Made by a program: the position numbers and the translations under genes | Shown: positions 1 through 64,000 of the stretch, piece after piece | How positions within the stretch are numbered: position 1 is the stretch's first letter | How the letters are laid out: the number at the start of each line of letters is the position of its first letter | NCBI RefSeq assembly: GCF_013201645.1 | Contig: NZ_CP053842.1 | Coordinates: forward strand, 868,001-932,000 | From: Campylobacter corcagiensis | GTDB lineage: Bacteria; Campylobacterota; Campylobacteria; Campylobacterales; Campylobacteraceae | Reading direction: 5' to 3' | Length of the DNA stretch: 64,000 nucleotides | The notes under the pieces: generated by a model | Database searches by the model: none | Seen by the model: the letters and a program-made list of their open reading frames with translations, nothing else | What the model was told of the DNA's origin: nothing

Positions 1-2347
1 TCTCACCAAAAAGCTGTGCAAATTCCTTTTTATCACTATCAAAAATGATATTTGTAGGATCAGGAAATTTAGTCAGCATCTCATCACATAAAGCCTTAAA
101 TCCTTTAAACTCAACCCCATCATCAGCGTATCCATTTATATACTCTTCATAGCTTTTTTCTAAAATCACATTTAAGCTATTTTCATCGCCAAAAACTCTA
201 ATCGATTCTTTTGTCGCCTCTTCTAAATCTCTAAAACAAACTATATTTCCAAAAGTTTTGACGCTGTTTAAAATGCGATTTGTCCTAGAAAATGCTTGTA
301 AAAGTCCGTGATAGCGTAAGTTTTTATCCACAAAAAGCGTGTTTAAAGTTGGAGCGTCAAAGCCAGTTAAAAACATACCAACAACTATTAAAAGATCAAT
401 CTCTTTATCTTTAACCCTTTTTGATAAATTTTCATAATACCCCTCAAAGCCTTTTGAATCGGTGCTAAAATTTGTCCTAAACTCAGCGTTATACTCTTTT
501 ATAACTTCGTCTAAAAACTCTTTTGATGATAAGTCCATTAAATTTAGGTCAAATTTCTCATCTAAAATCTCACCTTTTGCACTTTGTGTTTCATTTTGCG
601 AAAAACTAAAAATAGTAGCGATTTTTAGCTTTTTATCATCTTTTAACTCATCAATTTGCTTTTTAAGTTCAGTATAGTAAATTTTTGCAGCTTCTACGCT
701 TTGGACTGCAAACATCGCATTAAAGCCCTTTAAACGCTTATCTTTGATGTTATAAATTTCATTTCTATGAGTTTTTGTATCATAAACTTTTAAAATATGA
801 CTTACTACTTCGCTAATCCTCTCTGGGTGAAGTAAAAGCTTGTTTTCATATTTTTTAAGTTCATCTAAATTTTGCTCTTTTTCAATATCTTTAAATTTAG
901 GCGATAAATTTATATAATCCACCTTAAATTTAAGCACTTTTTCATCTCTAATCGCATCAGTTATAACATAACTATGAAGCTGCGTTCCAAAAACCCCAGC
1001 TGTAGTTTGCGTCCCAAGGGCGTTATCTACGAAAATCGGCGTTCCTGTAAAGCCAAATTGATAATATTTTTTAAAATGCTTTGTTATGTTTTTTTGTGCT
1101 TCGCCAAATTGCGATCTATGGCACTCATCAAAGATCAAAACGCAGTGTTTATCGTAAATTTCGTGATTTTTATTTTGTTTTATAAACTCATTTAGTTTTT
1201 GTATCGTGGTTACGACGATTTTATCATCGCTTTTTTCAAGATTTTTTTTAAGCTCTTTTGTATTTACACTTCCATTTATGCTATTTTTTTGAAAACTTTC
1301 ATATTCTTTTTTTGTTTGATAGTCTAAATCTTTCCTATCAACCACAAATAAAACTTTATCGATAAAATCAAGCTTTGTAGCGAGATTTGAAGTTTTAAAA
1401 GAAGTTAGCGTTTTTCCACTTCCAGTTGTGTGCCACACAAAACCACCTGCTTCAACGCTGCCAAATTTTTTATTTTTATAGCCAATTTCTATTTTTCTTA
1501 AAATTCTCTCACTTGCTGCGATTTGATAAGGTCGCATTATTAAAAGCTCATTTGATGAGTTAAAAACGCAGTATTTTGTGAGAATTTCAAGTAAGACTTT
1601 CTTTTGAAAAAATGTCGCTGTGAAGTCTTTTAAATCGCTAATCGCCCTATTTTTCGCATCCGCCCACTCGCAAGTAAATTCATAATTATTTTTATTTCTT
1701 GCAGCTGTATTTGCGAAATATCTAGTAAAAGTCCCATTTGAAATGACAAAAATTTGAGCGTATTTATAGAGTGAGTTTTGAGAATTAAAGCTTTCTTTTG
1801 TGTATCTGTGGATTTGATTAAACGCTTCATTTAAGCTAACGCCTCGTTTTTTAAGCTCGATATGCACAAGTGGAAGTCCATTTACTAAAATACTTACATC
1901 GTAGCGATTTTGGTGCGTTCCAGTTTGTGAGATTTGATTTACAACTTGCAAATAATTTTTATGAATCTCTTTTTTATCGATTATTTTTATATTTTCTAGC
2001 TTTTCGTTATCAAATTTAAAGCTGTGTTGATGATCTATTTGGATTTTTCTTGTGGCATCGATAAAAGTATCATTTTGCTTATCTAAATACTCATATAAAA
2101 ATCTCTCCCACTCACTTTGTGAGAATTTAACTCCGTTTAATCGCTCGATTTGAGTTTTTAAATTTGCTTTCATCTCATCTAAGTTTAAAAAACTAACCCT
2201 TTCATAGCCTTGAGTTTCCAAATCTTTTATAAATTCATTTTCTAAATCTTTTTCGCTTTGATAAGAAGTTGAATTTTTAGGAAGTTTTTCGTAGTTTGCA
2301 AGGACGATGAAATTATCTGATTCTATTATGGGCTTTGTTTCTTGCAT
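1..2347 (-). CDS. hsdR: Type I restriction enzyme R subunit HsdR (partial, C-terminus beyond left edge)
   Basis: This is the ATP-dependent translocase and endonuclease subunit of a type I restriction complex (R2M2S). I translated it by hand from the ATG at 2345-2347 (protein starts MQETKPIIE). The frame stays open to base 1, so about 782 residues are visible and the C-terminus is missing. An N-terminal PD-(D/E)xK nuclease region is seen around residues 145-170 (VHIELKKRG holds the ExK). It is followed by helicase motif I in [13 protein letters not shown] (about residues 302-312), motif II DECH (about 406), motif III GFTGTP and motif [10 protein letters not shown]. These are standard HsdR motifs in the usual order and none is damaged. 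The start lies 2 nt after the hsdS stop codon, so the two are probably translated together. It is last in the hsdM-DUF4160-DUF2442-hsdS-hsdR operon. Confidence 0.96.
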
Positions 2348-2349
2348 TT

Positions 2350-3594
2350 TTAATCCTTTTTAAAATTTAAAAGTAAATTTCTATAATATTCATATTGTTT
2401 TTGCCTTAAATTTATCTCTTTTGGTAAGCCTTTTTCTAAATTTGATGAAATTTGGCTAAATTTATCTAAAATTTTAACTATTTTTTCTTGGATTTTTAGA
2501 GGTGGTAGTAGGATTTTGAAATTTTGCGTTGTTTCAATTGATATTTGTGGTAGTTTGCCGGTAATAGCTTTGTTTTTAAAATAATCAATATTGTTTTTAA
2601 GATAGTAATACAAAAATTTAATATTGAGAATATTATCATTTTTTGAGCCATAAGACCACATTTCATTTTTATGAGTAAATTTACCACTATAAAATTCAAA
2701 ATCAATATTTCCACGCGATTTCACAATAACACTTGGTTTATCTATTATATTTTCTAAGCCAACTTCTGCCGTGCTTAATCTTGCCATTGTATTTCCACCT
2801 GCAAAAACCATAACTTCTGAATTTTCATTATGTAGTTTTTCCATTTGTCCAGCTGTAATTTTAATACCTTTATATCTTTCACAAATTTCACCTAGCATTT
2901 TTGTTTGTAGTCGCCCCCCCCCCGCAGCTTCTTGGCTAAATTTATAACACATTTTTTCTAAAAACTCTTTACTTAGTAATAAATCTCTGTAAAATTCATA
3001 CTGCTTAGTGCGGAGCTGTAATTCGGTCTGTAATTCGGTCTGTAATTCGGTAGCATAATTTGTAAATTTGTCAAGGGTTTTGGCAATTTTTTCTTGAATT
3101 TCTAATGGTGGAATTGGGATTTTTATTTTCAATAAATCTCCCATATTTAAATGCATAATAGTAGTTCCATAAACACACTGCATTTTTTTATTTTCAAAAC
3201 TATTACTATTTAAATAATACATTAGATAATCAGGCGATATATCATCGTTTAAAATCAAAGATACTGCATCTCCGCCAAGCAATGCGGAGTCCATTTTAAA
3301 CACAGAAGCTTTTCCTATTTTTGCTTCTTTTGTTGTGCTAGATATTGGTAATAAGATATTATTTTTTATTATTTTTACAGATGATTTAACTTTTTTGGCA
3401 TCTACATATGTTTCTATTGAATTTATATAATCACCATACACCGTATATAGTTCTCCATATAAAATAGCTGGCACACCACTATCTTTTTTATCTGATTTTC
3501 TTAAACCTTTTCCACGCTTTATCTCGCAAACTTCCCCCAACTTTCTCCACTCAACTTCTACATTTTGTAAAATTTCATCTATTTTATTCATCAT
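2350..3594 (-). CDS. hsdS: Type I restriction specificity subunit HsdS, phase-variable
   Basis: This 414-residue protein is the DNA-recognition subunit that sets the target of the HsdM methylase and HsdR nuclease. It has the two-halved HsdS layout. The first target recognition domain covers about residues 15-165 and is followed by a helical spacer ([14 protein letters not shown]). The second recognition domain covers about 235-365 and ends in a matching spacer ([14 protein letters not shown]). The central spacer holds TELQ three times in tandem at residues 182-193, encoded by three perfect 12-bp repeats. Just after it, residues 224-228 are encoded across a G10 tract. Both features are typical hypermutable sites. 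In the given sequence the tract is in frame, so full-length HsdS is made. The gene starts ATGATG behind a weak ribosome site and lies 14 nt after the upstream DUF2442 gene. Confidence 0.96.
2914..2923 (-). repeat. Poly-G tract (G10 on the coding strand) inside hsdS
   Basis: Ten C residues on the given strand are ten G on the hsdS coding strand, at codons 224-227. Ten keeps the full 414-residue frame. With nine, the frame reads into TAG and gives 233 residues. With eleven it reaches TGA and gives 235 residues. Either change leaves a half-size HsdS with only the first recognition domain. Homopolymeric G tracts of this length are the standard slipped-strand contingency sites of Campylobacter. 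Confidence 0.93.
3016..3051 (-). repeat. Three tandem 12-bp repeats in hsdS encoding TELQ
   Basis: The unit CTGTAATTCGGT (given strand) occurs three times without mismatch and with no spacer. On the coding strand each unit reads ACCGAATTACAG and encodes Thr-Glu-Leu-Gln. The repeats sit in the central spacer helix between the two recognition domains. Because the unit is 12 bp, copy-number change keeps the frame and changes only the helix length. Confidence 0.95.
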
Positions 3595-3608
3595 AATTCT
3601 TTTTAAAT

Positions 3609-3851
3609 TTATGCTGTTTTATTTGAGGTGTTGTAAAAAATCATACCCTCAACGCTTAATTGTAAATCCAAGCTTTCCCACTCTATACCTGTTTTATCAC
3701 AGATAAAATGCCAATCTTTCATCTGCTTTATCGTAGCATTTAAAAACTCCTTATACCAACTAAGTGGAGTTGAGATAATTCTGCCATCATCTAACTCAAC
3801 ATTTAGATAAAACTCATCAAATTTAACATCTTTAGCCCTTAAAATACTCAT
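3609..3851 (-). CDS. DUF2442 family protein
   Basis: This 80-residue protein matches the DUF2442 pattern: a short N-terminal strand, then DGR-I-TPLSWY, and a WESLDLQLSVEGM-like C-terminal stretch. No enzymatic motif is visible and its function is unknown. The start overlaps the 3' end of the upstream DUF4160 gene by 20 nt and has an AAGGA ribosome site, so the two are co-translated. The DUF4160/DUF2442 pair is common in bacteria and is often suspected to be a toxin-antitoxin-like module; nothing here proves that. Its place between hsdM and hsdS is unusual. The family call is by eye. Confidence 0.8.
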   Translation of the reverse strand: MSILRAKDVKFDEFYLNVELDDGRIISTPLSWYKEFLNATIKQMKDWHFICDKTGIEWESLDLQLSVEGMIFYNTSNKTA

Positions 3852-4062
3852 CCCAAATCCTTATAAAATCATCTTTTTTCTTTTGTAAAATTTTTAGTGC
3901 AAATTTAAGGTCATTTCCTTTTAAACTACTAAAAACAACTTCTAAATTTTCTAAATTTATCTTTGCAAACTCATCGCCTTTTAAAATATGGATATGTTTT
4001 GGCTCATGTTCGTTTGAGTAAAAGAAAAATTTAAAACCATCTGTTTTTAATAATGTTGGCAT
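3832..4062 (-). CDS. DUF4160 family protein
   Basis: This 76-residue protein shows the DUF4160 hallmarks: an N-terminal MPTLLKTDGFKFFFYSNEHEPKHIHI segment (stated here only as the family signature, with the E-P-HIHI core) followed by a strand-rich middle and a C-terminal KK-DDFIRIWDEYF helix. It starts 41 nt after the hsdM stop and overlaps the next gene (DUF2442) by 20 nt. The two small genes form an inserted pair inside the hsd operon. The role is unknown; a toxin-antitoxin or accessory role for the restriction system is only a guess. Confidence 0.8.
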   Translation of the reverse strand: MPTLLKTDGFKFFFYSNEHEPKHIHILKGDEFAKINLENLEVVFSSLKGNDLKFALKILQKKKDDFIRIWDEYFKG

Positions 4063-4103
4063 AAAATTTCCCTTGTATTATATAAATAAATTTTTAACTT
4101 CAT

Positions 4104-5663
4104 TCATAAAATTTCTATCTCTTTTACGATTTCATCTATTTGGCTTCGTAAATTTGAGATGTTTTTTACAACTTCGCTGATTTCTAAATTTAGCTTTTTT
4201 ATATCTATTTTTTCTCTTAAATCCTCTTTTTCAACATAGCTTGAAACAGAGAGATTATACTCATTTTCTTTTATCTCATCAAAACTAACATATCTTGAAA
4301 AATACTCTTTATCACTTCTTTTATCAAACTCATCTAAAATTTTTTCTATATTTTCATCGCTTAAAATGTTGTTATTTGTCTCTTTTTTAAACTCATTTGA
4401 GGCATCTATAAATAAAATTTTATTATCTATTTTATTTTTTGCCATTACTAAGATGCAAGTTGCGATGCTTGTGCCAAAAAATAAATTTGATGGAAGCTGT
4501 ATAATGGCATCTATGAAGTTGTTATCCACCAAATATTCGCGGATCGTTTTTTCAGCACCTTTTCTATAAAAAATCCCTGGAAAACAGACAATGGCGGCTC
4601 TTCCTTTGGACGAGAGATAGCTTAAAGAGTGCATAATAAAGGCAAAATCTGCGTAATTTTTAGGTGCTAAACGCCCAGCTGGTGCGTAGCGTTCGTCGTT
4701 TATTAAGGTTGGGTCATTATCACCGATCCATTTTATGCCATACGGCGGATTTGAAACGATCGCATCAAATGGCTTGTCGTTATTATGCAAAGGATTTAAA
4801 AGCGTGTCGCCTCTTTTAATGTTAAATTTATTATAGTTAATGTTGTGTAAAAACATATTCATTCTAGCCATATTATAAATCGTGATATTTATCTCTTGCC
4901 CAAAAAATCCATCTTCGATTTTGTTTTTATCAAATTGTTTTATAATTTGTAAAAGTAACGACCCACTCCCACACGCTGGATCATAGACTTTATTAATGCT
5001 TTCTTTTTTGTGCGTTACGATTTTTGCTAACAGCTTTGAAACGCTTTGTGGGGTGAAAAACTCGCCGCCTGATTTACCTGCATTACTTGCGTAATTTGAG
5101 ATCAAAAACTCATACGCATCGCCAAAAGCGTCTATTTTATTATCTTCAAATTTGCCAAAATTTATCTCACTTATGCCTTGTAAAATTTTAACTAATCTTT
5201 CATTTTTTTCTTTTACGGTTGAGCCGAGGCGATTATTTGTAGTATCGATATCATCAAAAAGCCCTTTTATGTCATCTTCCGAGTCAAAACCTATGGCACT
5301 TTTTTCGATATTTTTAAAGATATTTGCTAAATTTGTGTTTAAATTTTCATTTTTTTTAGCGTTTTTTACGACATTTTCAAAAAGCTCACTTGGTAGGATA
5401 AAAAAGCCTTTTTCTTTTACCGTGCCAGGCTTGAAGTCTTGTAAGGCATCTTCGTCTGAAATTTTTGCATAATCAAACTCCAAATCCCCTGCAATTCGTT
5501 CGTTCTCATTAAAATAATCTCTTAAATTTTCACAAATAAATCTATAAAATAAAATTCCTAAAATGTATTGTTTAAAGTCCCAGCCATCAACAGCCCCACG
5601 CACATCATCAGCAACTTTCCAAATTTTTCTATGAAGTTCATCTCTTTGTAGTGTTTCACTCAT
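4104..5663 (-). CDS. hsdM: Type I restriction-modification methyltransferase HsdM
   Basis: HsdM is the N6-adenine methyltransferase subunit of the type I enzyme, working with HsdS. The 519-residue protein has an N-terminal HsdM helical domain (residues 5-150, including LGILFYRFI). The AdoMet-binding motif [10 protein letters not shown] is at 228-236 and the catalytic motif IV NPPYG is at 305-309. The C-terminal tail from about 465 is coiled-coil-like, as expected for binding HsdS. Length and motif order are normal. It has an AAGGAAATTAAATG start and begins 26 nt after the ureD/ureH stop codon, in the same direction. It could be read through from the urease operon or started from a small promoter overlapping the ureD stop. 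Confidence 0.97.
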
Positions 5664-5688
5664 TTAATTTCCTTAAAATTTTAAACAA

Positions 5689-5694
5689 ATTATA
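5689..5694 (-). promoter_or_regulatory. Candidate -10 element for the hsd operon, overlapping the ureD stop codon
   Basis: A perfect TATAAT on the minus strand spans the last codons of ureD/ureH (leucine codon plus TAA) and lies 25 nt before the hsdM ATG. There is no TG one base upstream and no clear -35, so this is only a possible internal promoter. If real it would uncouple hsdM from urease expression. Confidence 0.4.
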
Positions 5695-6433
5695 ACGAGT
5701 TTTGGTAATTATTTAAACTTTCTTTTAACTTATGAAGTTCTTTAATAGCCTTAAATTCGCTATTTGATAAAACTCTACATATCAAAATTTCATCACCCAA
5801 TTTTGCACTGCTAATAACTAAATCATCACTTATAACATCATCAAATTTTGGCGTTTTAAAACCATAGCAAAACATAAAAAAGCTAAATTTAAACTCTTTA
5901 AAAATCCCAAAACTTTTTATCTCATCACCCAAAAAAGTCTTATCGCTAAAAATAAGCTTTTCATCAGCGTAAAAGTTATTTACCAAAAAAAGTTCGCTAA
6001 AACTAAAAAGCTTATCATCACTGCTATATCCACTACTTACGCCATCAATGTAGATAAGCTTTGAGTTTTTTTCTAAGTAAAAATCTGAAATTTGCCTAAA
6101 TTTAGCATCTTCATAAGCTATCAAACTTAAATTTTCATAGTCTAAAAATGAGTTTTTTCCTAGATTAATTTTAGAGTTAAAAATGGCAAATTTACCGTCT
6201 TGAGTTTTATAGACTTTTTGATTTGATTGTGGTTTTATGGCTATTTTTGCACCATCTAAAAGAGTGATATTTTGCTTATATTTTTCACCACTTATTAGCC
6301 CACCACCTAAGGTTACTAAGTAGATAAACTCATCATTTAAAACCCTACTAGCTTTTAAGCAACCTTTGTTTTTATACTCTTTTAAGTAAGTAATCTCACC
6401 TTTTTTGGCAAAAGTTAAGCTTAGTTTATTCAT
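5690..6433 (-). CDS. ureD: Urease accessory protein UreD (UreH in Helicobacter/Campylobacter naming)
   Basis: This 247-residue protein is the scaffold that binds apo-urease together with UreF and UreG during nickel insertion. Recognised by the UreD-type features [11 protein letters not shown] near residues 43-53, TQ-KVYK (around 75) and the [12 protein letters not shown] segment. It overlaps the ureG stop by 4 nt (ATGA-type junction), which indicates translational coupling. It is the last gene of the urease cluster, as in many Epsilonproteobacteria where it is called ureH. The next gene downstream is hsdM, in the same direction, with only 26 nt between. Confidence 0.9.
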
Positions 6434-7044
6434 CTTAAATCTTCAAACAAACACTCTTTTTTTATCCACTTTACAGCCTCATTTACGCCTTCATCTTTTT
6501 TTAAATTTGTAAAGAAAAATGGCTTATTTGTGCGAAAATTTTCAGTATCACTTTTCATCACAGCTAAATTTGCTCCAACAAAGGGCGCAAGATCAGTTTT
6601 ATTTATGATAAAAAGATCTGATTTTATCATACCAGCGCCTGCTTTTCGTGGGATTTTCTCACCTTGCGCGACATCGATGATATAAATGCTAAAATTTACT
6701 AAATCAGGACTAAAAGTCGCAGCCAAATTATCCCCGCCACTTTCTAAAAAAATAAGGTCTAAATTTGGAAATCTTTGATTTAGCTCATCAATTGCTGAAT
6801 AATTCATCGACGCATCTTCTCTAATTGCGGTGTGAGGGCAGCCGCCAGTTTCAACGCCGATGATTCTGCTTTCGTCTAAAACGCTATTTTTTGCCAAAAA
6901 CTTAGCGTCTTCTTTTGTGTAAATGTCGTTTGTTATGACGCCAATTTCGTAAGTTTTACTCAAAACTCGGCTAAGTCTTTCAACAAGCAAGGTTTTTCCA
7001 GCTCCAACAGGACCGCCGACGCCTATAATTACAGGTTTTTTCAT
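6430..7044 (-). CDS. ureG: Urease accessory GTPase UreG
   Basis: UreG is the SIMIBI-class GTPase that drives nickel delivery to urease. The 204-residue protein begins [18 protein letters not shown], which puts the P-loop GGPVGAGKT at residues 9-17. Further motifs are [13 protein letters not shown] (about 100-112), the CPH nickel-binding motif in [13 protein letters not shown] (about 70) and NKTDLAP for guanine specificity. I chose the ATG at 7044 because it has an AAAGGA site just upstream and gives the normal family length. A longer frame from 7137 would add 31 residues unrelated to the family and overlap ureF deeply. The stop overlaps the ureD start. Confidence 0.96.
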
Positions 7045-7064
7045 AATTTTTCCTTTAAATTTCT

Positions 7065-7733
7065 TTATGACATAAAAAGACGGAAATTTAGGCTTTCGTG
7101 CATTAAATTTCCAACTTCTAAGCCGCAAAATCCACAACCTAAAAATTCACTTTTAAAACTGCTTAAATTTAAGGCATTTTCGTAAATTTCATCAACTAAA
7201 TCGTAGCTATTTTTTAATATTTTTTGAGTGGCGATTTGCCCCAAAGGAATAGATCTTGTGGCATTTGCGGCTAAATTTTTAATGTTTGAGAAAGTGTAGT
7301 TTTTTAAAACGCTTTTACTAAGATCAAATTCTTTACAAAACAGCCCAAAAACTAAGGCATTATGTCCGTGACATTTTTTAGATTTAATCAAATTTGCGTA
7401 TTTTAAAAGCGAATTTGAGCTAAAAATTTCCAAAGTTTTAAGCGAGTTTTGAGCCATAAATTTATTTGCATTTCGCATCTCCAAACTTTGCGAACTTGCA
7501 AATAAAATCTCATCTAAATTTGTAATATCAAAGCCATCATACGCTAATAAAAAGCCCAAAGCATCGTTATATAAAAAGCTTTTTTTCATATAAATTTCAA
7601 GCCATTTTAAAAAACTTTTTTCATCATTTATTAAATTTAGCCGTAAAAAACTCTCAAAACCAAAGCTGTGCGAATATGCTCCATTTGGAAAAGCGTTATC
7701 AAAAATTTGAGAGATTAAAAGTTCTTTTTGCAC
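7065..7733 (-). CDS. ureF: Urease accessory protein UreF
   Basis: UreF acts with UreD as the activator and GTPase-gating partner of UreG in urease maturation. This 222-residue protein has the family's N-terminal [13 protein letters not shown] (residues 15-27), the all-helical body and a C-terminal [11 protein letters not shown] segment. Length is a little short but normal for Campylobacter and Helicobacter. It starts 23 nt after ureE and is followed by ureG after 20 nt. Confidence 0.93.
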
Positions 7734-7756
7734 CGAATTTCCCCTAAATTTCGCTC

Positions 7757-8230
7757 TTAATGGCTATGTTCTGCGTGCTTTAACGCAGTTTTTAAAACTC
7801 TTTTTGTTTTTATAAATTTAGCTTTTTGTGAAGTTAAAAACTCCTCTATCACGCTATCTGGCTCAATTATTATCAAATTTTCTTCAAAAATAGCAGGTGT
7901 GTGGCGATTTCCGATATTGTGCGCTAAAAAGCCCATTTCCTTTAAATTTGCAGGGTAAATTTCAAGCACATCAGTTGGTAAAATTTCTACAATAATAACA
8001 CTATCATCAAAAATAGCTAAAATATCGCCATTTTTAAGCTCATTTTCCACGCTTATTCCAAGCTCGGTGCCGCTATTACTTTTAACTCTTAAAACTTTTT
8101 TAAGCCTATCATCATTTGAAATTTGAGCAAAATCAATCTTTTTTCCACTCAAATTTCCGCCCAAATTATCGCCTGATTTTCCGCTCAAATCAAAATCTTT
8201 TAAATTTCCTAAAATTTTATTTACTATCAA
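7757..8230 (-). CDS. ureE: Urease accessory nickel-binding chaperone UreE
   Basis: UreE is the metallochaperone that carries nickel to the urease-UreDFG complex. The 157-residue protein has the UreE C-terminal domain with AHNIGNRHTPAIFEE (about 104-118), where the conserved metal-binding histidine lies. It ends in a short histidine-bearing tail, HAEHSH, much less rich than the His tail of Klebsiella UreE. The N-terminus carries a Gly/Ser/Asp-rich low-complexity piece (GKSGDNLGGNLSGK) that is not usual for the family. Located 9 nt after ureC. Confidence 0.93.
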   Translation of the reverse strand: MIVNKILGNLKDFDLSGKSGDNLGGNLSGKKIDFAQISNDDRLKKVLRVKSNSGTELGISVENELKNGDILAIFDDSVIIVEILPTDVLEIYPANLKEMGFLAHNIGNRHTPAIFEENLIIIEPDSVIEEFLTSQKAKFIKTKRVLKTALKHAEHSH

Positions 8231-8239
8231 ATTTAGCCC

Positions 8240-9955
8240 TTAAAACATAAAATATCTCTGCGTCATCGGAAGACTTTCAAACGGCTCTGTATAAACAAAC
8301 TCGCCATTTACATAAACTTTATAAGTTTGTGGATCGACTGAAATTTCAGGCGTTAAATTGTTTAATTTTAAATCCGTTTTTAAGACATTGTTGCAGTTAC
8401 TTACAGGTAAAATTATCTTTTTTAGCCCATATTTTTTGCCGATATCAAGCTCATACGCACTTTTGCTAACAAAACTAAAACAAGTCTTATGCACCGCTTC
8501 GCCCATTGCCCCAAACATAAGTCTAAACTCATTTGGCTGAGGCGTTGGGATACTTGCGTTGCTATCGCCCATTTGTGATAGAGCTATCATTCCACCTTTT
8601 AAAACCATCTTTGGTTTTATACCAAAAAACTTTGGATCCCATAAAACTAAATCAGCAAATTTACCAACTTCCACACTTCCAACATATGAGCTAATTCCTG
8701 CTGCGATTGCTGGATTTATGGTGTATTTTGCGATATATCTTTTTATCCTTTCGTTATCACAAAACTCGCTATCGCCCTCTAAACTTCCCCTTTGAATTTT
8801 CATCTTATGAGCACATTGCCAAGTTCTTAAAACCATCTCGCCAATCCTACCCATAGCTTGAGAATCACTACTCATTATCGCCATTACGCCCATATCGTGA
8901 AGCACATCTTCTGCACCAATTGTCTCAGCTCTAATCCTACTATCAGCAAAAGCAACATCTTCAGGGACATTTTTATCTAAGTGATGACAAACCATAAGCA
9001 TATCAAGGTGTTCTTCAATTGTATTATTAGTAAATGGCATCGTTGGGTTTGTACTTGCTGGAAGTATGTTTTTAAGTCCAGCTAGTTTTATGATATCAGG
9101 GGCGTGTCCGCCACCAGCACCTTCTGTGTGAAAAGTGTGAATCGTTCGTCCATTAATTGCTTTAATAGTATCTTCCACAAATCCAAACTCATTTAAAGTA
9201 TCAGTGTGAAGTCCAACGCTTATATCAAATTTTTGCGAAGCCTCAAGTGAGAAATTTATAGCTGATTTTGTAGCACCCCAGTCTTCATGGACTTTTAGTC
9301 CAGCTGCACCAGCTAAAATTTGCGCTTCATTTACGCCTAAATTTGCCCCACTTCCTTTGCCATAAAGTCCGATATTTATCGGCAAATCATCAACTCCTTG
9401 AAGCATTCTTTCTATATTAAAAGCTCCTGGAGTTACGGTTGTGGCTTTGCTGCCATCAGCTGGTCCTGTTCCACCACCAAAGAGAGTCGTTACGCCATTA
9501 CACAAAGCCTCTTTTACTTGATCTGGGTTTATAAAATGTATATGAGTATCTATCCCACCAGCTGTTACGATAAGTCCCTCAGCACTAATAACTTCTGTGC
9601 TAACTCCAACGATAAAATCAACTCCGTCCATCGTGCTATCATTTCCGCCATTTCCAATATAAGCAATCTTTCCATCTTTTATGCCGATGTCTGCTTTATA
9701 AATGCCGGTATAATCAATAATTAAAGCGTTTGTGATGATTAAATCCACCACTTTTGGCTCACCTCTTAAAAGTATCGCATTTTGTCCCATTCCATCTCTT
9801 AATGTCTTTCCACCGCCAAATTTTGCCTCTTCACCGTATGGAATTAAGCTTTTCTCAACTCTTGCAAAAAGTTCTGTATCAGCTAGACGAACGCTATCGC
9901 CTGTTGTGATGCCAAACATCGAAGCGTAATTTTTCCTTGAAATTTTAAAACTCAT
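8240..9955 (-). CDS. ureC: Urease alpha subunit UreC (catalytic; UreB in Helicobacter naming)
   Basis: This 571-residue protein is the catalytic subunit that hydrolyses urea to ammonia and carbamate. All active-site residues are visible, offset by +4 from Klebsiella numbering. Nickel ligands are H138 and H140 (HIH), H250, H276 and D364. The carbamylated lysine is K221 in LKVHEDWG and the mobile flap is C323-H324 (MVCHH). The length is typical and the sequence ends ...TQRYFMF. It lies 7 nt after ureB. Nothing in it suggests loss of activity, so the strain should be urease positive if nickel is available. Confidence 0.98.
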
Positions 9956-9962
9956 TTTTTCC

Positions 9963-10277
9963 TCACTTCTTATCTAAAAAACCATCGACTAAATTATTTA
10001 AACCATAAACTTCTCTTTTTCCGCCGATGTCAATTAAACTAATCTCTTTTTCAACGCCTGGTTCAAACCTAACAGCCGTTCCAGAGGCGATATCAAGCCT
10101 TTTGCCATAAGCTTTTTCTCTATTAAACTCTAAAAACTCATTTACTTCATAAAAATGAAAATGAGACCCAACTTGGATCGCTCTGTCGCCTCTGTTTTTT
10201 ACAACTAAATTTATAGCCGTTTTTCCTTCATTACAAACTATATCGCCGTTTGCAAAAATGTATTCTCCTATTTTCAA
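9963..10277 (-). CDS. ureB: Urease beta subunit UreB
   Basis: This small structural subunit packs with UreA and UreC. I place the start at the TTG at 10275-10277 (protein [12 protein letters not shown]...), which gives 104 residues, the normal length, with a GGAAAATGTT site just upstream. The longer open frame from an ATG at 10361 would add 28 residues unlike the family, overlapping ureA by 71 nt, and is unlikely. Family signatures are [10 protein letters not shown] (residues 57-66) and the C-terminal [16 protein letters not shown]-like segment. UreB is a separate gene here, whereas Helicobacter pylori fuses the gamma and beta subunits into one UreA. Confidence 0.93.
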
Positions 10278-10290
10278 AACATTTTCCTTT

Positions 10291-10593
10291 TTAAATAATT
10301 GGTTTATGAAGTGTGACAAGCTTTGTGCCGTCTTTAAAAGTAGCTTCAACTTGAACTTCATCTATCATCAAAGCCACGCCCTCCATCAAATCCTCACTTT
10401 TTAAAACCTCTCTACCACTTTGCATTAGCTCAACGACACTTTTTCCCTCTCTTGCGCCTTCAAGTATAAAGTCACTTAGTATCGCCATAGCTTCTGGATA
10501 GTTTAGTTTTAGCCCTTTTTCCTTTCGTTTTCTAGCCACAGATGCAGCGTAGCTAATAAGCAGTTTTTCATGCTCTCTTGGAGTAAAAATCAT
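10291..10593 (-). CDS. ureA: Urease gamma subunit UreA
   Basis: First gene of the urease operon. The 100-residue protein is the complete gamma subunit, with the N-terminal [38 protein letters not shown] (the family signature, residues 30-50) and the C-terminal [14 protein letters not shown]. It ends normally at a stop codon before ureB, so the two are not fused. A ribosome site (AAAGGGAAATT) precedes the ATG. A candidate extended -10 promoter is 43 nt upstream. Confidence 0.96.
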
Positions 10594-10635
10594 AATTTCC
10601 CTTTTAAAAATGTGATTAAAAAATAAAATAAGACT

Positions 10636-10641
10636 ATTATA
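10636..10641 (-). promoter_or_regulatory. Candidate promoter (-10) of the urease operon
   Basis: The minus strand reads TGATATAAT, an extended -10 (TGnTATAAT) of the type used by the Campylobacter main sigma factor. The 5' leader to the ureA ATG at 10593 would be about 35 nt. No NikR- or Fur-like palindrome was recognised by eye around it. Confidence 0.65.
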
Positions 10642-10956
10642 TCATAAATAAAATAAAAAGCTAGTTTATATAAGTTTTATTAAATGTATTTAGGGTTTAA
10701 ATCATTCATTATTCGTTGTAGTTAGTATATAAATTACACTTGTTGTGGTTTAAATTAAATTCTGAGCTTGAATCTAAATTTAATAGTTAGTTTTTAAATA
10801 GTTTAAAATTTAGAATATAAAGAAATTTATTAAAGATAGTGAATTAAAAAATACAAAAGTAAGATTTATTTCTTAAAATTTGCCCTAAAACTATATAATT
10901 TGTAGTTGATTTATGGAGAATATGCAGAATTTATATTGATTTTATTATCTTTTTGT

Positions 10957-10962
10957 TATAAT
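10957..10962 (+). promoter_or_regulatory. Candidate extended -10 promoter of the lipoprotein gene
   Basis: TTTTTGTTATAAT holds TGnTATAAT, with the -10 hexamer 30 nt before the ATG and an AAAGGA ribosome site at 10982-10987. A T-rich stretch precedes it, as usual in Campylobacter promoters. Confidence 0.7.
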
Positions 10963-10992
10963 CATAGCCTATCTATATAATAAAGGATTACT

Positions 10993-11829
10993 ATGAAAAG
11001 AAAATGGGGGGGGGTTCTAACTCTTAGCTTTATTTTGGTCGGTTGTGGAGAAAATAATATTGATATAGTTAAAAACTATACCTTTCCTAATATAAAAACT
11101 ATGACCATTGGGACAGCTATAGGGACATTTGATGAGTGCCAAAGCGTTAAATGGAAAGATGAAAGTAACGAAGCTCAAAAAATAGTAAGTGCAACTTGCG
11201 TGGTAAAACCTGAAATTTTAAAAGCTGAATATGAAACAGAAATTGCTAAGCTACAAAAAGAAAAAGATGAATATAAAGCTGAGTTTGATAAAGCAAAAGA
11301 TGAGTTTGAAAAACGATACAAGGAAGCGGAACAAAAAGCACTAAATAGTTTTAAGGCTGATAGACAAAGAGAACTTGATTGGGCTGTTACTTGGGGTAAT
11401 TGGCCAAAAGATACAGGCACCACGGAAGATGATGTTTGGGAGCTTTATGATGAGTTTTGTAAAGATAAAAAATTTTGTGATAATGATGGGCTATCTACTA
11501 AGATTCAATATAAATATAAATTAGGCAAAAATACAAATAAAGAAGAGCGTATGATAAAATCTATCAATAATCTCAAAAAAGAGATGGATAAAGAATTTTC
11601 TCCTGAAAACTACAATATGCCAAAATTTATAGAACCAGTTAAAATGTTTGGGAGAGATCTAAACCAAACAATTGAACCTATAAGCTCTCGTTCTTATAAA
11701 TTTGAGTTTTTTGTAAATACGGATAAAACTGTGGAATTTAAAGATGAGTATATAATAGAAAATGGTCTAGCTGAAAAATCAGGTGGATTTGGTAAAGGAA
11801 GAATTTTATCTAAATTTTACAAAAGATAG
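10993..11829 (+). CDS. Phase-variable lipoprotein of unknown function
   Basis: This 278-residue protein starts MKRKWGGVLTLSFILVGC. The short hydrophobic signal ends in the lipobox L-V-G-C with the lipidated cysteine at residue 18, so it should be a membrane-anchored lipoprotein. Residues about 70-120 are a charged Lys/Glu-rich coiled coil, followed by a Trp-rich patch (WAVTWGNWP) and a mixed C-terminal domain. I do not recognise a family. Codons 5-8 are written in a G9 tract; eight or ten G would stop translation after 8 or 11 residues, so the gene can be switched off. It stands alone with its own promoter and terminator, between urease and clpB. It could be a surface antigen, but no function can be assigned. 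Confidence 0.9.
   Translation: MKRKWGGVLTLSFILVGCGENNIDIVKNYTFPNIKTMTIGTAIGTFDECQSVKWKDESNEAQKIVSATCVVKPEILKAEYETEIAKLQKEKDEYKAEFDKAKDEFEKRYKEAEQKALNSFKADRQRELDWAVTWGNWPKDTGTTEDDVWELYDEFCKDKKFCDNDGLSTKIQYKYKLGKNTNKEERMIKSINNLKKEMDKEFSPENYNMPKFIEPVKMFGRDLNQTIEPISSRSYKFEFFVNTDKTVEFKDEYIIENGLAEKSGGFGKGRILSKFYKR
11006..11014 (+). repeat. Poly-G tract (G9) in the signal-peptide region of the lipoprotein gene
   Basis: Nine G starting at the second base of codon 5 (TGG). Nine is the in-frame number. G8 leads to TTC-TAA and G10 to TCT-TAG within a few codons, so slippage in either direction gives a complete off state. Confidence 0.93.
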
Positions 11830-11850
11830 ATAATCTCTATAGTCAAGTAA

Positions 11851-11865
11851 GGGGCAAACTGCCCC
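11851..11865 (+). terminator. Rho-independent terminator after the lipoprotein gene
   Basis: GGGGCA and TGCCCC form a 6-bp GC-rich stem with a 3-nt loop, followed by ACTAATTTTAATT on the plus strand. It lies between the convergent lipoprotein and clpB genes. The T-rich tail favours use by the plus-strand gene. Confidence 0.7.
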
Positions 11866-11884
11866 ACTAATTTTAATTATGTGC

Positions 11885-14470
11885 TTATTCACGCACTAAA
11901 ATTTTTATCTTCTCATCATCAGCATCTATATAAATTTCATCGCCACTTTTTATCTCATCTTTTAGTATCATCTCAGCTATTTCATCCTCTACTAACTCAT
12001 ACATCGCCCGTCTTAGCGGTCTTGCACCAAACTCAGGGTCATATCCAACACTTGCGATTAACTTTTTAGCGTTATCGCTTAAATTTGCCTTAATCTCTCT
12101 ATCTAGCAGTTTTTTGTTTAAAGCTTCAAACATAATATCAACTATTTTTACTAAATTTTCCTCTTTTAAAGGATTAAAGACGATGATATCATCAAGCCTG
12201 TTTAAAAACTCAGGCTTAAAATACCCTTTTAAAGCCGTTTTAACTAAGGCATCACGCTTATCTTTATCTGAGCCAAACTGCATAATCTCACTTGATGCGA
12301 TATTTGAAGTTAAAATAATAATTGTATTTTTAAAATCAACCACAACGCCCTTATTATCAGTTGCCCTACCATCATCAAGTATTCCAAGTAAGATATTAAA
12401 AACATCTTTATGAGCCTTTTCTATCTCATCAAAAAGTAGCACTGAGTAAGGCTTTCTTCTAACTGCTTCGCTTAACTGCCCACCCTCGTCATATCCAACA
12501 TATCCAGGAGGTGCTCCAAGCAGCCTTGAAACGCTGTGACGCTCCATATACTCACTCATATCAAACCTAATCATCGCCTTTTCATCATCAAATAAAAACT
12601 TAGCCAAAGCTTTAGCACTCTCTGTTTTTCCAACTCCAGTTGGACCTAAGAATAAAAAGCTACCTATCGGGCGATTCGCACTTGAAAGCCCTGCTTTATT
12701 TCGCTTAATAGCCCTTGCAAGTGCGTGAAGTGCTGCGTCTTGCCCTACAACGCTTTGTTTTAAATGCTCTTCAATGTGGAGGTATTTTTCTTTTTCGCTT
12801 GTTAGCATTTTTGTAACACTTATACCTGTCCATTTGCTTAAAATTCCAGCTACTAAATTTTCATCAACTTCATTTTTTAAAAGCGTTCCATTTTCTTGCA
12901 TTTTATTCCACTTTTCTTCAAGCGATTTAATTTCGTTTTGTTTATTAGGAATTTTGCCATATTCTATCTCAGCGGCCTTATTTAGATCGCCATTTCTCCT
13001 AGCAAGTTCGGCTTCATTTTTTAAACTATCAACGCTTTTTTTAGCCTCGCTAATAGAACTAAATACCTTTTTTTCGTTTTCAAACTGCGAATTTAAGGCG
13101 TTTTTATTTTCGTTTAAATTTGCAAGTTCTTTTTCTATCTCATTAAGTCTGGTTTGATTTTTTTCTTTATCTTCCATTTTTAAGGCCTCTTTTTCAACTT
13201 GCAAAGTGATAATCTCTCTTTTTATCTTTGCTAACTCAAAAGGCTCGCTTTCTATTTGCATTTTAAGCTCAGCCGCTGCTTCATCGATCAAATCAATCGC
13301 CTTATCAGGTAAAAACCTGCCTGAAATATACCTATCACTTAGCTTTGCAGCCGAAACCAAAGCACTATCAGTTATGCTAACATTGTGATGAACTTCAAGC
13401 TTTTCTTTAATTCCTCTTAAAATTTGAATCGCTTCATTTACACTTGGTTCGCCCACATTTACAGGCTGAAAACGCCTTTGTAAGGCTGCATCTTTTTCAA
13501 AGTATTTTCTATACTCTTTTAAAGTAGTTGCTCCTATCATATGAAGCTCACCTCTTGCAAGTGCTGGCTTTAGGATGTTTGCCGCGTCCATTGAGCCCTC
13601 ACTTGCTCCAGCTCCAACGATTGTGTGAATTTCATCGATAAATAAAATCACATTTTTAGCCTTTATTACTTCATCAATCACAGCTTTTAATCTATCTTCA
13701 AACTCGCCTCTATACTTTGCTCCTGCGATTAATGCACTCATGTCAAGGGCGATTAATTTTTTATTTGCAAGGCTTGTTGGAACATCGTTTTTTACTATTT
13801 TTTGTGCTAAGCTTTCTACAATCGCTGTTTTTCCAACACCTGGTTCGCCTAGTAAGATAGGATTATTTTTTGTTTTTCGTATTAAAATTTGCATAACTCT
13901 TTGAAGCTCTTCATCTCGTCCGATGACTGGATCAAGCTTTCCTTCTCTTGCTTTATCAGTTAAGTCAATTCCAAATTTTGCTAAGCTATCCATCGTCTCA
14001 TCAGCAGTTTTTGAATCAATTTTCCTGCCACTTCTTAAAAGCTCAAGCTCTTTTTTAAACTCGTTTAAATCTATAAATTTGCTTAAAATTTCATTTATCG
14101 ACTGAGTATTTAAATTTGCTAAAAGCCAGGTATCAATGGCTATAAAACTATCTCCAAGCTTTGTCATGAGCCCTTTTGCGTTTTCAAATGAGTTTAATAA
14201 ATCTCTACTTATTTTAAGATTATCTTTACTTACATTTGAAGATGTTGGTAAATTTGAGATTTTTGATTTTATCTCTAAATTTAAGGCCTCTTTTGAAATG
14301 CTAAATTTATTTAAAATTTGATTTAGCAAAGAGCCACTATCAGTGCTTAAAGCCCAAAGCATATGAAGTGGCATAACTTCACTATTTTTAGAGTGAAGTG
14401 CCAAAGATAGCGAACTTTCAAGCACTCCTCTAAGCTGATCTGTTAAAATTTCAAATACATTACTACTCAT
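11885..14470 (-). CDS. clpB: ATP-dependent disaggregase ClpB
   Basis: ClpB is the Hsp100 chaperone that rescues aggregated proteins together with DnaK. At 861 residues it is full length. It has the N-terminal Clp repeat domain (1-145), the first AAA domain with Walker A GEPGVGKT at 208-215 and [12 protein letters not shown], the long middle coiled coil (about 400-525), and the second AAA domain with [12 protein letters not shown] near 607. The middle domain marks it as ClpB rather than ClpA or ClpC. It is transcribed alone from a near-consensus promoter overlapped by an HspR-like operator. Confidence 0.97.
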
Positions 14471-14500
14471 CTTTTTTCCTTTTAATTTTATAATGGTTGT

Positions 14501-14530
14501 ATTATATAACTTTAGTGTGTTAATGTCAAG
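14501..14530 (-). promoter_or_regulatory. clpB promoter with overlapping HAIR-like (HspR) operator
   Basis: On the minus strand TTGACA (14524-14529) and TATAAT (14501-14506) are both perfect and separated by exactly 17 bp. Overlapping this, CTTGACA (14524-14530) and ACTAAAG (14510-14516) are separated by 7 bp. They match 12 of 14 positions of the HAIR operator CTTGAsT-N7-AsTCAAG bound by the heat-shock repressor HspR. Known biology: HspR controls clpB in C. jejuni. So heat-shock control is a well-supported inference here. Confidence 0.8.
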
Positions 14531-14678
14531 TTTTATAATAAAATATTTTTAACTTTAAGAAATAAAATAAATTTTAGCTTAAAAATTTGATGAAAATTTT
14601 ATAAAACAGGATAAACTTAAAAGAGTATAAATTACTATAAATTTCGCATTATTAAGCCCAAAATTCAGATAAATGTGA

Positions 14679-14684
14679 TAAAAT
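14679..14684 (+). promoter_or_regulatory. Candidate extended -10 promoter of the ctp-pur operon
   Basis: TGATAAAAT (TGnTAAAAT) lies 30 nt before the TTG start of the ctp gene. A GGAG ribosome site follows at about 14704. No -35 is obvious, as is usual for this group. Confidence 0.6.
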
Positions 14685-14714
14685 ACCTGCTCAACTTAAT
14701 AACGGAGACAATAT

Positions 14715-16043
14715 TTGATAAAAAATAGAGTATTTATAAAATTTAGCTCTTGCTTGATTTCCTTATTGATGGTAGCAAGCTTAAGTGCAAATGAAGTAAA
14801 AAAAGATATTAAAAAACCAGACACAGAAGAGACAAAATTAGAAAGCCTTGCAAAATTTACAAGAGTTATAGCAACTGTAGAGAGCAACTATGCTGATGAT
14901 CTTACTTTTTCAGAAATAATAAACAAAGCAATAGCAGGACTTATGACAAACCTTGATGCTCACTCTGCTTATCTTGATGAGAAGGCATTTAAAGATACGA
15001 AGGTCCAAACAGAAGGCGAATTTGGCGGACTTGGCATAACTGTTGGCATGAAAGATGGAGCTTTAACTGTTGTAGCACCCATTGAGGGAACTCCTGCTGA
15101 TAAAGCTGGAATTAAATCAAACGATGTTATTTTAAGAATCGATGGTAACGCAACTTTAGGCATAACCCTTGAAGAAGCAGTTAGCAAAATGCGTGGAAAA
15201 CCAAAAACACCTATAACTATCACAATTTACAGAAAAGGTGAGCCAAAGCCATTTGATGTAAATATCATAAGAGATATTATAAAAGTTGAGTCTGTTTATG
15301 CTAAAGAGATAGAAGATGAAGATGTGCTTTACTTAAGAGTTACAAATTTTGACCAAAAAGTTACGAAAGAAACCGCTAAATTTATCACAAAATATAAAGA
15401 CAAAAAGGGTATAATCCTAGATCTTAGAAACAATCCTGGTGGACTTTTAGATCAAGCTATCGGTTTAACAAATATTTTTGTAGAAAGTGGCGTTATCGTA
15501 TCTCAAAAAGGGCGCGATGAAAAAGAAAATATAGAGTACAAAGCCCAAAAAAATAGTAAGATAACCGACTTACCACTTGTAGTTTTAGTAAATGGCGGAA
15601 GTGCAAGTGCAAGCGAGATCGTAAGTGGGGCTTTACAAGATCTAAAAAGAGCTGTAGTTGTTGGAGAAAATACCTTTGGAAAAGGTAGCGTTCAAGTTAT
15701 ACTTCCACTATCTGAAAAAGAAGCTATAAAAATGACAATAGCGAGGTATTACTTACCAAGTGGCAGAACTATACAAAATACTGGCGTAGAGCCTGATATC
15801 ATAGTATTTCCAGGAAATGTTCCAAATGATGAAAGTACATTTAATATAAAAGAGTCAGATCTTAAACTGCACTTAGAAAGTGAGCTAGAAAAGATCGGTG
15901 ACAATAACAAAACAGTACAAAATAGTGATAATAATGGCACGAAAAAAGAGTTGATCACAAAAACTGATCTATACAAAGATATTCAGCTTAAAACAGCTGT
16001 TGATACGCTAAAAGTACTAAATCTTACAAAGGGTAAAAAATGA
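14715..16043 (+). CDS. Carboxyl-terminal processing protease (S41 family, Ctp)
   Basis: This 442-residue periplasmic serine protease has an uncleaved or cleavable N-terminal hydrophobic segment (residues 8-24), a PDZ domain (about 95-180, with GGLGITVG and GTPADKAGI) and the S41 catalytic core. The nucleophile is a serine in [11 protein letters not shown] (about residue 296) and the base lysine is in TFGKGSVQ (about 321). It cleaves proteins at their C-terminal ends. The start is TTG with GGAG 7 nt upstream; no ATG fits. Its stop overlaps the purC start by 4 nt, so an exported protease begins the purine operon. I recall the same order in C. jejuni (Cj0511-Cj0515). Confidence 0.93.
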
Positions 16044-16753
16044 CAAAAAACGAAATGATTTACGAAGGTAAAGCTAAAAAGATGTGGAGCACAAAAGAGT
16101 GTGAGGATTATTTAATAGTTGAGTTTAAAGACTCTTTAACTGCTTTTAATGGCGAAAAAAAGTCAGAGGAAGTTGGAAAAGGTGCTTTAAATAACAAAAT
16201 TAGTACAGAGATATTTCACTTACTAGAGAAAAATTACATTAAGACTGCTCTTGTTGAGATGATTGATGACAATCATCAGCTTGTTAAAAAAGTAGATATT
16301 ATTCCACTTGAAGTTATCGCAAGAAATATCGCAACTGGCAGCCTTACAAAACGCCTTGGCATAAAAGATGGTACGGTGCTTCCATTTACTTTAGTTGAGT
16401 TTTGTTATAAAGATGATGATTTAGGTGATCCCATATTAAACGATGAGCACGCATTGATACTTAAAGCAGTAAAAGATCAAAGTGAGCTTGACTATTTAAA
16501 GGCTGAAATTCGTAAAATTAATGAAATTTTAAAAGATTTCTTTGCTAAAAAAGGATTAAAGTTAGTTGATTTCAAGATTGAATTTGGTAAAGATAAAGAT
16601 GGAAATATACTTCTAGCTGATGAGATAAGCCCTGATAGTTGCAGATTTTGGGATATGGAAACTAACGAAAAACTTGATAAAGATAGATTCAGACAAGGAC
16701 TTGGTGGTGTAAAAGTCGCTTATGAAGAAGTTTTAAAAAGAATTTTAAGCTAG
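16040..16753 (+). CDS. purC: Phosphoribosylaminoimidazole-succinocarboxamide synthase PurC
   Basis: PurC (SAICAR synthetase) joins CAIR and aspartate using ATP in purine synthesis. The 237-residue protein shows the short bacterial PurC pattern: YEGKAKKMW at the start, [13 protein letters not shown] (about 93-105), and the C-terminal signature [13 protein letters not shown] (about 195-207). It is translationally coupled to the ctp gene (ATGA overlap) and followed after 8 nt by purS. Confidence 0.97.
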
Positions 16754-16761
16754 GAGAGATT

Positions 16762-16998
16762 TTGAAAGTTATAGTAAATGTAAAACTAAAAGCAGGTGTC
16801 CTTGACCCTGCTGGTAAAGCAACAGAAAATGCACTCCACTCACTTGGGTTTATTAGCGTAAATGATGTTCGTATCGGTAAGCAAATCGTGTTTAATCTTG
16901 ACATTGATTGTAAAGATGAAGCTAAAAAAGAAGTTACTAAAATGTGCGAAGAACTCCTTGCAAACACAGTAATAGAAGAGTATGAGATAGTTTTATGA
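16762..16998 (+). CDS. purS: Phosphoribosylformylglycinamidine synthase subunit PurS
   Basis: PurS (78 residues) is the small structural subunit that links PurL and PurQ in the three-part FGAM synthase. Family features are VKLKAGVLDPAGKA near the start, LGFISVNDVRIGK in the middle and CEELLANTVIEEYEI at the end. It uses a TTG start with GGAGA just upstream. Its stop overlaps the purQ start by 4 nt. purL is not in this window. Confidence 0.96.
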   Translation: MKVIVNVKLKAGVLDPAGKATENALHSLGFISVNDVRIGKQIVFNLDIDCKDEAKKEVTKMCEELLANTVIEEYEIVL

Positions 16999-17657
16999 AA
17001 GTAGCTATTATAAATTTTCCAGGCACAAATTCAGAGATTGATACAAAATGGGCGTTTGATAAGCTTGGGTGTGATAGTGAAATTTTATGGCACAAAGAGA
17101 GTAGTATTGATGCTGATTTAGTTGTGCTTCCTGGTGGATTTAGCCATGGAGATTATCTTAGAACAGCAGCTATTGCTAAATTTAGCCCTATTATGGAAGC
17201 TGTTAAAGCTCACGCTAAAAAAGGTGGCTATATCTTAGGAATTTGTAATGGTTTTCAGATGCTTTTAGAACTTGGGTTACTGCCTGGTGCTATGAATAAA
17301 AACTTAAGCTTGAATTTTATAGCTAAATTTCACTGTTTAAAAGTTATATCAAATTCAAATAAATTTCTTAGCAATTGTGAAGTTGGTGAAATTTTAAAAG
17401 TTCCAATAGCCCATGGTGAAGGAAACTATCACATTGATAATTATAGCTTGTTTAAAATGCAAGATAAAGAGCAAATTTTACTTAAATACTGTGATGAAAA
17501 CGGAGAAATCTTAAATCCAAACGGTTCAGTTGATGGCATAGCTGGAATTTGCGATGAAAACAAAAAGATTTTTGGGCTTATGCCTCATCCTGAAAGAGCT
17601 TGTGATGAACTAAATGGCAGTGTTTGTGGGATTAAAATGCTAAAAGGATTTCTTTGA
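16995..17657 (+). CDS. purQ: Phosphoribosylformylglycinamidine synthase subunit PurQ
   Basis: PurQ is the class I glutamine amidotransferase subunit of FGAM synthase and supplies ammonia to PurL. The 220-residue protein has the nucleophile Cys84 in GICNGFQ and the His/Glu pair in MPHPERACDE near residue 198, so the triad is intact. The start and stop both overlap neighbouring genes by 4 nt, giving tight coupling in the ctp-purC-purS-purQ-SH3 operon. Confidence 0.97.
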   Translation: MKVAIINFPGTNSEIDTKWAFDKLGCDSEILWHKESSIDADLVVLPGGFSHGDYLRTAAIAKFSPIMEAVKAHAKKGGYILGICNGFQMLLELGLLPGAMNKNLSLNFIAKFHCLKVISNSNKFLSNCEVGEILKVPIAHGEGNYHIDNYSLFKMQDKEQILLKYCDENGEILNPNGSVDGIAGICDENKKIFGLMPHPERACDELNGSVCGIKMLKGFL

Positions 17658-18919
17658 GAATATTTATAACAGCCCTGCTTTTTCTTGCTAGTTCATTAAT
17701 AGCTGAGGATGTAGATCTTGAGTTTTTAAAAAGCATAAAACCTAAATCTCAAGAAGAAATTCACGAGCAAGGACCTTACGCAGCTGAGAAAAAAATCCTT
17801 GAAAAAGACGAACTTACTCTTGATGATCTCATGTTTATAGCACCTACAAATGAAGAAGTCATATATGAAGAAAATGCTCAAGACTTCGCTGTTTATCAAG
17901 AGGTTAGAGTTACAGAACTTCTTTTGTCAACAAGCAATGTTCCTAAACAAATTTATCAAAATCAAGTATTTAGTATGAATTTTGCTGCAAATATTCAGCA
18001 AAACATTAATCTTGATCTTAACCTAACTATTGACTCCACAGAGTCGCTAAATTGGCTAAATCAAAATAATATTAATTGGGTAAAAGATATCAACGGTGTT
18101 TATAGAACAACGCTTTGGTTTGAAGCAAACGCAACAGATGCTTCTATAAATAAAATAAATGTTATAGCAAATAGAAATGGTGAATTTTTTCAAAAAGCAA
18201 GCATAAAGCCAAAACTTCCTAAAATTACTAATGTTGAAGAGCGTCCAAACTACGCTCATATAGTGGCTGATGAGCTTTTAGTTAAAAACTACAAAACATC
18301 TAAATTTGATGATAGTTCCAACATCATGACTATTGAAATAACAGCTAAAAATGCCAACCTTAACTCAATGTGGATAAATGATCCATCCATTACTAGACAA
18401 GGTTTTAACCCTTCAAGGGGAAATTATAGAAGTCAAACTGGATTTTACTTTGTTGTCTTTGATAACAATAAAACTGAATTTAACTTTAGTTACTTTAATG
18501 CAGTAAATAAACAGTTTGAAAACTACGCCCTTGGAGTAAGGCTTGAATTTGATGATTTAAGTACTCAAGTTGGGCTAAATCCGCAAAATGATCCATTTTC
18601 AGCATACAAAAAAGCAGCTATTTACATAGGTGTACTTATTTTATTATTTATGTATGTAGCTAGCAAAAACTCAACCCCATTAATTTTTGCTTGTTTTTTA
18701 ATAGCATTTAATATCTACAGTCAAGACCCGCATTTTATCGGCATCGTAGCTGATAAAACGAAGGTAAAAATCCTTCCTATAGAGCGTTCAACTATTTTTT
18801 ATGTAACACAAAAAGATGAAAAAGTTGAAATTTTTGACAAGGAAGGTGGGTATTATAAGGTGTTTTTTGATAATGGAAAAATTGGCTGGGTTGAGGAAAA
18901 AGATATAAAAATAGAGTAA
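17654..18919 (+). CDS. Membrane-anchored periplasmic protein with C-terminal SH3-type domain
   Basis: This 421-residue protein starts with a TTG inside the purQ stop region. It has a signal peptide (residues 1-17, LLFLASSLIA) and a long periplasmic strand-rich body. One or two transmembrane helices follow around residues 317-350 (KAAIYIGVLILLFMYVA, LIFACFLIAFNIY). The C-terminal bacterial SH3-like stretch, about 360-421, contains YYKVFFDNGKIGWVEEKDI. Function is unknown; SH3b domains often bind cell wall. The same gene follows purQ in C. jejuni as I recall (Cj0515), so the link is old. It is followed after 3 nt by thiS. Confidence 0.85.
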   Translation: MRIFITALLFLASSLIAEDVDLEFLKSIKPKSQEEIHEQGPYAAEKKILEKDELTLDDLMFIAPTNEEVIYEENAQDFAVYQEVRVTELLLSTSNVPKQIYQNQVFSMNFAANIQQNINLDLNLTIDSTESLNWLNQNNINWVKDINGVYRTTLWFEANATDASINKINVIANRNGEFFQKASIKPKLPKITNVEERPNYAHIVADELLVKNYKTSKFDDSSNIMTIEITAKNANLNSMWINDPSITRQGFNPSRGNYRSQTGFYFVVFDNNKTEFNFSYFNAVNKQFENYALGVRLEFDDLSTQVGLNPQNDPFSAYKKAAIYIGVLILLFMYVASKNSTPLIFACFLIAFNIYSQDPHFIGIVADKTKVKILPIERSTIFYVTQKDEKVEIFDKEGGYYKVFFDNGKIGWVEEKDIKIE

Positions 18920-18922
18920 TTT

Positions 18923-19120
18923 ATGCTAAAAATAAACGCAAAATGTGAGAATGAATTTATAGGAAAAAGCTTAAGTGAATTTTTAAAGGCTAAAAACTAT
19001 AACATCTCTCACATTGCAGTTGAGTTAAACAAAGAGATAGTGCCAAAAGACAGATACGATACTACCATTTTAAAAAGTGGCGACATATTGGAGATTGTTA
19101 CTTTTGTAAGGGGTGGGTGA
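18923..19120 (+). CDS. thiS: Sulfur carrier protein ThiS
   Basis: This 65-residue ubiquitin-like protein carries the sulfur for thiazole synthesis on its C-terminal glycine as a thiocarboxylate. It ends VRGG, the required Gly-Gly tail, followed directly by the stop. It is immediately followed, with no spacer, by the TTG start of thiF. No TPP riboswitch can be fitted upstream because only 3 nt separate it from the previous gene. Confidence 0.96.
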   Translation: MLKINAKCENEFIGKSLSEFLKAKNYNISHIAVELNKEIVPKDRYDTTILKSGDILEIVTFVRGG

Positions 19121-19741
19121 TTGGATAAAGATGACTTTTTACAAAAATTTAAAAAAAGAAATTCAAAAAAACTAAGAAAAAATCTAAACAGTTTAAAAAT
19201 TGCAATAGCTGGGGCTGGTGGTATAGGCTCAAATTTAGCCATCTATCTTGCAAGAGCTGGCATTACTAATTTACATATCATAGACTATGACAGAGTTGAA
19301 ATTTCTAATCTTAATAGGCAGCACTATTTCATAGATGATGTTGGAAAATATAAAGTTGATGCAATAAAAAGCCACCTTCTAAAAGTAAATCCATACATAA
19401 GTGTCACAACTGAAATTATAAAAATCACAAAAGATAATATCTTAGAAATTTTTAAAGACTATGATTTGATTTGTGAAGCTTTTGATGATGAAAAGAGCAA
19501 GTCAATGCTTGTTGATGAAATTTTATCAAATTTTAGTGATAAATTTGTAATATCAACTTCTGGAATGAGCGGAAATATAATAGATGAAAATTTTAAAATT
19601 AGAAAATTTGGAAATAGACTTTTTGTTTGTGGAGATTTAAAAGATGAAAATTTAGAGATTTCAGGTCTTATGGCACCAAAAGTTAGTGCTTGTGCAGCAC
19701 TTTGTGCAAGTGTAGCATTAGAAATTTTACTAAGTAAATAG
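19121..19741 (+). CDS. thiF: ThiF-family adenylyltransferase for ThiS
   Basis: ThiF adenylates the ThiS C-terminus. The 206-residue protein has the nucleotide-binding AGAGGIGSNLA (about residues 31-41), IIDYDRVEISNLNRQ (about 56-70) and an FDDEKSK segment. I do not see the CxxC zinc pairs of E. coli ThiF. It therefore resembles the shorter zinc-less ThiF subgroup often found with thiGH in anaerobes and Campylobacter. The start is TTG directly after the thiS stop. Confidence 0.9.
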   Translation: MDKDDFLQKFKKRNSKKLRKNLNSLKIAIAGAGGIGSNLAIYLARAGITNLHIIDYDRVEISNLNRQHYFIDDVGKYKVDAIKSHLLKVNPYISVTTEIIKITKDNILEIFKDYDLICEAFDDEKSKSMLVDEILSNFSDKFVISTSGMSGNIIDENFKIRKFGNRLFVCGDLKDENLEISGLMAPKVSACAALCASVALEILLSK

Positions 19742-19790
19742 TAGTTGTGATAATATAAAAGGTACTAAATTTAAGATTTAAAGGTTAAAA

Positions 19791-20543
19791 ATGTTAAAGC
19801 TAGGAAACAAAGAATTTCAATCGAGATTTATATTAGGTAGTGGTAAATTTAGCCTTGAGCTAATAAAAAGTGCTATACATAACGCAGGAGCTGAGATTAT
19901 AACTCTTGCTTTAAGACGTGCAAATTTAGGCGGAGCTGAAAATATACTAGATTTTATCCCAGAAAATATCACCATACTTCCAAATACAAGCGGTGCGATA
20001 AATGCTGATGAAGCAGTTAGGATAGCAAAGCTTTCTAAAGAGATAGGTTGTGGAAATTTTATAAAAATTGAAGTTATAAGAGACACTAAATACTTGCTTC
20101 CAGACAATTACGAAACTATAAAAGCTACTGAAAAACTTGCAAATTTGGGTTTTTATCCGCTTGCTTATATGTATCCGGATTTAAATGTTGCAAGAGATTT
20201 AGCAAATGCTGGAGCGGCTGCTGTTATGCCACTAGCTTCACCGATTGGTTCAAATCGCGGACTTTTAACTAAAGAATTTATTCAGATATTGATAGATGAA
20301 ATAGAAGTTCCAATCATAGTTGATGCAGGTATTGGTAACCCTGCACAAGCATGTGAAGTTATGCAAATGGGTGCAGATGCTGTTATGGTAAATACAGCAA
20401 TAGCAACCGCAAGTAACATAAACCAAATGGCAAAGGCATTTAAACTGGCAGTAGAAGCTGGAAGAGAGGCATATCTTGCTGGTTTAGGTAGGATTATAAA
20501 ACAAGCTGATGCAAGCTCACCACTAACTGGATTTTTGGACTAA
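19791..20543 (+). CDS. thiG: Thiazole synthase ThiG
   Basis: ThiG forms the thiazole phosphate ring from DXP, dehydroglycine and ThiS thiocarboxylate. The 250-residue TIM-barrel protein has the family start [17 protein letters not shown], the Schiff-base lysine in FIKIEVIRD (about residue 92), and the C-terminal phosphate-binding [24 protein letters not shown]-like region near 180-205. It follows thiF after 49 nt and has its own AAAGGTTAAAA site. Confidence 0.97.
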
Positions 20544-20546
20544 GAT

Positions 20547-21701
20547 ATGAGAAGTGATTGTATGGAATTCCTTCCGCAAATGGAGCGTATAGATAGCAAC
20601 ATAATGGATGAAGTCTTAAAAGCTAGAGATGATTATAAATGTGAAAATTTTGAAATTTCAGATATTAAAGCAACACTTAGTAAAGATAGAATTTCGTTAA
20701 TTGATCTTAAAATTTTACTTTGTGATAATGCTTTAGTTGTTTTAGAAGATATAGCAAGAAAAGCACGAGAGCTTACAAGGGCAAATTTTGGAAATTCTAT
20801 TAACTTTTTTACTCCACTTTATATCTCAAACTACTGCGATAATGCCTGCGTATATTGTGGTTTTGGGTGCAGTAATAAAATAAAAAGAGTTCATCTAAAC
20901 AGCACTTCTATAGAAAAAGAGTTAATCGCTATCAAAAAAACAGGACTTAATGAAATTTTACTACTAACTGGCGAGAGTCAAACTTACTCAACGCCGTCTT
21001 ATATCGCAAATGCCGCTAAATTAGCTAAAAAATACTTCTCAACCATCGGAGCTGAAGTCTATCCTATGGATACTAAAGATTATAAGCTTTTACACGAAAA
21101 TGGCGTGGATTTTGTCACTATCTTTAACGAAACATATAGCATTAAAAAATATCAAAAAGTCCATATTTCTGGCAATAAAAGAGTATTTCCTTACCGCTTT
21201 AACTCTCAAGAAAGAGCTTTGTTAGCTGGAATGAAAGGAGTTGGCTTTGGTGCACTTTTGGGTCTTGATGATTATAAAAAAGATGCTTTTTCAACTGCTC
21301 TTCATGCAAGTTTAATCCAGAAAAAATATCCACACGCTCAAATTTCTATCTCGGTTCCTCGTCTTCGCCCTACTTTAACAAATTCAAAAATAAATCCAAA
21401 TAGCGTAGATGAAAGACGCCTACTTCAGATAATTTGTGCATACAGAATCTTTTTGCCATTTGCTTCTATAACTATTTCAACAAGAGAGAGTGCTAAATTT
21501 AGAAACGCAGCCATACAAATCGCTGCAAATAAAATTTCAGCAGGAGTTAGCGTTGGCATCGGCACTCACGATGAAACAAACCATGACAAAGGAAGTGAGC
21601 AGTTTGAAATTTCAGATAGTAGGAGTGTTAAAGAGGTCTATGATGACGTACTTAAACTAGGTCTTCAGCCAGTTTTTAAGGACTATGAATTTTTATCATG
21701 A
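20547..21701 (+). CDS. thiH: 2-iminoacetate synthase ThiH (radical SAM)
   Basis: ThiH is the oxygen-sensitive tyrosine lyase that makes dehydroglycine for ThiG, the anaerobic-type route instead of ThiO. The 384-residue protein has the radical SAM cysteine motif C-x3-C-x2-C in NYCDNACVYCGFG (about 92-104). The C-terminal Biotin-synthase-like domain ends with SDSRSVKEVYDDV. It starts 3 nt after thiG and overlaps thiE by 4 nt. Confidence 0.97.
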   Translation: MRSDCMEFLPQMERIDSNIMDEVLKARDDYKCENFEISDIKATLSKDRISLIDLKILLCDNALVVLEDIARKARELTRANFGNSINFFTPLYISNYCDNACVYCGFGCSNKIKRVHLNSTSIEKELIAIKKTGLNEILLLTGESQTYSTPSYIANAAKLAKKYFSTIGAEVYPMDTKDYKLLHENGVDFVTIFNETYSIKKYQKVHISGNKRVFPYRFNSQERALLAGMKGVGFGALLGLDDYKKDAFSTALHASLIQKKYPHAQISISVPRLRPTLTNSKINPNSVDERRLLQIICAYRIFLPFASITISTRESAKFRNAAIQIAANKISAGVSVGIGTHDETNHDKGSEQFEISDSRSVKEVYDDVLKLGLQPVFKDYEFLS

Positions 21702-22234
21702 ATATAGTTTTTGTAACAAATAGCCAACTTTCTAGTCAAAATTTAACTCAAATTTTAAAAACAAAAACTGGCTTTAATAGCGTGATTTTAAGAGAGAATT
21801 TAGAGTATTACAATAAATTTGGAACTAGGATAATAGAAATATGTAAATTAAAAGGGGTAAATTTTATAACTCATAATTTTACAAATTTTGCTATTCAAAA
21901 CTCTCTTAAGAGTATTCACTTTAGCTTTTTAAATTTTAAAAATTTAGATAAACAAATTTTGAAAAATTTTAGCCAGATATTAGTTAGTGTTCACTCTATA
22001 GATGAGCTTAAATTTGCTAAAGAAAACGGCGCAACAGCGGTTATTTATGGAAATATTTTTAAAACGGACTCTCATCCTAAAAAACCAGGAGTTGGCATGG
22101 ATAGCTTAATAAATTTAACAAAACAAACCGATTTAGATGTTTATGCAATAGGTGGCATAAATTCTAAAAATCTAGATAAATTTAGCAACCTTGATATAGC
22201 TGGTATCTGTATGATGAGAGAATTTATGCTATAA
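21698..22234 (+). CDS. thiE: Thiamine-phosphate synthase-like protein (ThiE/TenI family), short
   Basis: The 178-residue protein is the likely coupling enzyme for thiazole and pyrimidine phosphates. The C-terminal half is clearly ThiE/TenI-like: VHSIDELKFAKENGATAVIYGNIFKT, then HPKKPGVG, and YAIGGINSKNL for phosphate binding. The N-terminal part is diverged and the protein is about 30 residues shorter than typical ThiE. The usual pyrimidine-phosphate-binding KDR region is not obvious. It may therefore be a TenI-type (aminase or aromatase) protein rather than a true ThiE. It is last in the thi operon. Confidence 0.72.
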   Translation: MNIVFVTNSQLSSQNLTQILKTKTGFNSVILRENLEYYNKFGTRIIEICKLKGVNFITHNFTNFAIQNSLKSIHFSFLNFKNLDKQILKNFSQILVSVHSIDELKFAKENGATAVIYGNIFKTDSHPKKPGVGMDSLINLTKQTDLDVYAIGGINSKNLDKFSNLDIAGICMMREFML

Positions 22235-22282
22235 AGTTGATATAAACTCTATAAACTTTACTAAATTATTAGCAACTTATGG

Positions 22283-22288
22283 TATAAT
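22283..22288 (+). promoter_or_regulatory. Candidate extended -10 promoter of htpG
   Basis: TGGTATAAT lies 30 nt before the htpG ATG, and AAAAGGAAA at about 22304-22313 is the ribosome site. No HAIR- or CIRCE-like repeat was seen next to it. Confidence 0.7.
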
Positions 22289-22317
22289 CTGCTAAAAATT
22301 TTAGAAAAGGAAACAAA

Positions 22318-24168
22318 ATGACAGAAAAACATGAATTTCAAACAGAGGTAAGTGATTTATTAAATTTAATGATCCACTCACTCTATTCAAACAAGGAAAT
22401 TTTCCTAAGAGAGTTAATATCTAACGCAAGCGATGCGCTTGATAAACTCAACTACTTAACACTAACTGATGATAATTATAAAAGCTTAAACTACACTCCA
22501 AAGATAGATATCAAAATAGATAAAGATGCAAAAACATTAACTATTAGCGATACTGGAATTGGAATGGATAAAGATGAACTTATAAGCTCGCTTGGAACAA
22601 TAGCAAGAAGCGGAACAAAAGGCTTTTTAGCAAACTTAAGTGGAGATGCTAAAAAAGACTCAAATTTAATAGGTCAGTTTGGAGTTGGTTTTTACTCAGC
22701 CTTTATGGTGGCTGATAAAATAGAAGTTTTAAGTAAAAAAGCATTAAATGAAGAAGCAAACTTATGGATAAGTGATGCAAAAGATTTTAGCATTAAACCA
22801 GCTAAAAAAGATACTCACGGAACGCAAATCACACTTCATATGAAAGATGATGAGTTTTTAAACGAGTATAGGATTGAAAATATCATTAAAAAATACTCAA
22901 ACCATATCGCTTATCCAATTTTTATGGATAAAGAGGAATTTATCCCAGCTAAAACTGATGATGAAAGCAAAGAGATAGAGCCGAGTAAAAGCGAAATCAA
23001 AAATACTCAAATAAATAGAGCAAGTGCATTATGGCGAATGCCAAAAAGCTCACTAAAACCAAGTGATTATAATGAATTTTATAAACAAATCAGCCACGAC
23101 AGTGCAGATCCACTACACTATATTCATACAAAAGCAGAAGGAACCTTAGAGTACACTACGCTTTTTTATATACCAAGTGTAGAGCCGTTTGATCTATATA
23201 GGGTTGATTATCAAAGCGGGGTTAAGCTCTATGTAAAAAGAGTTTTTATAACTGATGATGAAAAAGAGCTACTTCCTGTTTATCTAAGATTTATTAGAGG
23301 AATTATAGATGTTGAAGATCTGCCACTTAATATAAGCCGTGAAATTTTACAAGAAAATAGAGTAATGGCGACTGTAAAAGATGCAAGTGTTAAAAAAATA
23401 CTTAGCGAACTTAAAAAAATGATGGATAGCGATAGAGAAAAATATCTAAAATTTTATAATCTTTTTGGCAGAGTTTTAAAAGAAGGGCTTTATGGATTTA
23501 CACCTTATAAAGATGAGATTTTAAATTTAGTACTTTTTAAATCAAGCAAAAGAGATGGTCTTATTAGCCTAAAAGAGTATAAAGAGGCTATGAAAGATGA
23601 CCAAAAAGAGATCTTTTATATAACTGGTAAAAACTCTCAAATGCTTAAAAATTCGCCTCTTTTAGAGAGTTTTAACAAAAAAGAAATTGAAGTTTTGCTT
23701 TGTGATGATGAGATAGATGCTATTGTTATGCCGATGGTTTTTGAGTATGATAAAACCCCTATAAAGCCAGTTTCAAGTGCTAAATTTGAAGAGGAGTTAA
23801 ATCAAGATGATTTTAAAGAACTAACTTCAAAGATAAAACAAGCCTTAAACGATGAAGTAAAAGATGTCCGTGTTACTTCAAGGCTTGATAAATCAGCGTC
23901 TTGCTTAGTCTATGATGAAAACGACCCAGACTTTGCAACACAGCAAATTTTAAAGCAAATGGGACAAGAAAACTTACCAAAAATTTTGCCGATTTTAGAG
24001 ATAAATCCAAATCACGAAATCATTAAAAAACTAAAAGATAATCAAATAATGCTAAATGATGTCTCAAAAGTTCTTTTAGGGATTGCAAAAATTCAAGAAG
24101 GAATTAATTTAGAAAATTCAGATGAATTTGCGAATTTACTAACTAAATTTATAGAAAAAGCGATTTAG
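22318..24168 (+). CDS. htpG: Molecular chaperone HtpG (Hsp90)
   Basis: HtpG is the bacterial Hsp90. The 616-residue protein starts with the GHKL ATPase domain: [16 protein letters not shown] (about 28-43), DTGIGMD (about 80-86) and [11 protein letters not shown] (about 121-131). The middle domain has RRVFI-like KRVFITDD and NISREILQ, and a C-terminal dimerisation domain follows. Full length with no damage. Single gene with its own promoter and terminator. Confidence 0.97.
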
Positions 24169-24173
24169 CCTTA

Positions 24174-24200
24174 AAAAGAGTAGCTAAAAACTACTCTTTT
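24174..24200. terminator. Terminator hairpin after htpG
   Basis: AAAAGAGTAG and CTACTCTTTT pair perfectly over 10 bp with a 7-nt loop. The flanking A and T runs let it work in both directions. It lies just after the htpG stop. Confidence 0.8.
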
Positions 24201-24329
24201 ATAAATTCATAATTATATTCTTTGCTTACTAGCTTCGCCTTTTAAAATCTCAAGTGCAACTACAATATCCCAAATCTCAGCAGATGCAAGATTAGCAAAA
24301 TTAGATCAAATCAATAACCTTTTCATTGA

Positions 24330-24779
24330 TTATTTTTTCTTATATCCATATTTTTCTATTAACTCTTCTGTATCTACAACTTCGCTTTTTTCTATTTTTT
24401 CATAGTTATATTTCTCTTTTAAAGCTTTCATTCCACCTTGTAAATTAATAATCTTCTCAAAGCCTCTTCCATCCAACATCTTAGCAGCTACACCGCTTCT
24501 ACTACCAGCTTTACAAATAACCCCAATAGGTTTTTTAGGATCTAGCTTTGAACTTAGTACTTGTTTCACAAAAGCGTAATTTAGCGAAGTTTCATCATCA
24601 TTTTTAATAGGAATCCAAATTGCTTTTTCAATATGTCCTTCTAAAAATTCACTTGGAGTTCTAACATCTAGAATTTGTAAATTTTCATCTTCTATGATTT
24701 CAGGCGTGACATCTATATTTATAATATCACCAAATAAAAGAGATGAGCCAAAAACCAAACCAAAAACAACTTTTTTCAT
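24330..24779 (-). CDS. Periplasmic rhodanese-like sulfurtransferase
   Basis: This 149-residue protein has an N-terminal signal peptide (MKKVVFGLVFGSSLLFG, residues 1-17) and a single rhodanese domain (about 20-125). The active-site loop CKAGSR has the catalytic Cys89 and Arg94, so it can carry a persulfide. LDVRTPSEFLEGHI is the family's N-terminal signature. The physiological substrate is unknown. A rhodanese also follows htpG in C. jejuni in my recollection (Cj0519), but here it is convergent with htpG. Confidence 0.9.
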   Translation of the reverse strand: MKKVVFGLVFGSSLLFGDIINIDVTPEIIEDENLQILDVRTPSEFLEGHIEKAIWIPIKNDDETSLNYAFVKQVLSSKLDPKKPIGVICKAGSRSGVAAKMLDGRGFEKIINLQGGMKALKEKYNYEKIEKSEVVDTEELIEKYGYKKK

Positions 24780-24917
24780 TACTACTCCTTCTTTTAAAAA
24801 TATATATTTTTATTATACAAATATATTTTAAATAAAATTTTATTTTTTATAGTTAAAAAATATATAATAATTATATTTTAATTTATGAATTTTAGATTTC
24901 TTTAAAACTTATTGTGA

Positions 24918-24923
24918 TATAAT
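24918..24923 (+). promoter_or_regulatory. Candidate extended -10 promoter of aspA
   Basis: TGATATAAT (TGnTATAAT) lies 29 nt before the aspA ATG; AAAGGAGAAAAG is a strong ribosome site. Only this and a possible minus-strand TATAAT near 24812-24817 (for the rhodanese gene) are visible in the 173-bp divergent spacer. Confidence 0.75.
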
Positions 24924-24952
24924 TACACAAATCTTTAAATAAAGGAGAAAAG

Positions 24953-26362
24953 ATGGCAACAAGAAAAGAACACGATTTTATCGGTGAGTTAGAAATTAGC
25001 GACGATGTCTATTATGGTGTCCAAACTTTTAGAGCGGTTGAAAACTTTAAAATGACTGGAAGACAGATCAAAGACTATCCATTCTTTGTAAAAGCTTTTG
25101 CTCAAATCAAAAAAGCAGCAGCCTTAGCAAATAAAGAAGTTGGAGTTTTATGCCCTGAAAGAGCTGATGCGATAGCAAAAGCAGCTGATAAAATTATCGC
25201 TGGTGAGTATTTAGATCAATTTGTTGTAGATATGATTCAAGGTGGTGCTGGAACATCAACAAATATGAACGCAAACGAAGTTATCACAAATGTTGCGTTA
25301 GAAATTTTAGGTCATAAAAAAGGCGAGTATAAATATCTCCACGCAAATGATCACACAAATTTAGGTCAAAGCACAAACGATACTTATCCAAGTTCTATCA
25401 AAGTTGCAACTTATGCAAAACTAGATGATCTATTAAAAGCTATGGAACTTTTAGTAAGCGAACTTGAGAAAAAAGGCACTGACTTCAAAGATATGATAAA
25501 AATGGGAAGAACAGAACTTGAAGATGCCGTTCCTACCACACTTGGAAATACCTTTAACGCTTTTGCAAGCTATGTAAAAGCTGATATTGAAAACATTAAA
25601 AAAGCAAAAGATTTAATGAGCTATTTAAACATGGGTGCAACAGCTATCGGAACAGGTATCAACTGCCATCCAGATTATAAAAAAGCAGTTCATAAACATC
25701 TTAGCCAAATTACAGGAAATGAGTTTAAACCAGCTGAAAATTTCATAGCTGCTACTCAAGATACAGCTGATTTTGTTCAAGTTAGTGCTAGTTTAAAAAC
25801 AGCTGCTGTAAGACTTTCAAAAATAGCAAATGACTTGAGATTAATGAACTCAGGTCCAAGATGCGGTTTAGCTGAAATCGAACTTCCAAAAATGCAACCA
25901 GGTAGTTCAATCATGCCAGGAAAAGTAAATCCAGTTATAGCTGAAGTTGTTGGTGAGGCTTGCTATGAAGTTATGGGAAATGATGTAACAATCATGCTTT
26001 GTTCAGAAAGAGGAGAGTTTGAACTAAATGCGTTTGAACCAGGAATCGCATATGCACTATTTAACTCACTTGTAGTTTTAGAAAATGCATATATTACCCT
26101 AGCAAACAAAGCTATAAAAGAACTAAAACCAAAACCTGAAAACTGCTTAAATTTAGTTCTTAATTCAGTTGGTATAGTAACTGCCTTTAACCCAGTAATT
26201 GGCTATGAAAACTCAGCATCAATTGCAAAAGAAGCACTTGAAACTGGCAAATCAGTAGGTGATATTGCGATCCAAAGAGGTCTTTTAACAAAAGAAGAAG
26301 TTGATAAACTTCTAGATCCAAAAAGCATGTTAAACCCTCATATGGATCATACTGGTAAATAG
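24953..26362 (+). CDS. aspA: Aspartate ammonia-lyase
   Basis: AspA converts L-aspartate to fumarate and ammonia. The 469-residue protein has the fumarase/aspartase superfamily signature GSSIMPGKVNP (around residue 317), the catalytic mobile loop, and HANDHTNLGQSTND (about 128-141). Aspartase-like start (HDFIGELEISDDVYYGVQTFRA) separates it from fumarase C. Campylobacter uses aspartate as a carbon source and as an anaerobic fumarate source. The next gene, a C4-dicarboxylate transporter, fits this. Confidence 0.97.
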   Translation: MATRKEHDFIGELEISDDVYYGVQTFRAVENFKMTGRQIKDYPFFVKAFAQIKKAAALANKEVGVLCPERADAIAKAADKIIAGEYLDQFVVDMIQGGAGTSTNMNANEVITNVALEILGHKKGEYKYLHANDHTNLGQSTNDTYPSSIKVATYAKLDDLLKAMELLVSELEKKGTDFKDMIKMGRTELEDAVPTTLGNTFNAFASYVKADIENIKKAKDLMSYLNMGATAIGTGINCHPDYKKAVHKHLSQITGNEFKPAENFIAATQDTADFVQVSASLKTAAVRLSKIANDLRLMNSGPRCGLAEIELPKMQPGSSIMPGKVNPVIAEVVGEACYEVMGNDVTIMLCSERGEFELNAFEPGIAYALFNSLVVLENAYITLANKAIKELKPKPENCLNLVLNSVGIVTAFNPVIGYENSASIAKEALETGKSVGDIAIQRGLLTKEEVDKLLDPKSMLNPHMDHTGK

Positions 26363-26370
26363 TAAAAATA

Positions 26371-26392
26371 GCACAAGGATTTTTCCTTGTGC
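26371..26392 (+). terminator. Hairpin between aspA and dcuA
   Basis: GCACAAGG and CCTTGTGC form a perfect 8-bp stem with a 6-nt loop, followed by TTAAATTT. The tail is weak. It may act as a partial terminator that lowers dcuA relative to aspA, or protect the aspA mRNA end. Confidence 0.6.
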
Positions 26393-26414
26393 CTTAAATT
26401 TAAAAGGATTTTTT

Positions 26415-27761
26415 ATGGACGTTTCAATTATTTTACAAATTATTGTTCTATTAGGAGCGATATTTCTAGGTGTTAAGCTAGGTGGTATCGGCATTGGTTA
26501 TGCTGGTGGACTTGGCGTTATAGTTTTAACCATCGGACTTGGCTTAAAAATGGGAAGCATTCCATGGGATGTTATTTTAATCATCGCTTCTGTTATTTCA
26601 GCCATTGGGGCGATGCAAGTTGCTGGAGGGCTTGATTATTTAGTTCAATTAGCTGAAAAAATACTTAGGAAAAACCCAAAACATATAAATTTCCTAGCTC
26701 CAGCTGTAACTTACTTTTTAACAATATTTGCTGGAACAGGTCATACTGCATTTTCTATGATACCAGTTATCGCAGAAGTTGCAAAAGGTCAAAACATTAA
26801 GCCTTCCGTTCCGCTATCAATTGCAGTTGTAGCTTCACAAATAGCAATTACAGCAAGTCCAGTATCAGCTGCAGTTATTTTTATGGCTGGTGATATGGCA
26901 CTTGGTGGGCTTGGAATTTCTTATCCGATACTTCTAGCTATTTGGATTCCAACAACATTTGCAGGTTGTATGGTAACAGCTTTGATTATGAACTTACTTT
27001 GGAAGCAAGATTTAGATAAAGACCCAGTTTATTTAGATAGACTTTCAAAAGGTTTAGTTGCAGCTCCACAAAAAGAAGGAACTTATAAAGAGCTTCCAGC
27101 AGGTGCAAAAACTTCTGTTATTATCTTTTTAGTTGGAATTATCTTAGTTGTTTTATATGCTTCAGCAATTAGCCCTCAATTTAAACTAATCGAAAATGTC
27201 AAACTTCCTAGAGATGGTGCGATTATGAGTATTATGCTTACAATTGGTGCGTTAATTGTTATGATTTGTAAGATTGATGTTGATAAAGTTCCACTTCAAA
27301 GCACATTTAGAAGCGGTATGACTGCTTGTATCTGCGTTTTAGGTGTTGCGTGGCTTGGAGATACTTTTGTATCAAACCACACAGAAGAGATCAAAGGCTT
27401 AGCTGGTGATTTAGTAAGTCAGTATCCTGTATTATTATCAGTAGCGTTATTTTTTGCAAGTATGCTTCTTTACTCACAAGCAGCAACTGCAAAAGCTTTG
27501 GTTCCTACTGTTATAGCAGCCCTTGGATTAACTGCTACAAATAACGGCGATGCTTATATCTTAGTTGCATCATTTGCAGCTGTTTCTGCACTATTTGTTC
27601 TACCAACCTACCCTACACTTCTTGGTGCAGTTCAAATGGACGATACAGGAACAACAAGAATTGGAAAATATGTATTTAACCACGCATTTTTCTTGCCAGG
27701 AGTTTTAGCTATAGCTTTCTCAGTAGGCTTTGGCTTTATTCTAGCACCGATTTTAATGTAA
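26415..27761 (+). CDS. dcuA: Anaerobic C4-dicarboxylate transporter DcuA
   Basis: This 448-residue inner-membrane protein has about 10-12 hydrophobic helices and is an aspartate/fumarate/succinate antiporter. The sequence follows DcuA more than DcuB: IFLGVKLGGIGIGYAGGLG near the start, AMQVAGGLDYLVQ, TYFLTIFAGTGH, and SQIAITASPVSAA. Placed 52 nt after aspA, it would bring aspartate in and export succinate. The aspA-dcuA order is known from C. jejuni. Confidence 0.92.
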   Translation: MDVSIILQIIVLLGAIFLGVKLGGIGIGYAGGLGVIVLTIGLGLKMGSIPWDVILIIASVISAIGAMQVAGGLDYLVQLAEKILRKNPKHINFLAPAVTYFLTIFAGTGHTAFSMIPVIAEVAKGQNIKPSVPLSIAVVASQIAITASPVSAAVIFMAGDMALGGLGISYPILLAIWIPTTFAGCMVTALIMNLLWKQDLDKDPVYLDRLSKGLVAAPQKEGTYKELPAGAKTSVIIFLVGIILVVLYASAISPQFKLIENVKLPRDGAIMSIMLTIGALIVMICKIDVDKVPLQSTFRSGMTACICVLGVAWLGDTFVSNHTEEIKGLAGDLVSQYPVLLSVALFFASMLLYSQAATAKALVPTVIAALGLTATNNGDAYILVASFAAVSALFVLPTYPTLLGAVQMDDTGTTRIGKYVFNHAFFLPGVLAIAFSVGFGFILAPILM

Positions 27762-27797
27762 AATTCGTGCGAATTTAGTTGGGAGCTTTTCCCAACT
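27761..27797 (+). terminator. Tandem hairpins after dcuA
   Basis: Two adjacent inverted repeats: AAATTCG-TG-CGAATTT (27761-27776) and AGTTGGGA-N5-TCCCAACT (27777-27797). The second is the stronger and is followed by AATCAAATTT, without a long T run. Probably terminates aspA-dcuA transcription. Confidence 0.6.
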
Positions 27798-28206
27798 AAT
27801 CAAATTTAGTATAATCTTATAAAAATATACAACCATATAAAATTTAACAAAATTTAAGTTCATTATTCTTAATGATTTTATAAAACCCAATATAAATCTT
27901 ATTAAATTTAAAATTTATACCATTTGAAAACTATTTATATAACTCTAAAAATCTACTTAATTCATAGATTATAAGAGCATCTCTAATAATATCAAATAAA
28001 TTTAATCTTAATATAATTTTGGTATTAAACTATCAAAAGCTTAAAATTTCTAAATGTTAAAACTAGATATAAGTGTATAAATTTAAAAAAGCCCTAAGTT
28101 TTTACTCTTAGGGCTTTGTGGTTATGAACTTTTTGCATTTTTCTAAAATTTCTGAAATTATAACAGAATAGCTCATTAAAACTTCATTTTAAAACTTAAA
28201 ATAAAA
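27798..28206. other. Long AT-rich intergenic region between dcuA and the cytochrome gene
   Basis: The 445 bp between the two genes start with the dcuA hairpins and contain the minus-strand terminator at 28088-28117. Between 27798 and 28087 no open frame, tRNA or repeat was recognised. One TATAAT on the plus strand at 27810-27815 could start a non-coding transcript, but there is no other support. Confidence 0.5.
28088..28117 (-). terminator. Rho-independent terminator of the tor-like operon
   Basis: AAAGCCCTAAG and CTTAGGGCTTT pair perfectly over 11 bp with an 8-nt loop. On the minus strand the stem is followed by TTT AAAT after a continuous run of six T, so it fits the minus-strand cytochrome gene that ends 90 nt upstream. 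Confidence 0.85.
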
Positions 28207-28758
28207 TTACTCTTCCTCTTTTGCAAAGCCATCTTTTGCATGCGCTTCTAAAAATCTTAAAATTCTAGCTTTTTCTTCGTCATTTATCTTTGCAAAATAC
28301 TGCATAGCTGATAAATAAGCATCCCACTCATTCATCAAATGCTCAGCTGGATGATGCCCTGCGTGGCAACTTGTACAAGTATCATAATAAACCAGTTCAA
28401 TTTCCTCCCAAGATGGATACTCTTTATCGGTTAAATCAGAACTTTTTACCAAAAATTTATCACCGCTTTTTGCCTTTTTATCATTTAGCGTTAAAAAGCT
28501 AACTAGTGGCATTCCAGTTGTTGCATCGTTTTTATAAACTAAAACTTTATCATCCATTGCTGAGGCTTCACCTTTTATCTCAATCAAAGAAAACTCATCA
28601 TCTTTTTTTATTAAATTTACAGGTGTTCCTTCATAAATTTCTCCAACAACTGCTTTTGTATCTGGGTCTAATAAATTTGTTTTGATATTATAAATCCACA
28701 TATCTTTTGCAAATGCAAAATTTCCTAAAATTAATGCTAAAAACAGAACTTTTTTCAT
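28207..28758 (-). CDS. Periplasmic monohaem cytochrome c of the TMAO/DMSO-type reductase
   Basis: This 183-residue protein has a signal peptide (residues 1-17, ending FAFA), an SH3-like N-terminal half and one CTSCH haem-binding motif at 128-132. M147 or M152 could be the axial ligand. It overlaps the stop of the molybdoenzyme gene by 1 nt, so the two are coupled. Known parallel: in C. jejuni the S- and N-oxide reductase Cj0264c works with a monohaem cytochrome c Cj0265c. By analogy this protein passes electrons to the reductase. That partner is broken here. Confidence 0.9.
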   Translation of the reverse strand: MKKVLFLALILGNFAFAKDMWIYNIKTNLLDPDTKAVVGEIYEGTPVNLIKKDDEFSLIEIKGEASAMDDKVLVYKNDATTGMPLVSFLTLNDKKAKSGDKFLVKSSDLTDKEYPSWEEIELVYYDTCTSCHAGHHPAEHLMNEWDAYLSAMQYFAKINDEEKARILRFLEAHAKDGFAKEEE

Positions 28759-31163
28759 TATGCTTCCTTTATACTTGGTGTTTTTATGCCACTATATGGC
28801 TTAACATCTACTTTTTTAATATTTACAAGGCAAGTATTTACCGAAGTTGCTTGAGCCATAGATGAGGTTGAAAAGTTTGGAGTTAGGACATTTACATGAC
28901 CAGCGTTACATCTTTTTTCGCTTTTATCTTCTGGGTCATACCAAACGCCCTCTTGCAGTGATAAAACTCCACTCATTATATCATCACTTACAACCGCACC
29001 TGCTAAAACAGCACCTCTATCGTTAAAAATTTCAACCGTATCGCCATCTTTTATGCCAAGTTTTAAAGCATCATCTTTATTTATCAAAACTGGTTCTCTA
29101 TTTCCAACCTTATAAAGTTTTCTAACAAAGCAGTTATCAAGCTGAGAGTGAATTCTATAAGTTGGGTGTGGGCTTACGATGTGAAATGGAAATTTAGCCG
29201 TCATTTCTTTATTTCCTAGCCACTCGTTTGGCTCTTTCCAGATAGGATGACCTTTAAAATCATCTAAATTATAACTTGCAAATTTTTCTGAATAAATTTG
29301 AAGTTTTCCTGTTTCAGTTCTTAGTCTATTATTTACAGGATCATCTCTAAAATCACTATGGCGGACAAATTTATACGCACTTTCATCTGGCGTAAAATGC
29401 ACAAATCCCTCTTTCCAAAACTCATCAAACTCAACATAATTTGGACAATCACTTCTTTCATAAAATTCTTTTATTCTAACTTCTTTTGATTTTCCACCGC
29501 CTGTAAATTTACGCCACTCTCTTTCTCCGACCATTTTTGCCATCTCTTCAAAAATATCGTAGTCGTTTCTTGCTTCATTTAATGGCTCGATGACTTTTTT
29601 CATAGCATAAACATAATCTTGAGAATAGCTTCCACCATAGCTTATATCATCTCTTTCAAGCGTTGTAGTCGCTGGTAAGACGATATCTGCCATTTTTGCA
29701 GTTGGTGTCCACCAAGGCTCATGAACTATAACCGTATCAAGAGTTCTTAAAGCTTTTATTAAGCTATTTGAGTCTGGTTGGTGACCTAAAGTATTACACC
29801 CAACATTATAGAAAATTTTAATATTTGGATAGGTTATTTTTTCGCCTTTAAATTTGATAGTTTTTCCAGGATTTAAAATCGCATCACTTACTCTTGAGGC
29901 TGGAATTTTAGCCCTTACTTTGTTTTTTCCCTGTGCAAGACCTGCTGGAAGCATAACTCCGCTTGATGCTTGACCGCCACCACAATAGTGCATAGAAAAG
30001 CCAAATCCACCGCCAGCAAGTCCGATTTGTCCGATAAACGCAGCCAAAACCATAAGAGTCCAATCAGCTTGTTCGCCATGTTGTGCTCTTTGCATCGCCC
30101 AGTTTCCTGCTAGAAATGTTCTATTTTTTACAAAAGTATCAGCAAGTGATTTTATAACACTTTCTTCAATTCCAGTTATTTTACTAGCCCAAGCAGGGGT
30201 TTTTTCTACTTTATCTTCTGTTTTACCAAGCAGATATGGCAAAAACTTATCAAATCCATAAGTGTATTTTTCAATAAATTCTTTATCGTATTGTTCTGTT
30301 TTATAAAGATAGTGCATCATTGATAGCATTAAAGCCACATCAGTATTTGGGCGAATTTTTATCCAATCTGCGTTAAGTTTTTTTGCAATAGGGGTGTATT
30401 GTGGGTCAATTGTAATAAATTTAATATTTGATTTTGCATATTTTTCATAGTAAGGATTATTTCCACGATTTGGAACTTTAAAATCGATTTAATTACACTT
30501 TAAAATATCAGCACCCCACATAACATAAACTTGAGTATTTTCTAAGATAACTTCGTGTGCGGTTTGAAGTGAATAAACTTCTAAATCCCCAACTATTGTT
30601 GTATTTACCTTACCAGCTGCACCGTTACTGTGTTCGCCATCCATTGTAACTGCACCGCCAATTACGGTATTAAAAAATCTACCAGTTGTTGCTGCACAGT
30701 TGTGAAGTAGTCCTGGATGTCCCCAACCACCATAACTTGCGTTATAAATTTCATCAGGTTTTACACTTTGAAGTTTATCTAAAACTAGCTTTAAAGCATC
30801 ATCCCAGCTAACTCTTACAAATTCCTCTTTTCCGCGAAGTTCTGGCTTTGAGTTTGATTTTACACCTTTTGCTTCAAGATAGCTTTTTCTAACACATGGA
30901 TATTTTATCCTTGTATCGCTATAAACTCTATCTATCCAAGCCTCACTCCAAGGTATTTTTGGGTCTTTATCAGAAGCTTGTGGGGTGATTTTTACTATCT
31001 TTCCACTCTCATCAACATCTGCATAAAATGCACCGACATTTGAAGCACTTGCTATTTTTTTAGTTTGATTTTCTTTTGCTAATAGCTGTGGCACAGCTGA
31101 TAGCACAGCACTAGTAACCCCAGCTTTTTTAATGAAATCTCGTCTTTTTTCATCAATTTGCAT
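28758..31163 (-). pseudogene. TorA/BisC-like molybdenum reductase split by an in-frame TAA
   Basis: One reading frame of 801 codons runs from the ATG at 31163 to the stop at 28758, except for a TAA at 30489-30491 (codon 225). No frameshift is needed: the parts before and after are in the same frame, with 50 family-like codons (IDFKVPNRGNNPYY...) before the next ATG at 30338. The N-terminus has a twin-arginine signal (KRRDFIKKAG). The Mo-ligand serine region EHSNGAAG is just before the break (about residue 189-196). The C-terminal part has all the pterin-binding regions. Intact length would match the TorA/DmsA-type S- or N-oxide reductases. CAA to TAA would explain the stop. It is either a true pseudogene or a sequencing error. 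Confidence 0.88.
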
Positions 31164-31192
31164 TTTCTCTCCTTATAAAATTTAAGTGAAAA

Positions 31193-31198
31193 ATTATA
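31193..31198 (-). promoter_or_regulatory. Candidate -10 of the tor-like operon
   Basis: TATAAT on the minus strand, preceded by TGGT, lies 29 nt before the ATG of the reductase; GGAGA just before the ATG is the ribosome site. The 125-bp space to the divergent regulator gene also has TAAAAT on the plus strand at 31253-31258. No clear inverted repeat was found between them. Confidence 0.5.
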
Positions 31199-31288
31199 AC
31201 CATTTTCATCATTTTAAAATCACTTTTTAGCTTTTAATTAGCTTAATTGTAGTAAAATGGCTAAAAATTAATTTTTAAGGAAAGTATT

Positions 31289-31966
31289 TTGAACAGATTT
31301 AGAAATTTAAATTTAATGCTTGTTACAAATGAAAAAAAACTAATCTCAAAAGCAAAACACTCAAGTAGTAATTTTAAAAATTTATACATTCAAAATAGTG
31401 ATGATTTTATCTCTGCTTATCTTAACTCAAATGTTGCAATTGACGCTGTTGTGCTTGATTTAGACGATGATGAAAAAATAGATCTTTCAGCTATTTTATA
31501 TATCCATCCAAATCAGCAATTTATTTTCCTAGCTTCAAAAAGGCAAATTTATGTTGATTTTTTAGATAAATTTAGAGGTGGAAAATCAGCAGTTTTATTT
31601 AAGCCGATTAAATTTAGTGCGATTTTGGATAATTTAACTTTGATGCTAAAAAACAAAGATAAAAAAAGTGAAAATTTAATAAATTTAAATGATAAAATAA
31701 GCATAAATTTAGAAAAAGAGAAAATTTATGAAAATGGCAAAGAGATTTTTCTAACTCCAATGATGCATAAACTTATGCTTTTACTTTGTGCAAATTTAGA
31801 TAGTCTAGTAACTTTTGAAATGATAGAAAGCTCAGTTTATGAAAGTGTGCCAAACTCACGCATCGTTGTGCAAAATTTAGTCGGAAATTTAAAAAGAAAA
31901 TTCAGTCTTGACATAAAAAGCATATATGCAAAAGGATATATGTTACAAAGTTTTCAAAGCCAATAA
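31289..31966 (+). CDS. OmpR/PhoB-family response regulator
   Basis: This 225-residue protein has a receiver domain (about 8-120) with a possible phosphoacceptor Asp in AVVLDLDDDE (near residue 57) and the conserved Lys in LFKPI (near 107). A C-terminal winged-helix DNA-binding domain follows (about 140-222). The usual acidic pair near the N-terminus is not obvious, so the receiver is diverged. Start is TTG with AAGGAAAG upstream. No sensor kinase is beside it. It is divergent from the tor-like operon with a shared 125-bp spacer, so it may control that operon; this is only positional. Confidence 0.82.
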   Translation: MNRFRNLNLMLVTNEKKLISKAKHSSSNFKNLYIQNSDDFISAYLNSNVAIDAVVLDLDDDEKIDLSAILYIHPNQQFIFLASKRQIYVDFLDKFRGGKSAVLFKPIKFSAILDNLTLMLKNKDKKSENLINLNDKISINLEKEKIYENGKEIFLTPMMHKLMLLLCANLDSLVTFEMIESSVYESVPNSRIVVQNLVGNLKRKFSLDIKSIYAKGYMLQSFQSQ

Positions 31967-32127
31967 ATTTAACTATCTATGTCAATCTTAAGAAAAATTT
32001 ATTTTATAAATTCGATCTTTATTTTGACGATAACTAAACTTGCTATTAAAATAGCAGTTAAGTTCTTTAAATAAAACCTAACCATTAAAAAATTAAGTAA
32101 ATTTAGCTTTATCAAAATTTAAATTTA

Positions 32128-32661
32128 CTATTTTCCTTTTGGGCGAAAAACCTTCATAACCTTTTCATCAGTTTCTATTCTTGAACCTTCTATTAGGTCT
32201 ATACAGTAAGGAATAGCAGGAAAAACAGGCTCTAAACACTCTCTAATCGCTTTTGGTTGACCTGGCAAATTTATAATAAAACTACTTTTTCTAGTTCCAG
32301 CTATTTGGCGAGATAAGATAGCTGTTGGAACATACTTAAGACTTTCTAGTCTCATAAGTTCGCCAAACCCAGGTAGAATCTTATCACATACAGCTTCTGT
32401 AGCCTCTGGAGTTATATCTCTTTTTGCAGGTCCTGTTCCACCAGTTGTGATGATCATATCACACTTTTTTTCATCAGAGAATTCTATAAGGCTTGATTTA
32501 ACCATATCATAATCATCAGGAATTACCTTATAAAAATACTCCACATCGTTTAATAACCACTTTTCAAGAAGTTCTTTTATAGCAACGCCTGATCTGTCTT
32601 CATACTCTCCACTACTTGCTCTATCACTTAGCGTAATGATACCTATTTTAATTTTTTGCAT
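32128..32661 (-). CDS. mogA: Molybdopterin adenylyltransferase MogA
   Basis: MogA adenylates molybdopterin before molybdenum insertion. The 177-residue protein starts MQKIKIGIITLSDRASSG and holds the MoaB/MogA signature TTGGTGPAKRDITPEAT (about 70-86). It also has ILSRQ and the LPGQPKAIRECL stretch, all closely like MogA rather than MoaB. I chose the ATG at 32661 because GGAGAAGAAA precedes it; a longer frame from 32796 adds 45 residues that are only the ftsH-like gene read in another frame. It overlaps the upstream gene by 14 nt. The molybdenum cofactor would serve enzymes such as the nearby reductase. Confidence 0.93.
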   Translation of the reverse strand: MQKIKIGIITLSDRASSGEYEDRSGVAIKELLEKWLLNDVEYFYKVIPDDYDMVKSSLIEFSDEKKCDMIITTGGTGPAKRDITPEATEAVCDKILPGFGELMRLESLKYVPTAILSRQIAGTRKSSFIINLPGQPKAIRECLEPVFPAIPYCIDLIEGSRIETDEKVMKVFRPKGK

Positions 32662-34348
32662 TTTCTTCTCCATCATACTCTTTTGATAATATCTCTTTAA
32701 TCTTATCTGCAGTAACAGTCTCAAAAGCAAAAAGATATTTTGATACACTAACCAAACTAGAGCCCATACTTGATAAAAATTCACTAACTTCATCAAAGTT
32801 TTTCTTAAGCAAACTCTCTACCACTTGCTGGCTTGGCATAATTTCATCACCCATAGCATAATCAAATATCATAATATTTGCCAAATTTAGTGCCTTTTTG
32901 ACATCGTGTTTTGAGTTACTAAAGCTATCTTCTTTATAAATCTTAAGTGCAGCCATACCGCTTAGATAGACTTTTAGTTTATTCTCAAGTGTTGTTTTTG
33001 ACTCAATCTCACTATCGTCTTTTAAAAAATCATCTTCTAAAAGATTTATTTTAGAGAAATTTACACTATACCAGTATGCACTTAAAGCCTTAGCTCCTTG
33101 ATAAAGAGCTTGGATCTCTTTTTCTTTTTCACTTAAGACAAGATCCTTTTTTTTGCCTATTAAAACTTTATTTTTAACACTTTCAAAATCACTAAGCTCT
33201 AAAATCTCACTACCCCTTCTTATAGCATTTATCATAGCTTCATTTACAAATGTAGCAAGTCCAGCACCACTAAAACCAACACTCATTCTTGATAATTTTG
33301 TTATATCAGCTGAGTTTGCTTTTCCTTTTAGGTGAAGTTTTAAAATTTCAATTCTATCTTTAAAATTTGGAAGTGAGATAAAAATTCTTCTATCAAACCT
33401 TCCAGGACGAAGCAAAGCATCATCTATCATGTCTATTTTATTTGTAGCAGCGATAACTATAACACCACTATTTTCCTCAAATCCATCCATTTCAGTTAGA
33501 AGCTGATTAAGAGTTACTTCACGCTCATCATTTCGCCCCTCACCCCTACTTTTGCCAATAGCATCAATCTCATCTATAAAGATTATACTTGGAGCATTTG
33601 CTTTAGCATTTGCAAAAAGCTCACGAACTCTTTTAGCTCCCAAACCAACATACATCTGGCTAAAATTTGCTCCACTTTCATAGTAAAATGGCACGCCTGA
33701 CTCGCCAGCTACGGCTTTTGCTATAAGTGTTTTACCAACTCCAGGAGGTCCAGCCATAATAACTCCTTTTGGAAGTTTGATGCCAAAATTTCGATATTTT
33801 ATAGGGTTTTTAAGAAAATCAACTATCTCTACAAGTTCGCTTTTAACTTCATCAATCCCTGCTACATCGCTAAATTTAATATTTGAAATTGATGGAGTAA
33901 AACTAAAATTTGATGAGTTTGTGCTATTTGCTAAACCTTTTTGTTCTACTATAATCTTTCTTGCTGGAGCATTTTTAAGAATTTTATCAATAGCAAAAAT
34001 TAGTAGAAAAACCATAATGGCAAGAATTATAAAATCAACCCAAAAAGATGATTCATTAGCTTTTTCTATCTTGGTCACGCCAAAAAGCTCTTTTAAATCA
34101 ACCGCATCTTCTAAAACAATGTAATCTTTGCCATTATACTTAAGATAAATTTTGCCATCATCAAGAGTTGCTTTTGTTATGGCTTTGTTGTCAATAAGTG
34201 AGTCATATTCGGCTTTTGAGATATAAATAGATGGATTTCTAAAATAGACAAAACTAAGTAAAAATATAAGTATAAATAAAAATATAAGTATTATATTTAG
34301 CTTGTTTGGTTTAAGCTTTTGCAAAATTTCCGCTATCTTTGATCTCAT
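32648..34348 (-). CDS. FtsH-like membrane AAA ATPase lacking the protease active site
   Basis: This 566-residue protein has the FtsH layout: transmembrane helix at about 18-36, a small periplasmic domain, a second helix at about 102-122, then an AAA domain. Walker A GPPGVGKT is at 200-207, Walker B IIFIDEID at 255-262 and the second region of homology ATNKIDMIDDALLRPGRFDR at 301-320. The ATPase is intact. Where FtsH has the zinc motif HEAGHA, this protein reads YQGAKA (416-421), and the region after it is diverged. It should therefore unfold or remodel but not cut proteins. I recall a similar gene in C. jejuni (Cj1005c, membrane-bound ATPase), so the state is probably ancestral. It overlaps mtaB by 38 nt. 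Confidence 0.92.
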   Translation of the reverse strand: MRSKIAEILQKLKPNKLNIILIFLFILIFLLSFVYFRNPSIYISKAEYDSLIDNKAITKATLDDGKIYLKYNGKDYIVLEDAVDLKELFGVTKIEKANESSFWVDFIILAIMVFLLIFAIDKILKNAPARKIIVEQKGLANSTNSSNFSFTPSISNIKFSDVAGIDEVKSELVEIVDFLKNPIKYRNFGIKLPKGVIMAGPPGVGKTLIAKAVAGESGVPFYYESGANFSQMYVGLGAKRVRELFANAKANAPSIIFIDEIDAIGKSRGEGRNDEREVTLNQLLTEMDGFEENSGVIVIAATNKIDMIDDALLRPGRFDRRIFISLPNFKDRIEILKLHLKGKANSADITKLSRMSVGFSGAGLATFVNEAMINAIRRGSEILELSDFESVKNKVLIGKKKDLVLSEKEKEIQALYQGAKALSAYWYSVNFSKINLLEDDFLKDDSEIESKTTLENKLKVYLSGMAALKIYKEDSFSNSKHDVKKALNLANIMIFDYAMGDEIMPSQQVVESLLKKNFDEVSEFLSSMGSSLVSVSKYLFAFETVTADKIKEILSKEYDGEENAKN

Positions 34349-35561
34349 AATCTCTAACCTCTATAAATTTATTTCTTAAGTCTTGATCGCTTTTTAGATA
34401 AACTCTGTTATAAAACTGATCAAATCCACTCCAAAACTCGCCGTTTTTTTGCTCAAACAGAACATTTAGTGGCTCATTATACAGCTTTTTTCTAAATTCT
34501 AAATTGTTTAAATTTACTATATTTTGAATCTCTTTAAGTCTTTGTTTAGAAATTTTACCATTAATTTCTCCAAATTCTTTAAGTAGTTCAGCACTTCTTG
34601 TACCATCTCTTTTTGAGTAGATAAAAGCATGGATATGAGTTAGTGGAAATTTTTTAAAGTTACTCAAAGCTTCACTCCAAATTTCATCACTCTCTCCTGG
34701 ATGCCCTACTATAAAATCCGTTCCTAAAGCAAATCCCATATCGCTAAGTTCACAAAATAGCTCTATATCTTTAATCGCTGTATTTCTTCGCCTCATTAAG
34801 CTTAGCATCTTTTGACTTGTGTGTTGAAGTGCGATATGAAGATGCCTTTCTAGCCAACTCTCTTTTAAAATTTCTCTAAAACTATCATCTATCTGAGATG
34901 GCTCTAAACTTCCAAGTCTTATTCTTTTAATGCCTTTTATAAGACTAAGTTTTTTAAGAAGTTCACCTAAATTTGTGCCACTATCACTTCCATAACTTCC
35001 GATATTTGTGCCTGTTAAAACTATTTCACAAAAGCCATTTTCTACTAAATTTTTTGCTTCGTTAAGAAGTTTTTCTTCACTTTCACTTCTTGCAATACCC
35101 CTTACATGAGGAATTATACAGTAGCTACATTTAAAGTTACAACCCTCTTGAATTTTAAGAAAAGCTTTTGAGTGATTAGAGAAATTTGTTACACTTCCTT
35201 TTTCAGTTGTAGAGCTATCTCCAAATTCATAAAATTTAGTACTATTTTTTAAAAAATCTGAAATTTCAAGCTTTCTACTCATACCAAAAACGCCATCAAC
35301 CTTGCCATCATCTAAAAGCTCTTTGCCTTTAAAAACAGCTCCACACCCTGTTAAAAGAACTCTTTTTCCAGCTCTTTTCATACGGCTTATATAGGTTCTT
35401 ACATCGCTATCTGCGCCATTTGTAACTGTGCAAGAATTTACAACTATAGTATCAGCCAAACTCTCATCATTACAAATTTCATCAAAATTTATAGAATTTT
35501 TCATAATTTCACTATCGTAGATATTTGTCCTACAGCCAAATGTCTTAAAGTATACTTTCAA
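34311..35561 (-). CDS. mtaB: tRNA methylthiotransferase MtaB-type (MiaB family)
   Basis: This 416-residue radical SAM enzyme adds a methylthio group to a modified adenosine at position 37 of tRNA, most likely t6A. It has the N-terminal UPF0004 cluster domain (FGCRTNIYDSE, NSCTVTN, TGCGAV cysteines at about 9, 45 and 73), the radical SAM motif CNFKCSYC (about 141-148) and a C-terminal TRAM-like part. The TNxYDSE start is MtaB-like rather than MiaB-like. Its 3' end overlaps the ftsH-like gene and its start overlaps the mscS stop by 4 nt. Confidence 0.9.
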   Translation of the reverse strand: MKVYFKTFGCRTNIYDSEIMKNSINFDEICNDESLADTIVVNSCTVTNGADSDVRTYISRMKRAGKRVLLTGCGAVFKGKELLDDGKVDGVFGMSRKLEISDFLKNSTKFYEFGDSSTTEKGSVTNFSNHSKAFLKIQEGCNFKCSYCIIPHVRGIARSESEEKLLNEAKNLVENGFCEIVLTGTNIGSYGSDSGTNLGELLKKLSLIKGIKRIRLGSLEPSQIDDSFREILKESWLERHLHIALQHTSQKMLSLMRRRNTAIKDIELFCELSDMGFALGTDFIVGHPGESDEIWSEALSNFKKFPLTHIHAFIYSKRDGTRSAELLKEFGEINGKISKQRLKEIQNIVNLNNLEFRKKLYNEPLNVLFEQKNGEFWSGFDQFYNRVYLKSDQDLRNKFIEVRDYEIKDSGNFAKA

Positions 35562-37240
35562 GCTAACTCTTCCTTTGCTTCGTTATTTGTTTCATGTTTT
35601 TGAGTTTGTAAAACATGCCTTGCTAAATCATCTTTTTCTTTTAAATATAAAGTCTGGCTTGGATAGGCTATTTTAATGTCATTTTCTTTTCTAAAAGCTT
35701 CTAAAATTTCTCCAGATATAGTACTTCTTAAAGCTAAAGTTGCATATGAGTTAGTCATATACCAAACGCTTATTTTTATGCCATAAGCATCAAAAAAGTG
35801 AAAAATTCTAGGCTCAACACTTGGGCTTTTTATACTATACTGACTCCTTAGTTTATTCATCTGTTTTTTTGCTATATCTGTATATCCTTTTGAGTATTGA
35901 CGAGCGATGTTTTTAACAATATAAGTTGCTTTTTGGTAGTTACTATCAAATGTAAGTAAGATATCAATACCATCCCATACTGTTTTCATCCCACTATGAG
36001 TATAGTTTGAGATAAGTTCTGTAAATATATAGTTATTTGGAACGAAAATAATCCTACCAGCACGGCGGTGTTCTTTGGTAGTTATCATCGTAACATCTTC
36101 ATATATAGTCATTCTAAGAACCGATATATCAATGATATCTCCTACATATGTCTCACCATTAATCTTTCTAACCTTAATTCTATCTCCAACTCTAAATGTT
36201 CCACCAATCATAATAACAAACCAGCCAAGCATGCTCATAAACATATCTTTCATAGCAATTGCCAAACCAGCAGAAGCAAATCCTAAAAATGTAACAAAAT
36301 ATGAAACATTATCAATAAAAGCAAAGAGTAAAATAAAGATAATTATAAAGAAATTTATAAAATTTATGACCTTGTTTGTCATATAAAAACGTTCATTATC
36401 CTTAATGGATTTTTTAGCAATAAATTTCATCAAAATTGATATAATAATGATAAACCCTATCACTATACCTACATTTATAGCTCTTTTTGTTTGGACTTTG
36501 ATATCGCTTCTAACTGTTGCTATTCTATCTTCTATCTTTGTAGAGTAAACTTGATAAGTACTATCTCCAGTTGCTTTGGCAGCACGAAGTTCGTTTAATC
36601 CAACTTGAATTAACTCAATATCCTTAGATATATTTTGATCATTTGGAATATAATTTAGTATTGATCTTAAAAGATTTTTCTTCTCACTAAGTCTATCTAT
36701 AAGAGTGCCTAAAGAGGCCAGATTTACTCTATACTCATCTCTTTCAAACATTATCTGTTTTATATAAGATAGTGCATACAGTATCCCTAAAGGGCTTTTA
36801 ATCTTTTCATATGATGTTAATTCATCTGCATCAAGCATAGATGTAAATGGACTATTTTCATACTCTCCAAGTAGTGAAATTTGCTCATTTACAACCCTTA
36901 ATTCAGAATTTATACTCTCTTTTTCATCAGCTTTTTTAACTCTTTTTAACTCTTTTTCTAGTGAAATTTTGTTTTTTATAAGCTCTTGATAAGTTTGATA
37001 GTTTTTATACTGAAGATACCAGACATTATCTTTAATGGAAGAATCAATTGCTAAGATCTGCTTTTTTAAATCTTCAACCGCTATAGAAGTAAGATTTTGA
37101 TCATCTGTTTTATTAGCTTCAATTATACTTGATTTGGTCTTATTTGACTCTGTTTTGTTAGCTTCAGAGGCATTAATATCTGCTGGTTTTGCTACTAAAA
37201 TTTGAGCTATTAAAAATAAGCTTAGAAAAATTCTTATCAT
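35558..37240 (-). CDS. MscS-family mechanosensitive ion channel
   Basis: This 560-residue membrane protein has a signal peptide, a large periplasmic coiled-coil-rich N-terminal part (about 20-250), several transmembrane helices (about 255-275, 287-310 and 313-345) and the conserved MscS pore-lining helix and beta domain. The stretch [31 protein letters not shown] (family signature; given by its ends) marks MscS. The C-terminal cytoplasmic domain follows. It should release solutes on osmotic downshock. It is coupled by 4-nt overlaps to mtaB and aroB, an order I recall from C. jejuni. Confidence 0.92.
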
Positions 37241-38271
37241 ATAAACTCTTTTAAGGTTTGGATTACTAGCTCTTCTTTTACATCATCTTTAATCTTAAAA
37301 TTTCCAATTCCATTTGGCAGTATGAATTTTATCTTAGAGTTTAGTGACTTTTTATCAAGCTTAAAATGTTCATAAAAATTTTTAGTATCTTTTATTTTAT
37401 AGCTTACTGGAAGGCTAAATTTTTCCAAAACTTCACGCACTTGCTTACTCTCATCTTTGCTTAAAAGCCCTAGTTTTTGTGCTAAATTATTTGCCATATT
37501 TATACCAATTGCCACAGCTTCGCCGTGCAAAAATTTAGAGTAGTTTGTTTGATTTTCTATTACATGAGCAAATGTGTGTCCGTAGTTTAAAACCGCCCTT
37601 ATGCCACTTTCTTTTTCATCTTGATTAACAATATCAGCTTTTATTTTTACACATTTTTCTATTAGATAAATCACATCATCTTTAGCTTTAAGATCGCTTT
37701 TTTTAAAAAATTCAAAAAACTTACCATCAAACATTACAGCCATTTTAATAGCTTCTGCAACACCTGCACTAAATTCACGATTTGGAAGTGTTTTTAGGTA
37801 TTTTGTATGACAGTAAACAGCCTTTGGTTGATAAAAACTCCCAATTAAATTTTTACCAAATTTATTATTTATACCAGTTTTTCCACCCACACTTGCATCA
37901 ACCATAGATAAAAGCGTAGTTGGTATATTTATAAAATCTATCCCTCTTTGATAAATGCTTGCAGCAAAGCCCGTAATATCACTTACTACTCCACCACCAA
38001 GAGCTATTAAAGTGCTTTTTCTATCAAGTTTAGCGTTAAAAAGCTGTTCAAGAATCAAATTTAGAGTGTCTAAATTTTTATAAGCTTCACCATCTGGAAT
38101 TGCTATAAGTGTAACGCTTTTAGCTTTTATCCTTCCAAGCAGATCAGCTAACCATAAAGCCCCAACAGTTTGGTTTGTTACAACTCCAACAGAACCATCA
38201 AACTCTAAATTTTCAAGTTCATTTATATAAATTTTATAGCTGTTTTTATCTAAGTTAATATCTACTGTCAT
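37237..38271 (-). CDS. aroB: 3-dehydroquinate synthase
   Basis: AroB catalyses the second step of the shikimate pathway, from DAHP to dehydroquinate, using NAD and a metal. The 344-residue protein has PDGEAYKN (about 60), the nucleotide-binding [16 protein letters not shown] (about 91-106), [21 protein letters not shown] (start of that signature near 116) and the metal-site HGEAVAIG (about 240). Complete and slightly short, as in other Campylobacter. Ends with a 4-nt overlap of the mscS start. Confidence 0.97.
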
Positions 38272-38310
38272 TTTAAACCTTTTAAATTTCCTAGATTTTA
38301 TCCAAACTTC

Positions 38311-39720
38311 TTAAATTTCACTGAAATCAGGTATAAAAAGCTGATAATTACTCTTAAGCTTAAAATATAGCTCATCAATATCTTTTGACAAATTTGAGAG
38401 TAAATTTCTTTTTAAAACGCTCTCATTAAAAGGCACAAACTGTAAAAAATCGCTCTCTTCATAAAGAGTATTAAGCGGATTTATCTCAGAGTTATTTGTT
38501 ATAAAAAGCTCTTTTTTAAAAAGCTCTGAAAGGTCTTTATAATAACCAATAACCTCATCTTTTTCAATCTGGTCGTAGTAGTAAAGACTAATATCAAGAC
38601 CAAGCTGACCACAAAGATCAAAAACAACACTAGCCCCAGTTGTAGAGCTTTTATTATTTACTATAACAACGCCTTTTTTAAGATTGCTTACATCTTTATC
38701 GCCAAGGGTAAGGATAGGAACTTTAAGATTAAAAACTCTTTTTTTATAGCGTTCAAAAAATTCATTATTTGATATAATCATACCGATTTTATGGTGTTTT
38801 ACATCCTTATCCATTATAGAAACTTGCTCTTTATACTCAACCATTATCTCACAACTCAAACCATCACAATCACTTGTTAACTCCTTTACACTATCAAGCG
38901 TAGTTGGGTTAATAATGCGGATAAAAAGCTTATGATTTGTAAGAGTTTCATTTAGAAATTTAGCACTTTTTATCATCTTTAAGATTTCATTTTTCTCAGT
39001 TCTTGCCATATCAATAATAAGATAAAAATTTATCCCAAAAGGCGATGGAAACTGCCCACGAGCGGTCTTTATAGTCGTGTATACGTCTTTTAAAACAGAT
39101 GGTTCGCCAACCATCAAAATAGTATCATTTGGAAAAATCATCGTGTTGTATTTTGTAACAATTGCTTCATTATGACGATAAATCATAGGAATTTTATACT
39201 TTTGATTTGTAAACATTCCAACTCTTTTATAGGCAAAAGAGCTTCCTACTGGAACCTTTGCTTCCATTATCTCCCCACTTCCAAGCCCAATATCATCAGC
39301 TAAAATAGGATGATCTGGCAAATACCCAACAAGCCTAGAGGTTATAATATCCAATAAATCCACGCTTTTTAGGTGTTTATCGTCTAATCTATCACTAAAA
39401 TCATCCCAAGCATCAAGTAGATAAATTTCAACATCTGGTAAAATTTCTCTTAAATTCTTATATATATTTATAGTGTTAAATTTGTTATCTTGAATGATCA
39501 TAAAAGTATCAAATTTTTTACTAAGTGCAACTTTTAGCCTAGGTAGGCTTGTGGCATCAAATTTTTCTAATGTAAGATTATCGCCTACGATATTTTCGCT
39601 AATAGTTTCGTCACTGTTATAAATAATTGTATAATTATGGCGTAGGTTTTTAAGCGTTACAATCTTTTCTAAGAAATTTTTAGCTAAAATACCATCGCAA
39701 ATAATCATTATGTTTTTCAT
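38311..39720 (-). CDS. TrkA-like protein with NAD-binding and RCK-C domains (COG3400 type)
   Basis: The 469-residue cytoplasmic protein starts with a Rossmann-like TrkA-N segment (IMIICDGILAKNFLEKIV). A TrkA-C-type domain follows at about 150-215 (GSGEIMEAKVPVGSSFAY ... NDTILMVGE). The second half is another nucleotide-binding-like domain ending around 440. There is no membrane segment. The family is known from Epsilonproteobacteria and may be a regulator of potassium transport; no transporter lies next to it. It has its own extended -10 promoter overlapping the tgt leader. Confidence 0.75.
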   Translation of the reverse strand: MKNIMIICDGILAKNFLEKIVTLKNLRHNYTIIYNSDETISENIVGDNLTLEKFDATSLPRLKVALSKKFDTFMIIQDNKFNTINIYKNLREILPDVEIYLLDAWDDFSDRLDDKHLKSVDLLDIITSRLVGYLPDHPILADDIGLGSGEIMEAKVPVGSSFAYKRVGMFTNQKYKIPMIYRHNEAIVTKYNTMIFPNDTILMVGEPSVLKDVYTTIKTARGQFPSPFGINFYLIIDMARTEKNEILKMIKSAKFLNETLTNHKLFIRIINPTTLDSVKELTSDCDGLSCEIMVEYKEQVSIMDKDVKHHKIGMIISNNEFFERYKKRVFNLKVPILTLGDKDVSNLKKGVVIVNNKSSTTGASVVFDLCGQLGLDISLYYYDQIEKDEVIGYYKDLSELFKKELFITNNSEINPLNTLYEESDFLQFVPFNESVLKRNLLSNLSKDIDELYFKLKSNYQLFIPDFSEI

Positions 39721-39747
39721 AAATTAACTCCAAATTTTAAAAAGGAT

Positions 39748-39753
39748 ATTATA
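39748..39753 (-). promoter_or_regulatory. Candidate extended -10 promoter of the TrkA-like gene, in the 38-bp divergent spacer
   Basis: The minus strand reads TGCTATAAT. Its -10 lies 27 nt before the TrkA-like ATG at 39720 and only 5 nt from the tgt ATG on the other strand. The TG of the extended element is inside the tgt leader. So polymerase here would sit over the tgt ribosome site (AAAGGA, 39742-39746). Confidence 0.65.
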
Positions 39754-39758
39754 GCAAA

Positions 39759-40880
39759 ATGAAATTTAAAATAGATAAAATAGACGGTAATGCTAGGGCT
39801 TGTACTATTCAAACAGCCCACTCGGTCATACAAACTCCAGTTTTTATGCCAGTTGGAACTGTTGGGGCTGTAAAGGGGCTTGATGCTGTTGATATGAGTG
39901 AAATTTTAGAAGCTAAAATAATTCTAGCAAACACATACCATATGTATCTTCGTCCAGGTGCGGATGTGGTTAAAAAGTTTGGTGGATTACATGGCTTTAC
40001 AAAATTTCCAAATAGCTTTTTAACTGATAGTGGCGGTTTTCAAGCTTTTAGCTTAAGTGATATCTCAAAACCAGATGAGTATGGAATTAAATTTAGGTCA
40101 CACATTGATGGTAGTAAACACTATTTTACGCCAAAAAGCGTTATTGATACCCAGCACAAACTAGGTAGCGATATAATGATGATTTTAGATGATTTAGTAG
40201 CTTTGCCAGCGACTAAAAAAAGAGTAGATGAGAGCATAAAAAGAACGATAAAATGGGCAAAAGAAGCTTTAGAGTATCATAAATTTAAACAAAATGAAGG
40301 CACTGGAATAAATCAAAATCTTTTTGGAATAATCCAGGGTGGAACTGACTTTGATATGCGTAAAATTTGTGCACAAAGTCTATGTGAGATGGAATTTGAT
40401 GGTCTTGCTATAGGTGGTTTAAGTGTTGGCGAGAGTAATGAAGAGATGTATGAAACTGTTGAAAATGTTATGCCCTTTATAGATAAAAATCGCCCAAGAT
40501 ATCTCATGGGAGTTGGCACACCTGAAGATTTGGTAGAAAATGTATATCGTGGTGTTGATATGTTTGACTGCGTGATGCCTACAAGAAATGCAAGAAATGG
40601 CACACTTTTTACAACTTTTGGTAAATTTAATATAAAAAGAGCTGAGTTTATTCATGATGATGAACCAATTGATAAAGCGTGTGATTGTTATACTTGTAAA
40701 CGCTACTCAAAGGGGTATTTAAGTCATCTATTTAGAGCAAAAGAGCTAACTTTTTACCGTCTTGCATCTTTACATAATTTGCATTATTATCTAAATTTAA
40801 TGAAAGAGATAAGAGAGGCTATATTAAATAGCAAATTTGATGAATTTAGGCGTGAATTTTATTTAAAAAGAGAAATTTAG
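39759..40880 (+). CDS. tgt: tRNA-guanine transglycosylase
   Basis: Tgt exchanges guanine 34 for preQ1 in tRNAs for Tyr, His, Asn and Asp. The 373-residue protein has the catalytic Asp in TDSGGFQ (about 89-95), GGLSVGE (about 225), the second Asp in [14 protein letters not shown] (about 265) and the zinc site C-x-C-x2-C with His ([16 protein letters not shown], about 307-322). Normal length. Single gene on the plus strand, convergent with the efflux operon. Confidence 0.97.
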
Positions 40881-40885
40881 CTTTT

Positions 40886-40901
40886 AAATTTAGCTAAATT
40901 T
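40886..40901. repeat. Perfect 16-bp palindrome after tgt
   Basis: AAATTTAGCTAAATTT is identical to its reverse complement and lies 5 nt after the tgt stop codon. It may be part of a weak terminator or a protein-binding site. Its half AAATTTAG is very common throughout the window, so chance is possible. Confidence 0.6.
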
Positions 40902-40929
40902 CATATCTTTTATAAGCAAATTTTAAAAG

Positions 40930-40980
40930 ATATTCACATAAATTTCACAAGTTATTCACGCCTTATTCACATGGGAATAA
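40930..40980 (+). repeat. 11-bp-periodic array of DnaA-box-like 9-mers
   Basis: Four 9-mers start exactly 11 bp apart: ATATTCACA (40930), AATTTCACA (40941), TTATTCACG (40952) and TTATTCACA (40963). The fourth matches the DnaA-box form TTATnCACA perfectly. The first and third have one mismatch to TTATTCACA; the second has three. A fifth copy on the opposite strand (40972-40980, TGGGAATAA) has one mismatch to the reverse complement. The array fills the gap between the convergent tgt and efflux genes. Even spacing puts the sites on one helix face. Confidence 0.7.
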
Positions 40981-40999
40981 CTATGTAAATTTTTATGTT

Positions 41000-42355
41000 T
41001 TAATACTTGCTTTCAAATTTTCCAGCCATTGCCTTATATACTGAAATTTCAGATTGTAAGGCTTTGTATTTTTCATTTATTAAGCTAGTTTTGGCTGAAA
41101 TTTCAGCATTTTTAGCCTCCAAATAATCCTTAAGCTCGGCCTTTCCAAGAGTATATCTTGTGTAATAAAGACTAGATAATTTCGCAGCGTTTGAGCTTAT
41201 TTTAGAGCTATTTTCAAGGCGTAAAAGTGAATTTGTATAATCACTATAAAATCTACTTACCTCATTTAGTGCTTTATATAGTGCGTTTTTATAAGTTGCT
41301 ACTCTTTTTTCAAATTCAAGCTCGCTTATTTTAAGGTTTGCTTTTAGTCGGTTATAGTCTAAAAATGGTAAATTTATCCTTATACTTCCACTTAAAAAAT
41401 CAAGCTCACCGCTTCCGCTAAAATCACTACTTGAAGACGAAAGCGAACCACCAAGAGAAATGGTTGGATAAAAGCTTTTTTGCCTTACTTTATAATCATA
41501 AAAGCTAGAATTTATCTGCGAGATAAAAGATCTAATATCTGGGCGATTACTAAGTGCATAAACAGGCACGCTCATATCAACACCCATAAATTTGATATCA
41601 AGCAAAGCCTTGCCATCTAAATTTATAGTCTCATCTGGCTTTAAATAAAGTAAATTTCTTAAAATTTCTAAATTTGCAACTCTATCTTTTTTAAAATTTA
41701 GAATTTGATTTTGTAAATTTAGTATGCTTTTTTCTACTTCTAAAGCCTCCATCGGCATTGATTTTCCTAAATTTACCTTTAAATTTACGATATTTTTAAG
41801 GCTTTTATAGTTTTTTAAATTTTCATCTAAAAGCATCAAAGTATCTCTTAAATAAAGCTCCCTAAAATAGCTATCAACAACTAAATTTATAACATTTAAC
41901 TTAGCTGCTTTTAAATCATAAATGCTAGCTTTTGCACTCCACTGGCTACTACTTACGCTGTCTTTGATTTTACCATACAGATCTAGTTCATAACTAATGC
42001 TTAAATTTGAGCTAAAACTATCTTTCCACTCCTGTGAAACGCTAATATCACGCCCACTTTCTACTCCCCACGAAGCCATAAAAGTTGGCAGCAAATCAGC
42101 TTTTATAAGCCCTACTCTAGCTAAAGCTTGAAGTGAGTTAAGTGCTGCTATTTCAAGCTCTTTATTTGCCACTAAAGCTCTATCAATAAGTAAATTTAAA
42201 GGCTTTTGGTCATACCCTAAATACCATTTTTCATTTATAGTAAAACTCTCATTTTCATCTATAAATTCCTGTACTTTATAGTTATCTACTGCTGTTTTTC
42301 CAGCACAGCCTACTAAAATAAACACTAAAAAAACTAAATTTATAAAATTTCTCAT
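41000..42355 (-). CDS. Outer membrane efflux lipoprotein (TolC/OprM family) of a MacAB-type pump
   Basis: This 451-residue protein has a lipoprotein signal with LVGC (Cys17) and two outer membrane efflux protein repeats rich in coiled-coil helices (about 60-235 and 260-445). It forms the outer membrane exit duct for the pump. It follows macB after 2 nt, so the pump is complete in one operon: macA, macB, outer membrane factor. C. jejuni has a similar trio in my recollection (Cj0606-0608). Confidence 0.93.
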   Translation of the reverse strand: MRNFINLVFLVFILVGCAGKTAVDNYKVQEFIDENESFTINEKWYLGYDQKPLNLLIDRALVANKELEIAALNSLQALARVGLIKADLLPTFMASWGVESGRDISVSQEWKDSFSSNLSISYELDLYGKIKDSVSSSQWSAKASIYDLKAAKLNVINLVVDSYFRELYLRDTLMLLDENLKNYKSLKNIVNLKVNLGKSMPMEALEVEKSILNLQNQILNFKKDRVANLEILRNLLYLKPDETINLDGKALLDIKFMGVDMSVPVYALSNRPDIRSFISQINSSFYDYKVRQKSFYPTISLGGSLSSSSSDFSGSGELDFLSGSIRINLPFLDYNRLKANLKISELEFEKRVATYKNALYKALNEVSRFYSDYTNSLLRLENSSKISSNAAKLSSLYYTRYTLGKAELKDYLEAKNAEISAKTSLINEKYKALQSEISVYKAMAGKFESKY

Positions 42356-42357
42356 CT

Positions 42358-44286
42358 TTACTCCTGCGAAAGTGCATCAATGGGGTTTAGTTTGCTTGCA
42401 TTTCTTGCTGGCAAATAACCAAAAACTACCCCTATAAAACTAGATGTTATTAACGCTACTAAAGCTGGCGTAAGGCTAAATTTCATATAAAAGTCAATAT
42501 TTAAGTTATTAAATAAAAAACCAATTGCATACGCTAATCCAAGCCCAATAACTCCACCTATAACACACAAAAGTACCGCTTCAATCAAAAACTGCATCAA
42601 AATATCGCTTTGTTTTGCACCAACTGCCATTCTAATGCCAATCTCTTTAGTTCGCTCTGTAACGCTTACTAGCATAATATTCATAACTCCAATACCACCA
42701 ACTATAAGAGATATCAAAGCAACACCTGATATTAAAATTCTCATAGTATTTGTCGTAGCCTCAACAGTTTGGCGAATCGTATCTGAATTTCTTGTATAAA
42801 AGTCCTTTTTACCATGCTTTGCAACTAACAAATCAGTAAGTCTTGTCTCAGCAACTTGCGGGTTGGCACTATCTTTTACTTTAACAGTTATGCTTTGGAC
42901 ATTTCTATCGCCTGTGATTTTATTTACCACAGTAGAAAAAGGTGCATAAGCTCTTAAAACATCACTACTTCCAAACATAGTATCATTTTCTTTTACAACG
43001 CCTATTACCTTAAATGGCTGACGCTCAAAAAATAGCACCTTATCAAGTGGATTTTCATTTTTAAAAAAGCTATTTTTAGTATTTTCATCAATTATTAAAA
43101 CCGAATTTGACTCATCTATGTCAGCCTTACTAAAGCCTCTACCATGTGATAACTCAAGCCCATTAACTTCTAAATAGTGAAGCCCTCCACCTCTTAAATT
43201 TCCATTTAAGCTTTGGTTTTTATAAGTCAAAACACCAGTACTTGATGTATTTGGTGTGGAGTAGTCAAGATATGGCTGTTTATTTAACAAATCAGAATCA
43301 CTAACCGATAAGCTTTTTACCTGATTTACTCGCCTGTCACCAAAACTTTTACCAGGAAAAACAGTAATTGTATTTGTCCCAATAGCGCGAATTGAAGATA
43401 AGATTTTCTCTTGAGAACCCTTTCCAAGAGCTACGACGCATATTACTGAACTAATGCCAATAATAATGCCAAGCATAGTTAAAAGCGAGCGAAGTTTATG
43501 GCTAAATATCGCTCCAACTGACATCTTAAAACTCTCAGTAAGTGAGCTTTTAAAGGCTGGAATTTTGTTTATTTTACTCTTTTGTCTGCTTTTTAACTCA
43601 TAAATTTTATCATCTTTTTTCTCATCTTTTATAATTCGTCCATCTTTTATCTCTATTATTCTATTTGCATAGTTTGCGACATTTAAATCATGAGTTACAA
43701 GTATTATCGTGTGACCTTTTTTGTGTAAATTTGTAAGGTTATCCATGACCATAAGCCCGCTTTTAGAATCCAGTGCTCCAGTTGGCTCATCTGCTAAGAT
43801 AATCTCACCACCATTCATCAAAGCTCTTGCTATGCTTACTCTTTGCTGCTGTCCACCGCTTAATTTATTTGGTATATTTTGGCTTTTATCACCTAAATCT
43901 AAAGAGTTTAATAAATTTAAAGCTCTTTTTTCTCTTTTGTTTTTATCTATACCGTCATAAACCGCAGGTAAAGCTACATTGCTAAGGGCTGAAAGAGATG
44001 GTATTAGGTTATATCTTTGAAATACAAAACCAAATTTCTCTCTTCTAAGAGAAGCTAACTCATCAGAACTAAAATGGCTTATATCTTTATTATTCATTAG
44101 ATACTTTCCATTTGTTGGCGTATCAAGACAGCCGATAATATTCATAAGAGTTGACTTACCGCTTCCACTTTGTCCAATGATAGCTACAAATTCACCCTTT
44201 TTTATACTAAGATCTATATCTTTTAAGACTCTAACGCTATTCTCACCAAGCGTAAATTTTTTATTTATGCCTTTTAACTCTATCAA
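42358..44286 (-). CDS. macB: MacB-type ABC transporter (ATPase and permease fused)
   Basis: MacB powers export of macrolides, lipids or peptides. The 642-residue protein has an N-terminal ATPase domain (1-225): Walker A GQSGSGKST (about 38-46), signature LSGGQQQR (about 142) and Walker B ILADEPTGALD. A transmembrane helix follows at about 265, then the large periplasmic domain, and three C-terminal helices (from about 515) with the FtsX-type permease fold. It starts by a 4-nt overlap with the macA stop. Substrate cannot be told from sequence. Confidence 0.95.
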   Translation of the reverse strand: MIELKGINKKFTLGENSVRVLKDIDLSIKKGEFVAIIGQSGSGKSTLMNIIGCLDTPTNGKYLMNNKDISHFSSDELASLRREKFGFVFQRYNLIPSLSALSNVALPAVYDGIDKNKREKRALNLLNSLDLGDKSQNIPNKLSGGQQQRVSIARALMNGGEIILADEPTGALDSKSGLMVMDNLTNLHKKGHTIILVTHDLNVANYANRIIEIKDGRIIKDEKKDDKIYELKSRQKSKINKIPAFKSSLTESFKMSVGAIFSHKLRSLLTMLGIIIGISSVICVVALGKGSQEKILSSIRAIGTNTITVFPGKSFGDRRVNQVKSLSVSDSDLLNKQPYLDYSTPNTSSTGVLTYKNQSLNGNLRGGGLHYLEVNGLELSHGRGFSKADIDESNSVLIIDENTKNSFFKNENPLDKVLFFERQPFKVIGVVKENDTMFGSSDVLRAYAPFSTVVNKITGDRNVQSITVKVKDSANPQVAETRLTDLLVAKHGKKDFYTRNSDTIRQTVEATTNTMRILISGVALISLIVGGIGVMNIMLVSVTERTKEIGIRMAVGAKQSDILMQFLIEAVLLCVIGGVIGLGLAYAIGFLFNNLNIDFYMKFSLTPALVALITSSFIGVVFGYLPARNASKLNPIDALSQE

Positions 44287-45461
44287 TGTACCATTCCACC
44301 ACTTCTTTTCATAGATGATCTTTTATCAACTTCAGTGCTATCGCCTAATATAACTTTATCATCGCTTTTTAGACCACTTTTTATCTCTACATAAAAACCA
44401 TCAGTTATACCTAAATTTACCTCTTTTTTAACTCTTTTTTCATGCTCTAAATTTCCAACTAATATATCTACGAAATCTTTATCATCTTCTTTATAAACTG
44501 CGCTTTTTGGTATATACATCGTATCAATACTTTCATCTATTATGATCTCATTTTGTGTTGTCATGCCTATTTTTAGGAAGTTATCACTATTATCTATATA
44601 TGATTTTGCGTAGTAATATACTGCTTTGTTTGAAGTTGTTGAGCTGCTTCTTGAAAGAGTTCCATCACTAAGAGATGTCATTGCTGGATCGATTTTATTA
44701 ATAATGGACTCTTTTTTTATATTTGGGTTTGCAAGTATTGAGTAGCGAATTTTAAGACCTTCTTTTATCTTTGGAAGATCTCCTTCAGCAACTTCAAGAT
44801 TGATTTGTAATTTTGTTAAATCAGCTATTTGAACGATAACTGGAGTTGTCTGGTTGGCATTTACTGTTTGACCCTCTTTAACTATGGTTGAAACTATCGT
44901 TCCATCAATTGGTGCTGTGATTTTTGTATAGCTTAAATTTGTCATAGCTGTATCAAGGTCGATTTGATTTTGTTTTATTTTTGCATTTATTTGAGTAACT
45001 TGTGAAATTTTAAGAGCTGCTTCGTTTTGAGCCATCTCAAGACTCTCTTTTGAAGTTGCGTTTCTTTTAAAGAGTTTTTCCTCTCTTTTAAGCTTACTAA
45101 CTGCTATATCTTTAGCAATTTGTGTAGCGTTTAAGTCTGCTAATAAACTCTCATACTCAGCGATTTTCTTATCGACTTCATTTCTTTGTCTGATATCTTC
45201 TATTTGAGCTATCATATCGCCTTTTTTAACCATATCTCCGATATCAACATATAGCTTTTCTATACGCCCACTAACTTGAGCACCGATGTCAATTAAGTCC
45301 ATTGCATTTACTTCTCCAGTTGCCACTACTGAATTTACAAAGTCACCTTTTATAGGCGTTGTGGTAAGATATCTTATCTCATCACTACTTTTTATAAATT
45401 TAAAATATATAAACCCACCAATACAGGCTAAGAGTAGAGTGATAAATAGTGTTTTTTTCAT
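44283..45461 (-). CDS. macA: MacA-type periplasmic adaptor protein
   Basis: MacA is the membrane fusion protein that links MacB to the outer membrane duct. I set the start at the ATG at 45461 (MKKTLFITLLL), which has AAGGATAATT before it and gives 392 residues with an N-terminal membrane anchor (about 4-22). A longer frame from 45560 adds 33 residues of AT-rich leader without a ribosome site. It has the lipoyl/barrel-sandwich halves (VEVSGRIEKL-like GAQVSGRIEKLYVDIGDMVKKG, and ITAPIDGTIVS) and the coiled-coil hairpin (about 95-165). Confidence 0.93.
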   Translation of the reverse strand: MKKTLFITLLLACIGGFIYFKFIKSSDEIRYLTTTPIKGDFVNSVVATGEVNAMDLIDIGAQVSGRIEKLYVDIGDMVKKGDMIAQIEDIRQRNEVDKKIAEYESLLADLNATQIAKDIAVSKLKREEKLFKRNATSKESLEMAQNEAALKISQVTQINAKIKQNQIDLDTAMTNLSYTKITAPIDGTIVSTIVKEGQTVNANQTTPVIVQIADLTKLQINLEVAEGDLPKIKEGLKIRYSILANPNIKKESIINKIDPAMTSLSDGTLSRSSSTTSNKAVYYYAKSYIDNSDNFLKIGMTTQNEIIIDESIDTMYIPKSAVYKEDDKDFVDILVGNLEHEKRVKKEVNLGITDGFYVEIKSGLKSDDKVILGDSTEVDKRSSMKRSGGMVH

Positions 45462-45579
45462 AATTATCCTTTGTTTGAAAATGATACTAAAAAAATATAA
45501 ATTTAATGTGAAATTTGCCAACACCTTTAAAGATATAATATTTTTCTTCAATATAACCATTTCTTTAACTAATTTTTGG

Positions 45580-45585
45580 TAAAAT
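45580..45585 (+). promoter_or_regulatory. Candidate extended -10 promoter of glmU
   Basis: TGGTAAAAT lies 29 nt before the glmU ATG at 45615. It would drive the glmU-coaBC-uppS-prepilin peptidase-lptF-truA series, in which genes overlap or nearly touch. Confidence 0.6.
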
Positions 45586-45614
45586 GCTGTATTTTTACAA
45601 TTTTAAGGTTAGAA

Positions 45615-46922
45615 ATGAGTAGCGTTTCAGTAGTTATTTTAGCAGCAGGTTTTGGCACTAGAATGAAATCAAACAAGGCAAAAGTGCTTTTTGATATAAG
45701 TGGTGAGCCGATGATATGTCATATTTTAAGAAAAGCTTATGATATAAGTAGCGATGTAAGTGTGGTTTTAAACTACCAGTTTGAAGAGGTTAAAGAGGCT
45801 GTTTTATCAAAATTTCCTAATACTAAGATTTACCGCCAAGACGTAGAAAATTTCCCCGGAACAGCTGGTGCTTTAAAAGGTCTGAAATTTAGTAAAGATA
45901 AAACTATCGTGCTTTGTGGCGATATGCCCTTAATAAAAACCGAGGAGTTAAAAAATTTAGCCAAAAGTAGCTCAGACTTGACCGTAGCAGTTTTTAAAGC
46001 AAAAAATCCACACGGATATGGTAGAGTTATCACTCAAAATGGTGAAATTTTAAAGATAGTAGAAGAAAAAGACGCTAATGAAAGCCAAAAAGAAGTTGAT
46101 GTAGTAAATAGTGGATGTTATGCTTTTGACACTGAAGTATTAGCTCAAATTTTACCTAAAATTTCAAACAATAATGCTCAAAATGAGTACTATTTAACTG
46201 ATACAATTTCATTAGCTAAAACATCAGGCTATAAATGCACAACTGTGCTAGTTGATGAACAAAATTTCATGGGCATAAATGATAAATTTACTCTAAGCAT
46301 AGCAGAAAACATAATGCAAGATGAGATTAAAAAAAATTTAATGAAAGCAGGCGTTAAAATGCGTTTACCAAACACTATCTACATTGACTCAAGAGCGAAA
46401 TTTGAAGGAGAGTGCGAACTAGAAGAAAATGTAAGCATTATAGGGGAGTGTTTTATAAAAGATAGCAAAATAAAAAGCTCAACCGTTATAGAAAGTAGTG
46501 AAATTTACTCTTCTAGTATAGGTCCACTTGCTCATATCCGCCCAAAATGCGAGATAAAAAACTCTCATATAGGAAATTTTGTAGAGTTAAAAGCAGCTAA
46601 AGTTGACGATATAAAAGCTGGGCATTTAAGTTATCTGGGTGATTGTGAGATAGGAAGTGGCACAAATATTGGGTGTGGAACGATAACTTGCAATTACGAC
46701 GGCAAGGCTAAATATAAAACCATAATAGGAAAAAATGTTTTTGTTGGAAGCGATACGCAACTTGTCGCACCTGTAAAAATAGAAGATGATGTGATAATAG
46801 CAGCTGGTTCAACCGTGACAAAAGACGCTAAAAGCGGTGATTTGGTTATATCACGATCAACACAAGTAAATAAAGATGGATTTTACTATAAATTTTTTGG
46901 AGATAAAAATGTTAAAAAATAA
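45615..46922 (+). CDS. glmU: Bifunctional GlmU: N-acetylglucosamine-1-phosphate uridyltransferase / glucosamine-1-phosphate acetyltransferase
   Basis: GlmU makes UDP-GlcNAc for peptidoglycan and LPS or LOS. I place the start at 45615 (MSSVSVVILAAGFGTRM), because the nucleotide-binding LAAGFGTRMKS must be near the N-terminus and this ATG has AAGGTTAG upstream. That gives 435 residues. Domains: pyrophosphorylase (1-225) and left-handed beta-helix acetyltransferase (from about 245; repeats IGPLAHIRP, GHLSYLGDCEIGSGTNIGCGT). The frame from 45576 is open upstream but unlikely. It overlaps coaBC by 14 nt. Confidence 0.96.
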   Translation: MSSVSVVILAAGFGTRMKSNKAKVLFDISGEPMICHILRKAYDISSDVSVVLNYQFEEVKEAVLSKFPNTKIYRQDVENFPGTAGALKGLKFSKDKTIVLCGDMPLIKTEELKNLAKSSSDLTVAVFKAKNPHGYGRVITQNGEILKIVEEKDANESQKEVDVVNSGCYAFDTEVLAQILPKISNNNAQNEYYLTDTISLAKTSGYKCTTVLVDEQNFMGINDKFTLSIAENIMQDEIKKNLMKAGVKMRLPNTIYIDSRAKFEGECELEENVSIIGECFIKDSKIKSSTVIESSEIYSSSIGPLAHIRPKCEIKNSHIGNFVELKAAKVDDIKAGHLSYLGDCEIGSGTNIGCGTITCNYDGKAKYKTIIGKNVFVGSDTQLVAPVKIEDDVIIAAGSTVTKDAKSGDLVISRSTQVNKDGFYYKFFGDKNVKK

Positions 46923-48084
46923 GAAAATTTTACTAGCGGTTTGTGGAAGTATAAGCTTTTACAAATCATATGAGATTATCTCAAAACTTAAAAAACTAGG
47001 TGCAAGTGTATATGTAACGATGAGCGATGGAGCTATGAAATTTGCAACACCTGAGAGTTTTGAAGCAGTCAGCGGACACAAAGTAGCTTGTTCAAAAACA
47101 CATAGTTGGTGTGATGGTGTAAATCACATAGAGTACTCTAAATTTGATCTAGTTTTAATAGCTCCAGCTACAGTTAATACCATAAATAAATTAGCTCATG
47201 GAATTTGCGATTCTATATTTCTTGATATATTAGTTGCTTCAAGCGGTGTTCCTTTGCTAATAGCACCAGCAGCAAATGAAAGGATGTTAAACCACTTTAG
47301 CTTTAAACGCTCTATTGAATTTTTACAAGAAAATGGTGCTAAGATAATACAACCAGTTAAAAAAGAGCTAGTTTGTGGAGAGATTGGAAAAGGTGCTTTA
47401 TCAAATGTAGATGATATTATATATGCTGTTATAAGAGAATTTTTAAAAGATGACTACTACCTTGGCAGAACTGTTGTAATAACAGGTGGTCCAACAACAG
47501 AAAAGATAGATGATGTAAGAGTTATAAGCAATCTCTCAAGTGGCAAAATGAGCAAGGCTTTAGCTGATACATTTTACTATCTTGGAGCAAATGTTGTATT
47601 TATCACAAGTGTAGAATTTGATGCACCTTATAAAATAGTTAAATTTGATAGCTCTTTTGGACTTCAAAGTGCACTTGGAACACAGAAATTTAACAAAGGC
47701 GACATATTGGTTATGGCAGCAGCTGTGAGTGATTTTATCCCAAATAAAGTAAAAGGTAAGCTATCTAAAGATGATACGGCTGGGGTTTTAACTCTAAATT
47801 TTAGAAAAAATATCGACATTTTAACTTCAGTTGATGTAGATGGCATAAAAAAGATAGGATTTAAACTTGAAGTTGATGAAAAAACTGCACTTGAAAATGC
47901 TAAAAATATGCTTAAAATCAAAAAATTAGATGCGGTTTGCTTAAATGTTTTACTTGGAAATGTTAAATTTGGAAGCGATGTAACAAAGATAAGCTTTATA
48001 ACAGATAAAAAAGTTGTAGAAATTGCTGAAAACAGTAAAGAAAAAGTGGCTTTTGAGATAGCAAACCTTATAAAAAGCATATAA
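46909..48084 (+). CDS. coaBC: Bifunctional phosphopantothenoylcysteine decarboxylase / phosphopantothenate-cysteine ligase
   Basis: CoaBC performs two steps of coenzyme A synthesis. The start at 46909 (MLKNKKILLAVCGS) has GGAGATAAAA upstream and gives 391 residues; an upstream ATG at 46876 is only the glmU reading in another frame. The N-terminal flavin decarboxylase half has LLAVCGSIS, the His in DGVNHIEYS and PAANERM (in place of the common PAMNxxM). The synthetase half from about 185 has VVITGGPTTEKIDDVRVISNLSSGKM (start of the signature near 193). Complete fusion. Confidence 0.95.
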   Translation: MLKNKKILLAVCGSISFYKSYEIISKLKKLGASVYVTMSDGAMKFATPESFEAVSGHKVACSKTHSWCDGVNHIEYSKFDLVLIAPATVNTINKLAHGICDSIFLDILVASSGVPLLIAPAANERMLNHFSFKRSIEFLQENGAKIIQPVKKELVCGEIGKGALSNVDDIIYAVIREFLKDDYYLGRTVVITGGPTTEKIDDVRVISNLSSGKMSKALADTFYYLGANVVFITSVEFDAPYKIVKFDSSFGLQSALGTQKFNKGDILVMAAAVSDFIPNKVKGKLSKDDTAGVLTLNFRKNIDILTSVDVDGIKKIGFKLEVDEKTALENAKNMLKIKKLDAVCLNVLLGNVKFGSDVTKISFITDKKVVEIAENSKEKVAFEIANLIKSI

Positions 48085-48761
48085 TGAACGACTTAAATCA
48101 TTTAGCAATAATAATGGACGGAAATGGACGCTGGGCAAAACTAAAAAGCCTAGCTAGAAGCGTTGGTCATAAAAACGGTGCTGATACGATAGATAAAGTA
48201 GCACTAACTTGTATAGATTTAGGCATTAAAAATTTAACTCTTTATGCTTTTAGTACTGAAAACTGGTCTAGACCAAAAGAAGAGATTGATTTTTTATTAA
48301 ACCTTGCAAAAGATTTTATCAAAAAAAAGGAAGCTCTTTTTATAAAAAACGGCGTTAAATTTGAGACAAAAGGCGATATAAGCGTATTTGATGATGAGTT
48401 AAAAAAAGCGATATCTCACCTTAAAGAAGTCACAAAAAATGGCTCAAATTTAACTCTTGCCTTAGCGGTAAACTATGGTTCAAAAGATGAGATAGCAAGG
48501 GCTGTAAAAAAACTAATAAAATTAAATTTAGAGATAAATGAAGAAAATATCACACAACATTTAGATGCCCCACAAATGGGCAATGTTGATCTTATCATAA
48601 GAACAGGTGGCGAACAAAGACTATCAAATTTTATGCTTTGGCAAGGAGCATATGCTGAGTTAGTTTTTACGCCAACTTTGTGGCCTGATTTTAATCAAAA
48701 AGAGCTTTTTAAAATAGTAGAAAATTATAAGAAAATTCATAGAAAGTTTGGTGGATTATGA
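48084..48761 (+). CDS. uppS: Undecaprenyl diphosphate synthase
   Basis: UppS makes the C55 lipid carrier for cell-wall synthesis. The 225-residue protein has the catalytic Asp12 in IIMDGNGRWA, HKNGADTI, the aromatic FSTENWSRP (about 66-74) and the C-terminal RTGGEQRLSNFMLWQGAYAEL signature (starts near 171). It starts at the coaBC stop (1-nt overlap) and overlaps the next gene by 4 nt. Confidence 0.97.
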   Translation: MNDLNHLAIIMDGNGRWAKLKSLARSVGHKNGADTIDKVALTCIDLGIKNLTLYAFSTENWSRPKEEIDFLLNLAKDFIKKKEALFIKNGVKFETKGDISVFDDELKKAISHLKEVTKNGSNLTLALAVNYGSKDEIARAVKKLIKLNLEINEENITQHLDAPQMGNVDLIIRTGGEQRLSNFMLWQGAYAELVFTPTLWPDFNQKELFKIVENYKKIHRKFGGL

Positions 48762-49561
48762 TGATTTTTTTAGCATCTCTTTACTTTGTTTTAGGTCTTT
48801 GTATTGCCTCTTTTTCAAATGTTTTAATCTACAGAATGCCAGTTATTGCCATTAAAAAACAAAAAGCTAAAGAAGGCATTGATGTTGGCGAAATTGAAAG
48901 TATTTCTTTTCCTTCATCTCACTGCCAAAACTGCCTTACGCCACTAAAATGGTATCACAATATACCAGTTTTTTCGTGGCTTTTTTTAGGTGGAAAGTGT
49001 GCTTTTTGTAAGAGTAAAATTTCTATACAATACCCAATAATAGAGCTTTTAGGCGGGCTTTTTATGCTTGTTGGATTTTTTATAGAAGTTGGTTCGTTTA
49101 ACTATTTAGAACTTTTTAAAGCTTTAATTATAGGAACGCTTTTTATAATTCTTCTTGCTATGAGTATAATCGACCTTCGCTATACAGCAGCTCCAGACGA
49201 GCTTTTATATACCAGTGTTGTCTTAGCTCTTTTATACTCTTTTAGTCTTAAAGGCATAACTGATGCTTTAATAATAGCAGGAATTTTTACACTTTTAGCT
49301 TTGATTGTTAGCCTTATAAAAAGACGCTTTGCCATGGGATCAGCTGATATATTTATATTTGCAGCTATGGGGGCAGTTTTAGGACTAAATTTAGCATTTA
49401 TAGCGATATTTATAGCAGCTATTGTCTCACTTCCTGCGTTTTTTATAGCAGCACAAAAAGATTATGAACTTCCGTTTATTCCGTTTTTATCATTTGGGCT
49501 TTTTGTTACTTACTCCTTAGAGATGCAAATTTTAGATATTTTAAACCAAATTTACGGATAG
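48758..49561 (+). CDS. Prepilin peptidase (A24 family)
   Basis: This 267-residue inner-membrane aspartic protease cleaves and usually methylates type IV prepilin-like proteins. It has the N-terminal CxxC ... CxxC zinc site (CQNCL about 54-58, CAFCK about 83-87) and about seven helices. The catalytic Asp pair is in SIIDLRYTAAPDE (near 139) and GSADIFIF (near 199). The second motif reads GSAD, not the standard GxGD, but the Asp is kept. Substrates are not in the window. I recall a peptidase at the same place in C. jejuni (Cj0825). Confidence 0.9.
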   Translation: MMIFLASLYFVLGLCIASFSNVLIYRMPVIAIKKQKAKEGIDVGEIESISFPSSHCQNCLTPLKWYHNIPVFSWLFLGGKCAFCKSKISIQYPIIELLGGLFMLVGFFIEVGSFNYLELFKALIIGTLFIILLAMSIIDLRYTAAPDELLYTSVVLALLYSFSLKGITDALIIAGIFTLLALIVSLIKRRFAMGSADIFIFAAMGAVLGLNLAFIAIFIAAIVSLPAFFIAAQKDYELPFIPFLSFGLFVTYSLEMQILDILNQIYG

Positions 49562-49564
49562 AAT

Positions 49565-50587
49565 ATGAACAGAGTAAATAGATACCTTTTTTCAAATTTC
49601 ACAAGTAGCTTTGTGTCACTATTTAGTGTTTTGTTCCTTATAGTATCTATTGTGTTTTTTATAAGAATTTCACGCATTACTGCTTATATAGAGATAAATG
49701 CCACAGAGCTTTTAAAACTATATCTTTTCATGCTTCCACGGGTTCTTATTTTTACAGGACCGATAGCTTTTTTCGTCTCTTTATCTATATCGTTTTTCAG
49801 ACTCTCAAAAGATAATGAAAGCACAGTTATATTTACATTTGGTCACTCACCAGTAAAAATAAGTAATTTTTTTCTATCAGTTAGTTTTGTTTTTTCTATA
49901 GTTTCACTATTTATTGGACTTGTTTTAATGCCATATGCTGAAAATTTAAGAGATAATTTCACTGAATATAAAAAAACACAAGCAACGCTAAATCTTCAAG
50001 CTAGTGAATTTGGTCAAAGAATGGATGAGTGGCTTATTTATATAGAAGATGATGATAAAAGCTCAGGAAATACTCTATATAAAAATCTTATTTTATATAA
50101 TCCAACAAAAGAAGATGAAAGGGTTATACTTGCCAAAGAAGGCGAGTTTAAAAGTGAGAGTGGAATTTATGTCATGAGCCTAAAAGATGGACTTATATAT
50201 ACTCTAAAGGATGAAATTCACATCACAAAATTTAGCCAAATGGACATAAAAAGCAAAGAAAGTTCACAAATTTCAGGAGTAAATTCTATATTAGACTACT
50301 GGAGTGAGATAAAAACAAGCTCAAAAGCTAGGCAAAATTTAAGCATATACACTCTTGTAGCGCTCTTTCCATTTGCCACAACTCTTTTTGCACTCTCTTT
50401 TGGAATAGTAACTTATCGTTATGAAAAAGGTTTTATATATGTTGGAATTTTTACTGTGATTTTGGCTTATTTTGCAGCTATTATGCTACTTGGCAATATG
50501 CCTTTTGTTGCCATTCCAGTGATATTTGGCGCAACATTTATCATATCAAATATATTTTACTACTACAAAATTTTAAGAAAGTATTAG
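49565..50587 (+). CDS. LptF/LptG-family permease (YjgP/YjgQ)
   Basis: This 340-residue inner-membrane protein of the LPS export machine has six helices, three N-terminal and three C-terminal, flanking a periplasmic beta-jellyroll (about 120-245). LFSNFTSSFVSLFSVLFL and RLSKDNESTVIFTFGHSP are typical of the N-terminal half, and PFATTLFALSFGI of the C-terminal half. It would work with LptB and a second permease encoded elsewhere to extract LPS or LOS. Position between prepilin peptidase and truA matches C. jejuni (Cj0826) as I recall. Confidence 0.9.
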   Translation: MNRVNRYLFSNFTSSFVSLFSVLFLIVSIVFFIRISRITAYIEINATELLKLYLFMLPRVLIFTGPIAFFVSLSISFFRLSKDNESTVIFTFGHSPVKISNFFLSVSFVFSIVSLFIGLVLMPYAENLRDNFTEYKKTQATLNLQASEFGQRMDEWLIYIEDDDKSSGNTLYKNLILYNPTKEDERVILAKEGEFKSESGIYVMSLKDGLIYTLKDEIHITKFSQMDIKSKESSQISGVNSILDYWSEIKTSSKARQNLSIYTLVALFPFATTLFALSFGIVTYRYEKGFIYVGIFTVILAYFAAIMLLGNMPFVAIPVIFGATFIISNIFYYYKILRKY

Positions 50588-51286
50588 TTGAAAATAAAGC
50601 TTATCTACTCATATGATGGTTCACTTCTTAGCGGATCACAATCTCAACCCAGTCAAAATACGGCCGAAGATATACTAAAAAATGCTATGTCTCATGCTGG
50701 ACTTTTTGATAAGCTTATAACTAGTTCAAGAACAGATAAAGGAGTACACGCACTAAATCAAGTAAGTGTTACAAAATGCTTAGATTTTTGGAATTTAAAC
50801 CGCTTAAAAGAGCTTATAAATCGTCACTCTCGTCCAACTTTAAATATAAAAAATATAGAAGTTGTAGATGAGAATTTTCACCCCCGTTTTGATGCTAAGG
50901 CAAGAAGTTATAGATATATCTTAAATCACTCTAAATTTAGCCCTTTTTTGGCAAATTACTGCTATTTTTGTGATGCGATAGATATAAAAAGTCTAAATTT
51001 AGCACTTAGTAAATTTAAAGGCATAAATGATTATAAAAATTTTATGAAAACAGGAAGCGATACAAAAAGTAGCGTTAGAGAGATTTATTTAGCTTTTGCG
51101 TATAGATATAGAAATTTAACCATTATAAAATTTAAAGCAAATGGTTTTTTACGCTCACAAGTTCGTTTAATGGTTGCAAATGCTTTAAAAGAGTGCAAAA
51201 AAGGAGATAAATTTAGCCTAAAAAGCCCAAATACTCGCATCCCTGCTCCACCAAACGCACTTTATTTAGAAAGAGTTTTTTACTGA
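50588..51286 (+). CDS. truA: tRNA pseudouridine(38-40) synthase TruA
   Basis: TruA modifies U38-40 in tRNA anticodon stems. The 232-residue protein has the catalytic Asp50 in SSRTDKGVHA and the C-terminal FLRSQVRLMV. Shorter than E. coli TruA (270) but usual for Campylobacter. Start is TTG directly after the lptF stop. Its 3' end overlaps the convergent DUF4230 gene by 21 nt, so transcripts from the two directions collide there. Confidence 0.95.
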   Translation: MKIKLIYSYDGSLLSGSQSQPSQNTAEDILKNAMSHAGLFDKLITSSRTDKGVHALNQVSVTKCLDFWNLNRLKELINRHSRPTLNIKNIEVVDENFHPRFDAKARSYRYILNHSKFSPFLANYCYFCDAIDIKSLNLALSKFKGINDYKNFMKTGSDTKSSVREIYLAFAYRYRNLTIIKFKANGFLRSQVRLMVANALKECKKGDKFSLKSPNTRIPAPPNALYLERVFY

Positions 51287-51994
51287 GTTAAGCACCCTTT
51301 TATCTACTAAAACCTTGCTATCTTTAACATCAACTTTTTCTATATTTTTATCAACAAATTCAAATTCTACGCTATTTGCACCGAAATTTTTAGCAATAGC
51401 TGTTAGAGTGTCAGAAGCTGATTTATGAATTTGATCGCCCATATCATTTATGATTTTAACAGACATTGATTTTATCTCATCTTTTGCACTATCAATTAGT
51501 TGATTTTTCTCACTCTCATCAAAGCTAGGTCCAAAAAGTCCATTTATAGAATCAGGCAACAAAAACGGCATAAATTTAGAGTTTTTCTCATCATAAATTT
51601 TCATATCTCTAATTGAAAATTTATATTTACAAGCTGGCATAGTGATCTTAAAATTTCCTTCCCCTAGCTCTTTTATAGAAAAATCCCTGCTTTTTAAATC
51701 ATAAATAAAATCGATTTCAAACTCAAATATAACAGCGATTTGTTTTTTTGTCATAGACCAACCAAGAAGAGTATTCCAAAGTTTACTCTCAATTGGACTA
51801 TCCTTTCTAGTAACTATCTCTTTTGAGTAAATTTTAAAAACACTTAACTCGCCGATGCTTTTTAACTTTGTTATCTCGGTTCTAGTGTTGATTTTTGGTT
51901 TTTCTTTAGCCTTTTTTAGGGCTAAATTTTGTCTGTAAAGCAAAAACGAAACAACAACTAAAACTAAAATAAGTATAGTTACTAAAAACTCCAT
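51266..51994 (-). CDS. DUF4230-family membrane-anchored protein
   Basis: This 242-residue protein has one N-terminal transmembrane helix (about 3-22, VTILILVLVVVSFLLY) and a DUF4230 domain (about 40-215) with KLWNTLLGWSMTKKQIAVIFEFEIDFIYDL-type strands. No catalytic motif is seen and the role is unknown. The C-terminus overlaps truA on the opposite strand by 21 nt. It lies 9 nt after ilvA and is probably co-transcribed with it. Confidence 0.75.
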   Translation of the reverse strand: MEFLVTILILVLVVVSFLLYRQNLALKKAKEKPKINTRTEITKLKSIGELSVFKIYSKEIVTRKDSPIESKLWNTLLGWSMTKKQIAVIFEFEIDFIYDLKSRDFSIKELGEGNFKITMPACKYKFSIRDMKIYDEKNSKFMPFLLPDSINGLFGPSFDESEKNQLIDSAKDEIKSMSVKIINDMGDQIHKSASDTLTAIAKNFGANSVEFEFVDKNIEKVDVKDSKVLVDKRVLNSVKNSF

Positions 51995-52003
51995 TTCATC
52001 CCC

Positions 52004-53215
52004 TTATAAAATCTGCTTAAACTCATATCCATTTGCTTTTAAGGCCTGTATTACGCTATTTTGATGCTCTTTTCCTTTTGTCTCAAGCGTGATAGTAATA
52101 ACAGCATCACCATAATCAATACTAGTAGAAAACCTATCATAATCAATCTTAACAATATTAGCATTTGCACTGCTTAGAGCTTTTGTAAGACCTGTTAAAG
52201 CTCCTGGTTTATCAACCAAAGTAACGCTAATTGTCATTTTTCTATAAGTTTTTATAAGACCTTTTTCTATAATGACATTAAGCATTTGAACATCTATATT
52301 TCCACCACTTAAAATAACACCGATCTTTGTACCTTTTTTGTAACTAAATTTAGAGTGCAAAAGTGCTGCCACACCAACAGCTCCAGCTCCTTCGACAACT
52401 ATCTTTTGAGCTTCTAAAAGATAAAGTATAGCTTCTGCTATCTCTTCATCATCAACTTGAACAAACTCATCGACATTTTCTAAGATATGACTAAGAGTTA
52501 CAGGACTTGCATCACGAACAGAAATTCCATCAGCTATGGTTTTAACGCTTTTTGAATTTATTGGCTTTCCTGATCTAAAGCTATCAAACATCGCCGGAGC
52601 TCCTTTTGCACCAACTGCGATGATTTTAATATCAGGATTTATCTGTTTAGCACAGCTTGCTACCCCACTTGCTAAACCACCACCACCAACAGGCACTATC
52701 ATATAGTCAAGATTTGGCACATCTTCTAACATCTCTAACGCTATAGTTCCCTGCCCTGCTTGAACAAATTCATTATCAAAAGGGTGAACAAAAATAAGCC
52801 CTTCTTTATCAGCAAATTCTCTTGCATAAGCGTAAGCTTCATCAAAATTATCTCCCTTTAGTATAACTTCAGCACCCAAATCTCTAGTCCCACTAACCTT
52901 AAGAAGTGGTGTAGCTTCAGGCATCACAATAACTGCTCTTATGCCAAATTCTCTAGCACTTATAGCAACTCCTTGAGCGTGATTGCCAGCACTAGCAGCG
53001 ATTACACCTTTTGCTTTATCCTCACCGCTTAAATTTGCTATCATATTGTAAGCACCGCGAATCTTGTAAGCACCAGTTCGCTGCAAATTTTCACCCTTTA
53101 GATATACTTCAGCCCCCAACAGAGCACTTAGCTTACTAGCTAATGAAAAAGGGGTTTTTTCAACAAAACCTGATATCATTCTTTTAGCTCTTACTATTTT
53201 GTTTAAATCAACCAT
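52004..53215 (-). CDS. ilvA: Threonine ammonia-lyase (threonine dehydratase)
   Basis: IlvA deaminates threonine to 2-oxobutyrate for isoleucine synthesis. The 403-residue protein has the PLP-binding Lys51 in GAYKIRGA, ASAGNHAQG (about 89-97) and the glycine-rich VPVGGGGLASG (about 175-185). The C-terminal ACT domain runs from about 328 (TISVTLVDKPGALT). One ACT domain and 403 residues is the shorter type. A TATAAT on the minus strand at 53242-53247 could be its promoter. Confidence 0.95.
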   Translation of the reverse strand: MVDLNKIVRAKRMISGFVEKTPFSLASKLSALLGAEVYLKGENLQRTGAYKIRGAYNMIANLSGEDKAKGVIAASAGNHAQGVAISAREFGIRAVIVMPEATPLLKVSGTRDLGAEVILKGDNFDEAYAYAREFADKEGLIFVHPFDNEFVQAGQGTIALEMLEDVPNLDYMIVPVGGGGLASGVASCAKQINPDIKIIAVGAKGAPAMFDSFRSGKPINSKSVKTIADGISVRDASPVTLSHILENVDEFVQVDDEEIAEAILYLLEAQKIVVEGAGAVGVAALLHSKFSYKKGTKIGVILSGGNIDVQMLNVIIEKGLIKTYRKMTISVTLVDKPGALTGLTKALSSANANIVKIDYDRFSTSIDYGDAVITITLETKGKEHQNSVIQALKANGYEFKQIL

Positions 53216-53255
53216 AATTTTCCTTGTTATTAAAAGTTTTTATTATACCGAAATT

Positions 53256-53558
53256 TTAAGCCTTTAGCATTTTAGTGGCAACTTCAAGCATTCTTATTGA
53301 AGTTTGGTGATGCTCAATCATCATATTATAAATATCATCTTCACTTAAAACTCCCCTTTTAACTGAGTCTGGAATTTCTCCTTTATTATCGCTTTCTAAG
53401 TCGCTATCTCTTTGATCGCTGTAGTAATACTCAACCAAACTCTCATATTTAGAAGTTAAATTCTCTATCTCATCAAGGCTTTTATTTAGCTTTTCAAGTG
53501 TCTCGATGTGGGCATCCAAAATCTCTTCAAATTTAGTTATATGACTAAAATCTTTCAT
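53256..53558 (-). CDS. Small acidic DUF4298-like protein
   Basis: This 100-residue mainly helical protein has an N-terminal coiled coil (IETLEKLNKSLDEIENL), then LVEYYYSDQRDSDLESDNKGEIP, and LSEDDIYNMM. These match the DUF4298 pattern (YY-S-W/R-D-D-E... near the middle). No cysteine, no membrane segment. Function unknown. It starts 21 nt after the CoA-binding/DsbA-like gene in the same direction. Confidence 0.7.
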   Translation of the reverse strand: MKDFSHITKFEEILDAHIETLEKLNKSLDEIENLTSKYESLVEYYYSDQRDSDLESDNKGEIPDSVKRGVLSEDDIYNMMIEHHQTSIRMLEVATKMLKA

Positions 53559-53579
53559 TTTTTATCCTTTATATTAAAT

Positions 53580-54830
53580 TTATATCAAACACTCGCCATC
53601 CCTACAGCTAGGGCTATTTAGCGGATAGATAAGCTCATTAACTATTTTTACTTTGCCATTTTTTATAAGTGTATCAACTAACTCATCACACTCATTTTCA
53701 CTAATGTTTAAAATCTCCATTATCTCTATCTTAGCGGCATTTGAGCCGATATATTCTAAAATATCATCTTTTTTAGGCTCATAAATTTCTAGTTTTAAAT
53801 TTAAAACATTTTCTATGACGCTTTTAAAGTCATTAAATCTTGCATATCCCCTTAAAAGCACCTCTTCACCGCTTTGTAAATTTCTAACTAAAAAGCTAGG
53901 AAAACCGCTAACGCCGTATTTTCTAGTAAGTTCTAAATCTTTATAAAATTCTTCTTCGCCGTTTTTTAAATCAGAGCTAAATTTAGCCACATCAAGCCCA
54001 ACTTTACTAGCAAGGCTAACTAAAACGCTAGGTTTTGAAGTTATTTCACACCTTAAAGCTGTAGCTATTCTAATCTCCCTAAGAAGCTCTTTTGCTAACT
54101 CTTCGCTTTGAATCTCGGCAGTTTTAAAAGCGATATTTTGTGGATAGCTTGAAGGAAATTCATCACTAAAAAGATGAAATCCACTCTTAGCTACTGGCAT
54201 TTTATGAGTGCGAGAGGCTTCTTGCCAGTGGGCTAAAATACTAGCATTTGTTTTGTTAATATCTCCGCCTATGCCGTTTAATGGATCGCTAAACTCTCTT
54301 ATATCTCTAACAAGACCACCCATTATAAAGCTAAGTTTAAGATGGTTTTTATAAATAGCTTTTAGTTTTCTTAAAACTGGCTCAGCCCCCCAGCACCATG
54401 TACAAATTGGATCGCTAAACTGAACTATCTCAAATTTTGCCCCAAATTCCTTCTTATACTCCACCATTATGCATCTATCTTGGATAAAATTTACGCCGTT
54501 TTTTAGTGCTTTTTCTTTGGCGTTTTCGTTTGTGATACCTAGCTGAAGCCACAGAGTTTTTATACCTTTTTCTATAACTTCATCTATTAAAACATCAGCA
54601 AATTCGCCCTTTCTAAACATAACTACGATGTCGATTTTATCTTTAATCTCGCTTAAATCTCTATAAACTTTTTCGCCTAAAATCTCATCAAATTTAGGAT
54701 AAATCGGATAAATTTTATACCCTTTTTCTTGTAAAAATTTACTTACATAGTGGCTTGGCTTACTCTCATCAGGGCTAAGCCCAACAACGGCTATATTTTT
54801 TGCAGTTTTTAAAATTTCATTTATAGTCAT
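53580..54830 (-). CDS. Fusion of a CoA-binding domain (YccU type) and a DsbA/FrnE-like thioredoxin domain
   Basis: This 416-residue protein has two recognisable parts. Residues 1-125 are a CoA-binding Rossmann domain (VGLSPDESKPSHYVSKFLQEKGY, LWLQLGI, DRCIMVEY). Residues about 132-350 are a DsbA-family fold with CTWC at 143-146, the DPICTWCWG site usual in FrnE-like proteins, and a cis-Pro in GVSGFPSF. A short C-terminal helical domain ends in C409 and C414. No signal peptide, so it is cytoplasmic. No internal stop or frameshift separates the parts. The role is unknown: redox or CoA-linked thiol chemistry is a guess. Confidence 0.85.
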   Translation of the reverse strand: MTINEILKTAKNIAVVGLSPDESKPSHYVSKFLQEKGYKIYPIYPKFDEILGEKVYRDLSEIKDKIDIVVMFRKGEFADVLIDEVIEKGIKTLWLQLGITNENAKEKALKNGVNFIQDRCIMVEYKKEFGAKFEIVQFSDPICTWCWGAEPVLRKLKAIYKNHLKLSFIMGGLVRDIREFSDPLNGIGGDINKTNASILAHWQEASRTHKMPVAKSGFHLFSDEFPSSYPQNIAFKTAEIQSEELAKELLREIRIATALRCEITSKPSVLVSLASKVGLDVAKFSSDLKNGEEEFYKDLELTRKYGVSGFPSFLVRNLQSGEEVLLRGYARFNDFKSVIENVLNLKLEIYEPKKDDILEYIGSNAAKIEIMEILNISENECDELVDTLIKNGKVKIVNELIYPLNSPSCRDGECLI

Positions 54831-54839
54831 CTTTTCTCC

Positions 54840-56759
54840 TTAAAAAACAACTTTTAGTCTATCGCCTACTATAACTTTGATATTTGCAAAATCATCAAAG
54901 TTAATATCAGCGTAGCCATTTAAAACAACTTCACAACTTTCAAATTCTTTTAGCTTTTCAACTACAGCTTCATCACTTTTAACGATTACTAAAATTTCAT
55001 CACAGATAAAAAGTCTGTCTTTTATAATCTCTTTTAACTCTTTATCTAGGGTTTTGCCACATATCAAAAGTAAATTTCTAGCTATATCAAAAGGGGTTAA
55101 ATTTGATAAATGAAGTTCTATTGTGCCATTTTCTAAGGTTAAATTTGGCTTATCTATCATCTTAAAAACGCTAACTTCAGCACTGCTTTTTAAATTTTTA
55201 ATCGCCCTTTTAACTCGTTCAATTGTGATATCGCTAATTACAGGGCTTTTACTTTTTAACTCATCTTTACAAAAATCGTAAGCGGTTTTGCTCTTTTTTT
55301 CATCTATTTTTTCATCAAGCTGGACTAGGATAAATTTACGGTTACCATTATCAGCTAAGTTTTGTTCAATTACAGCATGTGCTGTCGTGCCACTTCCTGC
55401 AAAGAAGTCTAAAATAATGTCGTTATTTGAAGTTGACATTTCTATAAAATATTTTATTAGAGTTGTTGGTTTAGGATTATCAAAAGGACACTCGCCAAAA
55501 ACTCTAGCTAGCTCCTTTTTGCCGTCTGTATTATCTACAATTAAAGACTTCACAACATCGCTTGAAACTGTATCTAAAAAGCGTTTAGACCTTGGAATTC
55601 TTTCGTGAGTATCATAAAACTCTATTAAATCATCAGCTATCATTTTATACATTTTTTCTTTTGTCCAAACCCAGCCACGATTTGGAATTTTGCAAGGTTT
55701 TTTTGTTACAGGGTGCAAAACTTCATAAGTGGCTGCTTTTCCTGTTGATAGCGGTGCTCCTAGATTATCAGCAGTATATACACGGAACTTACCATCTCTA
55801 AATTCAACATTAGAATAACCTTTTATTCCTTTTAAATGTTTATTATTTTTATAAAATTCCAAAATTTCATTTTGCGTTTTTTCTCTACTCCATTTTTCAT
55901 CAGTGGCTTTTTTTAAGATAGTATTTACTTCATCAAAACCTGGTTTTTTAATCCTAAACATCTCGCTTACGCTTTCAACTTCTGAAATATTTTTTGCATA
56001 ACATAAAATATATTCGTGATTTGTGCTTGTAGTTTTGCTTAAATTTTTAGTGGAGTTTTTTACCCAGATAAAATTTTCTACAAAATTGTCCTCTCCAAAA
56101 ATTTCATCACAAAGCAGTTTTAAATTTGCCATTTCGTTATCATCTATTGAGATAAATATCACACCATCATCTCTTAAAAGATCTCTTGCAAGTTTAAGTC
56201 GTGGATAGATAAAGCTTAACCAACCGCTATGGCTTCTTGAGCCTTGTATGTTTTTTATGAAATTTAAACTCTCACTTTCAACTTCATTTCCATCATCATC
56301 AACTTCTATTAGATCAAGATCTTTTAAAATATCTTTATAATCTTTTCTAAAATCATCAGGATAGATAAAATTTTCATTTTTAGTGTTATAAGGTGGATCA
56401 ATGTAGATCATTTTTATCTTTGAGTCATAAGCACTTTTAAGAATCTTTAAAGCATCTAAGTTATCACCGATAATGATTTGATTTTGTGCATTAGTTTTGC
56501 CACTTTCTAAGATTAGATCTTTATTTGATTGTACTTGATAAAGAGCGTGAGACAGGGCTTTACCAGTCCAGTTTAGCTCATATCCACTTACGCTTTTATC
56601 AAGTCCTAAAATAGCTAATACCCCACTTATTGAAAATTCTCCATCTTTAAAAGTAGATGGAAAATTCTCTTTTAGAAAATTTGTTAATCTCTCTTTATCA
56701 CTTTGGCTATCTTGTAAAATTTCAACATTTAGTTTTAAGGCGTCGTTTTTTGTGATCAT
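54840..56759 (-). CDS. mod: Type III restriction-modification methyltransferase Mod
   Basis: Mod is the adenine-N6 methylase that also sets the target of the type III enzyme. The 639-residue protein has a beta-class order: the catalytic DPPYNTKN at 121-128 comes first, and the AdoMet site LDFFAGSGTT lies at about 445-454. Between them is the target-recognition region (about 190-400). No tandem repeat or poly-G tract is present in the gene, so unlike many Mod proteins it shows no sign of phase variation here. Its start overlaps the res stop by 4 nt in this orientation (res is upstream). Confidence 0.95.
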   Translation of the reverse strand: MITKNDALKLNVEILQDSQSDKERLTNFLKENFPSTFKDGEFSISGVLAILGLDKSVSGYELNWTGKALSHALYQVQSNKDLILESGKTNAQNQIIIGDNLDALKILKSAYDSKIKMIYIDPPYNTKNENFIYPDDFRKDYKDILKDLDLIEVDDDGNEVESESLNFIKNIQGSRSHSGWLSFIYPRLKLARDLLRDDGVIFISIDDNEMANLKLLCDEIFGEDNFVENFIWVKNSTKNLSKTTSTNHEYILCYAKNISEVESVSEMFRIKKPGFDEVNTILKKATDEKWSREKTQNEILEFYKNNKHLKGIKGYSNVEFRDGKFRVYTADNLGAPLSTGKAATYEVLHPVTKKPCKIPNRGWVWTKEKMYKMIADDLIEFYDTHERIPRSKRFLDTVSSDVVKSLIVDNTDGKKELARVFGECPFDNPKPTTLIKYFIEMSTSNNDIILDFFAGSGTTAHAVIEQNLADNGNRKFILVQLDEKIDEKKSKTAYDFCKDELKSKSPVISDITIERVKRAIKNLKSSAEVSVFKMIDKPNLTLENGTIELHLSNLTPFDIARNLLLICGKTLDKELKEIIKDRLFICDEILVIVKSDEAVVEKLKEFESCEVVLNGYADINFDDFANIKVIVGDRLKVVF

Positions 56760-59620
56760 TTTAAATCTCCTAAAATATCAATTAAGCTTTGTTTGTTAAT
56801 CCTAGTTTCAAACCTTATATCAGCGTTTACACCCTTAGTTTTGATATATTTATCAAGGGCTTTGAAAAATACTTTTGCGTAGTCTATTTTTTGGCGTTCA
56901 TCTTTTGAGACCTTATCATAAAAATCATATCCTTTTGTTTCACAGATAAAAAATATCTTTTTGCCACTATCATTTTCTATCAAATAAGCAAAGTCAGGCT
57001 CATACTCTTTATATGGAGTTGGAATGCTAAATTTTGGTAGTTTTGCAAAGACTTTTATGAAGTTTTTATTAAATTTAACAACTTCTTTTTCGATAACATC
57101 TTTTTCAATCTCACTATCATAAATAACCTTATCATATAAATAGTGATCCTTTGGTCTATTTGGGCTTTTAAATTTACCTAACTTGCTTGTTGAAATTCTA
57201 TCTTTTGGGCTCTCATCGGCGTTATAAAGGTATGAAAATGGTGTTTGAGTTGTGATGCAGGTTTGATTAAAATCATAGCTTATTTTTTTAATTATACCTT
57301 TATGAACGCTATCTTTTATGATAGCATCAAGGCTTTTTAGGGCAGTTTTTGTGTCGTTTTTAAAGTTTATTTTATTTGAAATTTGGTTATAAATTTTCAT
57401 AATGAAATTAAATGGATATGCGTTGTTTATAGAAAAATCCATTAAATTTTTTAAAATATAAAAATCGCCTAGTTCGTAACTTTGTGCTAAAATTTCCTCT
57501 TTTTCTATGCTATTTGTCTGAGATATAAAGGTCTCTTTTGTGATTTTTACTGTTTTTGGCTCTATTTTAAGCTCATCAAATTTAGTAGCAACTTCATTTA
57601 TAAGAAGATCATCGTCAATGCCATTATATCTAATCACAGCTTTAGTATTTATGCTTTTCCAAAGCTCTTTAAACTCTTTAGCTAAATCTTTTTTAATATT
57701 AGTAAAATCTGACTTTTTATTTTTATCTATGATTTGTGCTGCACTATTTTGACTAGGAGTTATGAAATTTATAAACTCATCAAAGCTATCTTTTAGTAAA
57801 TCTTTTACATACTCATCATCTTTACAAATTTCAAAAATTGGAGTTATGATTTTATAGTTATCATTTGCTTCATCAAATTCAACCGCATTTAGTTCTTCTT
57901 CTAAATATGAAAAAAGCTTTATTTTTTGCCTACTATTTAGCATAGTTAAGTGATCTAAATTTAGATTTTCTTCATTAAAGCTAAAACTTGCTTCATCTAT
58001 TTCGTTTTGTAAATCAGCTATAAATCTACCTTCAACTGAATTTATCACAACATCAAGGGCGTTTATATCATAAAAGTTATGTGTGGCTAAATTTTGAGTG
58101 ATCCTTTTGCCGCTTTGATTGACTGCTAGTCTTAAACCACGACCAACTTGTTGGCGTTTTGATGTATCAGATGATGAGCTTGCTAGTTTTGTTAGAGTAA
58201 AGACATTTGGATTATCCCAGCCCTCTTGTAAAGCCCAAACGCTAAAGATAAATCTAAGTGGAGTTTTAAAACTAAGAAGTTTTTCTTTTTCTTCTAAGAT
58301 AAGCCTTATATCGTTTGCTTCTTTATCTTCTACATTTCCGCTTGATTTGCTATCGCCACTAAAATAGCCATTTAAGACCTGTAAATTTCCATTTTTATCA
58401 AAGTCATTTTCTAAATATTTGCGGTAAGCTTGGTTTAAATTTGGATTTTTTAAAACTTCTTTTCTTTTTTCTTTATAAAGTTTAGTAAATTCATCTTTTA
58501 TAAATGGTTTTTCGCCCCTAAAATTGCTAATATTTGGTATAAAAAATAGACTTAAAGCTTTAATATCTTGCATAAAAAGTCTCTCTTCTTTTTCAAAATG
58601 AAGATCAATTGCTTTTTCTAAAAGGATTGAAATTTGCTCTTTACTTAGTATGTAGGAGTTTGATTTTTCTAAAATTTCACCACTGCTTAGGTAGAGTTTG
58701 TTTGATTTGATAGAATTTATCTCCACACCTTTTAGGCTCTCATCATTTAGCTTTAAGCCCAAATCATCGCCAATTTTGAGATCTACTTGCTTTGGAATTG
58801 AGTCTAAAAATATCTCAAAAGTTGCACTTTTTCTTTTTTGGTTTAGATCTTTTAGAAGTGGTTTAAAATTCTCATCAATTATAGTATGAACTGAAATTTG
58901 CTTTACTAAGTAGTTTTTAAAAGCACTTATGCTATCAAGAGCAAAAATCAAATTTGATAACTTATCATCGCCATCTGGAAAAGTAGCACCAAATCTCAAA
59001 TAAAGCGAGTCTATCTTTGAAAAATACTCCTTAAATTTTTCGCCTTTTAAAAGGTGTGGTTCATCTATAAATGAGATTGGTTTTATCTTCGAGATAGCAT
59101 CTAATACACTTCCTTTAAAAAATAAACTCTCCTTTGGTCTGTTTAAGTGGTTATCTTTTTTATTTATAGCACTACTTGTTAGAAGCAAAACGCTTAACTC
59201 TTTTGTATCGTTTATGTAGTGATTTATGATATTTGATATGCTTTTTTCATCTTTATACTCATAAATTTTAAGGTGGGTTTTATAAATTGAGTAAAAGTAA
59301 TCTTTTGTAAGCTTTAAATTCTGCTTTACACTTTCTAAAATTGCCTTTCTTGGAACAAAGATTATAAATTTGTTTTGATTATAAATTTTATGAATTTCAT
59401 AGATAGCATTTATATAAGTAAATGTTTTTCCAGTTCCAGTTTCCATCAAAATATCAAGATTTTTATTTCCACTAATGCCTAAATTTAGGGCTTTGTTTTT
59501 ACTATAGAACTCTTTTAAGCAATCTTTTAAATTTGAGTGGGTGCTAAAATCAAAGTCGTTTAAAATCTCTATAATATTTTCTATACACTTAGTTTGATGC
59601 TCTTGTTTTTCAAATATCAT
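56756..59620 (-). CDS. res: Type III restriction enzyme Res subunit
   Basis: Res is the ATP-dependent cutting subunit, active only with Mod. The 954-residue protein has Walker A METGTGKT (59-66), the DEPH box (about 187-190), helicase motif [11 protein letters not shown] (about 500) and a C-terminal PD-(D/E)xK nuclease site: PDFAYL then ICETKG near residue 891. All are intact. Here res precedes mod, the reverse of the usual mod-res order. It overlaps trmA by 11 nt upstream and mod by 4 nt downstream. Confidence 0.95.
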
Positions 59621-60719
59621 CTTTTCTCCTTAATATCACACCACACTCAATGTGCTTAGTATGCACAAACTGATCAAAAATAGCAAAATTTATAACTTCA
59701 TGAGTTTTACAAAGATCATTTAAATTCTCCTCTAAAGTCAAAGGATTACACGAAATATAAATTATATTTTCATGATTTTTTATAAAATTTATAACGCTTT
59801 TATCAAGCCCAGCACGGGGCGGGTCAACTAGAATATGACTAAAATCAAACTCATTTAAATTAACCCCAGATAGTCTTCTAAAACTCTCTCCACCAAAAGC
59901 TCTAATCAGTTCTTCGCTACTCATTCTAAGAAAATTTATATTACTAACGCCATTTAACTCACAGTTTAAAGTAGCGTTTTTGATTGAGCTTTTGCTTATC
60001 TCATTTGCTAAAACACGCCTAAATTTAAAGCTAAGTGGAATGGTAAAATTTCCATGCCCACAATACATCTCAAGGAGATCCTTTGGAGCTTTAATATTAT
60101 CAGATATAAAACTAATCATTGCTTCATTTATGGCTTTATTTGGTTGTAAAAACGCCCCACTTTCAAATTTATAGTGATAAATTTTATCCTTTATATTTAG
60201 AGTATCATTTAAAATTTCACTTCCAAAAACTAGCTTTTTGCCCCTGCTTCTTGCTATTAAATTTATATCTAAAATTTTAGCTAAATTTAATAGCTCATCT
60301 TTGATTGAGTTTATATCTTTATGATATAGCAAAATAGCTAAAATATCGCTACTTGTAGCTACAAACTCAACTCCAAAGAGTTTAAATTTTAGCTTTTCAT
60401 CTTTTTCTAAATTTTTAAGTAAATTTGGCATTAAATTTGCTATTTTTTCATCAACTTTTGGACACTCATCTATCTTTAAATACTTAGTATTTAAGCCATT
60501 CATAGTATAAGAAAGTCTGTCATTTTCGTGATAAATTCCAAACTCAGCCCTACATCTATAGTGCTTTGTTTTTGATCTAAAAACCTTAAACTCACCCTTA
60601 TAAAACTTACTAAATTTTGAAGCTATAAAATCCTTTTTAAGCCCTATTTGCTCATCATAAGAAGTATCAAAAGTGCAACTAGCACACTCTTTTAAATGTT
60701 TACAATGGCTATTTTTCAA
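59610..60719 (-). CDS. trmA: tRNA (uracil-5-)-methyltransferase TrmA
   Basis: TrmA makes m5U54 in tRNA. I favour the TTG at 60717-60719 (protein [15 protein letters not shown]), which gives 369 residues; the ATG at 60761 would add 14 residues lying inside the upstream SDR gene. Motifs: [14 protein letters not shown] (about 52-65), LELYCGNGNF-type [10 protein letters not shown] for AdoMet, DPPRAGLD, and the nucleophile Cys in YISCNP. An N-terminal C-x6-C-x2-C set of cysteines ([11 protein letters not shown]) could bind an iron-sulfur cluster, as in RlmD/RlmC-type relatives, but the rest is TrmA-like. The stop overlaps res. Confidence 0.9.
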
Positions 60720-61446
60720 AGAAAAATCCCGCCCAACTTTGAGTAGTTGCCATAACCTCAACTCTATTTATATTTACATTTGCTGGTAAATTTGAAATTT
60801 CATAAATTATCCTAGCGATATCTTGGGCTTTTACATAACCAGTATCAGCATAAGGAGCTTCAGCTTTTGCGGTATCGCCGCCAAATCTAACCAAACTAAA
60901 CTCAGTTTTACAAAGCCCTGGTTCGATATTTGTAACTCTTATACCACTTCCTCTTATATCATTTCTTAAATTTAGGCTAAACTGCTTTACAAATGCCTTT
61001 GTACCGCCATAAACATTACTTCCAGCATAAGGCCAGTTTCCAGCAACAGAACCGATACTAAATATCGTTCCACCGCGATTCATCAAAGGCAAAACCGCTT
61101 TTGTGACATACAAAAAGCCTTTGATATTTGTATCAATCATTACTTCAAAATCATCTAAATTTGCATCTTTAACACTATCTTGACCTAAAGCAAGACCGGC
61201 ATTATTTACTAAAATATCTATATTTTTAAACTCTAAATTTTTAACTGCTTCAAAAACTGCATTTTTGTCCCTTACATCTACAACTAAAGGATGTATAACG
61301 CCACTTTCAAACTCATCTTTTAGCTTTTCAAGCCTACTAGCTCTACGCCCTAAAGCGATGACTTTATAGCCATTTTTTGCGTAAATTCTAGCTGTTTCTA
61401 GCCCAAATCCTGAAGTGGCACCTGTAATAAAAACTACCTTATTCAT
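60709..61446 (-). CDS. SDR-family NADP-dependent oxidoreductase (YdfG-like)
   Basis: This 245-residue short-chain dehydrogenase has TGATSGFG (8-15) for cofactor binding, an Arg pair after strand 2 (GRRASRL) that favours NADP, NNAG (81-84), catalytic Ser133, and YGGTK with Tyr146 and Lys150. It resembles YdfG/3-hydroxy acid dehydrogenases, but the substrate is not certain. It overlaps the ankyrin gene by 8 nt upstream and trmA downstream. Confidence 0.9.
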
Positions 61447-62638
61447 AACTAACTCCCCCTAAATTTCTCTCTTGTAAGCCTAAACTTTTAAAATATCTAT
61501 AAACGCTTTTATCGCTATTAAATTTAGCATAATCAATCGCACTAAAGCCCATATCATCAACCAAATCAATCACAGCACCATTTTTAATAAGAGTTTTAAC
61601 AATAGCTAGGTTTGAGTATTTGGCTGCGTGCATTAAAAGGCTTTTTGATGTGTGATTTAATCCGCATAAAGAAAAGGGCAAATATCCGCTTCCAGCTGAG
61701 TCAAGAGCGCTTTTTTCATAGCTTGATATGATAAGAGCGTTTGTATTAGCGCCATTTTGCACCAGTAAATTTACTAAATTTTCATCCATAAATTCAGCCG
61801 CATAAAAAAGCGAAGTCTTACCAAAGCTATTTTGATAGTTCACATTTGCACCATTTTCTAGTAAAAATTTAAGTGTAGCTAGGTTTTTAAGAGCGTAAAA
61901 TATAGCACTTTCATGACCTGAGTTTAAATTTGCTCCAAATTGCATTAAAACAGCTAAAAACTCAATATCTCTATTTTCTAAAATAGCAACTTTTAGGGCT
62001 TTTGAGAGATTGTTTTGTGGATGAGTGTAAAGATATGATATTAGCTCATTTTTATCAAATTTAGGATTTAAAATAAGATTTTCAAGCTCGCTTAAACTCT
62101 CTTTTTCTTTAAAACTCCCAACAGCTGCGTTTAAAAACTCATTTGCCACGCGGTTTGCGTAGTAAATCGCACTTGCTTTATCATAACTTCTTTGATAATA
62201 ATCAACAAGCATAGGAACTGCTACTTGATAAAACGAGTTAAACTCATCAAATTTAAGACGGTTATATAAGCTTTTTGTGCTCCAAATTTTAAAATAATCT
62301 CTATTGTTATTTGTCATATCATCGGCTATTTTAGCATTTGGAAGGGTTTTTTTATAAATTTCAGGTGCCAAAAGGGCTTTTAAAATTTCAAATTTAAATT
62401 TTTGTTGAAAAATCAAAGCCTTGCTTCCATCACAATCGATATTATTTCCTCTAATTTCGTAAGTTAATTTTTCAAGTGATTCTAAATTTTGAGCCATTTC
62501 TATGCAATTTGTATCTTTTTTAATGAGGGTAAAATTTGAGTTATCACTAAAAAACGAAGTAGGATTTAAAAGAATTTCATCGCAAATTTCAGCAAAAGTA
62601 AGAGTAAAAAGTGATAAAAACAGTAAAACTAATCTCAT
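61439..62638 (-). CDS. Exported ankyrin-repeat protein
   Basis: This 399-residue protein starts with a signal peptide (MRLVLLFLSLFTLTFA, residues 1-16). The N-terminal half has no known domain. Ankyrin repeats cover about 205-390: examples are LAVLMQFGANLNSG, LKFLLENGANVNYQNSFGKTSLFYAA, LVNLLVQNGANTNA and IVKTLIKNGAVIDLVDDMG. It is probably periplasmic and bound to a partner protein, unknown here. I recall a similar protein next to acnB in C. jejuni (Cj0834c). Confidence 0.9.
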   Translation of the reverse strand: MRLVLLFLSLFTLTFAEICDEILLNPTSFFSDNSNFTLIKKDTNCIEMAQNLESLEKLTYEIRGNNIDCDGSKALIFQQKFKFEILKALLAPEIYKKTLPNAKIADDMTNNNRDYFKIWSTKSLYNRLKFDEFNSFYQVAVPMLVDYYQRSYDKASAIYYANRVANEFLNAAVGSFKEKESLSELENLILNPKFDKNELISYLYTHPQNNLSKALKVAILENRDIEFLAVLMQFGANLNSGHESAIFYALKNLATLKFLLENGANVNYQNSFGKTSLFYAAEFMDENLVNLLVQNGANTNALIISSYEKSALDSAGSGYLPFSLCGLNHTSKSLLMHAAKYSNLAIVKTLIKNGAVIDLVDDMGFSAIDYAKFNSDKSVYRYFKSLGLQERNLGGVSYE

Positions 62639-62701
62639 ATTAACTCCAAAAATAAAGAGTATATTTTATCTAAAATTTATGAAATTTAGCTAAAAGGCAA
62701 A

Positions 62702-62727
62702 TTTAAGGGGCACTTTTACCCCTTAAA
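62702..62727 (-). terminator. Terminator hairpin after acnB
   Basis: TTTAAGGGG and CCCCTTAAA form a perfect 9-bp stem with an 8-nt loop, 2 nt after the acnB stop codon on the minus strand. The tail on that strand is ATTTGCCTTTT, moderately T-rich. Confidence 0.7.
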
Positions 62728-62728
62728 T

Positions 62729-64000
62729 TTATAAAGAAAATGAATCAATCTCGTTGAAATTTAGATATTTATAAATGCTAGCTTCTTTACCATCAAGTTT
62801 TTTTGGTACTATTTTCATATACTCATCAACGCTTGGTAAACGCCCTAGCATCGCACAAACAGCGGCTAACTCAGCACTTCCTAAATAAACCTTAGCACCT
62901 AGCCCCATACGATTATCAAAATTTCTAGTTGAAGTTGAAAAAACCACAGCTTCATCAGCTACCCTTGCTTGATTTCCCATACAAAGGCTACATCCTGGAA
63001 TTTCTGTTCTTGCTCCAGCTGCTCCAAATAGCGAGTAATAACCCTCTTCTTTGAGCTGTTTTTCGTCCATTTTTGTAGGTGGTACAACCCAGAGCCTAGT
63101 AGGCAGTTGACCCTCGCCTTTTAAAACTTCGCCCAAAGCTCTATAATGTCCGATATTTGTCATACAACTTCCAACAAAAACCTCATCAATCTTTTGTGCT
63201 CTACTATCATCAGCTAAAACTTCACTTAAAGTCGCAACATCATCAGGATCGTTTGGACAAGCAACTATTGGCTCTTTTATCTCACTCATATCTATCTCAA
63301 TGATAGTGTGATAATTTGCATCTTTATCAGCCTTTAAAAGCGTAGGATTTTTAAGCCACCCGCTCATCTTATCTCTTCTTCTTTTTAAAGTCTCTTTGCT
63401 CTCATAACCAGCTTTTATCATAGCATCAATCAAGACTATATTTGAGTTAATATACTCTATAACAGGCTCTTTATCCAAAGCCACCACGCAAGCAGCAGCT
63501 GAACGCTCAGCACTAGCATCACTTAACTCAAAAGCTTGTTCCACTTTTAGATTTTCTAAGCCTTCTATTTCTAAAATTTTACCTGCAAAGATATTTTTTT
63601 TACCATTTTTATCAACGCTTAAAAGCCCTTGCTTTATGGCGTAGTAAGGTATGGCATTTACCAAATCTCTTAGAGTTATGCCAGCTTGAAGCTTACCTTT
63701 AAATCTCACCAAAACTGACTCAGGCATATTTAGTGGCATAGCCCCAGTTACAGCTGCAAAAGCCACTAAGCCACTTCCTGCTGGAAAGCTTATGCCGATT
63801 GGAAATCTAGTGTGAGAATCCCCACCCGTTCCAACTGTATCAGGTAAAACCATTCTATTTAGCCACGAGTGGATAACGCCATCTCCTGGTTTAAGTGAAA
63901 CTCCACCACGACTTGTGATGAAATTTGGCAAAGTCTTATGAGTGATGGCATCACTTGGTTTAGGATAAGCTGCTGTATGACAGAAGCTTTGAAGAACAAA
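62729..64000 (-). CDS. acnB: Aconitate hydratase B (partial, N-terminus beyond right edge)
   Basis: AcnB interconverts citrate and isocitrate in the TCA cycle and also binds mRNA when its cluster is lost. The frame is open from the right edge to the stop at 62729 (about 423 residues seen). The family text continues upstream of the first ATG at 63931 with [17 protein letters not shown], so the gene runs off the window. Visible features are [11 protein letters not shown], the cluster cysteines in [12 protein letters not shown], and [13 protein letters not shown]. Confidence 0.96.

Follow-up and report, generated by a model that had tools for sequence, protein, structure and literature searches.

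A type IC system of Campylobacter corcagiensis with a probable NgoAV-type hsdS architecture: a tandem 12-bp repeat and a poly-G tract within one gene

The hsdS gene of Campylobacter corcagiensis lies on the minus strand at positions 2350-3594 of the window, i.e. the whole 64-kb stretch of DNA analysed, and encodes a type I specificity subunit of 414 aa that is full-length in the assembled G10 state. The gene very probably has the NgoAV-type architecture within a type IC system, in which a central array of 12-bp repeats would set the spacing of the DNA target and a G tract would switch the subunit between a full-length form and a half. This adds Campylobacter to the organisms with the NgoAV architecture. 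The combination of a spacing repeat with a poly-G tract between the target-recognition domains (TRDs) is found repeatedly among type IC hsdS genes from many phyla; the helix is quantised in steps of 4 aa and termination after the tract is clean, and therefore the methylation states, N(x), N(x+1) and palindromic, should be predictable from genome sequence in many species. The observation from which the analysis started was sound and the functional guess attached to it good; the broader survey result may interest specialists.

A second contig of the genome matches the C. corcagiensis plasmid record NZ_CP063077.1 with 100% identity across 99% of a 16-kb stretch. The genes of the locus are found in the order hsdM, a 76-aa ORF, a DUF2442 ORF, hsdS and hsdR. 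HsdM (4104-5663, minus strand, 519 aa) matches Pfam N6_Mtase and HsdM_N, and Methylase_S matches two stretches of the hsdS product (E=3.5e-44). The hsdR gene (1-2347, minus strand) extends beyond the window; in the genome its ORF is intact and encodes 1004 aa. The 76-aa ORF and the DUF2442 ORF, the latter of 80 aa, occupy 3609-4070 on the minus strand. In PDB searches HsdM matched EcoR124 HsdM (7BST) with E=1e-209 as against 2e-16 for EcoKI, while the best matches of HsdS and HsdR were EcoR124 HsdS in 7BST (E=8e-27) and EcoR124 HsdR in 2W00 (reported E=0). Given that all three subunits are closest to EcoR124 in the PDB, the system is assigned to type IC by sequence. The tandem 4-aa repeats by which this type is recognised are present in the central conserved helix as three copies of TELQ, other type IC repeats including TAEL, LEAT, SEAL and TSEL (PMC10030836). 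As judged from these matches, the locus holds all the parts of a type IC restriction-modification system.

The array consists of three perfect units (ACCGAATTACAG) at 3016-3051 on the minus strand, encoding TELQ x3 at aa 182-193. The units, at 3016-3027, 3028-3039 and 3040-3051, are in tandem and in frame with the hsdS ORF, and in this the initial annotation was correct as to position, frame and translation. The array is the top-scoring tandem array of the 64-kb window (TRF score 72, 100% matches), and no other array there is a perfect 12 x 3; none of 100 first-order Markov windows contained such an array. Codon choice is identical across all TELQ copies, down to the rare codons ACC, which serves for 9% of Thr, and CAG, which serves for 20% of Gln. 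Since two independent TELQ copies would match in their codons by chance with p of about 2.4e-5, the array was born by DNA duplication and not by convergence at the protein level.

An AlphaFold model of HsdS, built from 39 aligned HsdS proteins (mean pLDDT 88, pTM 0.67), places the TELQ repeats inside the helix formed by residues 164-206, which is the first dimerization helix, the second being 366-409. Counted from LDxF to QYxxYR, helix 1 has 20 residues in C. corcagiensis and 16 in EcoR124I, which has two TAEL repeats (7BST sequence). Adding one unit to the 16 residues of EcoR124I gives 20, so by sequence the helix with three TELQ copies is of the EcoR124II class. The same count over the PDB alignment gives helix 2 a length of 20 residues in both C. 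corcagiensis HsdS and EcoR124. Thus the PDB matches and the model agree with the earlier EcoR124-like reading: the hsdS is of type IC, and its repeat is of the TAEL kind and has the expected helix and register. EcoR124I/II, the closest PDB match of all three subunits, likewise has a 12-bp unit, a 4-aa repeat present two or three times and, by the same count, a helix of 16 or 20 residues; it differs in having TAEL instead of TELQ and no poly-G in the 7BST sequence, where the linker reads GEVEWKTLGE.

The 4-aa register of the helix holds well beyond this pair. The LDxF-QYxxYR interval was a multiple of four residues in 165/165 N-halves. A looser anchor that admits the gene in the window gave 172 matches, of which 168 were true HsdS and 4 were copies of one unrelated protein, and in all 168 true HsdS N-halves the interval was 8, 12, 16, 20, 24 or 48 residues, in 4-aa steps. 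Intervals of 16 or 20 residues made up 153 of the 168. Three pairs of genes have TRD1 sequences that are 94-100% identical and yet helices that differ by whole units: L105/L156 (TRD1 100% over 178 aa; helix 20 versus 16), L055/L125 (96.8%; 48 versus 16) and L126/L135 (94.2%; 20 versus 16). As the members of each pair belong to separate species or bins, the evidence is evolutionary and does not come from within an isolate. The L055 gene (Haemophilus haemolyticus M19501, hsdS at 3217-4413) contains ten 12-bp TSEL units together with a G10 tract; an array of ten units may be hypermutable in itself, and its helix would greatly exceed the usual length.

These lengths bear on whether the array varies at all. 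It may be a fixed structural feature that keeps the helix at its optimum and is no source of variation in C. corcagiensis, a reading to which we give somewhat less than an even chance. Three units match the 20 residues of helix 2, the optimum for type IC (PMC3874165), and the predominance of 16 and 20 residues among the surveyed genes is consistent with such an optimum. However, the three copies do not differ in a single nucleotide, which points to recent duplication, and the relatives sharing a TRD1 differ in unit number, up to the ten units of the Haemophilus gene. Since three 12-bp units make a short array, its copy number may change only rarely and not as a switch; with most relatives having two or three copies, a role as a fast switch in C. 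corcagiensis may at most be supposed. In the preferred reading, the TELQ array would set the length of the first of the antiparallel helices that separate the two TRDs, and loss or gain of a TELQ unit would change the spacer of the DNA target by roughly one base, by analogy with NgoAV and with EcoR124I/II, for which the spacing change was reviewed by Loenen et al. (PMC3874165).

The G10 tract (2914-2923, minus strand, aa 224-227) is situated between the helix region and TRD2, and in the model its residues fall within the loop 223-229 directly ahead of the first strand of TRD2. A poly-G tract had been noted near the array at a spacing of 93 nt; the tract is there, further down hsdS, and the spacing is 92 nt. 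Homopolymers of at least 9 nt occur only twice in the 64-kb window, the other being a G9 at 11006-11014. A lipoprotein-like ORF (10993-11829) has this G9 at its 5' end; the ORF reaches 278 aa only at G9, meets a stop within 11 codons at G8 and G10, and is, on its sequence, likely to be an ON/OFF phase-variable gene. Frame computation for hsdS gives a full-length product at G7, G10 and G13, and products of 233 aa at G9 and 235 aa at G11, so the frameshift halving suggested in the initial annotation is reproduced as a prediction in which a one-base change leaves a half HsdS of 233-235 aa. The assembled C. corcagiensis genome has a single state, G10 with TELQ x3, bearing in mind that assembled poly-G lengths can be wrong by one.

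In the proposed mechanism, full-length HsdS in the G10 state would read an asymmetric bipartite site. Slippage of the G tract would give a clean N-terminal half consisting of TRD1 and the helix, and two such halves would pair to read an interrupted palindrome, as do the half subunits of EcoR124, EcoDXXI and NgoAV reviewed by Loenen et al. (PMC3874165). The N-terminal half with three repeats known from the EcoDXXI and EcoR124 half-subunits corresponds to the expected G9 or G11 product, although those halves arose by transposon or deletion and not by a reversible tract. For C. corcagiensis itself, it is from these relatives that we infer slippage, copy-number change within the species and the methylation that results.

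The combination of array and poly-G in one gene had been thought undescribed. This did not hold, as Sanchez-Buso et al. (2019) reported both in the hsdS of gonococcal NgoAV, where 0-3 LEAT repeats and a frameshift in a G homopolymer jointly set the motif, with methylomes giving GACN6TGC, GACN7TGC and GCAN8TGC (PMC6789123). The C. corcagiensis hsdS shares with it the type IC class, a central array of a 4-aa repeat and, in the same gene, a downstream inter-TRD poly-G tract in which a one-base change is predicted to leave the N-terminal half. It differs from NgoAV in its TRDs, in having TELQ instead of LEAT and an in-frame G10 instead of the 6 to 9 G found in 92 gonococci (PMC9577141), and in a TRD2 half that opens with an ATG overlapping a stop. 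As wider context, hsdS genes with simple sequence repeats were surveyed in REBASE by Atack and colleagues, and such repeats are reported in 7.9% of hsdS genes (PMC7394358).

The breadth of the arrangement was surveyed using the pattern of a poly-G tract downstream of the QYEYYR motif. The pattern was found in 13/153 Campylobacteraceae genomes and in at least 118 stretches across the species collection, the matches listed including Bacteroidota, Clostridia, relatives of Mycoplasma, Pasteurellaceae, Neisseria wadsworthii, Actinomycetota, Saccharibacteria and one archaeal MAG. Among the matches listed, 117 poly-G genes had a full C half, and 86 of these 117, from many phyla, also contained a 12-bp array, defined as two or more 12-bp units with an identity of 11/12 or higher. 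Arrays were not enriched in the poly-G genes (86/117 among the matches listed versus 28/33 poly-G-free relatives), the 33 control hsdS genes, a small set, coming from three viral-contig scans and Helicobacteraceae regions and differing in taxonomy from the poly-G set. Given that the array is equally common without poly-G, the two features look independent. A special pairing of array and tract was thus rejected; it seems that two traits, each common and independent of the other, coincide within one HsdS family. Several genomes or loci, namely L076 and L078 (Flavobacteriaceae MAGs), L119 (a Treponema MAG) and L201-L203 (G329), have two or three separate poly-G hsdS sites, where slippage may go together with a reshuffling of specificity domains.

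What happens immediately after the tract distinguishes the poly-G genes from their controls. Among the matches listed, both off-frames stop within 30 nt past the tract in 83/117 poly-G hsdS genes, where the expectation calculated from the rest of these genes is 34.7, and the matching place in the taxonomically different poly-G-free controls showed this in 10/33 (Fisher p=3.6e-5). With the off-frame stops so close to the tract, the cut is clean, and this suggests, from the sequences, that a defined half subunit is a selected product. It is rather unlikely that the G tract is instead a plain ON/OFF switch, whose G9 or G11 half is unstable or inactive and leaves the system silent. This is the usual mode of most poly-G phase-variable genes, and 47% of gonococcal NgoAV-like loci are predicted to lack an active enzyme through extra hsdS1 mutations and a 7G frameshift (PMC9577141). 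However, the hsdS tract is, in the model, exactly in the loop between the halves, unlike the gene-start position of the G9 in the lipoprotein-like ORF, and truncated NgoAV and EcoDXXI halves are active (PMC6789123, PMC3874165). The unusual nearness of the off-frame stops, too, is as expected were a defined half useful.

In C. corcagiensis the N half is closed by a TAG (2892-2894, minus strand) in the G9 frame and by a TGA (2888-2890, minus strand) in the G11 frame. The in-frame ATG that opens TRD2 (KMLGE; 2896-2898, minus strand) is a candidate restart codon for a 182-aa C half, and overlaps the TAG in the region ATGCTAG. Both off-frame stops are thus at most 8 nt from the in-frame ATG within ATGCTAGGTGA at 2888-2898. 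This placement would suit a switch in which the off-frames yield both halves, translation terminating and then restarting at the overlapping ATG to make the second, and homo- and heterodimers of the halves form. In keeping with it, an in-frame ATG stands just past the tract in 10/13 Campylobacteraceae genes, although their linkers are related and not independent, and in 40/117 genes among the matches listed versus 16.1 expected from the same genes. Co-expression of EcoDXXI halves also restores wild-type activity (PMC3874165). Nevertheless we consider such a switch unlikely. The excess of ATG over the poly-G-free controls is not significant (40/117 among the matches listed versus 7/33, p=0.20), no clear Shine-Dalgarno sequence was seen ahead of the TRD2 ATG on inspection of the hsdS sequence, and NgoAV hsdS2 is inactive (PMC9577141). 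A restart ATG as a general feature was accordingly rejected, as it exceeds the background of the genes and not significantly that of poly-G-free hsdS. Translation of the TRD2 half from the overlapping ATG is a hypothesis drawn from this sequence. The further proposal, that through ATGCTAG both halves would come from one message, so that one gene would provide an asymmetric full-length specificity and, from pairs of halves, as many as three more, all of them shifted again by the array, is improbable.

Tracts of another kind occupy a comparable place in other specificity genes. Elsewhere in this genome, outside the window, another specificity gene (contig C1:769153-769186, L256:2154-2187) is split between the TRDs by (GA)17, such that the HsdM-S1 ORF ends in ERERERER... 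and S2 is in another frame; a single frame of 902 aa results at GA18. From its sequence, the (GA)17 tract is a dinucleotide counterpart of the poly-G switch. An hsdS-like ORF in an IMG/VR contig (L384) has an ERERERER stretch, corresponding to a (GA)n tract, directly after the central helix.
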